From NCBI RefSeq assembly GCF_001267535.1, contig NZ_JRXE01000007.1, forward strand, positions 1 through 44,275: a DNA stretch of 44,275 nt. The letters are read 5' to 3'. This document shows, piece by piece, positions 1-44,275 of this stretch (position 1 is its first letter; each line of letters starts with the position of its first letter). Origin of the DNA: Winslowiella iniecta (GTDB taxonomy: Bacteria; Pseudomonadota; Gammaproteobacteria; Enterobacterales; Enterobacteriaceae). The notes below the pieces were generated by a model that saw only the letters and a program-made list of their open reading frames with translations, did not search any database and had not been told where the DNA came from. The position numbers were made by a program, and so were the translations under genes.

Positions 1-9
1 CCTATGCTC

Positions 10-91
10 AAACTGTAGGGCAGGATCGTCTACCGGGGTGGGGTCAGTCCAAACTGTAGGGCAGGATCGTCTACCGGGGTGGGGGCAGTCC
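10..91. repeat. Two tandem 41-bp direct repeats, probable IS-end remnant
   Basis: Positions 10-50 and 51-91 are the same 41-bp unit with one mismatch (T in copy 1, G in copy 2, seven bases from the unit end). The unit is GC-rich, in contrast to the AT-rich DNA that follows. Read on the minus strand each copy begins TGGACTG(A/C)CCCC, with the leading T from the next base. This resembles the TG...CA termini of IS3-family elements. No transposase is in view, since only nine bases lie to the left. A simple local duplication is the alternative. Confidence 0.55.
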
Positions 92-470
92 AATGTCAGG
101 TATAAGGAATAACTTTGTAGTGTTTCCTTATAACAATCTCAGTTACCAGTCCATGACTTTAATAATTCATTGTGTTGATCAATTTAGGATAAAAATGGAT
201 ATTAATGACTACATCTTATCACATTTATTTCTACAACTTCAGAACGATGGAGTGGAGATAATAAATGATTTTTATCAAGGTTTCAGAGGCTTGCAAGTAT
301 AAATTCGGATTTATGAAAAGTAATTCATTCCAAATTTCAGTAATGAAACGTAAACATTCGAATTGTTCAAAATGTTATGATGCCACCGAGCTAATTCAGT
401 GTCCGAAGAATTTAATTATTACAAGGTTTAATGTTTGAAAATAGTTTTGCAGATATGATTCTAGTCAGTT

Positions 471-1038
471 TTAAAACGGTTTTTGCAAAGCGATAGTATC
501 GTTTAAAATTGATTTGCCAAAGCGTTGAATCATAGTTGCGCTTGTACATAGACTAATTTCAATACCAAGCTCTTCAACTATTTCCTCATAAAGACCGCCT
601 AAATGAAATAAGCTACAGCTGTCCAATGGATCAACCATGATATCTAAATCGCTTTCTTTTGTATCTTCACCACGTGCTACAGAACCAAAAACAAGAGCAT
701 TTTTGACAGGGTATTTTGAAATTATCATCAATGATACGTTTCCTTTTATTTGATAGGATTTCTGATGGCCTGATATTTAGGTGATAAGTTCCAGAACCTA
801 TTCTGTACTCTGAGTGACATTGTCCGCTCAAGGCATCCAAAACATCAGAAACATTCTCTAATGTATGCTCTGGTAATTCGTCATGCAGTGAATCAAAAAG
901 TATCTTATAAGCAAGAAAACCGCCTCTTCTTCCATACATTAAAACTAGCTCACGACACTCACTGTATAACTTCTTCTTATCAGATATATTATTTATTATA
1001 TTCTCAATGCTTTCAGAATATTCGTTGATTGTTTTCAT
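471..1038 (-). pseudogene. Frameshifted nucleotidyltransferase (MNT-type) gene
   Basis: Two overlapping minus-strand frames together make one protein. The first (1038 to 667) opens MKTINEYSES and reads through RPSEILSNKRKRIID, the usual lead-in to the minimal nucleotidyltransferase fold. It then runs into a nonsense tail ending CSCFWFCSTW. The second frame (731 to 471) continues exactly where the fold should: ISKYPVKNALVFGSVARGE, then SDLDIMVD. This supplies the GS-x(9-10)-D-x-D catalytic signature. Restoring one base near 725-735 would join them into a protein of about 188 residues. The family includes MntA-type antitoxins that AMPylate a HEPN toxin, but no HEPN partner is adjacent. The N-terminal 90 residues are not a domain I recognise. 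A natural two-gene overlap (TTG or ATG start near 728-731) or programmed frameshifting is possible but less likely. Confidence 0.7.
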
Positions 1039-1602
1039 TATTGAAATTTCTATATTAGATGATTTGAAATGAATTTTAATTGAAGATCAAATGATCTTAA
1101 TCATGGTTTTACATAAAATCGTGTATGTCCATAATTAAATTTTATTAGTACAAATATTATAAGTAAAGCAGCATTAAAGTTATATTTCTTTAGTATGTAA
1201 TACATTGAAAATATTAGAAAATGTTCTCAAATCGGTTTTTACAAGAGGAGTTATCACTTTTCAGTAAACCGATTGTGCCTCACTGCGAGACCATTTCGCA
1301 GGCGTAAGGGGGACGACTCTCTTGGCGGCGGTGGGTCATTTCACTAATCACGCCTGATTGATTAAATTGTGAGTGTCATTACAAGCCACTGGCACTCACT
1401 GAACATATTAGTTAAATTGACGTGTTGGCCTTCAATATTTCCAGAAGATGTTATGGAACACATGCTTTAAGGATTGAGGTTATTAGATAATTTCCTTTTA
1501 AAATCAGAGTGATAGGTTGATGCTATGATAGGCGCAGAAGCGATCGTTAAGAAAACCATTTATCGGTAACATAACCCAAATTCTTTGAAACGGAGGGCAC
1601 GA
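1039..1602. other. 564-bp gene-free stretch with hairpins upstream of the GTPase operon
   Basis: No convincing ORF lies here. Three inverted repeats are visible. One is AATCGGTTT (1230-1238) with AAACCGATT (1266-1274). The second is a bulged hairpin around TGCGA/TCGCA (1284-1300). The third is a 10-bp stem with one G-T pair, GTGAGTGTCA (1369-1378) with TGGCACTCAC (1390-1399). Base composition is locally GC-rich at 1275-1340 within AT-rich flanks. The stretch must contain the promoter for the operon starting at 1603, but I see no clear -35/-10 pair. A structured leader or a small RNA cannot be excluded. Confidence 0.4.
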
Positions 1603-2955
1603 ATGGGCGCGGTGTTTGTTCATGTTTCGGATATTCACTTTGGTCAAGAAAAAGGTGAACGCATACATATTCATGCTGATGTTAAGCAGCAGTTGATTCT
1701 TGATGCGAAAGAAGTAATTTCATCTATTGCGGGTGGGAGGGCTAACGGGATTTTAGCTACTGGTGATATTGCTCACTCCGGAACGCGGGCTGAATACGAA
1801 GAGGCCGGTATTTGGCTAGATGAACTGGCGAAGAGTATCGGGGTTGAAATTCACCAAGTTCAGATGATACCAGGAAATCATGACCTAGACCGTAGCAAAC
1901 TTTCGTTTTCCGGAAGCCAGATTCTCGATCACATAAGAGCTGGAGGCACTGATGAATATGAAGCTATTCTCAATAATCCTACCGATAGAGCAGCTCTTTT
2001 CGCAAGGTTTGAGGATTATGGACGTTTCAGCTTTGGTTACAACTGTCCACTCAACAACGAGGGTGGATTTGCTTCAGAAATGAAAATCGAACTTGCTCCA
2101 GGACGGTCAATTCGCTTTATAAGATTCAACTCTTCTCTCCTATGTCATGGTGGTGAAAAAGATGAGTGTCCTGAGCTTATGATAGGAGCCAGACAGTTTA
2201 CTATTCCACGGGAAAATGGTGTTGAAAATGTAGTTCTCTGCCATCACCCATTAAATTGGTATAAAGACAGAGAACAGGTTAGAGAATATATACGCAGCCG
2301 TGCTCGAGTTTTCATATCTGGCCATGAACACAACCCAAAAGTTTCTGTTGATAATGTCGAAGAAGGACGTGATGTCCTGATGCTTGCGGCTGGTGCAACA
2401 GCTCCCTTCAAGTCTGACGACACTTATACATTCACTTATAATATTATTGAATTCGATTGGGATGAAGAAATTGACGGATTGTGTGTCACTATACACCCTA
2501 GGGCATGGAATCCTGCTCGTACATCGTTCGAAAGTGACGAAAAGCGTTTGGGGGGAAAACATCCTAAATTCAGATTACAGTCACCATCTTTCAGAAATGC
2601 TGCTGAACTATCTAAATCAACAAAATCCGAACTAGTATTTGAAGAAAATGTTTCAAATTCTCCTTCCTTAGATTCATCACCTGACAACGTGATTGAGAAT
2701 CAATCAAATAACAAAGAAAAATATCTCCTTGATTCTAATGGTTATGAGACTGCCCGTCTTAAATTCTTTAGAGACTTATTTGAAACGGAGAGGTTGCGAA
2801 TTTTAGTCGAATTAGAAGCTCTGCCTTCTGGGTCGAATGACCCTATTACACAAGGGCTGGAAAGAAAGTTTTTTGACATGCTAATTCGGAATGGAAAATT
2901 AGCTATTGTTGAAAGGCTAATCGATAAATTAATTGAAGAACGTAATGGTGGATAA
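1603..2955 (+). CDS. Calcineurin-like metallophosphoesterase with C-terminal helical domain
   Basis: The 450-residue protein carries the complete metallophosphoesterase metal-binding set: D10-x-H12, G54-D55, G91-N-H-D94, H214-H215 and G240-H-E-H243. It should therefore be an active two-metal phosphodiesterase or nuclease. A low-complexity Ser/Asn-rich linker (about 335-375) separates this catalytic part from a C-terminal helical domain (about 380-450). That layout resembles the effector-associated adaptor domains of bacterial conflict systems. The start is ATG 1603, because GGAGG sits seven bases upstream; an in-frame TTG 18 bases earlier has no such site. It is the first gene of the overlapping operon and its stop lies inside the next gene. 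I infer it is the effector of the GTPase-associated system. The substrate is unknown. Confidence 0.85.
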   Translation: MGAVFVHVSDIHFGQEKGERIHIHADVKQQLILDAKEVISSIAGGRANGILATGDIAHSGTRAEYEEAGIWLDELAKSIGVEIHQVQMIPGNHDLDRSKLSFSGSQILDHIRAGGTDEYEAILNNPTDRAALFARFEDYGRFSFGYNCPLNNEGGFASEMKIELAPGRSIRFIRFNSSLLCHGGEKDECPELMIGARQFTIPRENGVENVVLCHHPLNWYKDREQVREYIRSRARVFISGHEHNPKVSVDNVEEGRDVLMLAAGATAPFKSDDTYTFTYNIIEFDWDEEIDGLCVTIHPRAWNPARTSFESDEKRLGGKHPKFRLQSPSFRNAAELSKSTKSELVFEENVSNSPSLDSSPDNVIENQSNNKEKYLLDSNGYETARLKFFRDLFETERLRILVELEALPSGSNDPITQGLERKFFDMLIRNGKLAIVERLIDKLIEERNGG

Positions 2956-3988
2956 GTTAATGAACAATCTTTCGGTTCATATGCGTATTTGTGCAGCAAA
3001 TGTAAGTGACAGTGATGTTGACTCAAGACAAGCAGCAGTTTCAACGCTTGCAACGAGTTGGAAGAAAGAAAAAGGGTTGTTAAATATTGTCTCTACTGTG
3101 GTTGATATTGCACAGTCTCTTGGAGGAGATGGTTTTCCATCATTAGCTTTAGGGGAAAAAGTTCAAAAAGCAATTCAGAAGAAATCATCTTCTTATCTTT
3201 ATGAAGAGCGTCCATTAGATGTAAGCGTATGCGCCGGTATGGCAGCGCTTTCTGTTATTAATAATGCTCCTTCAACAAACGTATGGACGATTCAGGATGT
3301 TTATGCAACTGCACTTTGGTCTGCGCTGTCTTTCCAACCTGTTTTGGAAGCTGAACGTAGGGAGAACCTCCGCCAAGAGATTTTGAAGGCTGCTTTTAGG
3401 AGGAGCATTACGTCAGCCAATCTTGCGAGAGAGCGAAGAAATGTGCCAGACCCATTAGGTCTTGAAATCACGATTAACGAGAGTAATGAGGTAGATAGTA
3501 ATTTCAATGCTGCTATAGCTAGCACGATCGAGTCATTGCGTCACAATGCTACTTTAGACCGTGAAGAGCTGGATTTCTTATGGTGGGCGCAATTGGCGCG
3601 GAGCCGTTTATTGAAAAGGCAGTTATCAAGTATTTCCGAACCTACTAGAATTGTTGCTTCTGGAATTGAGGGGGCCGAGATTCTTCGCCGCCTTCCTTGC
3701 GATGTACATCGCGAAATAGTTTTACGAACATTAGACGACAACCCAGAACTTAGCTTAGAAGAGCTGCTCTTGGAAATCGCTGAGGATCGAGAACAATTAT
3801 GTAGCGTCCTCACTGATAGTTATATCATTGATTATCCTACAATATTCCCTCTTCTCAATTCTATATGTACCAACAATATATCTATGCCTGGTGCTTATGT
3901 GAAACGACCTGTTTCAGAGTGGGGAGAACGTGCTCTGCTAGAAGCTTCTTTTGTCAGAATGATGAGACATGGGGTAAGTAAGATATGA
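2945..3988 (+). CDS. GASH-like all-helical protein of GTPase-associated system
   Basis: This 347-residue protein has no catalytic motif or membrane segment that I can see. It is rich in Leu, Glu and Ala and appears mostly helical throughout. Its position between a metallophosphoesterase and paired GTPases, together with its size, matches the family named GTPase-associated system helical protein (GASH). That family is predicted to be a structural or adaptor part of conflict operons. ATG 2945 overlaps the upstream gene by 11 bases, and ATG 2960 is an alternative start. The 3' end overlaps the next start as ATGA. The tight coupling suggests fixed stoichiometry with its neighbours. The family assignment rests on context and general sequence character, so it is moderately sure; the biochemical role is unknown. 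Confidence 0.7.
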   Translation: MVDKLMNNLSVHMRICAANVSDSDVDSRQAAVSTLATSWKKEKGLLNIVSTVVDIAQSLGGDGFPSLALGEKVQKAIQKKSSSYLYEERPLDVSVCAGMAALSVINNAPSTNVWTIQDVYATALWSALSFQPVLEAERRENLRQEILKAAFRRSITSANLARERRNVPDPLGLEITINESNEVDSNFNAAIASTIESLRHNATLDREELDFLWWAQLARSRLLKRQLSSISEPTRIVASGIEGAEILRRLPCDVHREIVLRTLDDNPELSLEELLLEIAEDREQLCSVLTDSYIIDYPTIFPLLNSICTNNISMPGAYVKRPVSEWGERALLEASFVRMMRHGVSKI

Positions 3989-4944
3989 GTGGATCTGATC
4001 CTTTAGAAGGTGAATCAGCAGTAAGCGCAGGAGGAGATTCAGGTGATTACGAAGATGTAATTTCGAAATCTCTTGAAGATCTTAGTGCGCCCGTTCTATC
4101 TCAACCAACGCACATGAATGCGTTGACCTCGAGCCGTACTCTTGGCTTGGAAGATCTAAATAACTTAATGGGATCGAGATATGTCAATGTGGTCGGCATT
4201 CTTGGTGATCCTGAATCTGGGAAAACTGCGTGCCTCGCAAGTCTTTACTTGCTTATTTCTCATGCAAAATTGGTTGGCTGGACTTTTGCAGATAGCCGAA
4301 GCTTGACTGCATTTGAAGATATCGCGCGAGGTGCTCGTGACTGGAATCAGGGGCAGGTACCTGAACAAATGACGGTACATACTGAGTTATCAGATGATCA
4401 TAGGCCGGGTTTTCTTCATCTCCGGCTTAAAAGAGTTTCAGATGGTCGTGTTGTTGACTTTGCTCTTCCAGATATTCCAGGAGAGTGGACACAGGCTTTG
4501 GTCACTTCGGCAATATCTGAGCGGTTAGAGTATATGAAATCTGCTGAAGTTATTTGGATTGTTGTTGATGGCCGTAGCCTCGCAGACATTGAGAAACGTC
4601 AAGGTCTGATTGTGAGAATTGGGCAGTTGGCTGCTCGTCTCAATACTATGTTTGAGGGGCAAATTCCTCGAATGCTTATCGTGGTTACACACCATGATAC
4701 GCACGTTATCGACAGTGGAGTGTCGCACCGATTGAGCAAAGAACTTCAAAGACGTGGAACAAATGCTGAGATAATTAGCGTAGCCCCTTTCTCTAATCAA
4801 CCAGATGATGTGAAGGCTGGGCATGGCTTAGCTGAGTTGATTGACTGTACTGTTGGTAAACCACTCGAAAGGCCAATATTCTGGAAATCTTCTGAAGTGG
4901 TTCAGAATGAGCGCTCTTATCTTAGATACAGGAGAAATTTATGA
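3985..4944 (+). CDS. P-loop GTPase of a paired (double-GTPase) system, first member
   Basis: The 319-residue protein contains a P-loop GDPESGKT (residues 74-81), a switch II motif D163-I-P-G166 after hydrophobic residues, and T235-H-H-D238 after a hydrophobic strand, where GTPases normally have NKxD. These support a TRAFAC-type GTPase with a divergent base-recognition motif. The first 70 residues are acidic and probably disordered. There is no membrane segment. The start overlaps the previous stop (ATGA), and the stop overlaps the next GTPase in the same way. Two neighbouring GTPases with an all-helical and a GAP1-like partner are the hallmark of the predicted double-GTPase conflict systems. 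It is likely a nucleotide-dependent switch controlling the effector. Nucleotide specificity is not proven. Confidence 0.8.
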   Translation: MSGSDPLEGESAVSAGGDSGDYEDVISKSLEDLSAPVLSQPTHMNALTSSRTLGLEDLNNLMGSRYVNVVGILGDPESGKTACLASLYLLISHAKLVGWTFADSRSLTAFEDIARGARDWNQGQVPEQMTVHTELSDDHRPGFLHLRLKRVSDGRVVDFALPDIPGEWTQALVTSAISERLEYMKSAEVIWIVVDGRSLADIEKRQGLIVRIGQLAARLNTMFEGQIPRMLIVVTHHDTHVIDSGVSHRLSKELQRRGTNAEIISVAPFSNQPDDVKAGHGLAELIDCTVGKPLERPIFWKSSEVVQNERSYLRYRRNL

Positions 4945-5783
4945 CTCGATCAATAATACTCCTTGGCGGCCCTGATTCTGGAAAGACCAACTACATTGGG
5001 CGTCTCTGGCATGCCTTAGACCGTGGCACTGGAGCACTACGTGCAATTGGGCAACCGGATGATATTAATTTTGTTCTTGAGGTAGCTGACCATCTATACC
5101 AAGGTGGATTTGCTCCACGAACCGAACACAGTGATATGCGACGTGATTTTGAAGTAATTGTCGCTGCTAAAGAAGATGGGCCTCAATCCAAAGTCATTGT
5201 TCCAGATGTTTCTGGAGAACTTTGGCGTAATGCCGTTATTGACAATGAAATTTCTCCTGAGTGGGTTGAAGAATTAAAACAAGCTGATGCCGCATTGCTT
5301 TTTGTTCGTGTGGGATCTGATCAAGATGTTCGCCCACTTGATTGGGTAACATCAAGAAACTACCTTGAGCAGATTGATGAGTCAGATGATCAAGGTCTTC
5401 CTACACAGGTTATGTTGTGCGAGTTGATACATTTTTTGGAAGACTCTCTAGCTCTGCGCGAAGATGGAGGACTCCCACGCCTATCAGTAGTAGTATCAGC
5501 TTGGGATTTAGTTGATTCAGATAAATTTTCTCAAGGGCCTGTTGCTTACTTAGAACGCGAGTATCCTTTAGTTGCGGGCAGATTAGCTGATGTAGATTCG
5601 CTGAATGTCCAGGTGTTTGGTCTTAGTGTTGTTGGTGGTGATTTAAAACATGATGCCGACTATCGACAAACTTTTCTTGAACAAGGCATCGATGAACAAG
5701 GATGGGTAACTGCAAATGTTGGGGGGGAATGGGTGAAATATAATGATGTAACGCTTCCTATATCTTGGGCTGTGGGGCTTTGA
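4941..5783 (+). CDS. P-loop GTPase of a paired (double-GTPase) system, second member
   Basis: This 280-residue protein starts almost directly with its P-loop, GGPDSGKT at residues 9-16. It has a switch II motif D89-V-S-G92 and S186-A-W-D189 in the place of NKxD. It is clearly related to the preceding GTPase (same order of motifs, PD(I/V)xGE after the third strand) but lacks its acidic N-terminal extension. The pair therefore looks like an ancient duplication kept as separate chains, which could form an asymmetric dimer. The start is the ATGA overlap with the upstream stop. The following gene begins four bases after its stop. A role in switching or assembling the conflict complex is inferred from context. 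Confidence 0.8.
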   Translation: MTRSIILLGGPDSGKTNYIGRLWHALDRGTGALRAIGQPDDINFVLEVADHLYQGGFAPRTEHSDMRRDFEVIVAAKEDGPQSKVIVPDVSGELWRNAVIDNEISPEWVEELKQADAALLFVRVGSDQDVRPLDWVTSRNYLEQIDESDDQGLPTQVMLCELIHFLEDSLALREDGGLPRLSVVVSAWDLVDSDKFSQGPVAYLEREYPLVAGRLADVDSLNVQVFGLSVVGGDLKHDADYRQTFLEQGIDEQGWVTANVGGEWVKYNDVTLPISWAVGL

Positions 5784-5787
5784 AACT

Positions 5788-8406
5788 GTGATAACCATTG
5801 ATGTACAAATTCATGGATATCGCAAAGGCCATCAACTTCTTGGTTCATCAATTGTATTAGCCAAAGATGACCAGGCTGTAATCGATCGTCTGTCTGATGT
5901 CGCTGGTCCCTTACGTCCTAAAGAACAATTTATACCTTATTTAACTACCTACCCTCTTCCTAGTGGCGATTACTACGTTATTGCTAGAACATGGCAGGAT
6001 TTAAGCGTTCCGCGTGCAGGTTGCGTTCGGACTAAAAGTTTACTAGTGAATATTCAAAGTTGGTCTAATAAAGCGATTCTTGCAACTTTACTTAGATTAA
6101 TTGAATCTAAAGATTTGCCTCTTGAAGAGGATGCAGTTCGTTATGATTTAATTGAGCAGCATGATGATATACTTCCTGAAGTATCCAGATTCAATGCAAA
6201 CGAGTTCCTGGAGGCACTATTTCTTGAAGAGTCAAAGCCAATTGTAGTTTTTGATGCTCCAGACCCTGAGGAAATTGCTGTACACCTTCTCACGGCCTTA
6301 TGGCCCAGCTTACGTAAGCGTTTTTCGCTCTCAACTTTTGCTTTGTCACCGCGTAAAATTGATGGGCGCGATCTTGATATTGTTTTCGCTCCCTCAAATG
6401 CCAAAGCTAGATTTTCTGATTGGGTTGGGCGGCGTATCGATGGGCGCTCTTCTCAAATTGAGCGTCATCGTTGGACTAAAGAATTAGTAACGCGAGTCTT
6501 TAAAGAATCAGCACCTAAGCTATTATCTGCTGATAAAATTAACCTGTTGGGAAGTAATGATGAAGCTAACCCTGCGGCTTTGCGTATTGCATTGATGTGG
6601 GATGAGCTAATTAGCAGTATGGACGTCGACCCAACGTCTGTATTGAGTTTATTGGATATTGTTAATTCTGGAAGAGTCAACAGTGTAGAGGCGATAAGAC
6701 AGTTAGAGCCAAAATTAATTGAATCTATCGGCAACGCTGGGACTGTCTTGACTTCTAACGATGCGTGGAACTTTGTAAGCTCAGTATCTAGAAAGTTGAA
6801 AGGAAAAAATGTTGCTTCTGGGACAATTGCTCTCGAAAAACTCGTTAGACATCTTTCTGAAAAATCAGGTGACGGCTTAGCTAAACTACTGAATCAGCCT
6901 GACCCTGATAGTGTCATCAAGGCCTTGATCCCTAGTATCGCTAAAGGCCTTGGCGATGCTCCTGAGGTGCTGATAAAACGAACGCTGAACAATATTCCTG
7001 TAGAAATTTTTGCTCATTTGATTGAGGAGGGAAAGGAGCTTGCAAAATTCGTAGCTAAAGATGATGAGCTTATTTACAAGGTGAGAATCGTTTTAAGCGA
7101 AATTGACAAATCTCTTGCATATAATACAGGAAAAGCACTTCTTCCATTTATCGTAGACGATAGCCAACTCCCACTTGCAATACCTATCATTCGTAGCCTC
7201 AATTTAAATGAAGTAATAAAAGAGATGTTATGGCTCCGAGATGTTAATGGTTTAAAGTCAGAGTCTCTTTGTGCTGAATTAATTAATCGAGCACGCCAAG
7301 TTGATGGCATTAATGCTGCTCGAGACTTAATAATTACGTCTAATTCTGAAGTTGATTCAGATAAATTGTTATCATTGACTGTCAATCCTGTTAAGAATGA
7401 TGTGGTCTGGCTAATTAATGATGGTCGCCTTTCAAGCGAAAGCTCTGCATCGCTACTTGCTGGTATATTAAGGCGCGCAGATGATGAGCAGTTTAAGGAT
7501 TTATTGTCGGACCGTGAGATTGGTTGTTGCATTGTTTCTCGACTTAAAGAAGATTCCATTGATTTGCTTATCCGAGCCGTAAACAAAGCGGAATTACCAA
7601 TTGACACCTATGTTAAAGTCATTAATTTGGTTTTGCCTAAAGTAGATGGCGCTAGTAAGAGAGAAATCGCTGAAAATGCGATAAAAAGGTGTTTGCGTAA
7701 TAGACTCGATGGTGATGAAAGCGAGGTTATTAAAAGTTTTATAAATGTTTCGAAAGATCGAGTTAATTTTGAAGAGATAATTCGAGAGGGATTGAACATT
7801 TGCGTAGCTGCTGATATTGCAAGTCGGAATTTAACTATATTCGATGATTTGAAAGGTGAAATACGTAACAATATTATTGTAAGGATAAATGTTATCGCTC
7901 TTGTATTATTAGAGCGAAAGATAATGGATTTAACTGAGGAAGCATACGATGCGTGTGCAAGATTAATGTTTGATGCAGATCATTTATCGAGTAATTCATT
8001 GTCAGAAGCAGCTGGTGTTCTTATGCCTTCTCTAATGCTTGCCCGTAATAAACCGGTGTCACTGATGGTTGCTGCGCTATTTCCAGTTGTTTACCGTGAG
8101 CTAGCTAAGTCAGATACAGTGCCTGAACAATTTAATTCAATTTTCTTTTTTCTGGATTGGGACCGTTGTAAGACCGCTCGTAAAGAGATTACACGAGCTT
8201 TTGTCCTTTCAAAATGGCGACCTGGAGATTTGGCTCTTACCGCATGTCGATGTGGTGATGCAACAAAGATTATTAAACAGCTTTCAAAAACGTATAGAGG
8301 TAAAGAGTACATTTTGAAAATTGCAAAAGATCTTAATAATTATAATGTTGAGACTAGAGATGCTATTAACCCAATAATAAAAGAGATTATTAATGACTGG
8401 GACTAG
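5788..8406 (+). CDS. GAP1-like GTPase-associated protein (N1-type head, helical body)
   Basis: The 872-residue protein opens with a compact domain (about 1-130) containing the phrases IHGYRKGHQLLGSS, YPLPSGDYYVIARTW and RAGCVRTKSLL. I recognise these as the GTPase-associated protein 1 N-terminal domain. The remainder (about 150-870) is long, Leu/Ile-rich and apparently all-helical, with no catalytic motif. It could act as a repeat-like scaffold or target-sensing surface. Translation begins at GTG 5788, four bases after the upstream stop, and no better ATG fits the conserved start of the domain. It closes the overlapping gene block. As the longest and probably least conserved part of the system it is a reasonable candidate for the sensor, which is inference. 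Confidence 0.8.
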   Translation: MITIDVQIHGYRKGHQLLGSSIVLAKDDQAVIDRLSDVAGPLRPKEQFIPYLTTYPLPSGDYYVIARTWQDLSVPRAGCVRTKSLLVNIQSWSNKAILATLLRLIESKDLPLEEDAVRYDLIEQHDDILPEVSRFNANEFLEALFLEESKPIVVFDAPDPEEIAVHLLTALWPSLRKRFSLSTFALSPRKIDGRDLDIVFAPSNAKARFSDWVGRRIDGRSSQIERHRWTKELVTRVFKESAPKLLSADKINLLGSNDEANPAALRIALMWDELISSMDVDPTSVLSLLDIVNSGRVNSVEAIRQLEPKLIESIGNAGTVLTSNDAWNFVSSVSRKLKGKNVASGTIALEKLVRHLSEKSGDGLAKLLNQPDPDSVIKALIPSIAKGLGDAPEVLIKRTLNNIPVEIFAHLIEEGKELAKFVAKDDELIYKVRIVLSEIDKSLAYNTGKALLPFIVDDSQLPLAIPIIRSLNLNEVIKEMLWLRDVNGLKSESLCAELINRARQVDGINAARDLIITSNSEVDSDKLLSLTVNPVKNDVVWLINDGRLSSESSASLLAGILRRADDEQFKDLLSDREIGCCIVSRLKEDSIDLLIRAVNKAELPIDTYVKVINLVLPKVDGASKREIAENAIKRCLRNRLDGDESEVIKSFINVSKDRVNFEEIIREGLNICVAADIASRNLTIFDDLKGEIRNNIIVRINVIALVLLERKIMDLTEEAYDACARLMFDADHLSSNSLSEAAGVLMPSLMLARNKPVSLMVAALFPVVYRELAKSDTVPEQFNSIFFFLDWDRCKTARKEITRAFVLSKWRPGDLALTACRCGDATKIIKQLSKTYRGKEYILKIAKDLNNYNVETRDAINPIIKEIINDWD

Positions 8407-8456
8407 CTAATGTTGTTAAGTCCCTGTGTTCAATTCTAATTTAAAGGATGATTGAT

Positions 8457-9983
8457 ATGGCCGTAAATGCACGTGCAAAAACAATAACAGGCCAAGTTCT
8501 CAAATCAATAACAGTGAATAAGCTAAAATGTATTAATAACATGAATTCACTTAGTTTTACCCCCCATCCTCTGACTGCTATTTTGGGACCAAATGGCAGC
8601 GGAAAATCAACGATTCTTCATGCTATCGCCGGAATTTATCGCCCTGAAGAAGGCCAGTCAGGGGAAGACCATAAACTCATGGACTTCTTCCCTAGGAGTC
8701 CGGATGCAGAATGGAATGGCAGTGAGTTTCATATCAACCATACCTTTCGGAGAGGAAGGGATTTAATCGAAAACGATGAGAAGACCTACGGAAAAGCAGA
8801 TGCTGTTGGTTCTCGATGGGTTCAAATTTATGCTCGAAGACCATTAAGAGAAGTTTATTATCTTGGAATTGAAAAATGTGTTCCAATGATTGAATCTGAA
8901 AAGAAAAATAACATTAAGTACGAGACATCAAATGTCTCAAGTGACTTCATTAATTTGTTATTGCGGAAGTCCTCACATGTTCTCAATAAACCCTATACAT
9001 CCTTCAATCATCATAAGCAACCGAACGGTAAGTTTTTCATAGGTGTTGAAGCTTCTGGGATCAGATATTCATCTCTTAGTATGAGCGCAGGTGAGAAAAA
9101 AGTGTTCATGATACTCGAGGCTGTTTTTAAAGCTGAGAAAAATGCACTTATTTTAATCGATGAACTTGACCTATTACTTCATGATATGGCTTTGAATAAC
9201 CTAATTTCTGTAATACATGAAAGGGCTTCAGAGAAGAACTTGCAGGTTATATTTACAACCCATAGAGAGTCCATAATATCACTTTCAGGTATGGTAAACA
9301 TCCGTCATGTCCTAAGCCTCGCAGATAGATCATTTTGTTTTGAAGAGACAAAGCCTGATGCCATCAATCGCCTAACGGGGGTTAAAGTTACATCAATCGA
9401 AATATATGTTGAAGATGGTGTTGCCGAAGCAATGGTGAAGAAAGTATGCTCTTCAATGAAGGGAACGAAATTTATCAAAGTTATCAAATATGGTGCGGCG
9501 GTTAACGCATTTACCATATTAGCAGGCACACTGTTACGTGGGGACGACTTAGATCATACATTATTTGTATTGGACGGTGATGTCATAAAAACGGAAGAGG
9601 AAAAAATCAACGCAATCCAAAAAGTATTAACAGGGAATGATCAGAGGTCTGTCGGTCTACGTGAACAGGCACTTAGAAAAATTTTCCAGTTTAGATTGCC
9701 TGAGGGCAAGAACCCGGAACAGTGCCTCCATGACTTAATTATTCAAATAGATACTAATGAATTAGACGAGGGTTCTATTGAAATCATTGAAGCAGCAAGA
9801 AATATTCATTTTAGAGATGATTCACATGACTATCTCACTCAGATAATCGATAGTCTGGGGGTTGAACGGTCAGTTGGTTTAACACGTATCGTTGATCTCG
9901 CGGCGAAGCATCAGGAATGGCAAAACATTATTGCCGATGTAGAGGGTTGGCTGCGTCCAGAGATTGAAAGGTTACGTGAATAG
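8457..9983 (+). CDS. OLD-like ABC/AAA ATPase with C-terminal TOPRIM-like domain
   Basis: The N-terminal two thirds form an SMC/ABC-like ATPase. Walker A is GPNGSGKS (44-51), the signature motif is SAGEKK (210-215), Walker B is LILIDE (231-236), and the switch histidine H269 lies in FTTHRES. The C-terminal part has E319 in IEIYVEDG, then D373-G-D375 in FVLDGDV, the acidic layout of a TOPRIM nuclease. This architecture is that of OLD-family and Gabija GajA-type defence nucleases; no GajB-like helicase follows. Start ATG 8457 has AGGA eight bases upstream, while the ATG at 8448 abuts that site. It lies 50 bases after the GAP1-like gene, so it may be cotranscribed with it or be a separate defence module. 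Length is 508 residues. Confidence 0.75.
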   Translation: MAVNARAKTITGQVLKSITVNKLKCINNMNSLSFTPHPLTAILGPNGSGKSTILHAIAGIYRPEEGQSGEDHKLMDFFPRSPDAEWNGSEFHINHTFRRGRDLIENDEKTYGKADAVGSRWVQIYARRPLREVYYLGIEKCVPMIESEKKNNIKYETSNVSSDFINLLLRKSSHVLNKPYTSFNHHKQPNGKFFIGVEASGIRYSSLSMSAGEKKVFMILEAVFKAEKNALILIDELDLLLHDMALNNLISVIHERASEKNLQVIFTTHRESIISLSGMVNIRHVLSLADRSFCFEETKPDAINRLTGVKVTSIEIYVEDGVAEAMVKKVCSSMKGTKFIKVIKYGAAVNAFTILAGTLLRGDDLDHTLFVLDGDVIKTEEEKINAIQKVLTGNDQRSVGLREQALRKIFQFRLPEGKNPEQCLHDLIIQIDTNELDEGSIEIIEAARNIHFRDDSHDYLTQIIDSLGVERSVGLTRIVDLAAKHQEWQNIIADVEGWLRPEIERLRE

Positions 9984-10113
9984 CTTCTTTAAACGCTATT
10001 GTTTTTAGGCGAGAAACAACAGAAAAAACAGCAGGTTGTGTAATTCTCTACAATGTTTATTCTCCCAAAAATCTCTTGTGTTCAGAGTTTATTATTCCAA
10101 GACAGATGTGAAA

Positions 10114-10167
10114 GATAAAGAATAAATCATCAAATCCTGTTCATCGTCCTTTGATTTATTCTTTATC
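10114..10167. repeat. Perfect 16-bp inverted repeat between island and rluF
   Basis: GATAAAGAATAAATCA at 10114-10129 is exactly repeated in inverse at 10152-10167, with a 22-base loop. Pairing can continue past a three-base bulge (GTG with CAC). It lies eight bases past the rluF stop codon and downstream of the ATPase gene, between converging genes. It may serve as a transcription terminator for either side. It also marks the point where AT-rich island DNA gives way to core chromosome. The stem is AT-rich, so termination strength is uncertain. Confidence 0.6.
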
Positions 10168-10175
10168 ACACCCGC

Positions 10176-11048
10176 TTAACGTCCTTTCTTCTTCCGTCCC
10201 GGCTGGTTAAAGCGCTTGCGCGAAGCCGCGTTGCCTTCCGGCTTTTCGGCGATTTTTGGCCGGTTAATACCCGGTTTTTTCGCGGCAGCTTGTTTAGCTG
10301 GCGCTTTCTTCGTCGGTTTTTCTTCGGACGATGAGTTTTCAATCAGCTTAAATAACTCAATCAGTTCATCGTCGGTCAAATCGCGCCACTCGCCCAGCGG
10401 CAAGCCTTTCAGATTGACGTTCATGATGCGCGTGCGCTCAAGTTTGGTGACTTCATAGCCAAAGTGTTTACACATGCGGCGAATCTGGCGGTTAAGCCCT
10501 TGCACCAGAGTGATACGAAACACAAACGGTGCTTCTTTCTTCACTTTGCATTTTTTGGTCACCGTGCCGAGCATCGGGACACCGGCGCTCATGCCCTGAA
10601 TAAATTCGTCCGTCACCAGCTTGTTGACCGTGACCACATACTCTTTCTCGTGATTGTTCCCGGCACGTAAGATCTTATTGACCAGATCGCCGTGGTTAGT
10701 CAGGAAAATCAGCCCCTGGGAGTCTTTATCCAGGCGTCCGATGGGAAACACGCGCTTGCTGTGGTTGACGAAATCGCTGATGTTGTCGCGTTCACCTTCT
10801 TCCATGGTTGTGATAATGCCAACCGGCTTATTGAGTGCAATAAGTACCAGATCTTCTTCATCACGCGGCTCGATAAGCTGACCATTTACTTTCACCACAT
10901 CGCCCGCAAACACCTGTGCGCCAACGGTGGCTCGCTTGCCGTTAATAAAGACATTGCCCTGTTCGATATAGCGATCGGCATCACGACGAGAACAGATTCC
11001 GCTCTCGCTAATGTATTTGTTAAGACGAATGGATGGGTTGGTCAGCAT
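10176..11048 (-). CDS. rluF: 23S rRNA pseudouridine synthase RluF
   Basis: The 290-residue protein is nearly identical in pattern to E. coli RluF, which converts U2604 of 23S rRNA (and U35 of tRNA-Tyr) to pseudouridine. An S4 RNA-binding domain occupies about residues 6-65 ([15 protein letters not shown]). The catalytic RsuA-type domain contains GRLD with catalytic Asp107, and [13 protein letters not shown] follows. The Lys/Ala-rich basic tail ends in GRKKKGR as in E. coli. GGAGG lies upstream of ATG 11048. This gene marks the return to core chromosome after the AT-rich island. Confidence 0.95.
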
Positions 11049-11160
11049 GGTTCCTCCGTAAAAAAACGGACTATACCTTACCTCGCCTGGGTTGCGAAGC
11101 CTGGTGGGTCATGGTTTATCTCACTGGCTAAACAATCCTTAAATCTTCCTCATCCCGACC

Positions 11161-11213
11161 TTGATTTTGAGCGGTTGCTCAAGTATTGTGCGCGCAGTTG
11201 AGCATCCGCTCAA
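11161..11213 (+). promoter_or_regulatory. Promoter with twin TTGAGC-N4-GCTCAA operators for the SmvA-like gene
   Basis: Two perfect palindromes TTGAGC-N4-GCTCAA lie at 11167-11182 and 11198-11213. Their centres are 31 bp apart, about three helical turns, so they face the same side of the DNA. The first sits between a possible -35 (TTGATT, 11161-11166) and -10 (TATTGT, 11184-11189, 17-bp spacing). The second lies just downstream. This is a typical repressor layout for a TetR-type regulator of an exporter, but no regulator gene adjoins it. Confidence 0.65.
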
Positions 11214-11245
11214 ATTTAATAAAAAAATGCTCTGAGGCACCTTTT

Positions 11246-12742
11246 ATGCACGCCAACAACCGCTGGTTGATCCTGGCAATTATCACCAGCACCCTTTTTC
11301 TGATCGTTATTGATATGACGGTTTTATATACCGCATTGCCGCGCATTATGCAGACGCTGGATGCGACCGCGTCTGAAAAGCTATGGATTATCAATGCTTA
11401 TCCGCTGGTGGTGGCGGGTCTGTTACCCGGCGCAGGGATGCTTAGCGACCGTATGGGTCATAAGCGACTGTTTATGGCCGGGCTACCGTTCTTCGCGCTG
11501 GCATCCTGGTGTGCGGCGTTTTCTCCCAGCGCTGAATTGCTGATCGCCTCGCGCGCTTTCCTCGCGGTGGGGGCGGCGGCGATGATGCCAGCGACCTTAG
11601 CGATTGTTCGTCAGGTGTTTACTGATGAAGGTGAACGCGCGCTGGCGATTGGCATCTGGGCGGCGGTCGCTTCCGGTGCGGCGGCACTGGGGCCGGTGAT
11701 CGGCGGCGTGATGCTGGAGTATTTCTGGTGGGGATCGGTGTTTTTAATCAACGTGCCGGTGGTACTGGTGGTTATCCCCTTTGCCTGGAAGCTGATCCCG
11801 GACTGCGCCGGCAATCGCCAGCGGCCGTGTGACGTGATCGGTTCGCTGCAAATTATGGCCGGGCTGACAGGGATAATTTATGCGCTGAAAGAGCTGAGTA
11901 AGCGAGATATCTCGCTGTTGACCCTGTTAATTACAGCGGCGATCGGCGTGTTTGCGCTGAGTTTATTTATTCGTCGACAGCAGCAGTCAAAGCAGCCGAT
12001 GATCGATTTTTCACTGTTTCGCAATCGCTATTTTGCCAGCGGCGTCGCCATCGCGATTATCTCGATGATTGCGCTAACCGGTATTGAGCTGGTGCTGACC
12101 CAGCGTTTGCAGCTGGTACTGGGGTTGTCTCCGCTGATGGCGGCGCTGTTTATGTTACCGGTGCCGGTTGCCTCGGCACTTGGCGCGCCGCTGGCGGGTA
12201 TGCTGATGCCGCGCTTTGGTGAGCGTCGCATTATCCTCGGCGGCTTTGCGCTGGCCGCATTGGGAATTTTTGGTCAGGTGCTGCTGGCGCAAAGCGATAT
12301 GCTGTTGCAATTGATTAGCCTGTTTATTATCGGTTTTGGTTTGGGTGGCACATTCACCGCTGCTTCGACGGCGATTATGCTGAACACGCCGGAAGAGAAG
12401 GCCGGTATGGTCGCAGCGATTGAAGATGTGGCATGGGAACTGGGTGGCGTACTGGGCGTGACATTACTGGGCGGCGTGATGACGGCGGTTTACAGCCACG
12501 GCCTGATTTTGCCGCAGGGGCTGGTCGATGGTGGCGGAGCCTATGACAGCATTGACGAAGCGCTGCGGATTGCCGCCACGCTCAGTAATGACCGGGCTGA
12601 AATACTGGTACAGCTGGCCCGCAACGCCTTCGATAAAGCTTTCCTTGTGGTACTGATTGCTGCCGCCAGTCTGATGGTGATCAGTCTGATGGTGTTAAAA
12701 CGCGCCTTGCGCAAGGCACCGTGCGTCAGTGCGCCGCGATAA
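11246..12742 (+). CDS. SmvA/QacA-type 14-helix MFS drug exporter
   Basis: This 498-residue inner-membrane protein belongs to the drug:proton antiporter-2 group of the major facilitator superfamily. Helix 1 carries IDMTVLYTALPRI, the motif seen in SmvA and QacA. GMLSDRMGHKRLF is the loop 2-3 motif, and ALGPVIGGVMLEYFWWGSVFLINVP is typical of helix 5 of SmvA. Members export quaternary ammonium compounds and methyl viologen. Start ATG 11246 has GAGG about eight bases upstream; an upstream in-frame start would run through the operator. It is transcribed away from rluF behind twin palindromic operators. It is clearly in the SmvA family but not close enough to Salmonella SmvA to use that name with certainty. 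Confidence 0.85.
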   Translation: MHANNRWLILAIITSTLFLIVIDMTVLYTALPRIMQTLDATASEKLWIINAYPLVVAGLLPGAGMLSDRMGHKRLFMAGLPFFALASWCAAFSPSAELLIASRAFLAVGAAAMMPATLAIVRQVFTDEGERALAIGIWAAVASGAAALGPVIGGVMLEYFWWGSVFLINVPVVLVVIPFAWKLIPDCAGNRQRPCDVIGSLQIMAGLTGIIYALKELSKRDISLLTLLITAAIGVFALSLFIRRQQQSKQPMIDFSLFRNRYFASGVAIAIISMIALTGIELVLTQRLQLVLGLSPLMAALFMLPVPVASALGAPLAGMLMPRFGERRIILGGFALAALGIFGQVLLAQSDMLLQLISLFIIGFGLGGTFTAASTAIMLNTPEEKAGMVAAIEDVAWELGGVLGVTLLGGVMTAVYSHGLILPQGLVDGGGAYDSIDEALRIAATLSNDRAEILVQLARNAFDKAFLVVLIAAASLMVISLMVLKRALRKAPCVSAPR

Positions 12743-12768
12743 TTACGCACCTTTGCCCTGGATTCTCT

Positions 12769-12839
12769 CGTAGGGCGGCGTCTCGCCGCCCAGCACCCTG
12801 CATATCATCAGAACCAGAGCCGAAAACGGCTCCCCTACG
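12769..12839. repeat. Palindromic intergenic repeat, MITE-like
   Basis: The segment begins CGTAGGG and ends CCTACG, forming terminal inverted repeats. Inside are two hairpins: GGGCGGCG with CGCCGCCC at the left and GAGCC-GAAAAC-GGCTC at the right. It lies in the gap between two genes on the same strand. The structure fits a small non-coding intergenic repeat element, and the left hairpin could also end transcription of the exporter gene. A partly similar GGGGCGGC hairpin is found at 41745-41766. Confidence 0.5.
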
Positions 12840-12947
12840 GTATTCCAGAAATTCCGGTGATTTACGGCGCTCTCCCAGGCACAGAGTGGCAAGCCGCTTT
12901 TCAGCGATTCACCGTAAAATATCGCCTTAAGTTTACATGAGGTAGAT

Positions 12948-13688
12948 ATGAAAAGTGTTGTTGAAGTACTGACCGAACACCGCAGTGACAGAAGTTTTTT
13001 AGAGACGCCGATTGCTGATGATATTTTAAACAAAATTATTATGTCGGCGTACCATGCACCCACTTCGGTCAACTCGCAGCAGGTGTCGGTTATCCTGGTG
13101 CAGGATAAAGCGCATAAACAAAAAATTGCCGCATTAGCTGGCGGCCAGCCGTGGATTGCCCGTGCTCCGGCATTTCTGATTTTTGTTCTGGATATGTATA
13201 AAAGCGCGCAGGGAATGGCGGCAGTCGGTAAAGAGCAGATTGCGCATCAGAGCGTTGAAAGCCTGATTGCCGGTGCGACCGATGTCGGTATTGCGCTGGG
13301 TTCAGCGTTAGTCGCGGCGCGCTCTGAAGGATTAGGCGGGGTACCGATTGGCGGCATCAGAATGAATCCGCAGCAGATGATTGAGATTTTGGACCTGCCG
13401 GAGATGACTTTCCCGGTGGCCGGGATTTCCATTGGTTATGTTGACCAGCCTTCTCATGTCAAACCTCGCCTGCCGGTTGAGACCTTTGTCCATCACGAGA
13501 AATACCGCACCCAGGGGCTGACTGAAAATATTAATCAATATAACCAGCAACTGACTCAGCACTGGCAAAATATTGGCCGTACTGAAGGTGAATCCTGGAG
13601 TGAGAGTGTCAGCGGCTATTATCAGAAGATTTATTTCCCTCAGGTGGCTCCGGCGCTGAAGCAACAGGGGTTTGGCACTGATAAGTAA
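12948..13688 (+). CDS. NfsA-like FMN-dependent nitroreductase
   Basis: The 246-residue protein has the nitroreductase fold. An N-terminal FMN-binding stretch HRSDRSF is followed by APTSVNSQQVSVI and later by GGVPIGGIRMNP and FPVAGISIGYVD, which are typical of NAD(P)H-dependent oxidoreductases of the NfsA/FRP type. Such enzymes use FMN to reduce quinones, nitro compounds or flavins in the cytoplasm. GAGG precedes ATG 12948 by eight bases. A strong terminator follows, so it is a single-gene unit or the end of one with the exporter. Exact substrate is unknown; the sequence is not close enough to E. coli NfsA to use that name. Confidence 0.85.
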   Translation: MKSVVEVLTEHRSDRSFLETPIADDILNKIIMSAYHAPTSVNSQQVSVILVQDKAHKQKIAALAGGQPWIARAPAFLIFVLDMYKSAQGMAAVGKEQIAHQSVESLIAGATDVGIALGSALVAARSEGLGGVPIGGIRMNPQQMIEILDLPEMTFPVAGISIGYVDQPSHVKPRLPVETFVHHEKYRTQGLTENINQYNQQLTQHWQNIGRTEGESWSESVSGYYQKIYFPQVAPALKQQGFGTDK

Positions 13689-13693
13689 CCAGA

Positions 13694-13718
13694 AACGGAG
13701 AGAAATCTCCGTTTTTTT
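13694..13718 (+). terminator. Rho-independent terminator after the nitroreductase
   Basis: AACGGAGA (13694-13701), loop GAAA, TCTCCGTT and then a run of T. It is a textbook intrinsic terminator six bases past the stop codon. Confidence 0.9.
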
Positions 13719-13893
13719 CACCCGTCGTAAGGGGAAATCAGAGTCAGCCGGTGAAACAGCAGGAAAGCCTGTAAAAGTATCAGTTCCCCAGATTTTGAAG
13801 ATGTTTTTTAGACAGTTGCATTTGCATATCAGGAATTAATAAACCATAGTTACTTGTTACATTTAGAATTGTTTTTACAAAAACAGGTAATTT

Positions 13894-15888
13894 ATGAGTC
13901 ATATTGCACCAGATAAACCGGTTAAACGCAGTCATATTTATCCCCCCGTTTTCTACACTTCGGCACTGCTGATCTTTCTTCTGGTGGGATTTGCAGCACT
14001 TTTCCCTGAGCTGGCAGACCGTCAGCTTAAAGCATTGCAGGGCAGTCTGTTTGCCAATGCCAGTTGGTTTTACATTCTCGCGGTCGCCTTAATCTTATTA
14101 AGTGTCTCCTATCTCGGCTTGTCGCGTTACGGCAATATCAAGCTAGGGCCGGACCATGCTCAACCGGATTTCAGCTATCTCTCGTGGTTTGCCATGCTGT
14201 TTTCCGCTGGTATGGGGATCGGGCTAATGTTTTTTGGGGTGGCCGAGCCGGTCATGCACTATCTGGCTCCGCCGGTTGGCACCCCCGAAACCGTTGAAGC
14301 CGCAAAAGAAGCTATGCGTATTACCTTCTTCCACTGGGGGCTGCATGCGTGGGGAATTTACGCCATTGTGGCGTTGATTCTGGCCTTTTTCAGCTATCGA
14401 CACGGCCTGCCACTGAGACTGCGCTCAGCGCTGTATCCGATTATCGGCGATCGCATTAACGGTCCGATTGGCCATGCGGTCGATATCTTTGCGGTGATTG
14501 GCACTGTGCTGGGTGTGGCGACCTCATTAGGCTACGGCGTTTTACAGGTTAATGCCGGGCTGAACCATCTGTTTGGTTTGCCGATTAATCAGACCGTGCA
14601 GGTGATTCTGATTGTCGTTATCACTGCGATGGCGACCCTTTCGGTGGTTTCCGGGCTGGATAAAGGCATCCGCATTCTCTCCGAACTTAATCTGGGGCTG
14701 GCGGTGCTGCTGCTGGTTCTGGTGGGTACGCTTGGTCCAACGGTGCTGTTGCTGAAATCCTTTGTGGAAAATACCGGCGGCTATCTTTCTGAGATCATCA
14801 GTAAAACCTTTAATCTGTATGCCTATGAGCCAAAGTCTAACAGCTGGCTGGGAGGATGGACGCTGCTCTACTGGGGATGGTGGCTTTCCTGGTCACCGTT
14901 TGTCGGCATGTTTATCGCACGGGTTTCTCGTGGACGAACCATCCGCGAGTTCGTTACCGGCGTTCTGTTTGTCCCGGCAGGTTTTACGCTGTTATGGATG
15001 ACCTTTTTTGGTAACAGTGCCATCTGGTTAATCATGGAGCAGGGCGCACGTGACCTGGCCAATGTGGTGCAGAACGATCAGGCGCTGGCGTTGTTTAACT
15101 TCCTCGAACACTTCCCGTTCGGCAATATCCTTTCGTTTATCGCGATGGCGATGGTGGTGGTATTTTTCGTCACCTCGGCTGACTCGGGTGCGATGGTCGT
15201 GGATACGCTGGCGGCAGACGGTACCGAGAATACGCCGGTCTGGCAGCGTATCTTCTGGGCCGGATTAATGGGCGTGGTGGCGATCACGCTGCTGCTGGCG
15301 GGGGGAATGAGTGCGCTGCAAACCGTAACCATTGCCAGTGCTTTGCCATTCTCAATTATTCTGCTGGTCTCGATCTATGGACTGTTTAAAGCGCTGCGCG
15401 TTGACGCTTATAAACGCGACAGTCAGCAGATGACCACTATCGCACCGACGGCGGCACGTAACCCAATTTCATGGCAACAGCGTCTGCGCAAAATTGCTTA
15501 TTTCCCGAAGCGCTCTAACGTCCGGCGTTTTATGAGTGAAGTGATTCAGCCAGCGATGGAAATGGTTAAAGCGGAGCTGGCAAAGCAGGGGACGCTCTCT
15601 TCAACCAATGACAGCGCCGATGACCGTATTCACTTTGAAGTGAGTATGGGTGATGAGCTGAATTTTGTGTATGAAGTGCGCCTGCGCGCCTATTTGCAAC
15701 CGGCGTTTGCGCTGGCTGGCCTGAAAGATGAAGAGCGCGATGAGGAATATAAATATTATCGTGCTGAAGTTTATCTGAAGGAAGGCGGTCAGGATTACGA
15801 TGTAATGAGCTGGACGCAGGAACAGATTATTCACGATATTCTCGACCAGTATGAGAAGCATCTGCACTTCCTGCACCTGGTGCGTTAA
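13894..15888 (+). CDS. betT: High-affinity choline transporter BetT (BCCT family)
   Basis: A 664-residue, 12-helix inner-membrane protein. The BCCT hallmark is visible in the Trp-rich helix WTLLYWGWWLSWSPFVGMF, with AGMGIGLMFFGVAEP in helix 3. The long hydrophilic C-terminal tail (about residues 510-664) matches the osmosensing tail of E. coli BetT and sets it apart from short BCCT carriers. BetT imports choline using the proton gradient, and choline is then oxidised to the osmoprotectant glycine betaine. The usual neighbours betI, betB and betA are absent here, so the oxidation genes must be elsewhere if present. Confidence 0.92.
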   Translation: MSHIAPDKPVKRSHIYPPVFYTSALLIFLLVGFAALFPELADRQLKALQGSLFANASWFYILAVALILLSVSYLGLSRYGNIKLGPDHAQPDFSYLSWFAMLFSAGMGIGLMFFGVAEPVMHYLAPPVGTPETVEAAKEAMRITFFHWGLHAWGIYAIVALILAFFSYRHGLPLRLRSALYPIIGDRINGPIGHAVDIFAVIGTVLGVATSLGYGVLQVNAGLNHLFGLPINQTVQVILIVVITAMATLSVVSGLDKGIRILSELNLGLAVLLLVLVGTLGPTVLLLKSFVENTGGYLSEIISKTFNLYAYEPKSNSWLGGWTLLYWGWWLSWSPFVGMFIARVSRGRTIREFVTGVLFVPAGFTLLWMTFFGNSAIWLIMEQGARDLANVVQNDQALALFNFLEHFPFGNILSFIAMAMVVVFFVTSADSGAMVVDTLAADGTENTPVWQRIFWAGLMGVVAITLLLAGGMSALQTVTIASALPFSIILLVSIYGLFKALRVDAYKRDSQQMTTIAPTAARNPISWQQRLRKIAYFPKRSNVRRFMSEVIQPAMEMVKAELAKQGTLSSTNDSADDRIHFEVSMGDELNFVYEVRLRAYLQPAFALAGLKDEERDEEYKYYRAEVYLKEGGQDYDVMSWTQEQIIHDILDQYEKHLHFLHLVR

Positions 15889-15898
15889 TCGCTATCAC

Positions 15899-15920
15899 AT
15901 CGCCCGCGTCAGCGGGCGAT
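15899..15920. terminator. Hairpin between converging betT and TetR genes
   Basis: ATCGCCCGC (15899-15907), loop GTCA, GCGGGCGAT (15912-15920): a 9-bp GC-rich stem. There is no T-run on either side, so it may be a weak or Rho-assisted bidirectional terminator. Confidence 0.55.
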
Positions 15921-15922
15921 GA

Positions 15923-16621
15923 TCACTGTGGGCGAAGGCCATTCAACAACAGTGCAACCACGTGTTTCGCCAGCTGGCTGGCATCGGGCTGATTTCCCTG
16001 CGCCTGACTTAACACCCGGGCAGACGCCACCGGCAAAAAGGTTAGCCCGAACAACGAGATAAAAATCAGCTCCGGGTTGATATCGGCATTCAGTTTTCCC
16101 TCTTCCTGCCAGCGAACCAGGCACTGCAAAGACGCCTTTCTCTGGCTATCGCCGTAATGCTCTTCCATACGCTTCTTCAGCATGCCGCTGTCGCTGATAA
16201 TCTCGCGTACCCACAGTGGTGCAAACCACGCATGCTTAAAAGAGATATCAATAAACTGTTCGGCAAGCTGCGTCAGTGTGGTGACCGGATCGGCATCGGG
16301 ATGCTGGAACAGATTGCGGAAGGAGGCGCGGATCGGCAAAAACCGCTCTTCTATCAGCACATCGAGCAGCTGTTCACGGGTATTAAAGTAGTAATGCAGC
16401 ATGGCTGGCGTCACACCCGCTTCGCGGGCGATCAGGGTTAATGGCGTATCGGCAATTCCCTGGCGAGCAAACAGCGTCAGTGCGGTTTCAAGCAGCAACG
16501 CCCGACGATCCGCACCTTTTGCGCCACCGGCAGGCCGACCCGGTTTACGTGGTGAAATACCTGAATTATCAGAGGGTTCAGCTTTCTTCTCAGTGGGTTT
16601 TACGCTTTTTTTACTCGCCAT
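15923..16621 (-). CDS. TetR/AcrR-family repressor, likely of the adjacent MFS pump
   Basis: The 232-residue protein has a basic, disordered N-terminus (1-38) and then a TetR helix-turn-helix: ALLLETALTLFARQGIADTPLTLIAREAGVTPAMLHYYF (about 42-80). The C-terminal half is the variable ligand-binding bundle. It is transcribed divergently from the MFS exporter at 16707. The 85-bp gap contains a near-perfect palindrome suitable for binding its dimer. By standard logic it represses the pump and itself until an inducer binds. The inducer cannot be deduced. Confidence 0.88.
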   Translation of the reverse strand: MASKKSVKPTEKKAEPSDNSGISPRKPGRPAGGAKGADRRALLLETALTLFARQGIADTPLTLIAREAGVTPAMLHYYFNTREQLLDVLIEERFLPIRASFRNLFQHPDADPVTTLTQLAEQFIDISFKHAWFAPLWVREIISDSGMLKKRMEEHYGDSQRKASLQCLVRWQEEGKLNADINPELIFISLFGLTFLPVASARVLSQAQGNQPDASQLAKHVVALLLNGLRPQ

Positions 16622-16662
16622 GGTTTATCAGATCCATTGACCAGAGATAAAATTTACCCATA

Positions 16663-16686
16663 TATTAATTACCTAGTTAATTAATA
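16663..16686. promoter_or_regulatory. TetR-type palindromic operator in the divergent promoter region
   Basis: TATTAATTA (16663-16671), spacer CCTAGT, TAATTAATA (16678-16686). The two 9-bp arms are exact inverse copies. It lies centrally between the tetR start (16621) and the pump start (16707), so one dimer could control both promoters. Confidence 0.7.
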
Positions 16687-16706
16687 TCAAGCAGGTCACG
16701 AACACG

Positions 16707-18221
16707 ATGACAGCACATCACACATCTTCGGCAGAAAGGAGTAAACCGGCCATTACCCCGGCTCCGTCGATACGACTGCTGTTCTCGGCATTACTGTTGG
16801 TGATGCTGCTGGCGGCGCTTGACCAGACGATTGTCTCCACCGCGTTGCCCACCATTGTGGGCGAACTTGGCGGACTGGAAAAGTTATCGTGGGTGGTCAC
16901 CGCCTACTTGCTCTCGTCGACCATTGCGGTGCCGCTGTATGGCAAATTTGGCGATCTGTTTGGCCGCAAACGGGTGCTGCAAATCGCGATCATTATTTTC
17001 CTGCTTGGCTCAGCCCTTTGCGGTCTGGCGCAAAATATGACGCAGTTGATCCTGATGCGCGCATTGCAGGGGTTAGGCGGCGGGGGATTAATGGTGGTGA
17101 CAATGGCGGCGATTGCGGATGTGGTGCCGCCCGCCGACCGTGGCCGTTATCAGGGCTTATTCGGCGGCGTGTTCGGGCTGGCAACGGTGGTCGGGCCGCT
17201 GATCGGCGGCTTTCTGGTTCAGCACTTTTCCTGGCACTGGATTTTCTTTATTAATTTACCGCTCGGCCTGATTGCGCTACTGGTCATCGGTGCGGTTTTC
17301 CAGCCGCAAGTGACTAAAATTAAGCATGAAATTGACTACCCTGGCGCAATTTATCTTGCCGGTGCTTTGACCTGCATCATCCTGTTTACCACCGAGGGAG
17401 GATCGGTATTACCATGGGATTCGGGCCAGCTATGGTGCATTCTGGCTTTTGGACTGGTTTGCCTTGGCGGCTTTATTTATGAAGAGCGACTGGCGGCAGA
17501 ACCGATTATCCCCTTACATCTTTTCCGTCAGCGCACCTTTGTGCTTGGCTGCCTGATAAGTTTTATTATTGGTATGGCGCTGCTGGGATCAGTGACGTTT
17601 TTACCGCTCTACTTACAGGTGGTTAAAGGCTCTACGCCGTCAGAAGCCGGCATACAGTTACTGCCGCTGATGGGCGGACTGTTAGTCACTTCGGTGATTA
17701 GCGGACGGATTATCAGCAAAACCGGCAAGTACCGACTGTTCCCGATTGCGGGGACGTTGCTGGCGTTAATCGCGATGCTGCTGTTGGGCACACTGAAAAA
17801 TACTGATGCGATGTCGCGGTTGTATCTGTATATCGCTCTGCTGGGCTGTGGATTAGGGCTGGTGATGCAGGTATTGGTGCTGGCGGCGCAAAACAGTGTG
17901 GAGCCGACAGAGATTGGTGTTGCCACGTCAAGTACTTCGCTGTTTCGTTCGATCGGTGGCTCAATTGGGGTCGCCGCATTTGGCGCGGTCTTTACCCATT
18001 CGCTACAAACGCGTTTGATGGCGCTGATACCAGAGGGCACTGCGTTACCACGGGCGATGGGCGCGGAAACGATTCGTCAGTTGCCTGCTGAGTTACGCGC
18101 TGATTATCTTGAGTCATTTGGCGGCGCGATCCATAGCGTATACCTGATTGCCGCAGGGGTAATGGCGGTCGCCTTTTTGTTGTCACTGCTGATTAAAAAC
18201 CAGCCGCTGCGTGCGCAGTGA
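16707..18221 (+). CDS. DHA2-type MFS multidrug exporter
   Basis: This 504-residue, 14-helix inner-membrane protein carries LAALDQTIVSTALPTIVGELGG in helix 1, GKFGDLFGRKRVL in loop 2-3, RALQGLGGGGLMV in helix 4 and GPLIGGFLVQHFSWHWIFFINLP in helix 5. These are the hallmarks of the EmrB/QacA drug:proton antiporter-2 family. No membrane-fusion partner (EmrA-like) is adjacent, so it probably exports to the periplasm on its own. It pairs with the divergent TetR gene. A strong hairpin follows the stop codon. Substrate is unknown. Confidence 0.88.
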   Translation: MTAHHTSSAERSKPAITPAPSIRLLFSALLLVMLLAALDQTIVSTALPTIVGELGGLEKLSWVVTAYLLSSTIAVPLYGKFGDLFGRKRVLQIAIIIFLLGSALCGLAQNMTQLILMRALQGLGGGGLMVVTMAAIADVVPPADRGRYQGLFGGVFGLATVVGPLIGGFLVQHFSWHWIFFINLPLGLIALLVIGAVFQPQVTKIKHEIDYPGAIYLAGALTCIILFTTEGGSVLPWDSGQLWCILAFGLVCLGGFIYEERLAAEPIIPLHLFRQRTFVLGCLISFIIGMALLGSVTFLPLYLQVVKGSTPSEAGIQLLPLMGGLLVTSVISGRIISKTGKYRLFPIAGTLLALIAMLLLGTLKNTDAMSRLYLYIALLGCGLGLVMQVLVLAAQNSVEPTEIGVATSSTSLFRSIGGSIGVAAFGAVFTHSLQTRLMALIPEGTALPRAMGAETIRQLPAELRADYLESFGGAIHSVYLIAAGVMAVAFLLSLLIKNQPLRAQ

Positions 18222-18245
18222 TCTCCGGGTGGTGAGCTGACAGGA

Positions 18246-18274
18246 CTGGCGAGCGGTGTATCACCGCTCGCCAG
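18246..18274. terminator. Bidirectional terminator hairpin
   Basis: A perfect 13-bp stem CTGGCGAGCGGTG / CACCGCTCGCCAG with a three-base loop, between converging genes (MFS pump and ahr). T-runs are absent, but stem stability is high. Confidence 0.7.
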
Positions 18275-18281
18275 CGGTAAC

Positions 18282-19298
18282 TCAGAAATCCGCTTTCAGG
18301 ACTACGCGGAAATTGGCTTTACCGTCACGTACATGATCCAGCGCTTCATTGATTTTCGACATCGGGAAGAACTCCACCTGCGGCGCGATATCGCGGCGAG
18401 ATGCCAGTTTCAGCAACGAACGCAACTGGCCTGGTGAACCGGTTGAAGAGCCGGTCACGGCTTTATCGCCGGTAATCAGATCAAATGCCTGTACCTGGAA
18501 CGGCTTCATCACTGCGCCGACGGTATGGAATTTACCTTTTGGTGCCAGCGCATCGAAGTAAGGTTTCCAGTCCAGATCAACCGCTACCGTGCTGAGAATC
18601 AGATCAAAGCGACCAGCCTGTTTCTTCAGTTCTTCGGCATCGCGGCTGTTAACCACTTCATCGGCACCCATATCGAGAATCGACTGCTTTTTGCTGGCTG
18701 TGGAGCTGAATGCCACCACTTCCGCGCCCAACGCATGCAGCAGTTTGATGGCAATATGGCCGAGGCCGCCAATTCCGATTACGCCCACGCGGCTGGTGGC
18801 AGTGATATTGCTCATCAGCAGCGGTTTAAACACGGTAATACCGCCGCACAGCAGCGGGCCTGCGCTGGCTGCATCCAGTTTTTCCGGCAGCGGGATAACC
18901 CATTGCCAGTCGGCACGCAATTTCTCGGCAAAACCACCGTGGTTCAGGATGGTCGGGGTGCTGCCCTGCTCGCAGTTAACCTGCTCACCGTTAATACAGG
19001 CATCACAGTGCTGGCAGCTTTTTGCCGTCCAGCCGATGCCGACACGCTGTCCGATGGACAAACCTTTCGACTTAGCGGCTTCGCCCAGCGCGGACACGCG
19101 ACCAATCACTTCATGGCCGGCAATGGTCGGGTAGCGGGAAATGCCCCATTCGTTATCAATCATCGACAGGTCAGAGTGGCAAACGCCACAATATTCGACT
19201 TCGACCTCAACTTCCTCTGCACTCAGCGCGCCCGCATCATACTCATATAATTCCAGAGCCTTGCCGGCTTCCATTGCTGCGTAGCTTTTAATTTTCAC
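18282..19298 (-). CDS. ahr: Zinc-dependent NADPH aldehyde reductase Ahr
   Basis: The 338-residue enzyme is closely alike to E. coli Ahr (YjgB), a broad aldehyde reductase of the cinnamyl-alcohol dehydrogenase group. Identical stretches include [31 protein letters not shown] and [16 protein letters not shown]. Catalytic zinc ligands are C40 and H62-E63; the structural zinc is held by C95, C98, C101 and C109. A Rossmann motif GIGGLGHIA binds the cofactor. It reduces aldehydes to alcohols in the cytoplasm for detoxification. It is a single gene on the minus strand, converging on the MFS pump. Confidence 0.93.
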
Positions 19299-19472
19299 AC
19301 TTCACCTCAGATTCAGTTTTTGGTTCAGCTAACAGTGTAGCGGCTTGCGCCGGGCTTAGAGTGTCCGGGATGGCTGTTTTTGCCCGAACAGGGGCTGACT
19401 GGTGCAATATCAGGCAGATTTGTTTTTTTACGTGCGGCAGTGCTGATTTTTCTAAATGGAATTTTTATTTTA

Positions 19473-19501
19473 TTGACATAAAAAACTGATATGTACATTT
19501 T
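19473..19501 (+). promoter_or_regulatory. Candidate sigma-70 promoter for the isomerase gene
   Basis: TTGACA (19473-19478) is a perfect -35. About 15-17 bp downstream lie the weak -10 choices TACATT (19494) or CATTTT (19496). ATGTACAT at this spot is an 8-bp palindrome that could be a regulator half-site. It is 45-70 bp ahead of ATG 19547. Confidence 0.45.
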
Positions 19502-19546
19502 ATTGTGATGTCACGGAGGTTACTGAAAGTGTTTAGAGGATAAAAA

Positions 19547-20326
19547 ATGACGAGTTATAGCTTATCTGTCTGTGCGGAAATGGTTTTTCTGGATTTGCCG
19601 TTTATCGAACGCGTTAAACGCATTAGCCAGCTGGGCTTTGGGGTTGAGATCTGGAACTGGGCCAATAAAGATATTGATGCGCTGGCGACGACCGGCGCGC
19701 GTTTTACCTCAATGACCGGCTATCTGTCCGGTAATCTTACTGATGACCGGCAGATTGCCGCGCTGCTCAGCAGTGCGCAGCAATCTCTGGCAGTGGCGCA
19801 GCGCCTTAACTGCCCGGCACTCAATCTGCACGGCACTGGTCTGGATGATAAGGGATTGCCGGTTGAGCCGGTCGAGGTGGTGAGCGGGGCGATGTGGTTA
19901 AAGGCCCGTCAGACGCTAAGCCAGCTGGCAGCAATGGGTGAAAAAGCCGGAAAAGTTTTTACCCTGGAAAATCTGAATACTGCGGTCGACCATCCCGGTA
20001 CGCCGTTTGCCAAAGCCAGTGACACGCTGGCGCTGGTGGAAGCGGTGAACAGTCCGGCACTGAAAATGAATCTCGATTTTTACCATGCGCAAATTGGTGA
20101 AGGGAATCTGATTGAATTGCTGAAGCGCAGCGCGTCGGCCATTGGCGAGATTCAGGTTGCGGATGTGCCGGGCCGTTATCAGCCGGGTACCGGCGAAATT
20201 AATTACCGTGCCATTGCCCGCGTGCTGAATGAGATCGATTACCGTGGCGTCGTGGCGCTGGAAGGCTGGGCGTTGGGTGACAGCGTTGAGGCGCTGGAGC
20301 AGTTTCGCGACTGCTTTAGCCTGTAA
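19547..20326 (+). CDS. Hydroxypyruvate isomerase-family TIM-barrel enzyme
   Basis: This 259-residue protein fits the xylose-isomerase-like TIM-barrel superfamily in its hydroxypyruvate-isomerase branch. The start SYSLSVCAEMVFLDLPFIERV is the family opening. Likely metal-binding acids lie in FTLENLN, MNLDFYHAQ and GVVALEGW, with a His in the second. Relatives interconvert hydroxypyruvate and tartronate semialdehyde or act on keto-sugars. It converges with a LacI, IolE-like and dehydrogenase group, so it probably works in the same sugar pathway, perhaps on an inosose or keto-sugar intermediate. GAGGATAAAAA precedes the ATG. Substrate assignment is uncertain. Confidence 0.75.
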   Translation: MTSYSLSVCAEMVFLDLPFIERVKRISQLGFGVEIWNWANKDIDALATTGARFTSMTGYLSGNLTDDRQIAALLSSAQQSLAVAQRLNCPALNLHGTGLDDKGLPVEPVEVVSGAMWLKARQTLSQLAAMGEKAGKVFTLENLNTAVDHPGTPFAKASDTLALVEAVNSPALKMNLDFYHAQIGEGNLIELLKRSASAIGEIQVADVPGRYQPGTGEINYRAIARVLNEIDYRGVVALEGWALGDSVEALEQFRDCFSL

Positions 20327-20333
20327 TCCATTT

Positions 20334-20351
20334 GCCCCGCCTGAGCGGGGC
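20334..20351. terminator. Bidirectional hairpin after the isomerase
   Basis: GCCCCGC (20334-20340), loop CTGA, GCGGGGC (20345-20351), between two converging stop codons. There is no T-run on the plus side. Confidence 0.6.
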
Positions 20352-20359
20352 GGTAAGCT

Positions 20360-21532
20360 TTAGCGAAACTCTACCCAACTGGCACCAGACTCCGCCGAGC
20401 GTACGCAGTTTTCCACCCAGCGCACGCCTTGCAGTCCGGCATGCACATCGGGATACCAGAAGTTTTCCAGCAATGCCCGATCGGCGCGATCGGTAGCGTC
20501 CATGGCAATGGCAAAACGGCGATAGAGATTCGACCAGGCTTCAAACAGACCTTCCGGGTGCCCGCCGCCAATGCGGTCCTCTTCCAGAGCGCGTGGCGTA
20601 AGATAACCCATGCCGCGTTCGATAATTCTTACCGGCTCACCCTGAACTTCGTAGCGTAGCTGATTCGGTTGCTCGTCCCACCATTCGAGACTGGCCTTCG
20701 AGCCAATTACCCGCACTTTCTGGCCGTGCATCGAACCGCAGTTCACTGCCGAACACCACATCGAGCCGACCGCGCCATTGTCATATTCCATTAACACATA
20801 AGCATTATCTTCCAGCGGCGCGCGTGATTTCACAAAACTCTGGCGGGTACACATCAGGCGCTTAATGGATAGTTCAGGCACCATGGTTTCAGCAATAAAC
20901 AGCGGATGGGTCGCCAGATCGCCCAGCACATAGCTTGGCCCGACATACTTCGGATCGACGCGCCATTTGGTGCTCGGATTATCCAGCTCCACCGCGTCGT
21001 TATGGAAGCCGTGTGAAAACGACATATTGATAATACGGATATCGCCGAGTAATCCTTCGGCGATCATGGCGCGTGCCTGGTGGATCAACTGATGTCCGGC
21101 ATAGCCGTAAGTGACGCCAATGATCTTATGGTTTATGCTACAAAGATCCGCAAGGATCTGCGCCTCTTCGCTGGTAAAGCACAGTGGCTTTTCACAGACC
21201 ACATGCAGCCCGGCCTCCAGTGCGGCGCGGCAAATCTCAAAATGGGTATTGTTGGGCGTGGCGATCGAGACCGCTTCAATACCGTCTTCCCGGTCGGCTT
21301 CGCCAGCAAACAATGCCTGATAACTGGCGTAACAGCGATTCTCATCGACGCCCAGCGCGCGGCCAAACGCTTTGCCGCGTTCGGCATCAACATCAAAAGC
21401 ACCGGCCATCAGGGTAAAAGTGCCGTCACGCTGCGCGGAAGAGCGATGGATATAGCCAATCTGGCTGGTGCCGCCGCCGCCGACCATGCCCCAGCGCAGT
21501 GAGCGGTCGAGAGGTTTTATGCCGTTAATCAT
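20360..21532 (-). CDS. Gfo/Idh/MocA-family NAD(P)-dependent sugar dehydrogenase
   Basis: The 390-residue protein has the N-terminal Rossmann motif GMVGGGGTSQIG (about 15-26) and the family signature CEKPLCF (about 113-119) with the cofactor-site Lys. A C-terminal alpha/beta domain includes GDLATHPLFIAE. Members oxidise or isomerise sugars and cyclitols such as myo-inositol. It lies 13 bases behind the IolE-like gene, so the two form an operon. The length and the Gly-rich start resemble the longer oxidoreductases found with IolE-like enzymes rather than canonical IolG. Substrate is unknown. Confidence 0.85.
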   Translation of the reverse strand: MINGIKPLDRSLRWGMVGGGGTSQIGYIHRSSAQRDGTFTLMAGAFDVDAERGKAFGRALGVDENRCYASYQALFAGEADREDGIEAVSIATPNNTHFEICRAALEAGLHVVCEKPLCFTSEEAQILADLCSINHKIIGVTYGYAGHQLIHQARAMIAEGLLGDIRIINMSFSHGFHNDAVELDNPSTKWRVDPKYVGPSYVLGDLATHPLFIAETMVPELSIKRLMCTRQSFVKSRAPLEDNAYVLMEYDNGAVGSMWCSAVNCGSMHGQKVRVIGSKASLEWWDEQPNQLRYEVQGEPVRIIERGMGYLTPRALEEDRIGGGHPEGLFEAWSNLYRRFAIAMDATDRADRALLENFWYPDVHAGLQGVRWVENCVRSAESGASWVEFR

Positions 21533-21545
21533 CTCGTTTCTCCTG

Positions 21546-22466
21546 TCAGAAGCCGACGGAATGCAGATAGTTCAGGCTGGCCGTCACGTCACGCAGGCTG
21601 CCCTCAACGTTGCGCGGATCGCGCTCTTGTTCGATGGTGATCCAGCCCTGGTAATGGCGTTCGGCGAGGAAAGCGCGTATCGCCGGATAGTCGATGGCAC
21701 CCTTGCCCAGTGGACACATCACGCCTTCAGCACAGGCGGTAAAGAAGTCCAGCTCGCGCTTCAGGCCGGAGGCAAAGACCTGCTGATTGACATCCTTAAA
21801 GTGCAGATAGTCGATGCGTGAGAAGTATTTTTCCAGCCACGTCAGCGGGTCCATACCGGCGTAGTAAAGGTGCCCGGTGTCGAGGCAAAGCCCGGCGATA
21901 TTGTGCGGGATATCCGCCACCAGTTTTTCCAGTTCATCGGCGAATTCGATACAGCCGCCGGCATGAGGATGAATCACCGGGCGCACGCCATACTGCTGAG
22001 CAATTTCACTGATAGTGGTGATGTGTTGCATCATGCGCTGCCAGTCGCTTTCGCTTAGTCGTGGCGCTTTATCATACTGACCGGCCAGTCGGGCGCGATC
22101 GGCATTACCAAAATCGATAATCACCAGATAGGGTGCAGGCGCGTTATCGCCGTGGGTTTTCTCGGCGGTTGGCACTTCTGACAGGGTGCGACAAATGTTA
22201 TGCGTCAGCGTAATCATATTGTCGAAGTTGGCTTTACTGACCAGATCGTCAAAGATGGTGCCAGCAACCAGCGATAAACCGTGCTGATTCAGCGCCGCCG
22301 TGAGCTGTTTGCTGTCGGTCGGTAAATAGCGCCACGGACCTAATTCAATACTGCGATAACCCGCCTGCGCAGCCTCTTGCAGTACTTTTTCCCAGGGTGG
22401 CAAAAAGGGGTTTTTCGGGTCATCGACTCCCCAGCTGCACGGGGCATTAGCAATATGTAGGGTCAT
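21546..22466 (-). CDS. IolE-like sugar-phosphate isomerase/epimerase (TIM barrel)
   Basis: The opening IANAPCSWGVDD, followed by AGYRSIELGPWRYLP, is characteristic of the IolE/MocC group of xylose-isomerase-like TIM barrels. Probable metal ligands occur in PVIHPHAGGCIEF, LCLDTGHLYYAG, LHFKDV and WITIEQE. IolE dehydrates 2-keto-myo-inositol; MocC takes part in rhizopine use. The start is ATG 22466 (MTLHIANAP) because GGAAA lies about nine bases upstream, though ATGs at 22481 and 22478 are in frame. It is the first gene of the operon with the Gfo/Idh/MocA dehydrogenase and lies downstream of the LacI gene. Confidence 0.8.
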   Translation of the reverse strand: MTLHIANAPCSWGVDDPKNPFLPPWEKVLQEAAQAGYRSIELGPWRYLPTDSKQLTAALNQHGLSLVAGTIFDDLVSKANFDNMITLTHNICRTLSEVPTAEKTHGDNAPAPYLVIIDFGNADRARLAGQYDKAPRLSESDWQRMMQHITTISEIAQQYGVRPVIHPHAGGCIEFADELEKLVADIPHNIAGLCLDTGHLYYAGMDPLTWLEKYFSRIDYLHFKDVNQQVFASGLKRELDFFTACAEGVMCPLGKGAIDYPAIRAFLAERHYQGWITIEQERDPRNVEGSLRDVTASLNYLHSVGF

Positions 22467-22594
22467 AGCTTTTTCCATCATTAACAGGTTTAAAGGATCT
22501 GCGGCGCTGTGAATCGATCGCGGATCGTCACAGGATGTTGACGAGAGTATTAAACAGATGTTCCAAAACCATCAATGGTGGAATCTTTATTTTA

Positions 22595-22645
22595 TGATAG
22601 CGATCAAATTATTTGTGATAGTTTAAAATGATAGAAATCTATCAT
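22595..22645. promoter_or_regulatory. Palindromic operator sites upstream of the IolE-like operon
   Basis: Two palindromes lie about 36 bp apart: TGAT-AGCG-ATCA (22595-22606) and ATGATAG-AAAT-CTATCAT (22628-22645). A TGTGATAG half-site lies between them. Both share the TGATAG core. They sit in the gap between the LacI gene and the operon it precedes, where a LacI-type dimer would be expected to bind. Assignment to this regulator is inferred. Confidence 0.55.
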
Positions 22646-22699
22646 TTAGGGGCGCAATCCGCATAAAGTGAGTTATGGCACGTGCTGTGCGAGGGGGCT

Positions 22700-22728
22700 A
22701 CAGCATACGTGGGGCCTGTGTATGCTGT
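22700..22728 (-). terminator. Hairpin after the LacI gene
   Basis: ACAGCATAC (22700-22708) and GTATGCTGT (22720-22728) form a 9-bp stem, just past the regulator stop codon in the minus direction. A second short stem (GAAAAC/GTTTTC, about 22732-22747) overlaps the stop. No clear T-run follows. Confidence 0.4.
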
Positions 22729-22736
22729 CGTGAAAA

Positions 22737-23768
22737 CTAGCAGTTTTCGGCGGTAAGCAGTTCGAAAGGACAGGTATGATTGATAAAGCCGCTGTTTTTC
22801 TCCAGCACACTTTGTCTGAAAGCAGCGATCACTGCAGCGGAGAGCTCTGTCAGTCGGTGCGCGACAATCAGCTCAACCGTGCCATTAATCAACGCCAGGT
22901 CACTGTTATCAAATGGACCATGAGAAATCAGGGTGATGGCTTCCCGTCGGCCATGTTCCTCTATCGCGTTGATCACCCCTTCTACGCCGCCGCAGGGTGC
23001 GTAGATGACCGAAAGATCCTGATGCTGTTGCAACAATTGCGTTGTAGCCAGATAGCCACCCGCAATATTTTCATAGCTCTTAACCGGTTCGAGGATCTGG
23101 TGGCCGACCAGTCGTTCACGTAAATAGGAGCGGAAACTGATTTCGCAGGTTTCCTGACAAAGAAACTGATTATCGCCGATGATAATCCCAATTTTACCGC
23201 TTTTACGCTGAAGCCTTTCCACTGCCCAGGCGGCGGTTCTGCCCGCTTTACGATTATCCAGCCCGATATAACCTGCGTGACCACAGGGTGAGAGATCGGA
23301 TAACAGCGCAAACACTTTCACGCCCTGGCGAGTGACTTCCTCAACCGCATGGCGAATTAGCGCATTATCCAGCGCAACCAGCCCGATAACATCGACCCGG
23401 GTTGCCAGTTCGCGGATGCGTGCGGCGGTGGCTTCAATGGCGTTGATCGCATGAAAGTAAAATTCCGGCGGGCTATCGTCATGATGCCAGGGAGCCGCTT
23501 GCTGCATCAGCTGCTGGCAAAACTGCTGATAGAAGGAGTAATCCTTTGGCAGCAGAATAAACCCCATTTTAACCGTCTGGCCTGCCCTCACCGGCTGAGA
23601 AGCCGGGGGCTGACCTTGCGGGAAGCGGTAGCCTAAACCTGTGGCTGCCGCGATGACTTTTGCTTCCGTTTCCTGACGAACTGGCGCGCGTCGGTTTAGC
23701 ACCCGGTCAACGGTGGCCACACCCACGCCCGCCTGTTGCGCAATATCCTTGATCGTTATATTTCTCAT
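22737..23768 (-). CDS. LacI-family transcriptional regulator with sugar-binding domain
   Basis: The 343-residue protein begins with the LacI helix-turn-helix ITIKDIAQQAGVGVATVDRVLNRR (residues 4-27). The rest is a periplasmic-binding-protein-like sensor domain (MGFILLPKDYSFYQQF, then IGLDNRKAGRTAAW and IYAPCGGVEGVINAI). The VATVDRVLN variant is common among regulators of inositol or ribose-type sugars. The adjacent downstream genes encode an IolE-like enzyme and a dehydrogenase, which it probably controls. A palindrome, TTATCA-N4-TGATAA, lies 35 bases ahead of its own start and may mediate autoregulation. Confidence 0.87.
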   Translation of the reverse strand: MRNITIKDIAQQAGVGVATVDRVLNRRAPVRQETEAKVIAAATGLGYRFPQGQPPASQPVRAGQTVKMGFILLPKDYSFYQQFCQQLMQQAAPWHHDDSPPEFYFHAINAIEATAARIRELATRVDVIGLVALDNALIRHAVEEVTRQGVKVFALLSDLSPCGHAGYIGLDNRKAGRTAAWAVERLQRKSGKIGIIIGDNQFLCQETCEISFRSYLRERLVGHQILEPVKSYENIAGGYLATTQLLQQHQDLSVIYAPCGGVEGVINAIEEHGRREAITLISHGPFDNSDLALINGTVELIVAHRLTELSAAVIAAFRQSVLEKNSGFINHTCPFELLTAENC

Positions 23769-23802
23769 CTGATATCAACTTTGCTATCAACCTGATGAAA
23801 AT

Positions 23803-23818
23803 TTATCACGTATGATAA
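23803..23818. promoter_or_regulatory. Palindrome upstream of the LacI gene
   Basis: TTATCA-CGTA-TGATAA, two perfect 6-bp arms, in the short gap between the regulator start and the end of the next gene. The TATCA elements echo those at 22595-22645 but in the opposite arrangement, so a shared binder is only a guess. Confidence 0.4.
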
Positions 23819-23822
23819 GCAG

Positions 23823-24569
23823 TTAAAATATTTTGTTCCTTGGCGGGAGCTTAGGGGAGCGATCTTCCACAGTAACACCGGCTAGCTCTGTATATTTCAG
23901 TTTAACCGGAGATTCCGCACAGCTATCATTAATCTGATGTACCTGATTCTCTATAATTTGATGCAGAATATTAAGTTGCTGTTGATAGTAAGCATTAATA
24001 TGGTTGGCAACTTTATTAATTGTTTCCTTTTGTGCTGCTGGCTTGTTATTTTCAGTAAGAAGATTAACGTATAAGCTCTTTTCCTTGCTGATACCTGTTT
24101 TTTCTGCTGAGTTTTCGTGATTTAACACTTGTTTTCTATACGTTTTGACAGGGATTTCATCGTACAGGTTTTCAAAATAATCAATTGCGTTTAATTGTGT
24201 GGCTATATTATTTCTTAAGGATATTTCACTTTCGGTGAATAGTCGTGGGGTATCATAGTTTATTTCATTGCCATGACGAATTATTGCAGCAACCGTCGCG
24301 GGTTTTTTATCAGCAAAATCTGGCTCATGATACAAGGATTCTTGATTCGTTTTCACCGCCGTTTCTGCGATGGGTAATAAAGTGATTTTTATATAACTAT
24401 ATGAATTTTTGATTGTTGCTGAGTTTTCCAGGGTGGGTTTCGCGGAAGGAAGTTGCAAAGGGCTTTGGCGAACCGATCTGAGATTTCTGATAAAAGATTT
24501 TACTTCTCTCGCTAATTTATCTATCGCATTAAACGTAGTTGCATTGAGTGAGTTAATCATAGTGATCAT
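23823..24569 (-). CDS. Unrecognised 248-residue protein with proline-rich C-terminus
   Basis: I do not recognise this family. ATG 24569 is chosen because AGGAGG lies about seven bases upstream; an earlier in-frame start at 24614 lacks one. The first 20 residues (MITMINSLNATTFNAIDKLA) are rich in Asn, Ser and Thr, and there is no signal peptide or membrane helix. The rest is polar and probably largely helical. The end, RSPKLPPRNKIF, has a PxxP-like run reminiscent of SH3-ligand peptides in effectors. The gene is markedly AT-rich compared with its neighbours, which suggests transfer. It is divergent from the large toxin-like gene at 24755 across a short gap, so it could be an accessory, an immunity factor or a second effector. 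None of these roles is proven. Confidence 0.65.
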   Translation of the reverse strand: MITMINSLNATTFNAIDKLAREVKSFIRNLRSVRQSPLQLPSAKPTLENSATIKNSYSYIKITLLPIAETAVKTNQESLYHEPDFADKKPATVAAIIRHGNEINYDTPRLFTESEISLRNNIATQLNAIDYFENLYDEIPVKTYRKQVLNHENSAEKTGISKEKSLYVNLLTENNKPAAQKETINKVANHINAYYQQQLNILHQIIENQVHQINDSCAESPVKLKYTELAGVTVEDRSPKLPPRNKIF

Positions 24570-24754
24570 GTTAATTCCTCCTGAGATTATAAAATACCCG
24601 GTCTGAAACTTCATGAGTGAACTATTTTAAATTCCCGACGCAATATAAATACACTTGAATTTTTTAGATGAGCTTTATTTGGAAGTGAGCGCTAATCATT
24701 CTAATGCAAAATAAAATAATTATCAGTCTTAGCTGTCGATAAAAAGGGTGTCAG

Positions 24755-27700
24755 ATGTTTATTAGTAGAGCTGTAACAGTTGATTATATTGATTCAAATT
24801 GTTTTTCTCAGCGGAAAATATCAAAAGACAAGTGGGCAGTGAAAATTGATGAGCAATTAAAAGCTTCAGGTAACGCGCGTCTTGAGGCACTGGAACTTAT
24901 CGGCCTTGCGGCGGCTTTCCATCCTGATGTGCTACAGGGTAATGCGCTGGTGCTGGCTGATATTTCCGGACAACCGCTGGCAACGTTTGATCCCCAGTTA
25001 TCAGCGCGCTGGGCGGCATTCGCCAGTTTGTCACTGCCGCGACGTGATAATGCGATAGTTATCCGCTGTGGTCAGGAAAACTATTACGTTGAGATTGATG
25101 GCCGTCTGCTTGAGGTCGAAGGCGACAATGCGCTGTTTCGTGCGCTGCAGGCAATTCGGCAGCAATGCGATCCGGAATGCGTCAACCCTAAGGATATTCT
25201 GGCGCTGCGCAGTGGATTGTATCAGCGACTTGAATCAGTCAGTGATCAAATCAGTGTGTTGTGGCAACAACGCCGGGAGCAGGGGATGGGAATACAGTTA
25301 CCCGAGCTAAAAGAGGAGAGATATGTTTTTCAACAACAGTGGCAGGCGCAAAGTGCACAGCTCATCTGGCAGGCTCATCAGTTGCGTGAGCAGCTGAATA
25401 ATCGCGGGACGTTTAATTTTACGCCGCGCCTTAAGCCGAAAGGGGCGCTGATGCTGGCGGCTTCGATGCTGAATGTGGTCAATCCCGATAGCACTGACGA
25501 CATTGCTTGTCGTTACCCTGGCCCGTCAGCGCTGCCGGTGCGTTATCCACATGCTGAAACCGCCCGCCCGAAGGCTGAAAGTGCTGAAAGCGGCACTGAG
25601 CAACTGACGACAACATGGTGGGACGGCATCAATACCATCGGGCAATGGATCGATAAAGCACTGAACAGTGCCTTCAGCCAGCTGATGCCGTGGAACAACG
25701 TGTCAGGAGGAGCGCAGCCATTAAATTTAACCGAAGAAGAGAGCCGTATATTTCATCAGTACGCTTTGCACTCTTTGAACAATTTGCAGCACATTTACCA
25801 TCCGGTATTAAATCCCAGAGACTATTTCGAAAACTATATCACTGAAGGTATTTCTCGTTATGAGCAAGCCAACGGGATAAGCACCGGGTTGCGGTCGAAC
25901 AGCACTATACAGGTGACCTGCTCACCCATCGTTTCACAAAATATGAACTTACAAGGGCCGAAAGCGCCACTGCCAGTGCAACTTAATTACTCGGTTGTGG
26001 ATATTGTTACCGGGCAATATAAGCGTGAAATTAATCAGCAGCGCGATGCTCTCGGCAGAAGCTATCGGGTTGACTCAATGACGCACCAGGCATTAATTGA
26101 AGCGTTAACCGAGGAGAATTTAGAGCGGCGCATGAAGGCCGATCTTGACGCCTGGCGTAATAATCCCGAATTCACCAGTGGATTAAAAAAATTCTATCGG
26201 CAAATGGTCGTTCTACGCTGCCTGTCCTTCCTCGACAGGTATCGCCAGGCGTCGCCATACCGCACGGCATTACTGGCGTTCCTTGACGGGAAGCTAGAGG
26301 CGCGGGAGCTGTTGTTTCACGAAAATCTGTTAAACGGCGTCTTTCTGATCCCGGTTGGGGATGGAGGGCTGCTGATGAGTGTGGATGAGCCGAAGTTCTT
26401 TTACCTGAGAACCCGGGAGCGTCAATACTGGCAGGGAGGGCTCAAGAAAACCGAAAAGATAATGAGTTATCCACGCACAGAGGAATTTAAACGCTGGGTA
26501 CTGAGTAAAATACCGGTTTACTACGCGATGAAATATGCCAATGACCGGCAGGCTTTCGTCATCCGCACGGCAGTACGCAGTCGCCTGCTTTTTTCTGGTC
26601 TGGAAATGGGGAAAGTGCTGTTGCATCCCTTCCGTTCCCGGCCTGGCGGTAACCAGTATGATCTGGCTGACAATCTGTTGGCAGGTCTTATGCAGCGGCT
26701 GGAATCTGATATCGACACCCTGGTGTTGACGCGTCGTGAAGAGTTGAGCCTGCAAGCTCTGAACCTAATGAAACTGATTTTAATGATTTACTCCCCGTTA
26801 CTGATGATCGCCTTACCCGGTACCGGCTCGTTACTGACGCGCATCAGTCATTTTGCTGTCAGCGTGGGTTTAGATGCAGCTTATATCGGCATTATCGCGA
26901 TACAAGCCCATATCGTCGATCGGCCAGATCAGTCTGAGGCATTCGTAGAAGAAGCGATATCGGCGACGATTCTCAGTGGAATCAGTGGGACAATCGGCGG
27001 CACGTCACTCGCCAGGCAGGGAGCAAATCGCATCACAACGTTACTTAAACGCTATCGCCAGGTCAGGCTCTGGTCGCGACAGACGTTAAGTACGGTGAGA
27101 GAGCAGGTTCGCTGCCATAATCTCAGTGAGATCAATAAATTGGGTGTGTTGTCCGATATGCTGCATGAGGAGCCAGTGGCAGCCAGCAAAATCGGTCAGT
27201 CAGAGAAACAAGCCATTGTTAAGCAAACCGGCGACCTCGAAGAAAATCCGCTGCCAGAGCTAAATCGTAACCTGAACCGGCCGCGAACCCATGGCGGAAA
27301 TGCGCTGAATCCTGAGCGTACGGTTAGCGAATCTAAATTGGGCAGGGTGGCGTATAACCAGCGTCAGGCTCGTGCGAGAGTCCAGCTGATGTTTCTGGAG
27401 CAGAATCATCCGGAGTTGCGCGACAGGGTAGAGACCTTTGAAACAGCCAGTTTTAGTTTAACCACTGTCAGGGACGATCCGGCTGACAAGCTGGTGTTAC
27501 TGTCACACGGATTTTTTACCCGCGAGTCACCGCTGTTGCGGATTCCGGCAGATAAGACACTGAGTTTCCTTGGCCCGCACGGCAAAATTCTATTCGAAAC
27601 CGAAGAAGTTGATGGATTACTGCCGACCGAGCGATTACTCAGTGTCGGTAAGCAGACTCCGACTTTTTATGCCAGCCTGGTCAATAAAGAGATTATCGTG

Positions 27701-28231
27701 GAAAAAAGGGATGTTGCCAGGGATGTAGCCACATGGCATCTGGACAGCGCGGGCACGGATAAACCGGGATACAGTATTAATTACAGTATCAGCCACTATG
27801 AAAGAACGCCCCGGGAGGAAATTACCGCGGCTGTGTGGGGCAACCGGATCAACAGTAAAGAAAAAATCGATGTGTTAACGGTGAAGCCCGAAGCAGAGCA
27901 GCTTAAAACACTAAAGGATGTGATAGATCAGATGCGACGGGGAGGAGACTATGCCCGTTATAAACAGATCGTTTTCTCTGCCTGCCGTGAAGAGAAGCAG
28001 CCGCTGACCCTGAAGCGGGTGAATAAACATGGGCTGGGTGATGGTTATCAGATTGAATTTAAGAATAAAGTAAAAAAAAGATCGGCAAAAGTCGCTCAAC
28101 AGGAGCTGCACTTTGATGGCTACACTATTTTTTCACAAATCACTTTGAGGCGGGACAGCAGCGATACGTTTATCCCTGTTGACGAAAAAATTACTGAGGT
28201 ACTGCCGTTTAATCTGCAATACAGCCAGTAA
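24755..28231 (+). CDS. Large toxin-like protein, 1158 residues, caspase-like C-terminal motif
   Basis: No signal peptide is present. The N-terminal half includes NPRDYFENYITEGISRY and later FHENLLNGVFLIPVGDGGLLMS. This resembles the N-terminal region of large dermonecrotic-type toxin proteins known from pseudomonads. A hydrophobic stretch (about 664-725) could insert in membrane, followed by a Gly-rich segment. The last 280 residues form a separate domain with KLVLLSHG (H918) and QIVFSAC-R (C1077). Each motif closes a hydrophobic strand and is arranged like the His/Cys dyad of clan CD (caspase-like) peptidases; it also resembles the putative adhesin Stv domain. A terminator follows. The function, whether secreted toxin or effector, is inferred from architecture only. 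No secretion or immunity genes are adjacent except possibly the divergent small gene. Confidence 0.7.
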   Translation: MFISRAVTVDYIDSNCFSQRKISKDKWAVKIDEQLKASGNARLEALELIGLAAAFHPDVLQGNALVLADISGQPLATFDPQLSARWAAFASLSLPRRDNAIVIRCGQENYYVEIDGRLLEVEGDNALFRALQAIRQQCDPECVNPKDILALRSGLYQRLESVSDQISVLWQQRREQGMGIQLPELKEERYVFQQQWQAQSAQLIWQAHQLREQLNNRGTFNFTPRLKPKGALMLAASMLNVVNPDSTDDIACRYPGPSALPVRYPHAETARPKAESAESGTEQLTTTWWDGINTIGQWIDKALNSAFSQLMPWNNVSGGAQPLNLTEEESRIFHQYALHSLNNLQHIYHPVLNPRDYFENYITEGISRYEQANGISTGLRSNSTIQVTCSPIVSQNMNLQGPKAPLPVQLNYSVVDIVTGQYKREINQQRDALGRSYRVDSMTHQALIEALTEENLERRMKADLDAWRNNPEFTSGLKKFYRQMVVLRCLSFLDRYRQASPYRTALLAFLDGKLEARELLFHENLLNGVFLIPVGDGGLLMSVDEPKFFYLRTRERQYWQGGLKKTEKIMSYPRTEEFKRWVLSKIPVYYAMKYANDRQAFVIRTAVRSRLLFSGLEMGKVLLHPFRSRPGGNQYDLADNLLAGLMQRLESDIDTLVLTRREELSLQALNLMKLILMIYSPLLMIALPGTGSLLTRISHFAVSVGLDAAYIGIIAIQAHIVDRPDQSEAFVEEAISATILSGISGTIGGTSLARQGANRITTLLKRYRQVRLWSRQTLSTVREQVRCHNLSEINKLGVLSDMLHEEPVAASKIGQSEKQAIVKQTGDLEENPLPELNRNLNRPRTHGGNALNPERTVSESKLGRVAYNQRQARARVQLMFLEQNHPELRDRVETFETASFSLTTVRDDPADKLVLLSHGFFTRESPLLRIPADKTLSFLGPHGKILFETEEVDGLLPTERLLSVGKQTPTFYASLVNKEIIVEKRDVARDVATWHLDSAGTDKPGYSINYSISHYERTPREEITAAVWGNRINSKEKIDVLTVKPEAEQLKTLKDVIDQMRRGGDYARYKQIVFSACREEKQPLTLKRVNKHGLGDGYQIEFKNKVKKRSAKVAQQELHFDGYTIFSQITLRRDSSDTFIPVDEKITEVLPFNLQYSQ

Positions 28232-28256
28232 GCGTGGTTGGTGCTGCTGGCAGGGC

Positions 28257-28290
28257 AAAAAAAAAGTCCCCTCAGTTGTCTGAGGGGACT
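28257..28290 (-). terminator. Intrinsic terminator of proP
   Basis: AGTCCCCTCAG (28265-28275), loop TTGT, CTGAGGGGACT (28280-28290), preceded on the plus strand by nine A residues. On the minus strand this gives a strong stem followed by a T-run, right after the proP stop. It may also stop transcription from the toxin-like gene. Confidence 0.9.
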
Positions 28291-28296
28291 GACAGA

Positions 28297-29802
28297 TTAC
28301 TCGTTGATATTGGGATGCTGGTTAATCAGATGCTTACGCTTCTGTTCCAGTTGTTCAATCTCATCGTTGATATCTTCGATTTTCTGTTCGATGTTATCGT
28401 GATGTTCTTGCAGAATTTCTTTCGCTTCTGCCAGGTCAGAGGCTGCCGGAGTGGCGCCGCGCAGGGGCTTATTAGCCGTTTCTTTCATCATGATACCGGT
28501 AATCAGGCCGATAACTGCCACCACCATCAGATAGTAAGCCGGCATATACAGATCGCCTGAGCTTTCGACTAACCAGGCGACCAGCGTTGGCGTCAGACCG
28601 GCAATCAATACCGAGATGTTAAAGGCACTGGCCAGCGCACTGTAGCGAATATGCGTCGGGAACATGGCTGGCAGAGTGGAGGCCATCACACCGGTAAACG
28701 AGTTAAGAATCACCGCCAGAATTAACAGGCCGGCGAAGATCAGACCGAGGACGTCACTGTTAATCATCATAAAGCACGGAATCGCGAACACCATCAGCGC
28801 GATACTGCCGATAATCACAAACGGACGACGACCAAAACGGTCACTCAGCAGGCCCATCACCGGCTGCACAAACAACATACCGATCATAATGGCGATAATA
28901 ATTAAGACGCCATGATCTTCCGAGTAGTGCAGGTTGTGTGACAGGTAGCTTGGCATGTAAGTCAACAGCATGTAATAGGTCACGTTGGTGGCAATCACCA
29001 GACCGATACAGGCGAGTAAACTTCTCCAGTGCTTCGTGGCGATCTCTTTAAACGAGACTTTTGGACCTTCGCGCAGGCCATCACGATCGCCCTGTTCCAG
29101 TTTTTCAACGTGCTGCTGGAATGCCGGGGTCTCTTCCAGTGCATGGCGCAGGTAGAGGCCGATGATACCCAGCGGCAGTGCGAGGAAGAACGGAATACGC
29201 CAGCCCCAGTCGAGGAACTTCTCTTCGCCAATGATCGCGGAAATCAGCACGACCACGCCAGCACCGAGGACGAAACCGGCAATTGAACCGAAGTCCAGCC
29301 AGCTGCCCATAAAGCCACGCTTACGGTCAGGAGAGTATTCCGCAACAAAGATTGACGCACCGGTGTACTCGCCACCGACCGAAAAGCCCTGTGCCATTTT
29401 CGCCAGCAGCAACAGTACCGGTGCCCAGATGCCGATACTGGCATAGGAGGGTATCAGGCCGATGGCAAAGGTACTGACCGACATGATAATGATGGTAATG
29501 GAGAGAATCTTCTGACGACCGTATTTATCACCGAGTGCGCCGAAGAACAGTCCGCCCAGAGGGCGAATTAAGAAGGGTACTGAAAAGGTTGCCAGCGCAG
29601 CAATCATCTGTACGCCAGGATCGGCACCAGGGAAGAAGACCTTACCGAGTGCATAGGCAACGAAGCCGTAAACCCCGAAATCGAACCACTCCATGGCGTT
29701 ACCGAGTGACGCCGCGGTGATTGCCTTACGTAATCTTGCATCATCGATGATGGTTACATCATCCAGTGCAATTGGCTTTACACGCTTCCTACGTAGCTTC
29801 AT
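28297..29802 (-). CDS. proP: Osmosensory proline/glycine betaine:H+ symporter ProP
   Basis: The 501-residue protein follows E. coli ProP nearly throughout. DDVTIIDDARLRKAITAASLGNAMEWFDFGVYGF leads into helix 1, and the MFS motif GALGDKYGRQKIL and GASIFVAEYSPDRKRGFMGSW are present. The C-terminal coiled coil (HHDNIEQKIEDINDEIEQLEQKRKHL) tunes osmotic activation. It imports proline, glycine betaine and ectoine under high osmolality. The start MKLRRKRVKPI at 29802 has AGGG eight bases upstream and matches the E. coli N-terminus; an ATG 24 bases earlier is less likely. With betT it gives this window a second osmoprotectant uptake route. Confidence 0.95.
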   Translation of the reverse strand: MKLRRKRVKPIALDDVTIIDDARLRKAITAASLGNAMEWFDFGVYGFVAYALGKVFFPGADPGVQMIAALATFSVPFLIRPLGGLFFGALGDKYGRQKILSITIIIMSVSTFAIGLIPSYASIGIWAPVLLLLAKMAQGFSVGGEYTGASIFVAEYSPDRKRGFMGSWLDFGSIAGFVLGAGVVVLISAIIGEEKFLDWGWRIPFFLALPLGIIGLYLRHALEETPAFQQHVEKLEQGDRDGLREGPKVSFKEIATKHWRSLLACIGLVIATNVTYYMLLTYMPSYLSHNLHYSEDHGVLIIIAIMIGMLFVQPVMGLLSDRFGRRPFVIIGSIALMVFAIPCFMMINSDVLGLIFAGLLILAVILNSFTGVMASTLPAMFPTHIRYSALASAFNISVLIAGLTPTLVAWLVESSGDLYMPAYYLMVVAVIGLITGIMMKETANKPLRGATPAASDLAEAKEILQEHHDNIEQKIEDINDEIEQLEQKRKHLINQHPNINE

Positions 29803-30340
29803 ATAAAATGCCCTGTATTTACCCAAAAATTGAAAATTCTCACTGGCCGGTATGCACTGTGTGAACAGGCCGTCCAGGGCCAGGATAAATTTTTATAATG
29901 GCCATTTGGTAGCCATGTCAAAGAAGTACCGGGAAAAACTATTTCCTGAGGAAATCGGTACCCTCCGATATTACAGTATATCGCCTGAATAGCCCGATAT
30001 GTAATTTTCGGTCAGTTTATCTGTTGCTGTTATGAGCAATTTGTCAGTTATTCTCGCGCTTAATAGCGCAATCATGCGCTTTGCCAGCAGATGCTCAGGC
30101 CAAAAAAAATTCTGCGGCAGATTAACCGTTTGTTGCTTTTTTAGTCAGAGCCAGCTGTTTTGCTGTGGAGCGGTGTGAATTTTCCACACTCTGCAGCGCT
30201 GCGCGGGACGAAAAAAGGGCCGCTCAGTTTGCTGATATAGGGGGAATGATTAGAGTGGTAAATGTGTTTATGCAAGCTGGTGGCTTGATCGATGTTTTGC
30301 TATCAGTGATACTCATCCCCTCGCTGCTGTGGAGAGAGGG
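29803..30340. promoter_or_regulatory. 538-bp regulatory gap upstream of proP
   Basis: No gene is visible. On the minus strand a candidate proP promoter has -35 TTACAT (complement of 29999-30004) and -10 TATACT (complement of 29975-29980), 18 bp apart. The CGATATACT context would also suit sigma-S. Between it and the gene is a nested inverted repeat: GTACCG (29926) with CGGTAC (29956) around ATTTCC-TGA-GGAAAT (29941-29955). An incomplete CRP-like site, TGTGA-N6-CACAC, lies at 30174-30189. The long AT-rich leader is consistent with the complex control known for proP. Confidence 0.35.
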
Positions 30341-30706
30341 ATGAGTCGAAGTAACAGAAGAAACGATGGTAACGACTGGCTTAATATGTTGGATAGTACA
30401 GAAGCAAATCTTAAGTATTATTGTGCTCCTGACTGTTCTTCACATTCTCGTCGAATTATTGGGCGTATTCACGCGTTGCGCAAAGCTCTGTTTCTGAAAC
30501 CTCACGCCGCAATCCCCTCGGCAGTACATCCGCAACATCATGATGTTGTCGACCAGATGCTACCCACGCTGGAACGAATTAATCGACGCATGGCGGCGCA
30601 ACGCCATGCGTCAGCGGCGGCAACCCTGACAAAAGAGGTACAGTATCCGCAGGCGGATGAGACGGTGAATGTGGCGCTCAGAGCGGCGCAGAAGCGTCGT
30701 CGCTAA
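30341..30706 (+). CDS. Small basic hypothetical protein, 121 residues
   Basis: I do not recognise it. ATG 30341 has a GGAG-AGAGGG run directly upstream; GTG 30329 is an alternative. The protein is rich in Arg, His and Ala, with CAPDCSSHSRRIIGRIHALRKAL near residue 30-52 and an AQKRRR tail. There are no membrane segments. The 3' end overlaps the end of the converging phosphodiesterase gene by 29 bases. Codon use looks like that of the surrounding core genes. It is plausible as a real gene because of the ribosome site, but the sequence alone cannot exclude a chance frame. Confidence 0.45.
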   Translation: MSRSNRRNDGNDWLNMLDSTEANLKYYCAPDCSSHSRRIIGRIHALRKALFLKPHAAIPSAVHPQHHDVVDQMLPTLERINRRMAAQRHASAAATLTKEVQYPQADETVNVALRAAQKRRR

Positions 30707-32270
30707 GGCCGGAAACTAACGGTAATCTGCCTTCATTGGTCAGCCAGTGGGCCAACGCCTCGCTGCTCATCGGTCTGGCATACAGATAGCCCTGAATAAA
30801 CATCACGCCATGATTCTTCAGGTACTCCAGCTGCATCGGTGTTTCCACCCCTTCACCCAACACCTGTAATGCCAGCTTATGGCTAAGATTAATAATGGCA
30901 TCCAGCACCGGCGTCTCGCCGTCAACCGACTCAATGGCGTTAATAAAACCGCGATCGATTTTCAGGTAATCCAGTTCAAAAGTTTGCAGATAGGAGAGCG
31001 AGCAGTTGCCGGTGCCAAAATCATCAATGGCAATTTCAATCCCTTCACGGCGCAGCAAGGACAGCTTTTCAGCCACCTCCTGGCCTTCGCTGATCAGACT
31101 ACGTTCGGTCAGTTCAAGAATGATAACCAGCGATTTCTCCGCCACTGTCGTCGCAAACTGACGAATATCGCTGACAAAACAAGGATGCTGTAAATGCTCG
31201 GCAGCGACGTTAATCGCCAGATGAAAACCCGGTGGCACGTCCCATTGCTTCACATCTGCTGCGATCAGTTCCAGCAGGTGCTGGGTCAGCGGAATAATCA
31301 TGCTTTCGGCTTCGGCGGCAGCAATAAACACATCCGGACGCACCCATTCACCGTCACGTCTTTGCCAGCGCAGCAGCGCCTCAGCGCCAGCACAGGAAAC
31401 GGAAGAGATGTCATAAACTGGCTGATAATTTACCGAAAACTCATTATTGGCGATCCCGCGGCGGAGCTCATCATGGTACGAAAGCCTGCGCTTCAGCCAG
31501 TTACTGACCAGCGCCATAAATAACAGTGACAGAATCGCCGCCATCGGCAGGAAAGTCAGGAAGACCTGGCGCCAGGCTTTAAGCGCTTCCGAGGGCGGGG
31601 AAATGATGCTAATGGTAACCGGATAGCGAGCTGAGGTGGTGCGGTACACCAGGCTGTTGAACAATAAGTGGTTTTCCGCGGCAATATGGCCGGTTTCAAT
31701 ACGGTAGCCGTGGTTAAACTGAATCGAAACCTGATAAGCGCGAGGCATGCCCAGCGCATGCATAAAGTCGAGTAAATACTGGCCATCAACCAGCGCAAAA
31801 GCGCCATATCCCATTGGTTGCTGGCGGAAAAAAAGCACTGCCGGGCGCTGCGGTGCGCCAGCCGTGCCGGCGACCGACTGGATCCAGCGATCGGGGATCG
31901 GCGTCGGTAACGGCATGCGGATCATGCCTTCAATGGTCCCCGGATGCTGACCGTAAGCCGAAGAGCAGAGAACATCGTTATTTTTCGTTAAACCGACCGA
32001 GCGAAAATAGGCGGTAACCGAGCCAATACGCTGGATATCTTTACCAATGTAGCCACAGGCGCGGGGATCGTATTTTTCCAGTTGTCGTACCATATCCCAG
32101 GCATGGTCGCTGAGATTTTCCGCATGATTTAGCACCACTTCAGCAGTGGTCTCCAGCTGACGCTGTTCGGTTCTCTGTGCGGCAATAAAGGTAAAAAGGA
32201 TCCCCAAAATCAGCGGTAACAGACCCGCAGCAAGCAGTACGAGCCAGCTGCGTTCGCGTTTCTTTCGCAT
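30678..32270 (-). CDS. Membrane c-di-GMP phosphodiesterase with CSS and EAL domains
   Basis: The architecture is that of the enterobacterial CSS-EAL family (PdeB/C/D/G/N). It has a membrane helix near the N-terminus, a periplasmic CSS-motif domain with the paired cysteines (RACG, and C-S-S in VLCSSAYG), a second membrane helix, and a cytoplasmic EAL domain. The EAL active-site set is complete: EALLRW, AINVA, ELTER, DDFGTG, LKIDR and GEGVET. It should therefore hydrolyse c-di-GMP to pGpG and lower c-di-GMP, favouring motility over biofilm. In characterised relatives the CSS disulfide, set by periplasmic redox state, restrains activity. Start ATG 32270 (MRKKRERSW) is preferred; a GTG 12 bases upstream is possible. 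Which E. coli paralogue it matches is not clear. Confidence 0.9.
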   Translation of the reverse strand: MRKKRERSWLVLLAAGLLPLILGILFTFIAAQRTEQRQLETTAEVVLNHAENLSDHAWDMVRQLEKYDPRACGYIGKDIQRIGSVTAYFRSVGLTKNNDVLCSSAYGQHPGTIEGMIRMPLPTPIPDRWIQSVAGTAGAPQRPAVLFFRQQPMGYGAFALVDGQYLLDFMHALGMPRAYQVSIQFNHGYRIETGHIAAENHLLFNSLVYRTTSARYPVTISIISPPSEALKAWRQVFLTFLPMAAILSLLFMALVSNWLKRRLSYHDELRRGIANNEFSVNYQPVYDISSVSCAGAEALLRWQRRDGEWVRPDVFIAAAEAESMIIPLTQHLLELIAADVKQWDVPPGFHLAINVAAEHLQHPCFVSDIRQFATTVAEKSLVIILELTERSLISEGQEVAEKLSLLRREGIEIAIDDFGTGNCSLSYLQTFELDYLKIDRGFINAIESVDGETPVLDAIINLSHKLALQVLGEGVETPMQLEYLKNHGVMFIQGYLYARPMSSEALAHWLTNEGRLPLVSGLSDDASAPL

Positions 32271-32568
32271 GGATGGCACCACTTATTTCCCCTTATTCAC
32301 TCATCAGATGCAGCGAAAGTACGGCTAATAAAAACGGAAGTCTTGACTGGAGAATAGCACGACCGAAGTTGCTGCTGATTATACAGAAGTGCCGATAACG
32401 GAAACGAAAAGATATTGGGTAAAGGCAATAAAACTTAGCAACATCGCGCTTGGCACGACGGCGTGGCAGGCGGTGATACCAGCCGGGCATCGGGGAGAGA
32501 AAAGCGTTGTAACCTGGAGAACCCAGCTTGTTCCAGCCCGCAAACAGTGTAAAAAATCGCTTGATTGG

Positions 32569-32583
32569 GGAATGATCATTTCC
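32569..32583. promoter_or_regulatory. Palindrome at the start of the TetR gene
   Basis: AATGATCATT is a perfect 10-bp palindrome at 32571-32580, flanked by GG and TCC to extend the symmetry with one extra base. It lies 13-27 bases before ATG 32596. Probably a self-operator of the TetR protein. It overlaps a possible earlier in-frame ATG (32572), which argues against that start. Confidence 0.45.
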
Positions 32584-32595
32584 TATATTCAGGCG

Positions 32596-33216
32596 ATGAA
32601 ATCTTCCTCCGCTTCTTCATTATCAAAACGCAGCCCAGGCCGCCCGCGCGAGTTTAATCTCGACGAGGCGCTTGATCGCGCCATTGGCCTGTTCAGTGAG
32701 CAGGGTTACTACGGCACTTCTGTCAGCGATCTCTCTGCGGTGATGAATGTGACCGTCGGCAGTCTGTATAAAGCCTTTCCGGATAAACATGCGATTTTTA
32801 TTGCCGCGTTCGATCGTTATCTGGCGGTACGTGGGGGGCATCTGGCTGAGCGACTGTCGAAGTTGTCATCCGGCAGACAGCAGATCGAAGGCATTCTGCG
32901 CCACTATGCTGAATACAGTTTTGGTGCGCGCGGCGCGCGTGGCTGCCTGGTTGTTGCCAGTGCGGTTGAGTTGTCCACTCTTCATCCCGATATCGCCCGG
33001 CGCATCGCGCAATTAATGGCGCATTATCGCCAGCGCTTCCAACAGTGCATTGCACAAGGGAAGCAGGATGGTTCGGTTCCCTCTCACATTGATGCTGAAG
33101 CCATCGCTGCATTGCTGCTGTGTATCACCCAGGGTATGCGGGTGTTGGGGAAAACCGGCGTCACCGAAGACGATATGCAACTTATGGTCGCAACGGCTCT
33201 GACGCTGGTCAGCTGA
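32596..33216 (+). CDS. TetR/AcrR-family regulator
   Basis: The 206-residue protein has SPGRPREFNLDEALDRAIGLFSEQGYYGTSVSDLSAVMNVTVGSLYKAFPDKHAIF, a standard TetR DNA-binding domain (about 9-65). The C-terminal domain begins GILRHYAEYSFGARGARGCLVVASAVEL, which is typical of the YjdC/NemR-like subgroup. ATG 32596 begins at the natural family N-terminus, with AGG five bases upstream. Longer in-frame extensions upstream run through the promoter. The hydrolase gene starts 55 bases after its stop, so it probably controls that gene. Inducer unknown. Confidence 0.85.
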   Translation: MKSSSASSLSKRSPGRPREFNLDEALDRAIGLFSEQGYYGTSVSDLSAVMNVTVGSLYKAFPDKHAIFIAAFDRYLAVRGGHLAERLSKLSSGRQQIEGILRHYAEYSFGARGARGCLVVASAVELSTLHPDIARRIAQLMAHYRQRFQQCIAQGKQDGSVPSHIDAEAIAALLLCITQGMRVLGKTGVTEDDMQLMVATALTLVS

Positions 33217-33224
33217 TTTTTTTG

Positions 33225-33234
33225 CCTAATTAGG
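33225..33234. promoter_or_regulatory. Short palindrome between tetR-type gene and hydrolase
   Basis: CCTAATTAGG, a perfect 10-bp palindrome in the 55-bp gap, followed by AT-rich repeats AATAATAATTC / CTAATTATTC. It could be an operator for the hydrolase gene. It is not the same as the palindrome at 32571. Confidence 0.35.
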
Positions 33235-33271
33235 AAATAATAATTCTCTAATTATTCACAGGAGTTTATCA

Positions 33272-34204
33272 ATGATTCAGTCAGCGCAATCTTATGATCC
33301 AGCCATTAAACCTTTTAACCCCGCGGTGTTTGCGGAGCAGTTTCATCATGGTTCCGTTGCCGTAAATGGCACTCGCTTACACTATGTTGAAGGCGGCGCT
33401 GGCGAACCGGTGTTACTGCTGCCTGGCTGGCCGCAGAGTTGGTACACCTGGCGTTATGTCATGCCGCAACTGGTCAGCGCCGGTCGGCGGGTGATTGCGG
33501 TGGATCCACGCGGCATGGGGGATTCAGCCCATCCTGCCGAAGGCTATGATATGACCAGCGTGGCGAAAGATATCCATCAGCTGATTGCTGAATTAAACCT
33601 CGGCGCTGTCGATGTGGCAGGCCATGATATTGGCAGCTGGATTGGCTATGCGCTGGCGAGTGACTGGCCACAAGATGTAAAACGGCTGGCTCTGTTTGAC
33701 GCGGCATTGCCGGGTATCACTCCGCCGGCTCCGGCAGGGATTCCCTCGGCGGAAGCCAATGTGAAGTCCTGGCACTTTGCCTTTAACCGGCTCGACGATC
33801 TGCCTGAAATTCTGATTAACGGGCGTGAACGGCCATTTCTTAATTGGCTATTTGCGGCGAAAGCCACCAATTTCTGGGCGATTGATGGTGCCGACCTGGA
33901 AGAGTATGTCCGGGTCAATCAGCTGCCCGGAGCCTTGCGCGCCGCGCTGAGCTACTACCGCCACGCGTTTAGCCCGCAAGGCGTGGCAACCGCTCAGCAA
34001 CGCGCAACAGGTAAATTAACGCAGCCGGTGCTGGCATGCGGTGCGGAATATGGCGTTGGCGATGTGCTGATTAACACACTGCGCAGCGTGGCCGATACAG
34101 TGCAGGGCAACGTGTTCGCCGGTGTGGGGCATTATATTCCGGAAGAAGCGCCGAGTGCCTTAGTCGAATGCTTGCTGGCGTTTTATCGCAGTACAGAGAG
34201 ATAG
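33272..34204 (+). CDS. Alpha/beta hydrolase, epoxide hydrolase-like
   Basis: The 310-residue protein has the alpha/beta hydrolase core. The oxyanion-hole motif is LPGWPQSW (about 50-57). The nucleophile elbow GHDIGSW uses Asp119 rather than Ser, as in epoxide hydrolases and haloalkane dehalogenases. The catalytic His287 is in GVGHYIPEEAP. A cap region lies in about residues 140-230. AGGAG precedes the ATG. It adjoins a TetR gene that likely regulates it, a common arrangement for xenobiotic-responsive enzymes. The Asp nucleophile supports an epoxide or haloalkane substrate class; the actual substrate is unknown. Confidence 0.85.
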   Translation: MIQSAQSYDPAIKPFNPAVFAEQFHHGSVAVNGTRLHYVEGGAGEPVLLLPGWPQSWYTWRYVMPQLVSAGRRVIAVDPRGMGDSAHPAEGYDMTSVAKDIHQLIAELNLGAVDVAGHDIGSWIGYALASDWPQDVKRLALFDAALPGITPPAPAGIPSAEANVKSWHFAFNRLDDLPEILINGRERPFLNWLFAAKATNFWAIDGADLEEYVRVNQLPGALRAALSYYRHAFSPQGVATAQQRATGKLTQPVLACGAEYGVGDVLINTLRSVADTVQGNVFAGVGHYIPEEAPSALVECLLAFYRSTER

Positions 34205-34222
34205 TCGCCACCATCCGCTGCG

Positions 34223-34246
34223 CCTTCCCCCGCACACGAGGGAAGG
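34223..34246. terminator. Hairpin between converging hydrolase and uxuA
   Basis: CCTTCCC (34223-34229) with GGGAAGG (34240-34246), 10-base loop. It lies between two converging stop codons. No T-run, so only a weak terminator candidate. Confidence 0.4.
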
Positions 34247-34259
34247 TTAGCGGGAGAGA

Positions 34260-35444
34260 TTAATGCTGGAAAAAGCTCTGCTTCAGCGCCAGCTCGACGC
34301 CGCGAAGTTCTGCCAGCCCTTTCAGCCGACCGATGGCTGAATAGCCTGGGTTGGTTTTCTTATGCAGGTCATCGAGCATCTGATGACCATGATCCGGTCG
34401 CATCGGAATGGCGCGCGTCTTGCCCTGTTTACTGCGCTGCTGCTCTTCCGCCAGAATCGCTTTTACCACGGCGACCATATCAACATCGCCGCCAAGATGT
34501 GCCGCTTCATGGAAGCTTTTCGGATTCTCTTCGCGTAGCGTGGCACGCAGATGCGCAAAGTGAATACGATCGGCAAAGGTTTCCACCATCTTCACCAGAT
34601 CATTTTCGGCCAGCACGCCATAAGAGCCGGTGCAGAAGGTAAAACCGTTATGAATAGTGTCGACAGTCTGTTTGAGCCACTGCATATCGTCAATATTGGA
34701 AATAATGCGCGGCAGACCGAGAATCGGACGCGGTGGATCGTCCGGATGCACCGCCAGCACAATGCCGGACGCTTCGGCCACCGGCACAATAGCTCGCAGA
34801 AACTCGGCCATATGCTCACGCAGCCGGGTTTTGTCGATGCCATCATATTGCGACAGCTGCGCCTGGAACTGTTCCAGAGTATAACCCTCTTCCGCACCCG
34901 GCAGGCCGGCGATAATATTGCGCGTCAGTTTTTCGACCTGCTCGGCACTCATCGCCGCAAAATAATCTGCCGCCTGCTGCTGTTCCCCGGCGCTGTAATC
35001 CTGCTGCGCACCAGGCCGTTGCAGGATATGCAGTTCAAAAGCGGCAAAGGCCACGAAATCAAAGCGTAGCGCTTTCGAACCATCCGCCAGCGGGTATTCG
35101 AGATCGGTGCGCGTCCAGTCAAGTACCGGCATAAAGTTGTAGCAGACGGTATCAATGCCGCAGGCACCGAGATTGCGCAGCGACTGCTGATAGTTGGCGA
35201 TATATTTTTTATAGTCACCGCGCTGGGTTTTAATCGATTCATGTACCGGAATGCTCTCTACCACCGACCATACCAGCCCTTTTTCCGCCAGCAGCGCCTG
35301 ACGCGCTTTGATCTCCTCCACCGGCCAGACTTCTCCGTTGGCAATATGGTGCAGGGCGGTGACGATGCCGGTGGCTCCGGCCTGACGTGCATCATCCAGC
35401 GAGACGGGATCTTTTGGGCCATACCAGCGCCAGGTGTGTTCCAT
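34260..35444 (-). CDS. uxuA: Mannonate dehydratase UxuA
   Basis: The 394-residue enzyme has the UxuA N-terminus [34 protein letters not shown] and the metal-site motifs [17 protein letters not shown] and FCTGSYG, plus [12 protein letters not shown]. It dehydrates D-mannonate to 2-keto-3-deoxygluconate in glucuronate breakdown. GGAGATAAACA precedes the ATG. Unlike E. coli, uxuB and uxuR are not next to it, so it stands alone here. The 177-bp gap upstream holds its promoter. Confidence 0.95.
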
Positions 35445-35621
35445 TGTTTATCTCCACGCAGGGGCGGTTAGCTTACCGCCGATGTAAACCGTCTGGCCCA
35501 GTGGTCAGGCCGCTGGAGCAAGAATAGCGTTAATCCTGTCCGCCTGCCGTGATGGCGATCCCGACCATCGATGCGTGAAGCCTTGATTGCGCTGGAAATT
35601 ACCGCCCGAGTTTGGCATCCG

Positions 35622-36668
35622 TTAACCGGTTTTTTTTACCGGTCGGCCATCGCTGAGCAAAATCGCCAGCTTACTGCCGCCGGGGGTGGTCTCCATCAGA
35701 ATCTTACAGACGCTGGTCAGCGGCACCGACAGCAGCATACCGACCGGACCGAGTAGCCAGCCCCAGAAAATCAACGACAGAAAAACTACCAGCGTCGACA
35801 TCCCGAGACCGCGCCCCATCACGCGCGGTTCAAGGATATTGCCAAACACCATATGGATGGCGGTAAACAGCGCTGCCACCAGCGCGGCATCGTAGACGCT
35901 GTTCAGTACCAGCGCCTGAATCAGCGGCGGAATCCCGGCGATAATCGGCCCGATATTCGGGATAAAGTTAAGCACAAATGCCACCACGCCCCACAGCAGC
36001 GCGAACTTCACCCCTAACAGCAGCAATGTCAGCCAGACGGCGACACCGGTTACCAGGCTAATCAGGGTTTTCAGCGCCAGATAGTGAGTGACGCCTTTTA
36101 ACGCTTTATGCATGCCCGCAATGCGAATCTGCGGATTAACCAGTGCATTACGCAGTTTGTAGGGCAGATGGCGCACTTCAAACAGCATAAATACCACCGT
36201 CAGAATCAGCAGTACAAAATTGGTCATCGCGCCGGAAAATTGCGTCAGTACCATGGTGGCAACATTCATCAGCGAGTTAGGATCGAGCCGTGCGGCCAGC
36301 GACTCAGCGGAGATATTGATATGCACTGTGGCGGCCAGATGTTGTACTACTCCCAGCTTCTGCTCCAGCGTGGCGCGAATTTCCGGGTAGAGGTTGCTGA
36401 ACTCATTAACGGAACTGGCAAGCATTGCCACCAGTAGCGTAATCACGATTAAGATGGCGACAATCACCAGTGAGATGGCGACACTACGGCGAATGCCGCG
36501 TTTCATTAACATCGTCACCAGCGGATTCAGCACGATGGCAAGAAAACTGGCCAGCAGAAACGGCACGATGATTTCAGCTGCCGCGCGTATCCCGGCGAGG
36601 ATGATCACCAGCATCGCCATTTTCAGCAACATGTTCTGGCCTATTTTTTCCTGCAGCGGTGCGTTCAT
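35622..36668 (-). CDS. yhhT: YhhT, AI-2E-family membrane transporter
   Basis: The 348-residue protein aligns along its length with E. coli YhhT (349 residues). LKMAMLVIILAGIRAAAEIIVPFLLA begins it, GAMTNFVLLILTVVFMLFEVRHLPYKLRNAL is in the middle, and FLSLIFWGWLLGPVGMLLSVPLTSVCKILMETTPGGSKLAILL ends it. The family has about eight membrane helices and includes TqsA, an autoinducer-2 exporter, but the substrate of YhhT is unknown. ATG 36668 has AGGAG six bases upstream; the 39 further in-frame residues upstream do not match the family. It is divergent from yhhS, as in E. coli. Confidence 0.93.
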   Translation of the reverse strand: MNAPLQEKIGQNMLLKMAMLVIILAGIRAAAEIIVPFLLASFLAIVLNPLVTMLMKRGIRRSVAISLVIVAILIVITLLVAMLASSVNEFSNLYPEIRATLEQKLGVVQHLAATVHINISAESLAARLDPNSLMNVATMVLTQFSGAMTNFVLLILTVVFMLFEVRHLPYKLRNALVNPQIRIAGMHKALKGVTHYLALKTLISLVTGVAVWLTLLLLGVKFALLWGVVAFVLNFIPNIGPIIAGIPPLIQALVLNSVYDAALVAALFTAIHMVFGNILEPRVMGRGLGMSTLVVFLSLIFWGWLLGPVGMLLSVPLTSVCKILMETTPGGSKLAILLSDGRPVKKTG

Positions 36669-36866
36669 TAAGGCTCCTGAGAGAGTGTCTGCACTGCAAG
36701 TGTAGTCGTTGTGCAGGTAACTTGATGATTTTAGGAGTAATGGAAAAGAGGGACTGATAAAGGGAATTGAACAGTTAGCGACCATTTGTTACTCCAAAAG
36801 CGCTAAAAAAAGCGTATAGTTATTTTTCCGCACTACGCCAATATCAGATTGCGAGCCAGAAATTTC

Positions 36867-38060
36867 ATGTCAGAGCCACCTGCTACGGAAGCTGTCCAGA
36901 GCGGATTACGCTTAAATCTGCGCATTATCTCAACCGTCATTTTTAATTTTGCCAGTTACCTGACCATCGGCCTGCCGCTGGCGGTGCTGCCCGGCTATGT
37001 CCACGATGTTATGGGCTACAGTGCGTTCTGGGCCGGGCTGGTGATTAGTCTGCAATACCTTTCAACGCTCCTGAGCCGTCCGCATGCCGGACGCTATGCC
37101 GATATCTGGGGGCCGAAGAAAGTGGTCATCGTCGGCTTATGTGGCTGTTTTATCAGTGGCGTCTGTTACGCGCTGGCTGCCCTCAGCGCAGCGATACCGC
37201 TGCTGAGCCTCGGGCTGTTGTGCGCCGGGCGCTTGATTCTCGGCGTCGGGCAAAGTTTTGCGGGTACCGGCTCGACGCTGTGGGGCGTCGGCATGGTCGG
37301 CTCGCTGCATATTGGTCGGGTGATTTCATGGAACGGTATTTTCACTTACGGCGCGATGGCTATCGGTGCTCCGCTGGGAGTACTGATCTACCGGCTTGGC
37401 GGCTTGCTGCTGCTGTCGGCCATCATCATGGCGATTATCGTGATTGCTGTGGTGCTGGCGTTGCCGCGTCCGGCAGTTAAAGGCAGCAAAGGGAAGCCGC
37501 TGCCGTTTCGTGCGGTGCTCGGCAAGATTTATGGTTACGGATTGATTCTGGCGATGGCATCTGCCGGTTTCGGCGTGATCGCCACCTTTATTACCCTGTT
37601 TTATCAGGATAAAGGCTGGGACGGCGCAGCGTTTGCGTTGACAATGTTTAGCGTCGCCTTTGTCGGTACCCGGCTGCTGTTTCCCAACAGCATTAACCGC
37701 TACGGTGGATTGCAGGTGGCTATCTGTTGCTTTGCGGTCGAAGCTATCGGGCTGTTTCTGGTGTCGGCCTCGTCGCTGCCGTGGATGGCACATCTCGGCG
37801 CATTGCTGACCGGTGCGGGCTTCTCACTGGTGTTCCCGGCGATTGGTGTCGTGGCGGTAAAAGTGGTGCCGCCACAGAATCAGGGCAGTGCGCTGGCAAC
37901 CTATACCGCGTTTATGGATTTGTCACTGGGGATAACCGGCCCCGTCGCCGGCTTTATTATGAGCTATGCCGGTGTGCCGGTGATTTATCTGTTAAGCGGG
38001 CTGCTGGTGTGTGTGGCGCTGGTGGTGACATTGCGGATGCGGATGAAATCCGGAGTTTAA
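36867..38060 (+). CDS. yhhS: YhhS, MFS transporter
   Basis: The 397-residue, 12-helix protein matches E. coli YhhS closely: LRLNLRIISTVIFNFASYLTIGLPLAVLPGYVHDVMGYSAFWAGLVISLQYLSTLLSRPHAGRYAD, and GKPLPFRAVLGKIYGYG with AGFGVIATFITLFY. It is an inner-membrane major facilitator protein, implicated in efflux of small molecules such as arabinose. ATG 36867 fits the MSEPPATEA start; an in-frame ATG 18 bases earlier is less likely. The yhhT-yhhS divergent arrangement is conserved with E. coli. A strong hairpin follows the stop. Confidence 0.93.
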   Translation: MSEPPATEAVQSGLRLNLRIISTVIFNFASYLTIGLPLAVLPGYVHDVMGYSAFWAGLVISLQYLSTLLSRPHAGRYADIWGPKKVVIVGLCGCFISGVCYALAALSAAIPLLSLGLLCAGRLILGVGQSFAGTGSTLWGVGMVGSLHIGRVISWNGIFTYGAMAIGAPLGVLIYRLGGLLLLSAIIMAIIVIAVVLALPRPAVKGSKGKPLPFRAVLGKIYGYGLILAMASAGFGVIATFITLFYQDKGWDGAAFALTMFSVAFVGTRLLFPNSINRYGGLQVAICCFAVEAIGLFLVSASSLPWMAHLGALLTGAGFSLVFPAIGVVAVKVVPPQNQGSALATYTAFMDLSLGITGPVAGFIMSYAGVPVIYLLSGLLVCVALVVTLRMRMKSGV

Positions 38061-38062
38061 TG

Positions 38063-38088
38063 CAGCGGCGGCGAAAACGCCGCCGCTG
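38063..38088. terminator. Bidirectional terminator after yhhS
   Basis: CAGCGGCGGCG (38063-38073), loop AAAA, CGCCGCCGCTG (38078-38088): an 11-bp GC stem with a tetraloop between converging yhhS and the iolI-like gene. No T-run is apparent. Confidence 0.7.
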
Positions 38089-38106
38089 TGGGAGCCGTAA
38101 CCGCGC

Positions 38107-38919
38107 TTAGCCCTGCAACAGCGCAATACTCTGGCGGATTTCGCGTTCGATATCCGCTTCGCTCCAGTTCTCCAGTTCACCGGAGAACGGCTCAAAAGCG
38201 TAAACCCCTTTGTAACCCAGGCGTTCCAGTCGCTGTACCTGCTCGACGCTTTTCAGCAGATCGCCTTCGCTCAGCATAATGCGTTCTTCATCGGTCAGTT
38301 CCGCCGTCGGACGGGCATCCTCGACGCCGGACAGGTGTACCAGCCCGATGCGGTTGATATCAATCCCGGCAAATTCCTGCTCGGCATTTTCGTACAGATG
38401 ATGGTGGAAAGTATCAAGCACGATGCTGAACGGTACCTGCGCATCGCGGATCAGTGCCTGCGCCTGCACTGCCGAGCGCAGCGAGCTGACCGGGAAGCCC
38501 AGTGGTTCCACCAGCCCCTGAATAGCGTATTTCTCAAACAGCGGAGCCAGCTTTTTCATCGCTGCCACGGTGTCTTCCGGCGCGACCGCCGTGCCATCGT
38601 TGAGCGGACACAGCACCAGCGCTTTCGCCCCGACGCCTTGCGCATCTTTGAGTAATCCTTCCGCTTTTGCCAGCAGCGCGTCATCGGCCTGATTAAACGG
38701 GTAGACCGCATTGATGGTGACGATTTCCAGCCCGTATTGTTTTGCCAGCGCCTGCACCTCAGCATGGCTAAGGTTGTCCGTGACTTTGCCGCCCGGCATA
38801 TCGTTGCGCAGTTCGACTTTGTTCAGGCCCAGCCGCTGCACCAGCTTAAAAAAGCTGTTGATCGACAGCGTTGGGGCAATTTTGCGGTTAATACAAAAAC
38901 GGGTTGGATCGATGGCCAT
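38107..38919 (-). CDS. IolI-like inosose isomerase (TIM barrel)
   Basis: The 270-residue protein has the xylose-isomerase-like TIM barrel. It opens CINRKIAPTLSINSFFKLVQRLGLNKVELRNDMPGGKV, typical of IolI-type 2-keto-myo-inositol isomerases. Likely metal ligands lie in IQGLVEPLGF, FSIVLDTFHHHLY, IGLVHLSGVED and VYAFEPFSGE. It would interconvert 2-keto-myo-inositol and 1-keto-D-chiro-inositol, widening the range of inositol stereoisomers used. ATG 38919 has AGGAG upstream. It is divergent from iolA across a 449-bp control region, which ties it to the iol regulon. Confidence 0.8.
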   Translation of the reverse strand: MAIDPTRFCINRKIAPTLSINSFFKLVQRLGLNKVELRNDMPGGKVTDNLSHAEVQALAKQYGLEIVTINAVYPFNQADDALLAKAEGLLKDAQGVGAKALVLCPLNDGTAVAPEDTVAAMKKLAPLFEKYAIQGLVEPLGFPVSSLRSAVQAQALIRDAQVPFSIVLDTFHHHLYENAEQEFAGIDINRIGLVHLSGVEDARPTAELTDEERIMLSEGDLLKSVEQVQRLERLGYKGVYAFEPFSGELENWSEADIEREIRQSIALLQG

Positions 38920-38979
38920 ATGGTCACTCCTGCGGACAGAGAAAAGGGGAACAAGCACCTGCCGCATAAAAGAACATTT

Positions 38980-39005
38980 ATTTCACTGTAAGTTAATTGT
39001 GAAAT
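38980..39005. promoter_or_regulatory. Inverted repeat ATTTCAC-N12-GTGAAAT, candidate IolR site
   Basis: Two perfect 7-bp arms at 38980-38986 and 38999-39005, 61 bases upstream of the iolI-like ATG. The TTTCAC/GTGAAA halves resemble the other palindrome of this gap, so the same regulator may bind. The 449-bp gap 38920-39368 holds these sites and otherwise no gene. Confidence 0.45.
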
Positions 39006-39250
39006 TTAAATTTTTAGATCGGCTTCGCATAAAATCACTCAAAAGCGTCGCCGCAGCGGGGTATCAGAGCGCGGAGCAGGCGTTAACCGCCGTGGGTTTA
39101 CAGCTAATCGCCGGGGTAAGCAGCATGCCGGGCAGGCCAGCACTGATGCGGTTTGCCCGCGTGTCAGCGTCACGGATGAGATCGTGTAATCTGGCTTGCA
39201 GCAAAAATGCGATCCACGCCGCTAAAAATGAATTTTCCAAAGAGAAATAT

Positions 39251-39274
39251 TTGAAAAATTTATTTCAATATAAT
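39251..39274 (+). promoter_or_regulatory. iolA promoter with abutting operator palindrome
   Basis: TTGAAA-AATTTA-TTTCAA (39251-39268), a perfect 6-6-6 palindrome, directly abuts a consensus -10 box TATAAT (39269-39274). No good -35 hexamer is seen. The GAAA-N6-TTTC form fits the GGAA-N6-TTCC-like targets described for RpiR-type IolR. Binding here would block RNA polymerase. It is 95 bases ahead of the iolA ATG. Confidence 0.6.
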
Positions 39275-39368
39275 ACTTTCTTAGCACGCATTTGGGTTTT
39301 GCCCGGTCAGGTAGCGTGGCAAGTTAAAGACTGCCTGCAGGGATCTATCACATCAAAGAGGCAAGAAC

Positions 39369-40874
39369 ATGAATATCACGGGTAACTTTATTGGCGGTAA
39401 AACCTCGCTGAGTGCCAGCAACGAAACCATTCCGGTCTACGATCCCGCCACGGGCAAACCGGTGCGCGAACTGACGCAAAGTACCGCGCAGGAAGTCGCC
39501 AACACGATTGAAGTGGCACATAACGCCTTTGATGGATGGTCCCGCACTTCGCCTCTGCGCCGCGCACGCATTCTGTTTAATTTTAAAGCGCTGATGGAAC
39601 AGCATCGTGATGAACTGGCCGAGCTGATTGTCAGTGAACACGGCAAAGTCTGGTCGGATGCACTGGGCGAACTGACGCGTGGCCTCGAAGTGGTCGAATT
39701 TGCCTGCGGGATTCCACACCTGATTAAAGGCGAAAACTCGGCGGATGTCGGCACCGGTGTCGACAGCTACTCATTGATGCAACCGCTGGGTGTGGTGGCC
39801 GGGATTACGCCATTTAACTTCCCGGCGATGGTGCCATTGTGGATGTTCCCGATCGCGCTGGCCTGCGGCAACACCTTTGTGCTGAAGCCACCGGCACTTG
39901 ACCCTTCTGCCTCCGTTCGTATGGCCGAGCTGTTGACGGAAGCGGGACTGCCGGATGGCGTCTTTAACGTGATTCACTGTTCCAATGAAGATGCTGAACA
40001 GCTGTATACCGACCCCCGCGTGCAGGCGGTGAGCTTTGTTGGCTCGTCTGGCGTGGCGGAGCATATTTATAAAACCGCCAGCGCGCACGGCAAACGCGTA
40101 CAGGCGTTTGGCGCGGCGAAAAACCACGCCATCGTCATGCCGGATGCCGATCTGGATGCCACGGTTAACGCGATTATGGGCGGTGCCTTCGGTTCCGCTG
40201 GCGAACGCTGCATGGCGCTGCCGGTAGTGGTGGCGGTGGGTGATGACACTGCCGACAAGCTGATTGCGGCACTGACGCCGCTGGTTAAAGCCCTGCGTGT
40301 CGGCCCGGGCATCCAGAAAGGCAAAGAGGAAAATGAGATGGGGCCGGTGGTTTCCGCGGCGCATCAGAAGAAAGTGCTCGGCTATATTGATAAAGGCGAG
40401 CAGGAAGGGGCGAAACTGGTGGTCGATGGCCGCAATATCAGCGTCCCTGGCTATGCCGAAGGTTACTACGTCGGCGGCACGCTGTTCGATAACGTTACCT
40501 CGGATATGGTGATCTGGCGTGAAGAGATTTTTGGCCCGGTGCTGAGCATCATGCGTGCGCCAGATTATCAAAGCGCGCTGAAACTGGTTAACAGCCATGA
40601 GTTTGGTAACGGCAGCGCGATTTTCACCAGCAATGGTCATACCGGTCGTGATTTTGTCCGCGAAGTGCAGGCAGGTATGGTGGGCGTTAACGTGCCGGTG
40701 CCGGTGCCGATGGCATTCCACAGCTTTGGCGGCTGGAAGCGTTCGGTGTTTGGTGCGCTGAACGTCCATGGGCCGGACGGCGTGCGTTTCTACACCCGGA
40801 TGAAAACGGCCACCGTGCGTTGGCCAAGCGGTCAGCAGACAGTATCTGAATTCAGTATGCCAACTCTGGAATAA
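39369..40874 (+). CDS. iolA: Methylmalonate-semialdehyde dehydrogenase (acylating) IolA
   Basis: The 501-residue enzyme is an aldehyde dehydrogenase of the CoA-acylating subgroup. TPFNFPAM carries Asn150, GSAGERCMALP carries the nucleophile Cys281, and FGAAKNHAIVMPDADLD has no Glu in the general-base position, as is usual in this subgroup. It performs the last step of myo-inositol catabolism: malonate semialdehyde to acetyl-CoA, CO2 and NADH. GAGGCAAGAAC precedes the ATG. It is followed 22 bases later by iolB, so the two form an operon. Confidence 0.95.
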   Translation: MNITGNFIGGKTSLSASNETIPVYDPATGKPVRELTQSTAQEVANTIEVAHNAFDGWSRTSPLRRARILFNFKALMEQHRDELAELIVSEHGKVWSDALGELTRGLEVVEFACGIPHLIKGENSADVGTGVDSYSLMQPLGVVAGITPFNFPAMVPLWMFPIALACGNTFVLKPPALDPSASVRMAELLTEAGLPDGVFNVIHCSNEDAEQLYTDPRVQAVSFVGSSGVAEHIYKTASAHGKRVQAFGAAKNHAIVMPDADLDATVNAIMGGAFGSAGERCMALPVVVAVGDDTADKLIAALTPLVKALRVGPGIQKGKEENEMGPVVSAAHQKKVLGYIDKGEQEGAKLVVDGRNISVPGYAEGYYVGGTLFDNVTSDMVIWREEIFGPVLSIMRAPDYQSALKLVNSHEFGNGSAIFTSNGHTGRDFVREVQAGMVGVNVPVPVPMAFHSFGGWKRSVFGALNVHGPDGVRFYTRMKTATVRWPSGQQTVSEFSMPTLE

Positions 40875-40896
40875 TCAGCGAGCACAGGAGAAGCCG

Positions 40897-41715
40897 ATGT
40901 CTTTGCTAGCCAAATATCAACAACCGGATGCCAGTGGTCGCATCCAGCATGTTACGCCGGAAAGTGCCGGCTGGCGCTATGTAGGGTTTGATGCTTACCA
41001 GTTGAAAAAAGGGCAGACCCTGACGCTGGAAAGTGGTGATAAAGAGCTGTGTCTGGTGCTGGTCGCCGGACTGGCGTCGGTCAAAACCCGGAATGCGGAG
41101 TTTCCGGGGATCGGCAAGCGCATGTCACCGTTTGAACGCACGCCGCCTTACTCGGTGTATGTGCCGCATGGCGATAAAGTGGAAGTGGTGGCCGATTCCG
41201 ATCTTGAGCTGGCGGTGTGTAATGCACCCGGCAGCGGCAACCTGCCAGCGCGTCTGATTGCGCCAGCCGATGTGGGTGTCGAGCAGCGTGGCAAAGGGCG
41301 TAATAAGCGCCTGGTGCACAATATTCTGCCGGACGATAAACCCGCTGACAGCCTGCTGGTGGTGGAAGTGTACACCGATGAGGGCGATACCAGCTCTTAT
41401 CCAAGCCATAAGCACGATCAGGAAAATTCAGAGCACGAAACCTATCTGGAAGAGACCTATTACCATCGGTTTAACCCGGAGCAGGGTTTTGCAATGCAAC
41501 GTGTTTATACCGACGACCGTTCGCTTGATGAGTGTATGGCGGCGTATAACCGCGACGTGGTGACCGTGCCGCGTGGTTATCATCCGGTGGCAACCCTTGC
41601 CGGTTATGATAACTATTATCTGAACGTGATGGCCGGGCCGGTGCGTTTGTGGAAATTTACCTGGGAGAAAGATCACGCCTGGGTAAACAGTGAAGAGTAT
41701 CCGCGCAGTAAATGA
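40897..41715 (+). CDS. iolB: 5-deoxy-glucuronate isomerase IolB
   Basis: The 272-residue protein has the IolB double-cupin layout. RIQHVTPESAGWRYVGFDAYQL opens it, and the metal-site cluster SSYPSHKHDQEN is followed by ETYLEETYYHRFNPEQGFAMQRVYTDD and VPRGYHPV. It isomerises 5-deoxy-glucuronate to 2-deoxy-5-keto-gluconate, the substrate of IolC. AGGAG lies nine bases before the ATG. It shares the transcript with iolA. Confidence 0.95.
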   Translation: MSLLAKYQQPDASGRIQHVTPESAGWRYVGFDAYQLKKGQTLTLESGDKELCLVLVAGLASVKTRNAEFPGIGKRMSPFERTPPYSVYVPHGDKVEVVADSDLELAVCNAPGSGNLPARLIAPADVGVEQRGKGRNKRLVHNILPDDKPADSLLVVEVYTDEGDTSSYPSHKHDQENSEHETYLEETYYHRFNPEQGFAMQRVYTDDRSLDECMAAYNRDVVTVPRGYHPVATLAGYDNYYLNVMAGPVRLWKFTWEKDHAWVNSEEYPRSK

Positions 41716-41744
41716 CGGGTGGTCGCTGACGCCGGTATTTCTGT

Positions 41745-41766
41745 GGGGCGGCGAACATGCCGCCCC
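41745..41766. repeat. GC-rich hairpin after iolB
   Basis: GGGGCGGC (41745-41752), six-base loop, GCCGCCCC (41759-41766). It recalls the left hairpin of the repeat at 12769-12839 and may be a second, shorter copy of the same intergenic element. Confidence 0.4.
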
Positions 41767-41771
41767 TGCAC

Positions 41772-41803
41772 AAAAAGAGAGCTGATATCAGCTCTCTTTT
41801 TTT
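41772..41803. terminator. Bidirectional intrinsic terminator
   Basis: AAAAAGAGAGCTGAT followed by its exact inverse ATCAGCTCTCTTTTT, with no loop spacer, ending in T residues on both strands. It serves iolB on the plus strand and the small Cys-rich gene on the minus strand, whose stop codon lies inside it. Confidence 0.8.
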
Positions 41804-41967
41804 GTCCCGCCCAGATAACAGAAAAATCGCGCGACTTTACTCTCCAGGCGGTTGCAATTGCGGTAACAGGCATCTCTCTGACTTCTGCATGCCAGTGCTG
41901 GCTGGCTGACGGTTATCATTATGGCTGGAGCGATAATCAGCAGGCACAGTCGTAGTGAACGTTTCAT
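41788..41967 (-). CDS. Small exported Cys-rich protein, 59 residues
   Basis: The first 26 residues form a classical signal peptide: MKRSLRLCLLIIAPAIMITVSQPALA, with a basic start, hydrophobic core and ALA cleavage site. The mature part of about 33 residues is CRSQRDACYRNCNRLESKVARFFCYLGGTKKES, with Cys at mature positions 1, 8, 12 and 24. That layout suggests one or two disulfides in the periplasm. GGGAGGA lies about eight bases before ATG 41967. It shares the iolB terminator. A lipoprotein is possible since Cys follows ALA, but the -3 position is not the usual Leu. I do not recognise the family. Confidence 0.7.
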   Translation of the reverse strand: MKRSLRLCLLIIAPAIMITVSQPALACRSQRDACYRNCNRLESKVARFFCYLGGTKKES

Positions 41968-42072
41968 TATCAAATCCTCCCTGGAATCAGCTGAAGTTTA
42001 GCTGCCACCTCCTGTTCTACGCCTGCTGCCATCACAGTCAAAACGATAACTGAAAGAAACTGTTTCTCGTGG

Positions 42073-42909
42073 TTACTGCGCGTTATTCAGTGCCAGCGAG
42101 ACCGCCAGCGTTTGCGCCAGGCATAATGACGCCACTTGCGAACGGAAGCCGTCCACCTGCGCTTCACGCACCACAAAACAGATATCGCTGAAGGCGGCCA
42201 GCGGGCTGACCTGGCTGTCAGTAATGGCAATCAGATGTGCGCCGCGCTTGGCTCCCAGTTCCACCAGTTCCACCGCTTCACGTGCGTAAGGTGAATAGCT
42301 AATGGCAATCACCACGTCTTTAGGATTCACCATACTCAACTGCTCGGTAAACATGCCGCCAAGGCCGTCGATCAGAAACGCACGGCGCTCAAGATGACGC
42401 AGCGCATAAGTCAGATAAGAGGCGACGCTGAACGAGCGACGCAGGCCGATAACATAGATATTTTCCGCCTCACTCAGCATCTGCACGGCTTTTTCCAGCT
42501 GCTCAGGATTGGTCTGCATCGCCAGCTGTTGCAGTGCCTGCGAGTTAACCATGGTAAACACGTTAAGGATCTCAGCCGGATTTTCCGGCGCGGCGGCATT
42601 CTCATCAGTCGCGGTCTGGCGAAACAGTCGGGCGCGCTCGGTGTAGTTGACCGTTTCTTCCATCAGATGCTGACGAAAAACCTGTTTCATTTCGTTGAAG
42701 CCACTAAAGCCAAAAGCATTGGAAAAACGAATCAGAGTGGAAGGAGGAACATCGGCCTGCTGCGCAATCGAGGCAACGGTATCAAAAGCAATACTGTTAC
42801 TGTTATCAAGAATATAGCGAGCAACCTGTTTCAGGCGTTTGCTGAGAGTGTCGTAACGACGACGAATGTCGTCCTGCAACAGGGAGAGTTGTGTAGGGTT
42901 ATTGGTCAT
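42073..42909 (-). CDS. iolR: RpiR-family regulator of inositol genes, IolR
   Basis: The 278-residue protein has an N-terminal RpiR helix-turn-helix domain: YDTLSKRLKQVARYILDNSNSIAFDTVASIAQQADVPPSTLIRFSNAFGFSGFNEMKQVF. A SIS sugar-isomerase-like sensing domain (about 125-260) contains ENIYVIGLRRSFSVASYLTYAL and VVIAISYSPYAREAVELVELG. In Salmonella the repressor of the iol genes is of this type. It lies among iolA, iolB and iolC, and palindromes upstream of iolA suit it. It likely releases DNA on binding an inositol-derived phosphate intermediate. Confidence 0.88.
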   Translation of the reverse strand: MTNNPTQLSLLQDDIRRRYDTLSKRLKQVARYILDNSNSIAFDTVASIAQQADVPPSTLIRFSNAFGFSGFNEMKQVFRQHLMEETVNYTERARLFRQTATDENAAAPENPAEILNVFTMVNSQALQQLAMQTNPEQLEKAVQMLSEAENIYVIGLRRSFSVASYLTYALRHLERRAFLIDGLGGMFTEQLSMVNPKDVVIAISYSPYAREAVELVELGAKRGAHLIAITDSQVSPLAAFSDICFVVREAQVDGFRSQVASLCLAQTLAVSLALNNAQ

Positions 42910-43081
42910 GACTTCGGCTCGCTAAAATTATTGGCGTTTTGCTGAACGATATTCTACCAGATGAATGGAAAATTTCACTTGATGACGATTATTGCCTAAT
43001 TTATTTCATGGCAATATGAATCACCTCACATTCTGTCGACGCTTTCGCCGCAAAGACTCTGATAGCGTTCGGCGGTGATTA

Positions 43082-43107
43082 AAAAAGGCGACCTGCTGGT
43101 CGCCTTT
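43082..43107 (-). terminator. Intrinsic terminator of iolC
   Basis: On the minus strand, AAAGGCGACC (complement of 43098-43107), loop AGCA, GGTCGCCTTT, then T residues from the A-run at 43081-43086. It lies 15 bases past the iolC stop codon. Confidence 0.88.
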
Positions 43108-43122
43108 AGTGTTAATGCAGAT

Positions 43123-44275
43123 TTATTGTGACGGGCGCGCTTCGCGCCAGTAGCCGATAAGCCGCAAATAATTGTTCTTCACCTGATTAATCAGCGACTG
43201 ATCGTCCAGCTCACCCTGTAGCCACTGACGTGAAGGTTGAGAGAAAATAGTACGGCCAACGGCAAAGCCTTTTACCCACGGCGCTTGAGCCGCCGCCGCA
43301 AAACCGGCTTTCAGCTTCTCTTCCGGTGCGTCCAGCCCCAGTAACAGAATGCCCCGGCAGTGCGGATCCTGCTGCTCAATCAGCTGACCAATCGCCTGCC
43401 AGTTTTCCAGCGGCAGCGGTGGCAGTTTCCACCAGTCTGGCTGGATGCCCAGGCTGTAGAAGTGGCTGAGCATATCGTGATAGTAAGACGGCTGATGATC
43501 CGGATTATCTTCCGGCAGAATCACTTCCAGCAGCAGTTCATGACCCGACTTATTGCAGCCGCGCCAGACGTCGAGGATCAGTTCATCCTGCTGCTGACGC
43601 ATCTCTGCGCTGTCGTGTGGATGATAGAACACCAGGCATTTCACCACGTGCTCCTGCGGCCAGTCGATTAGCTGCGAGCCAATATTGCCATGCTCAAGGC
43701 GCAGCGGGCGCGAGCTGGGTAGTTCAATTGGACGGCCAATCCACCAGCCTTTACCGGTAATCGCATTCAGTGCCGTCTGACCATAAGTGGTGTCCGCCAG
43801 AATGCCGCTGCGATGATCAAGACCGGCTTCGGTGGCTGCGGATTCAGCCGCTTTCAGCAACAGGGTTTTCAGTTGTGGAATGCGTGATTCATCCACGCCC
43901 GCTTCATGCGCCATATCGGCCAACTGCTTACGATGGTCGAAGGCAAAGACATTCAGTTCCTGCCACTGCTGTTTGCGGGTGGTGACGCGATGCAGATGGT
44001 TGAGACGGGCATCCAGATCCGGGCGTTTCACGTCATTATCGCGACCGAGGAAATCATCCAGCTCTTCTTTGGTCGGCATCGCTGGCGCACAGCCGTGGCG
44101 GGAAACCACCAGCGCACCGCAGGCGTTGGCATAGCGGCAGGCCTGCTCCCAGCCTTCATCATTGAGCCAGCCACGTAACAGGCCAGACATAAATGCATCG
44201 CCCGCGCCGAGCACATTCAGCACTTCTACCCGCACACCGCTGTGCAGGCGGGTCTGTTCCCAACTGTCCGGAATA
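43123..44275 (-). CDS. iolC: IolC: 5-dehydro-2-deoxygluconokinase fused to DUF2090, start outside window
   Basis: The reading frame is open to the window edge, so the start is missing (384 residues seen). The first visible part ends the PfkB kinase domain: EVLNVLGAGDAFMSGLLRGWLNDEG contains the GAGD anion hole and catalytic Asp. After about residue 85 comes a second domain beginning QWQELNVFAFDHRKQLADMA, which matches DUF2090, an aldolase-like TIM barrel. The kinase makes 5-dehydro-2-deoxygluconate 6-phosphate. The fused part is thought to cleave it to DHAP and malonate semialdehyde, the role of separate IolJ in Bacillus. Upstream iol genes probably continue beyond the window. Confidence 0.92.
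   Translation of the reverse strand, partial: IPDSWEQTRLHSGVRVEVLNVLGAGDAFMSGLLRGWLNDEGWEQACRYANACGALVVSRHGCAPAMPTKEELDDFLGRDNDVKRPDLDARLNHLHRVTTRKQQWQELNVFAFDHRKQLADMAHEAGVDESRIPQLKTLLLKAAESAATEAGLDHRSGILADTTYGQTALNAITGKGWWIGRPIELPSSRPLRLEHGNIGSQLIDWPQEHVVKCLVFYHPHDSAEMRQQQDELILDVWRGCNKSGHELLLEVILPEDNPDHQPSYYHDMLSHFYSLGIQPDWWKLPPLPLENWQAIGQLIEQQDPHCRGILLLGLDAPEEKLKAGFAAAAQAPWVKGFAVGRTIFSQPSRQWLQGELDDQSLINQVKNNYLRLIGYWREARPSQ

Follow-up and report, generated by a model that had tools for sequence, protein, structure and literature searches.

A predicted GAP1-N1 double-GTPase conflict operon on an acquired island of Winslowiella iniecta, a variant without the DO-GTPase2 zinc ribbon

In a 44,275-nucleotide stretch of a Winslowiella iniecta contig (hereafter the window), five genes form a block at positions 1603 to 8406, and the question raised by this locus is whether it encodes an immune-like system and, if so, of which kind. 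The block is real and tightly packed, as proposed in the first-pass annotation: all five frames are open, encoding in operon order proteins of 450, 347 or 342, 319, 280 and 872 residues, and each protein matches its own Pfam family. A chance arrangement or frame artefact was excluded by these matches (best per protein E 1e-19 to 1e-84) together with the gene order and strand, which were kept for all five genes in 40 of the 48 fetched loci; the remaining eight were truncated, broken, orphaned or belonged to another type. The junctions had been described as an 11-base overlap, two ATGA overlaps and a 4-base gap. The last three were found as described, but the 11-base overlap, which depends on the ATG at 2945 as the GASH start, is unlikely. 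The start at 2960 fits better, with GGTGGA shortly upstream and a Met that forms an invariant alignment column and is the first residue in relatives (whose start positions in the alignment were partly chosen by script); it leaves a gap of 4 bases behind the first gene. The features are collected in Table 1.

Table 1. Features of the five-gene block and its downstream neighbour in the window, with the supporting match
Feature	Coordinates	Strand	Support
Effector: calcineurin-like metallophosphoesterase (residues 5-245) with C-terminal GAAD (381-442)	1603..2955	+	PF00149 E 1.4e-12
GAAD adaptor domain, first protein, residues 381-442	2743..2928	+	PF19976 E 1e-19
GASH all-helical protein; start 2960 preferred, ATG 2945 possible	2960..3988	+	PF19994 E 1.8e-27
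DO-GTPase2 without N-terminal zinc ribbon	3985..4944	+	PF19993 E 2.4e-74
DO-GTPase1	4941..5783	+	PF19975 E 1.2e-84
GAP1 protein, 872 aa, GAP1-N1 head and alpha-solenoid	5788..8406	+	PF20012 E 2.7e-33
GAP1-N1 domain, residues 4-104	5797..6099	+	PF20012
GAP1 alpha-solenoid, residues 248-871 (modelled)	6529..8400	+	model, look-alikes, conservation profile
ATPase like candidate HEC-04 / OLD-type proteins, neighbour, not core	8448..9983	+	PDLC04149 E 3.9e-41

The earlier assignment to the DO-GTPase, GASH and GAP1 families was borne out by Pfam profile search (PF19993, PF19975, PF19994 and PF20012), which gave no match (E <= 1) to GAP1-N2 or FNIII in the five proteins. The system could not, however, be called undescribed, because the same component set had been predicted as the GAP1-N1 subsystem by Kaur et al. 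2020 (PMC7159879). These authors listed these components and set out the logic of a GTPase switch, named the calcineurin-type phosphoesterase as the most common effector domain, frequently coupled by GAAD, predicted it to be a nucleotidyl phosphodiesterase, and characterised one DO-GTPase by an N-terminal zinc ribbon (PMC7159879). Judged by sequence, the window operon is a variant of this predicted GTPase-centric conflict system. The two DO-GTPases, GASH, GAP1-N1 and the GAAD-linked phosphoesterase are all present, whereas the DO-GTPase2 lacks the zinc ribbon, the effector in the window's clade is fixed instead of variable, and the Pfam GAP1-M domain stays below its cut-off. Both the GAAD adaptor of the first gene and the missing ribbon of the third were absent from the first-pass annotation. 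In our literature search no experimental test of GAP1-N1 systems was found. Three more distant GAP1-N1 systems are of the EAD1 type: L052, L101 and, from another genome of the genus, L055. They carry GASH, DO-GTPase2, DO-GTPase1 and GAP1 in the window's order, but the effector follows GAP1 and is a caspase (two loci) or a PNP-type phosphorylase (one locus) with EAD1, and no GAAD phosphoesterase was seen in them.

The metallophosphoesterase and GAAD were found in 37 of 37 scanned loci (window included), which indicates that the "variable effector" is fixed in this clade. Its residues D10, H12, D55, N92, H93, D94, H214, H215, G240, H241, E242 and H243 are invariant in 35 of 35 sequences, the window among them, and the distance matrices of the five proteins are correlated pairwise over 35 loci, window included, with r of 0.81-0.92, a sign of co-inheritance. 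The phosphoesterase alone among the core genes matched PADLOC-DB, with three partial matches; GASH, both DO-GTPases and GAP1 gave none (E <= 0.1). The phosphoesterase part resembles PDC-S60 of PADLOC (E 1.3e-19) and the N-terminal part of the NCBIfam model DS8_antiphage (E 6.1e-36). The metallophosphoesterase domains of these models are related to that of the window, but the models are much longer (1027 and 994 positions, respectively), and the window protein scores 123.6 bits against a DS8 cut-off of 790. The ATPase gene that begins 41 bases after GAP1 was rejected as a sixth component, as only two partial hits to it were seen among the ORFs of L007-L054.

Both GTPases of the window keep their nucleotide-binding motifs: the P-loop GDPESGKT, the Walker B sequence DIPGE and THHD in DO-GTPase2, and GGPDSGKT, DVSGE and SAWD in DO-GTPase1. 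The P-loop and the DxxGE motif with the Walker B glutamate are present in 35 of 35 sequences of each GTPase, window included, and the AWD motif in 34 of 35. The window DO-GTPase2 has no Cys among its first 75 residues, whereas the four-Cys zinc ribbon pattern occurs in all 42 other copies whose sequence covers the N-terminal part. One ribbon-bearing relative is the Massilia horti operon (L013), with a GAP1 identity of 53%. We filed the window operon as a variant for this reason, and its copy could be altered or weak.

The most variable parts of the operon are GASH and the GAP1 solenoid. In the AlphaFold2 model of GAP1 (mean pLDDT 89.0, pTM 0.57) the protein is predicted as a small head, a structured middle region and a C-terminal part made of helices, and residues 248 to 871 are modelled as helices only, consistent with a long alpha-solenoid. 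The structural look-alikes are HEAT/ARM-type solenoids. According to the conservation profile the solenoid is less conserved than the head, and the GAP1-N1 head (PF20012) was recognised in 35 of 35 proteins of the clade set. The GAP1-M profile gave 14.3 bits on the window GAP1 against a cut-off of 24, and reached E <= 0.01 in one of the 35.

The operon lies on a horizontally acquired island, and its distribution is patchy and mobile. The AT-rich character noticed earlier was confirmed, with GC of 0.398 over positions 1-10175 and 0.528 over 10176-44275. In the five flank-fetched genomes (of 36 others in the genus), similarity to the window DNA begins at 10175-10180, at a pseudouridine-synthase-like gene that is presumably rluF, and no operon traces were found beside it. 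A small repeat at 2-93 of the window is also shared by one of these genomes, L073. The rluF-like protein was matched in 37 of 37 genomes of the genus (in G009 by distant paralogues only). With the own genome counted each time, GAP1-N1 occurs in 2 of the 37 genus genomes, 3 of the 369 from the class and 4 of the 398 from the phylum, and no DNA match was found in the E. coli collection. The tree shows nine class changes, where the minimum possible is three, and none of 200 shuffles of the class labels (mean 16.4) reached nine or fewer; the labels are thus clustered, and transfer between classes is not rampant. Eighteen plasmid records matched GAP1, eight of them over >=80% of its length, and 15 of the 18 were typed as conjugative. 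That these are stable core genes is excluded by the patchy presence in the genus, the absence from the flanks and the class changes on the tree.

The biological-conflict context proposed in the annotation was likewise upheld, by the patchy and mobile homologues and by the genes beside them. In at least 7 of the 20 copies examined, a DISARM, Gabija, IetS-like or candidate defence gene stands no more than three genes away, namely DrmA with DrmB, GajA (two loci), an IetS-like gene, PDC-S25 (two loci) and PDC-M62A. This count is a lower bound from a single-gene scan of eight loci and has no matched control figure; the ten flank genes scanned, nine of which matched at E <= 1e-20, were chosen after the PADLOC flank results. 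It falls to six without L047, where an antisense call (15659-15940) was replaced by hand with an OLD-like gene, a choice that favours the defence reading. The sample comprised 20 of the 40 complete loci, with three genes per side taken from a custom gene caller. Defence and integrase genes were commoner in the flanks than in same-contig controls. For PADLOC, 151 families were matched by 114 flank genes and 42 by 118 control genes, the family counts being mutually dependent and the names coming from the first 25 in either set. The scanned sets are those left from 115 and 119 called genes after one cut gene (L030:1-2021) and a cut frame 2,929 residues long, respectively, had been dropped. The control regions also had matches, among those listed AbiEii at E 3.7e-93 and several others at 1e-20 to 1e-43.

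We consider it fairly probable that the operon is a mobile anti-invader GAP1-N1 double-GTPase system, in which a GTP-gated sensor would unleash a phosphodiesterase on infection. Control of the enzyme, which would cut phosphate bonds, probably lies with the two GTP-binding switch proteins, and the target is probably phage or plasmid; no GAP1 match was found among 50,697 phage records, so phage is a target that we only infer. In the proposed mechanism GAP1, with its small conserved head and long alpha-solenoid, would form with GASH the scaffold and likely sensor, and both DO-GTPases would dock on GAP1 as a paired GTP switch. An invader component meeting the solenoid (or GASH) would change the nucleotide state of the GTPase pair, upon which the complex may release or activate the GAAD-tethered metallophosphoesterase. 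This enzyme would cut phosphodiesters, most likely of nucleic acid and less likely of a nucleotide signal, and the invader or the infected cell would be stopped.

In the same machine the metallophosphoesterase could instead serve in signalling, breaking down or trimming a nucleotide messenger (cyclic or linear) rather than killing by cutting nucleic acid, which we think unlikely. The solved chains nearest in sequence are 2dxl and 2xmo (E about 0.005), followed by SbcD/Mre11 (0.19-0.24), and the best of these weak matches, the phosphohydrolase 2dxl and LMO2642, point toward a messenger, the former being a glycerophosphodiesterase and the latter a cyclic-nucleotide phosphodiesterase. The nucleotidyl phosphodiesterase prediction of Kaur et al. 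(PMC7159879) also agrees with this role. However, a PADLOC model named "Effector, Endonuclease" matches the protein as well (E 1.9e-13), and the five-gene block contains neither a nucleotide-making enzyme nor a pore protein.

A defence role is itself argued from sequence and context, island neighbours can be unrelated, and the GAP1-N1 family is rare in the phylum; the operon might therefore be a horizontally spread stress or physiology module (e.g. for envelope or translation stress signalling) that sits by chance on defence-bearing islands. The excess of defence and integrase genes over same-contig controls, within the sampling caveats given above, and the pairing of EAD1 with a caspase or phosphorylase effector in other systems of the GAP1-N1 type make this quite improbable. 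As to the window copy, the absence of a ribbon present in all comparable relatives, and the existence of orphan or broken copies at other loci (L050 is broken, and L007 lies behind an IS), could mean that it is a decaying and non-working relic. This we regard as rather doubtful, since its five frames are open with intact motifs, and its distances to the sub-clade are close to those within the sub-clade (0.41/0.35 for the metallophosphoesterase, 0.66/0.61 for GASH, 0.49/0.50 for DO-GTPase2, 0.40/0.40 for DO-GTPase1 and 0.88/0.77 for GAP1).

Returning to the anti-invader reading, we tentatively extend it to a possible five-protein GTP-gated immune complex, in which the GAAD-phosphoesterase would be an obligate, co-evolving fifth core subunit, the GAP1 solenoid and GASH would be the sensor, and the window version would work without the DO-GTPase2 ribbon. 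The class of GTP-switch immunity is a predicted one, behind which the literature searched gave no experiment; what is new here is the effector fixed in the clade, the GAP1 solenoid model, the patchy mobile distribution with defence genes beside at least some copies, and the lack of the ribbon in the window. Its compact layout, fixed effector, intact motifs and nearby defence genes make the operon well suited to a first experiment, and the naturally missing zinc ribbon offers a ready contrast for the role of that element.

Inspection of the open frames of the window recovered five genes, and the block they form is real and well conserved. The Pfam families of their products bore out the composition proposed by the first-pass annotation (see table). 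The AT-rich setting was also confirmed, with a GC content of 0.398 in the AT-rich stretch vs 0.528 in the remainder of the window. The ATGA, ATGA and 4-base-gap junctions were all as claimed; at the first junction, a 4-base gap is more likely than the proposed 11-base overlap, because GGTGGA lies just ahead of a GASH start at 2960, and this start aligns to the first residue of the relatives. Two DO-GTPases with the Walker B glutamate, GASH and GAP1 are parts that Kaur et al. 2020 (PMC7159879) name for the GAP1-N1 branch of GTPase-centric conflict systems, and they are present in the window, so that the candidate for an undescribed defence system is of a kind already predicted in print. In the same paper a calcineurin-type phosphoesterase is the effector domain met most often in this subsystem, and GAAD frequently couples it. 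No experimental paper on a GAP1-N1 system was found in the literature searched, and none of GASH, the two GTPases and GAP1 had a PADLOC-DB match at E <= 0.1.

Coordinates of the operon, its surroundings and selected relative loci
Sequence	Coordinates	Strand	Feature
Window	1-95		Repeat
Window	1-10175		AT-rich stretch
Window	471-1038	-	MntA-like nucleotidyltransferase frame
Window	1603-8406	+	Metallophos + GAAD; GASH; DO-GTPase2; DO-GTPase1; GAP1-N1 (Pfam, in gene order)
Window	8448-9983	+	ATPase
L007	10765-14616		Orphan open GAP1
L018	12705-18166		DISARM-type DrmA + DrmB
L054	1-16979		Operon with lambda-like genes
L101	2641-12122		GAP1-N1 system with EAD1 effector

The AT-rich stretch ends on the right at a pseudouridine-synthase-like gene, which we take to be rluF. 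The repeat at the left edge occurs at seven sites in the same genome; on contigs C7, C14 and C2 it lies at an end or close to one, and on other contigs it is internal. It may have caused the assembly break, and the left border of the island is thus not in view. The MntA-like frame (NCBIfam, 35.3 bits, below the cut-off of 60) overlaps an upstream frame whose end resembles the same motif in a different frame, and the two are possibly a single frameshifted gene. The ATPase, 41 bases past GAP1, resembles HEC-04, a candidate for a defence protein (E 3.9e-41), and could be co-transcribed with the operon; it is not conserved next to the operon in the fetched relatives.

We collected 48 relative loci (L007-L054), 6 from among 18 matching plasmid records, 40 from genome contigs and 2 from viral contigs. 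All five genes were present in identical order and strand in 40 of them, including four near-copies (L009 and L037 of L008, L022 of L021, L034 of L032) with GAP1 alike at 861-880 of 879-881 positions. The remaining eight were cut by a contig end (L015, L017, L019, L045, L053), had a broken GAP1 close to a contig end (L050), were of another type (L052) or, in the Pseudomonas aeruginosa plasmid L007, held an orphan GAP1 immediately behind an IS3-family transposase, the other four operon genes not being found within the stretch.

GAP1-N1 was present in 2/37 genus, 3/369 class and 4/398 phylum genomes, the window's own genome being counted each time. The second genome of the genus (G008) has an EAD1-type system, with the effector after GAP1; the class and phylum surveys gave five further genomes, with the phosphoesterase gene first in L099 and L100, an EAD1 type in L101 and contig-end cuts in L006 and L056. 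The rluF-like protein was matched in all 37 genus genomes (in G009 at paralogue level only). In the five with a fetched flank, similarity to the window begins at this gene, and the genes adjoining it vary, L072 and L075 alone agreeing. GAP1 has moved between classes and the classes are nonetheless clustered on its tree, since the 41 rows (5 without class) required 9 class-label changes, vs a minimum possible of 3 and a shuffled mean of 16.4. The L101 system, with a PNP-type EAD1 effector, is preceded by TniB-type, TniQ-type and Mu-transposase-C protein genes and looks like transposon cargo. On the viral contig L054 the operon adjoins lambda-like tail, lysis and methylase genes, its neighbours including tail fibre J protein, endolysin and spanin; we are unsure of the border of this element, as the operon begins at contig base 1.

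The block is probably a defence module, as predicted. Twenty loci were each compared with a matched control region from their own contig: at E <= 1e-10 the 114 flank genes (one of them hand-swapped) hit 151 PADLOC families, vs 42 hit by 118 control genes. Among the 25 Pfam families listed for each set, the flanks had phage integrases (4 members), AAA_15 (4), AAA_21 (4), SIR2_2 (2), transposase domains and MFS (3), and the controls chiefly domains of metabolism, transport and type VI secretion. In a naming scan of 10 flank genes chosen after the first scan, 9 matched at E <= 1e-20. At least 7/20 loci had named defence or candidate defence neighbours: GajA (L028, L047), PDC-S25 (L031, L040), PDC-M62A (L048), a partial IetS-like gene (L008), an AriA/Old-like protein (L028) and DrmA with DrmB (L018). 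The last pair lies directly past the operon in Acidiphilium.

Both GTPases retained the GxxxxGK[ST] loop and DxxGE in 35/35 loci, DO-GTPase2 had [ST]xxD in 35/35 and DO-GTPase1 had xAWD in 34/35 (exception L028); the Asp of these two motifs would confer guanine specificity. Kaur et al. (PMC7159879) describe an N-terminal zinc ribbon on one of the two GTPases. Its four-cysteine pattern was seen in 36/36 clade relatives in the first scan, in L049 and four near-copies, and in 5/5 further systems (L052, L055, L099, L100, L101), i.e. in 42/42 other copies with near-copies left out and with L017 and L019 omitted as cut ahead of the ribbon region. The window's DO-GTPase2 has no cysteine among residues 1-75, and its start MSGS passes directly into DP, where L013, for one, has the ribbon in between. 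The window operon is thus classed as a variant, with one unusual loss; wholesale decay is not evident from the sequence, because the rest of the frame is intact and the window's distances to its sub-clade resemble those inside it.

Most likely, GAP1 and GASH would form the sensing part, the GTPase pair would be the switch after sensing, and the GAAD-tethered phosphoesterase would act on nucleic acid; the switch logic was proposed by Kaur et al. (PMC7159879). The substrate is the weakest step of this mechanism. Among profile models, the phosphoesterase resembles DS8, PDC-S60 and one that PADLOC labels 'Effector, Endonuclease'; its resemblance to phosphodiesterases and nucleases of known structure is weak.

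Within the window's clade, in which the GAAD-phosphoesterase gene stands first, the effector is co-inherited with the core, since GAAD and Metallophos occurred together in 37/37 first-gene proteins scanned, twelve of twelve inspected phosphoesterase motif positions were invariant in 35/35, and pairwise distances of the five proteins were correlated (r 0.81-0.92, 35 loci). This differs from the variable effectors emphasized by Kaur et al. (PMC7159879). Outside this clade, the GAP1-N1 systems L055 (from another genome of the genus), L052 and L101 keep the four core genes and their order, with the effector after GAP1: caspase with EAD1 in two and a PNP-type phosphorylase with EAD1 in one. EAD1 was also found on the GAP1 of L101, the one scanned among these three, but at E <= 0.01 it was on 0/35 of those from the window's clade; the type of adaptor may thus be tied to the GAP1 tail.
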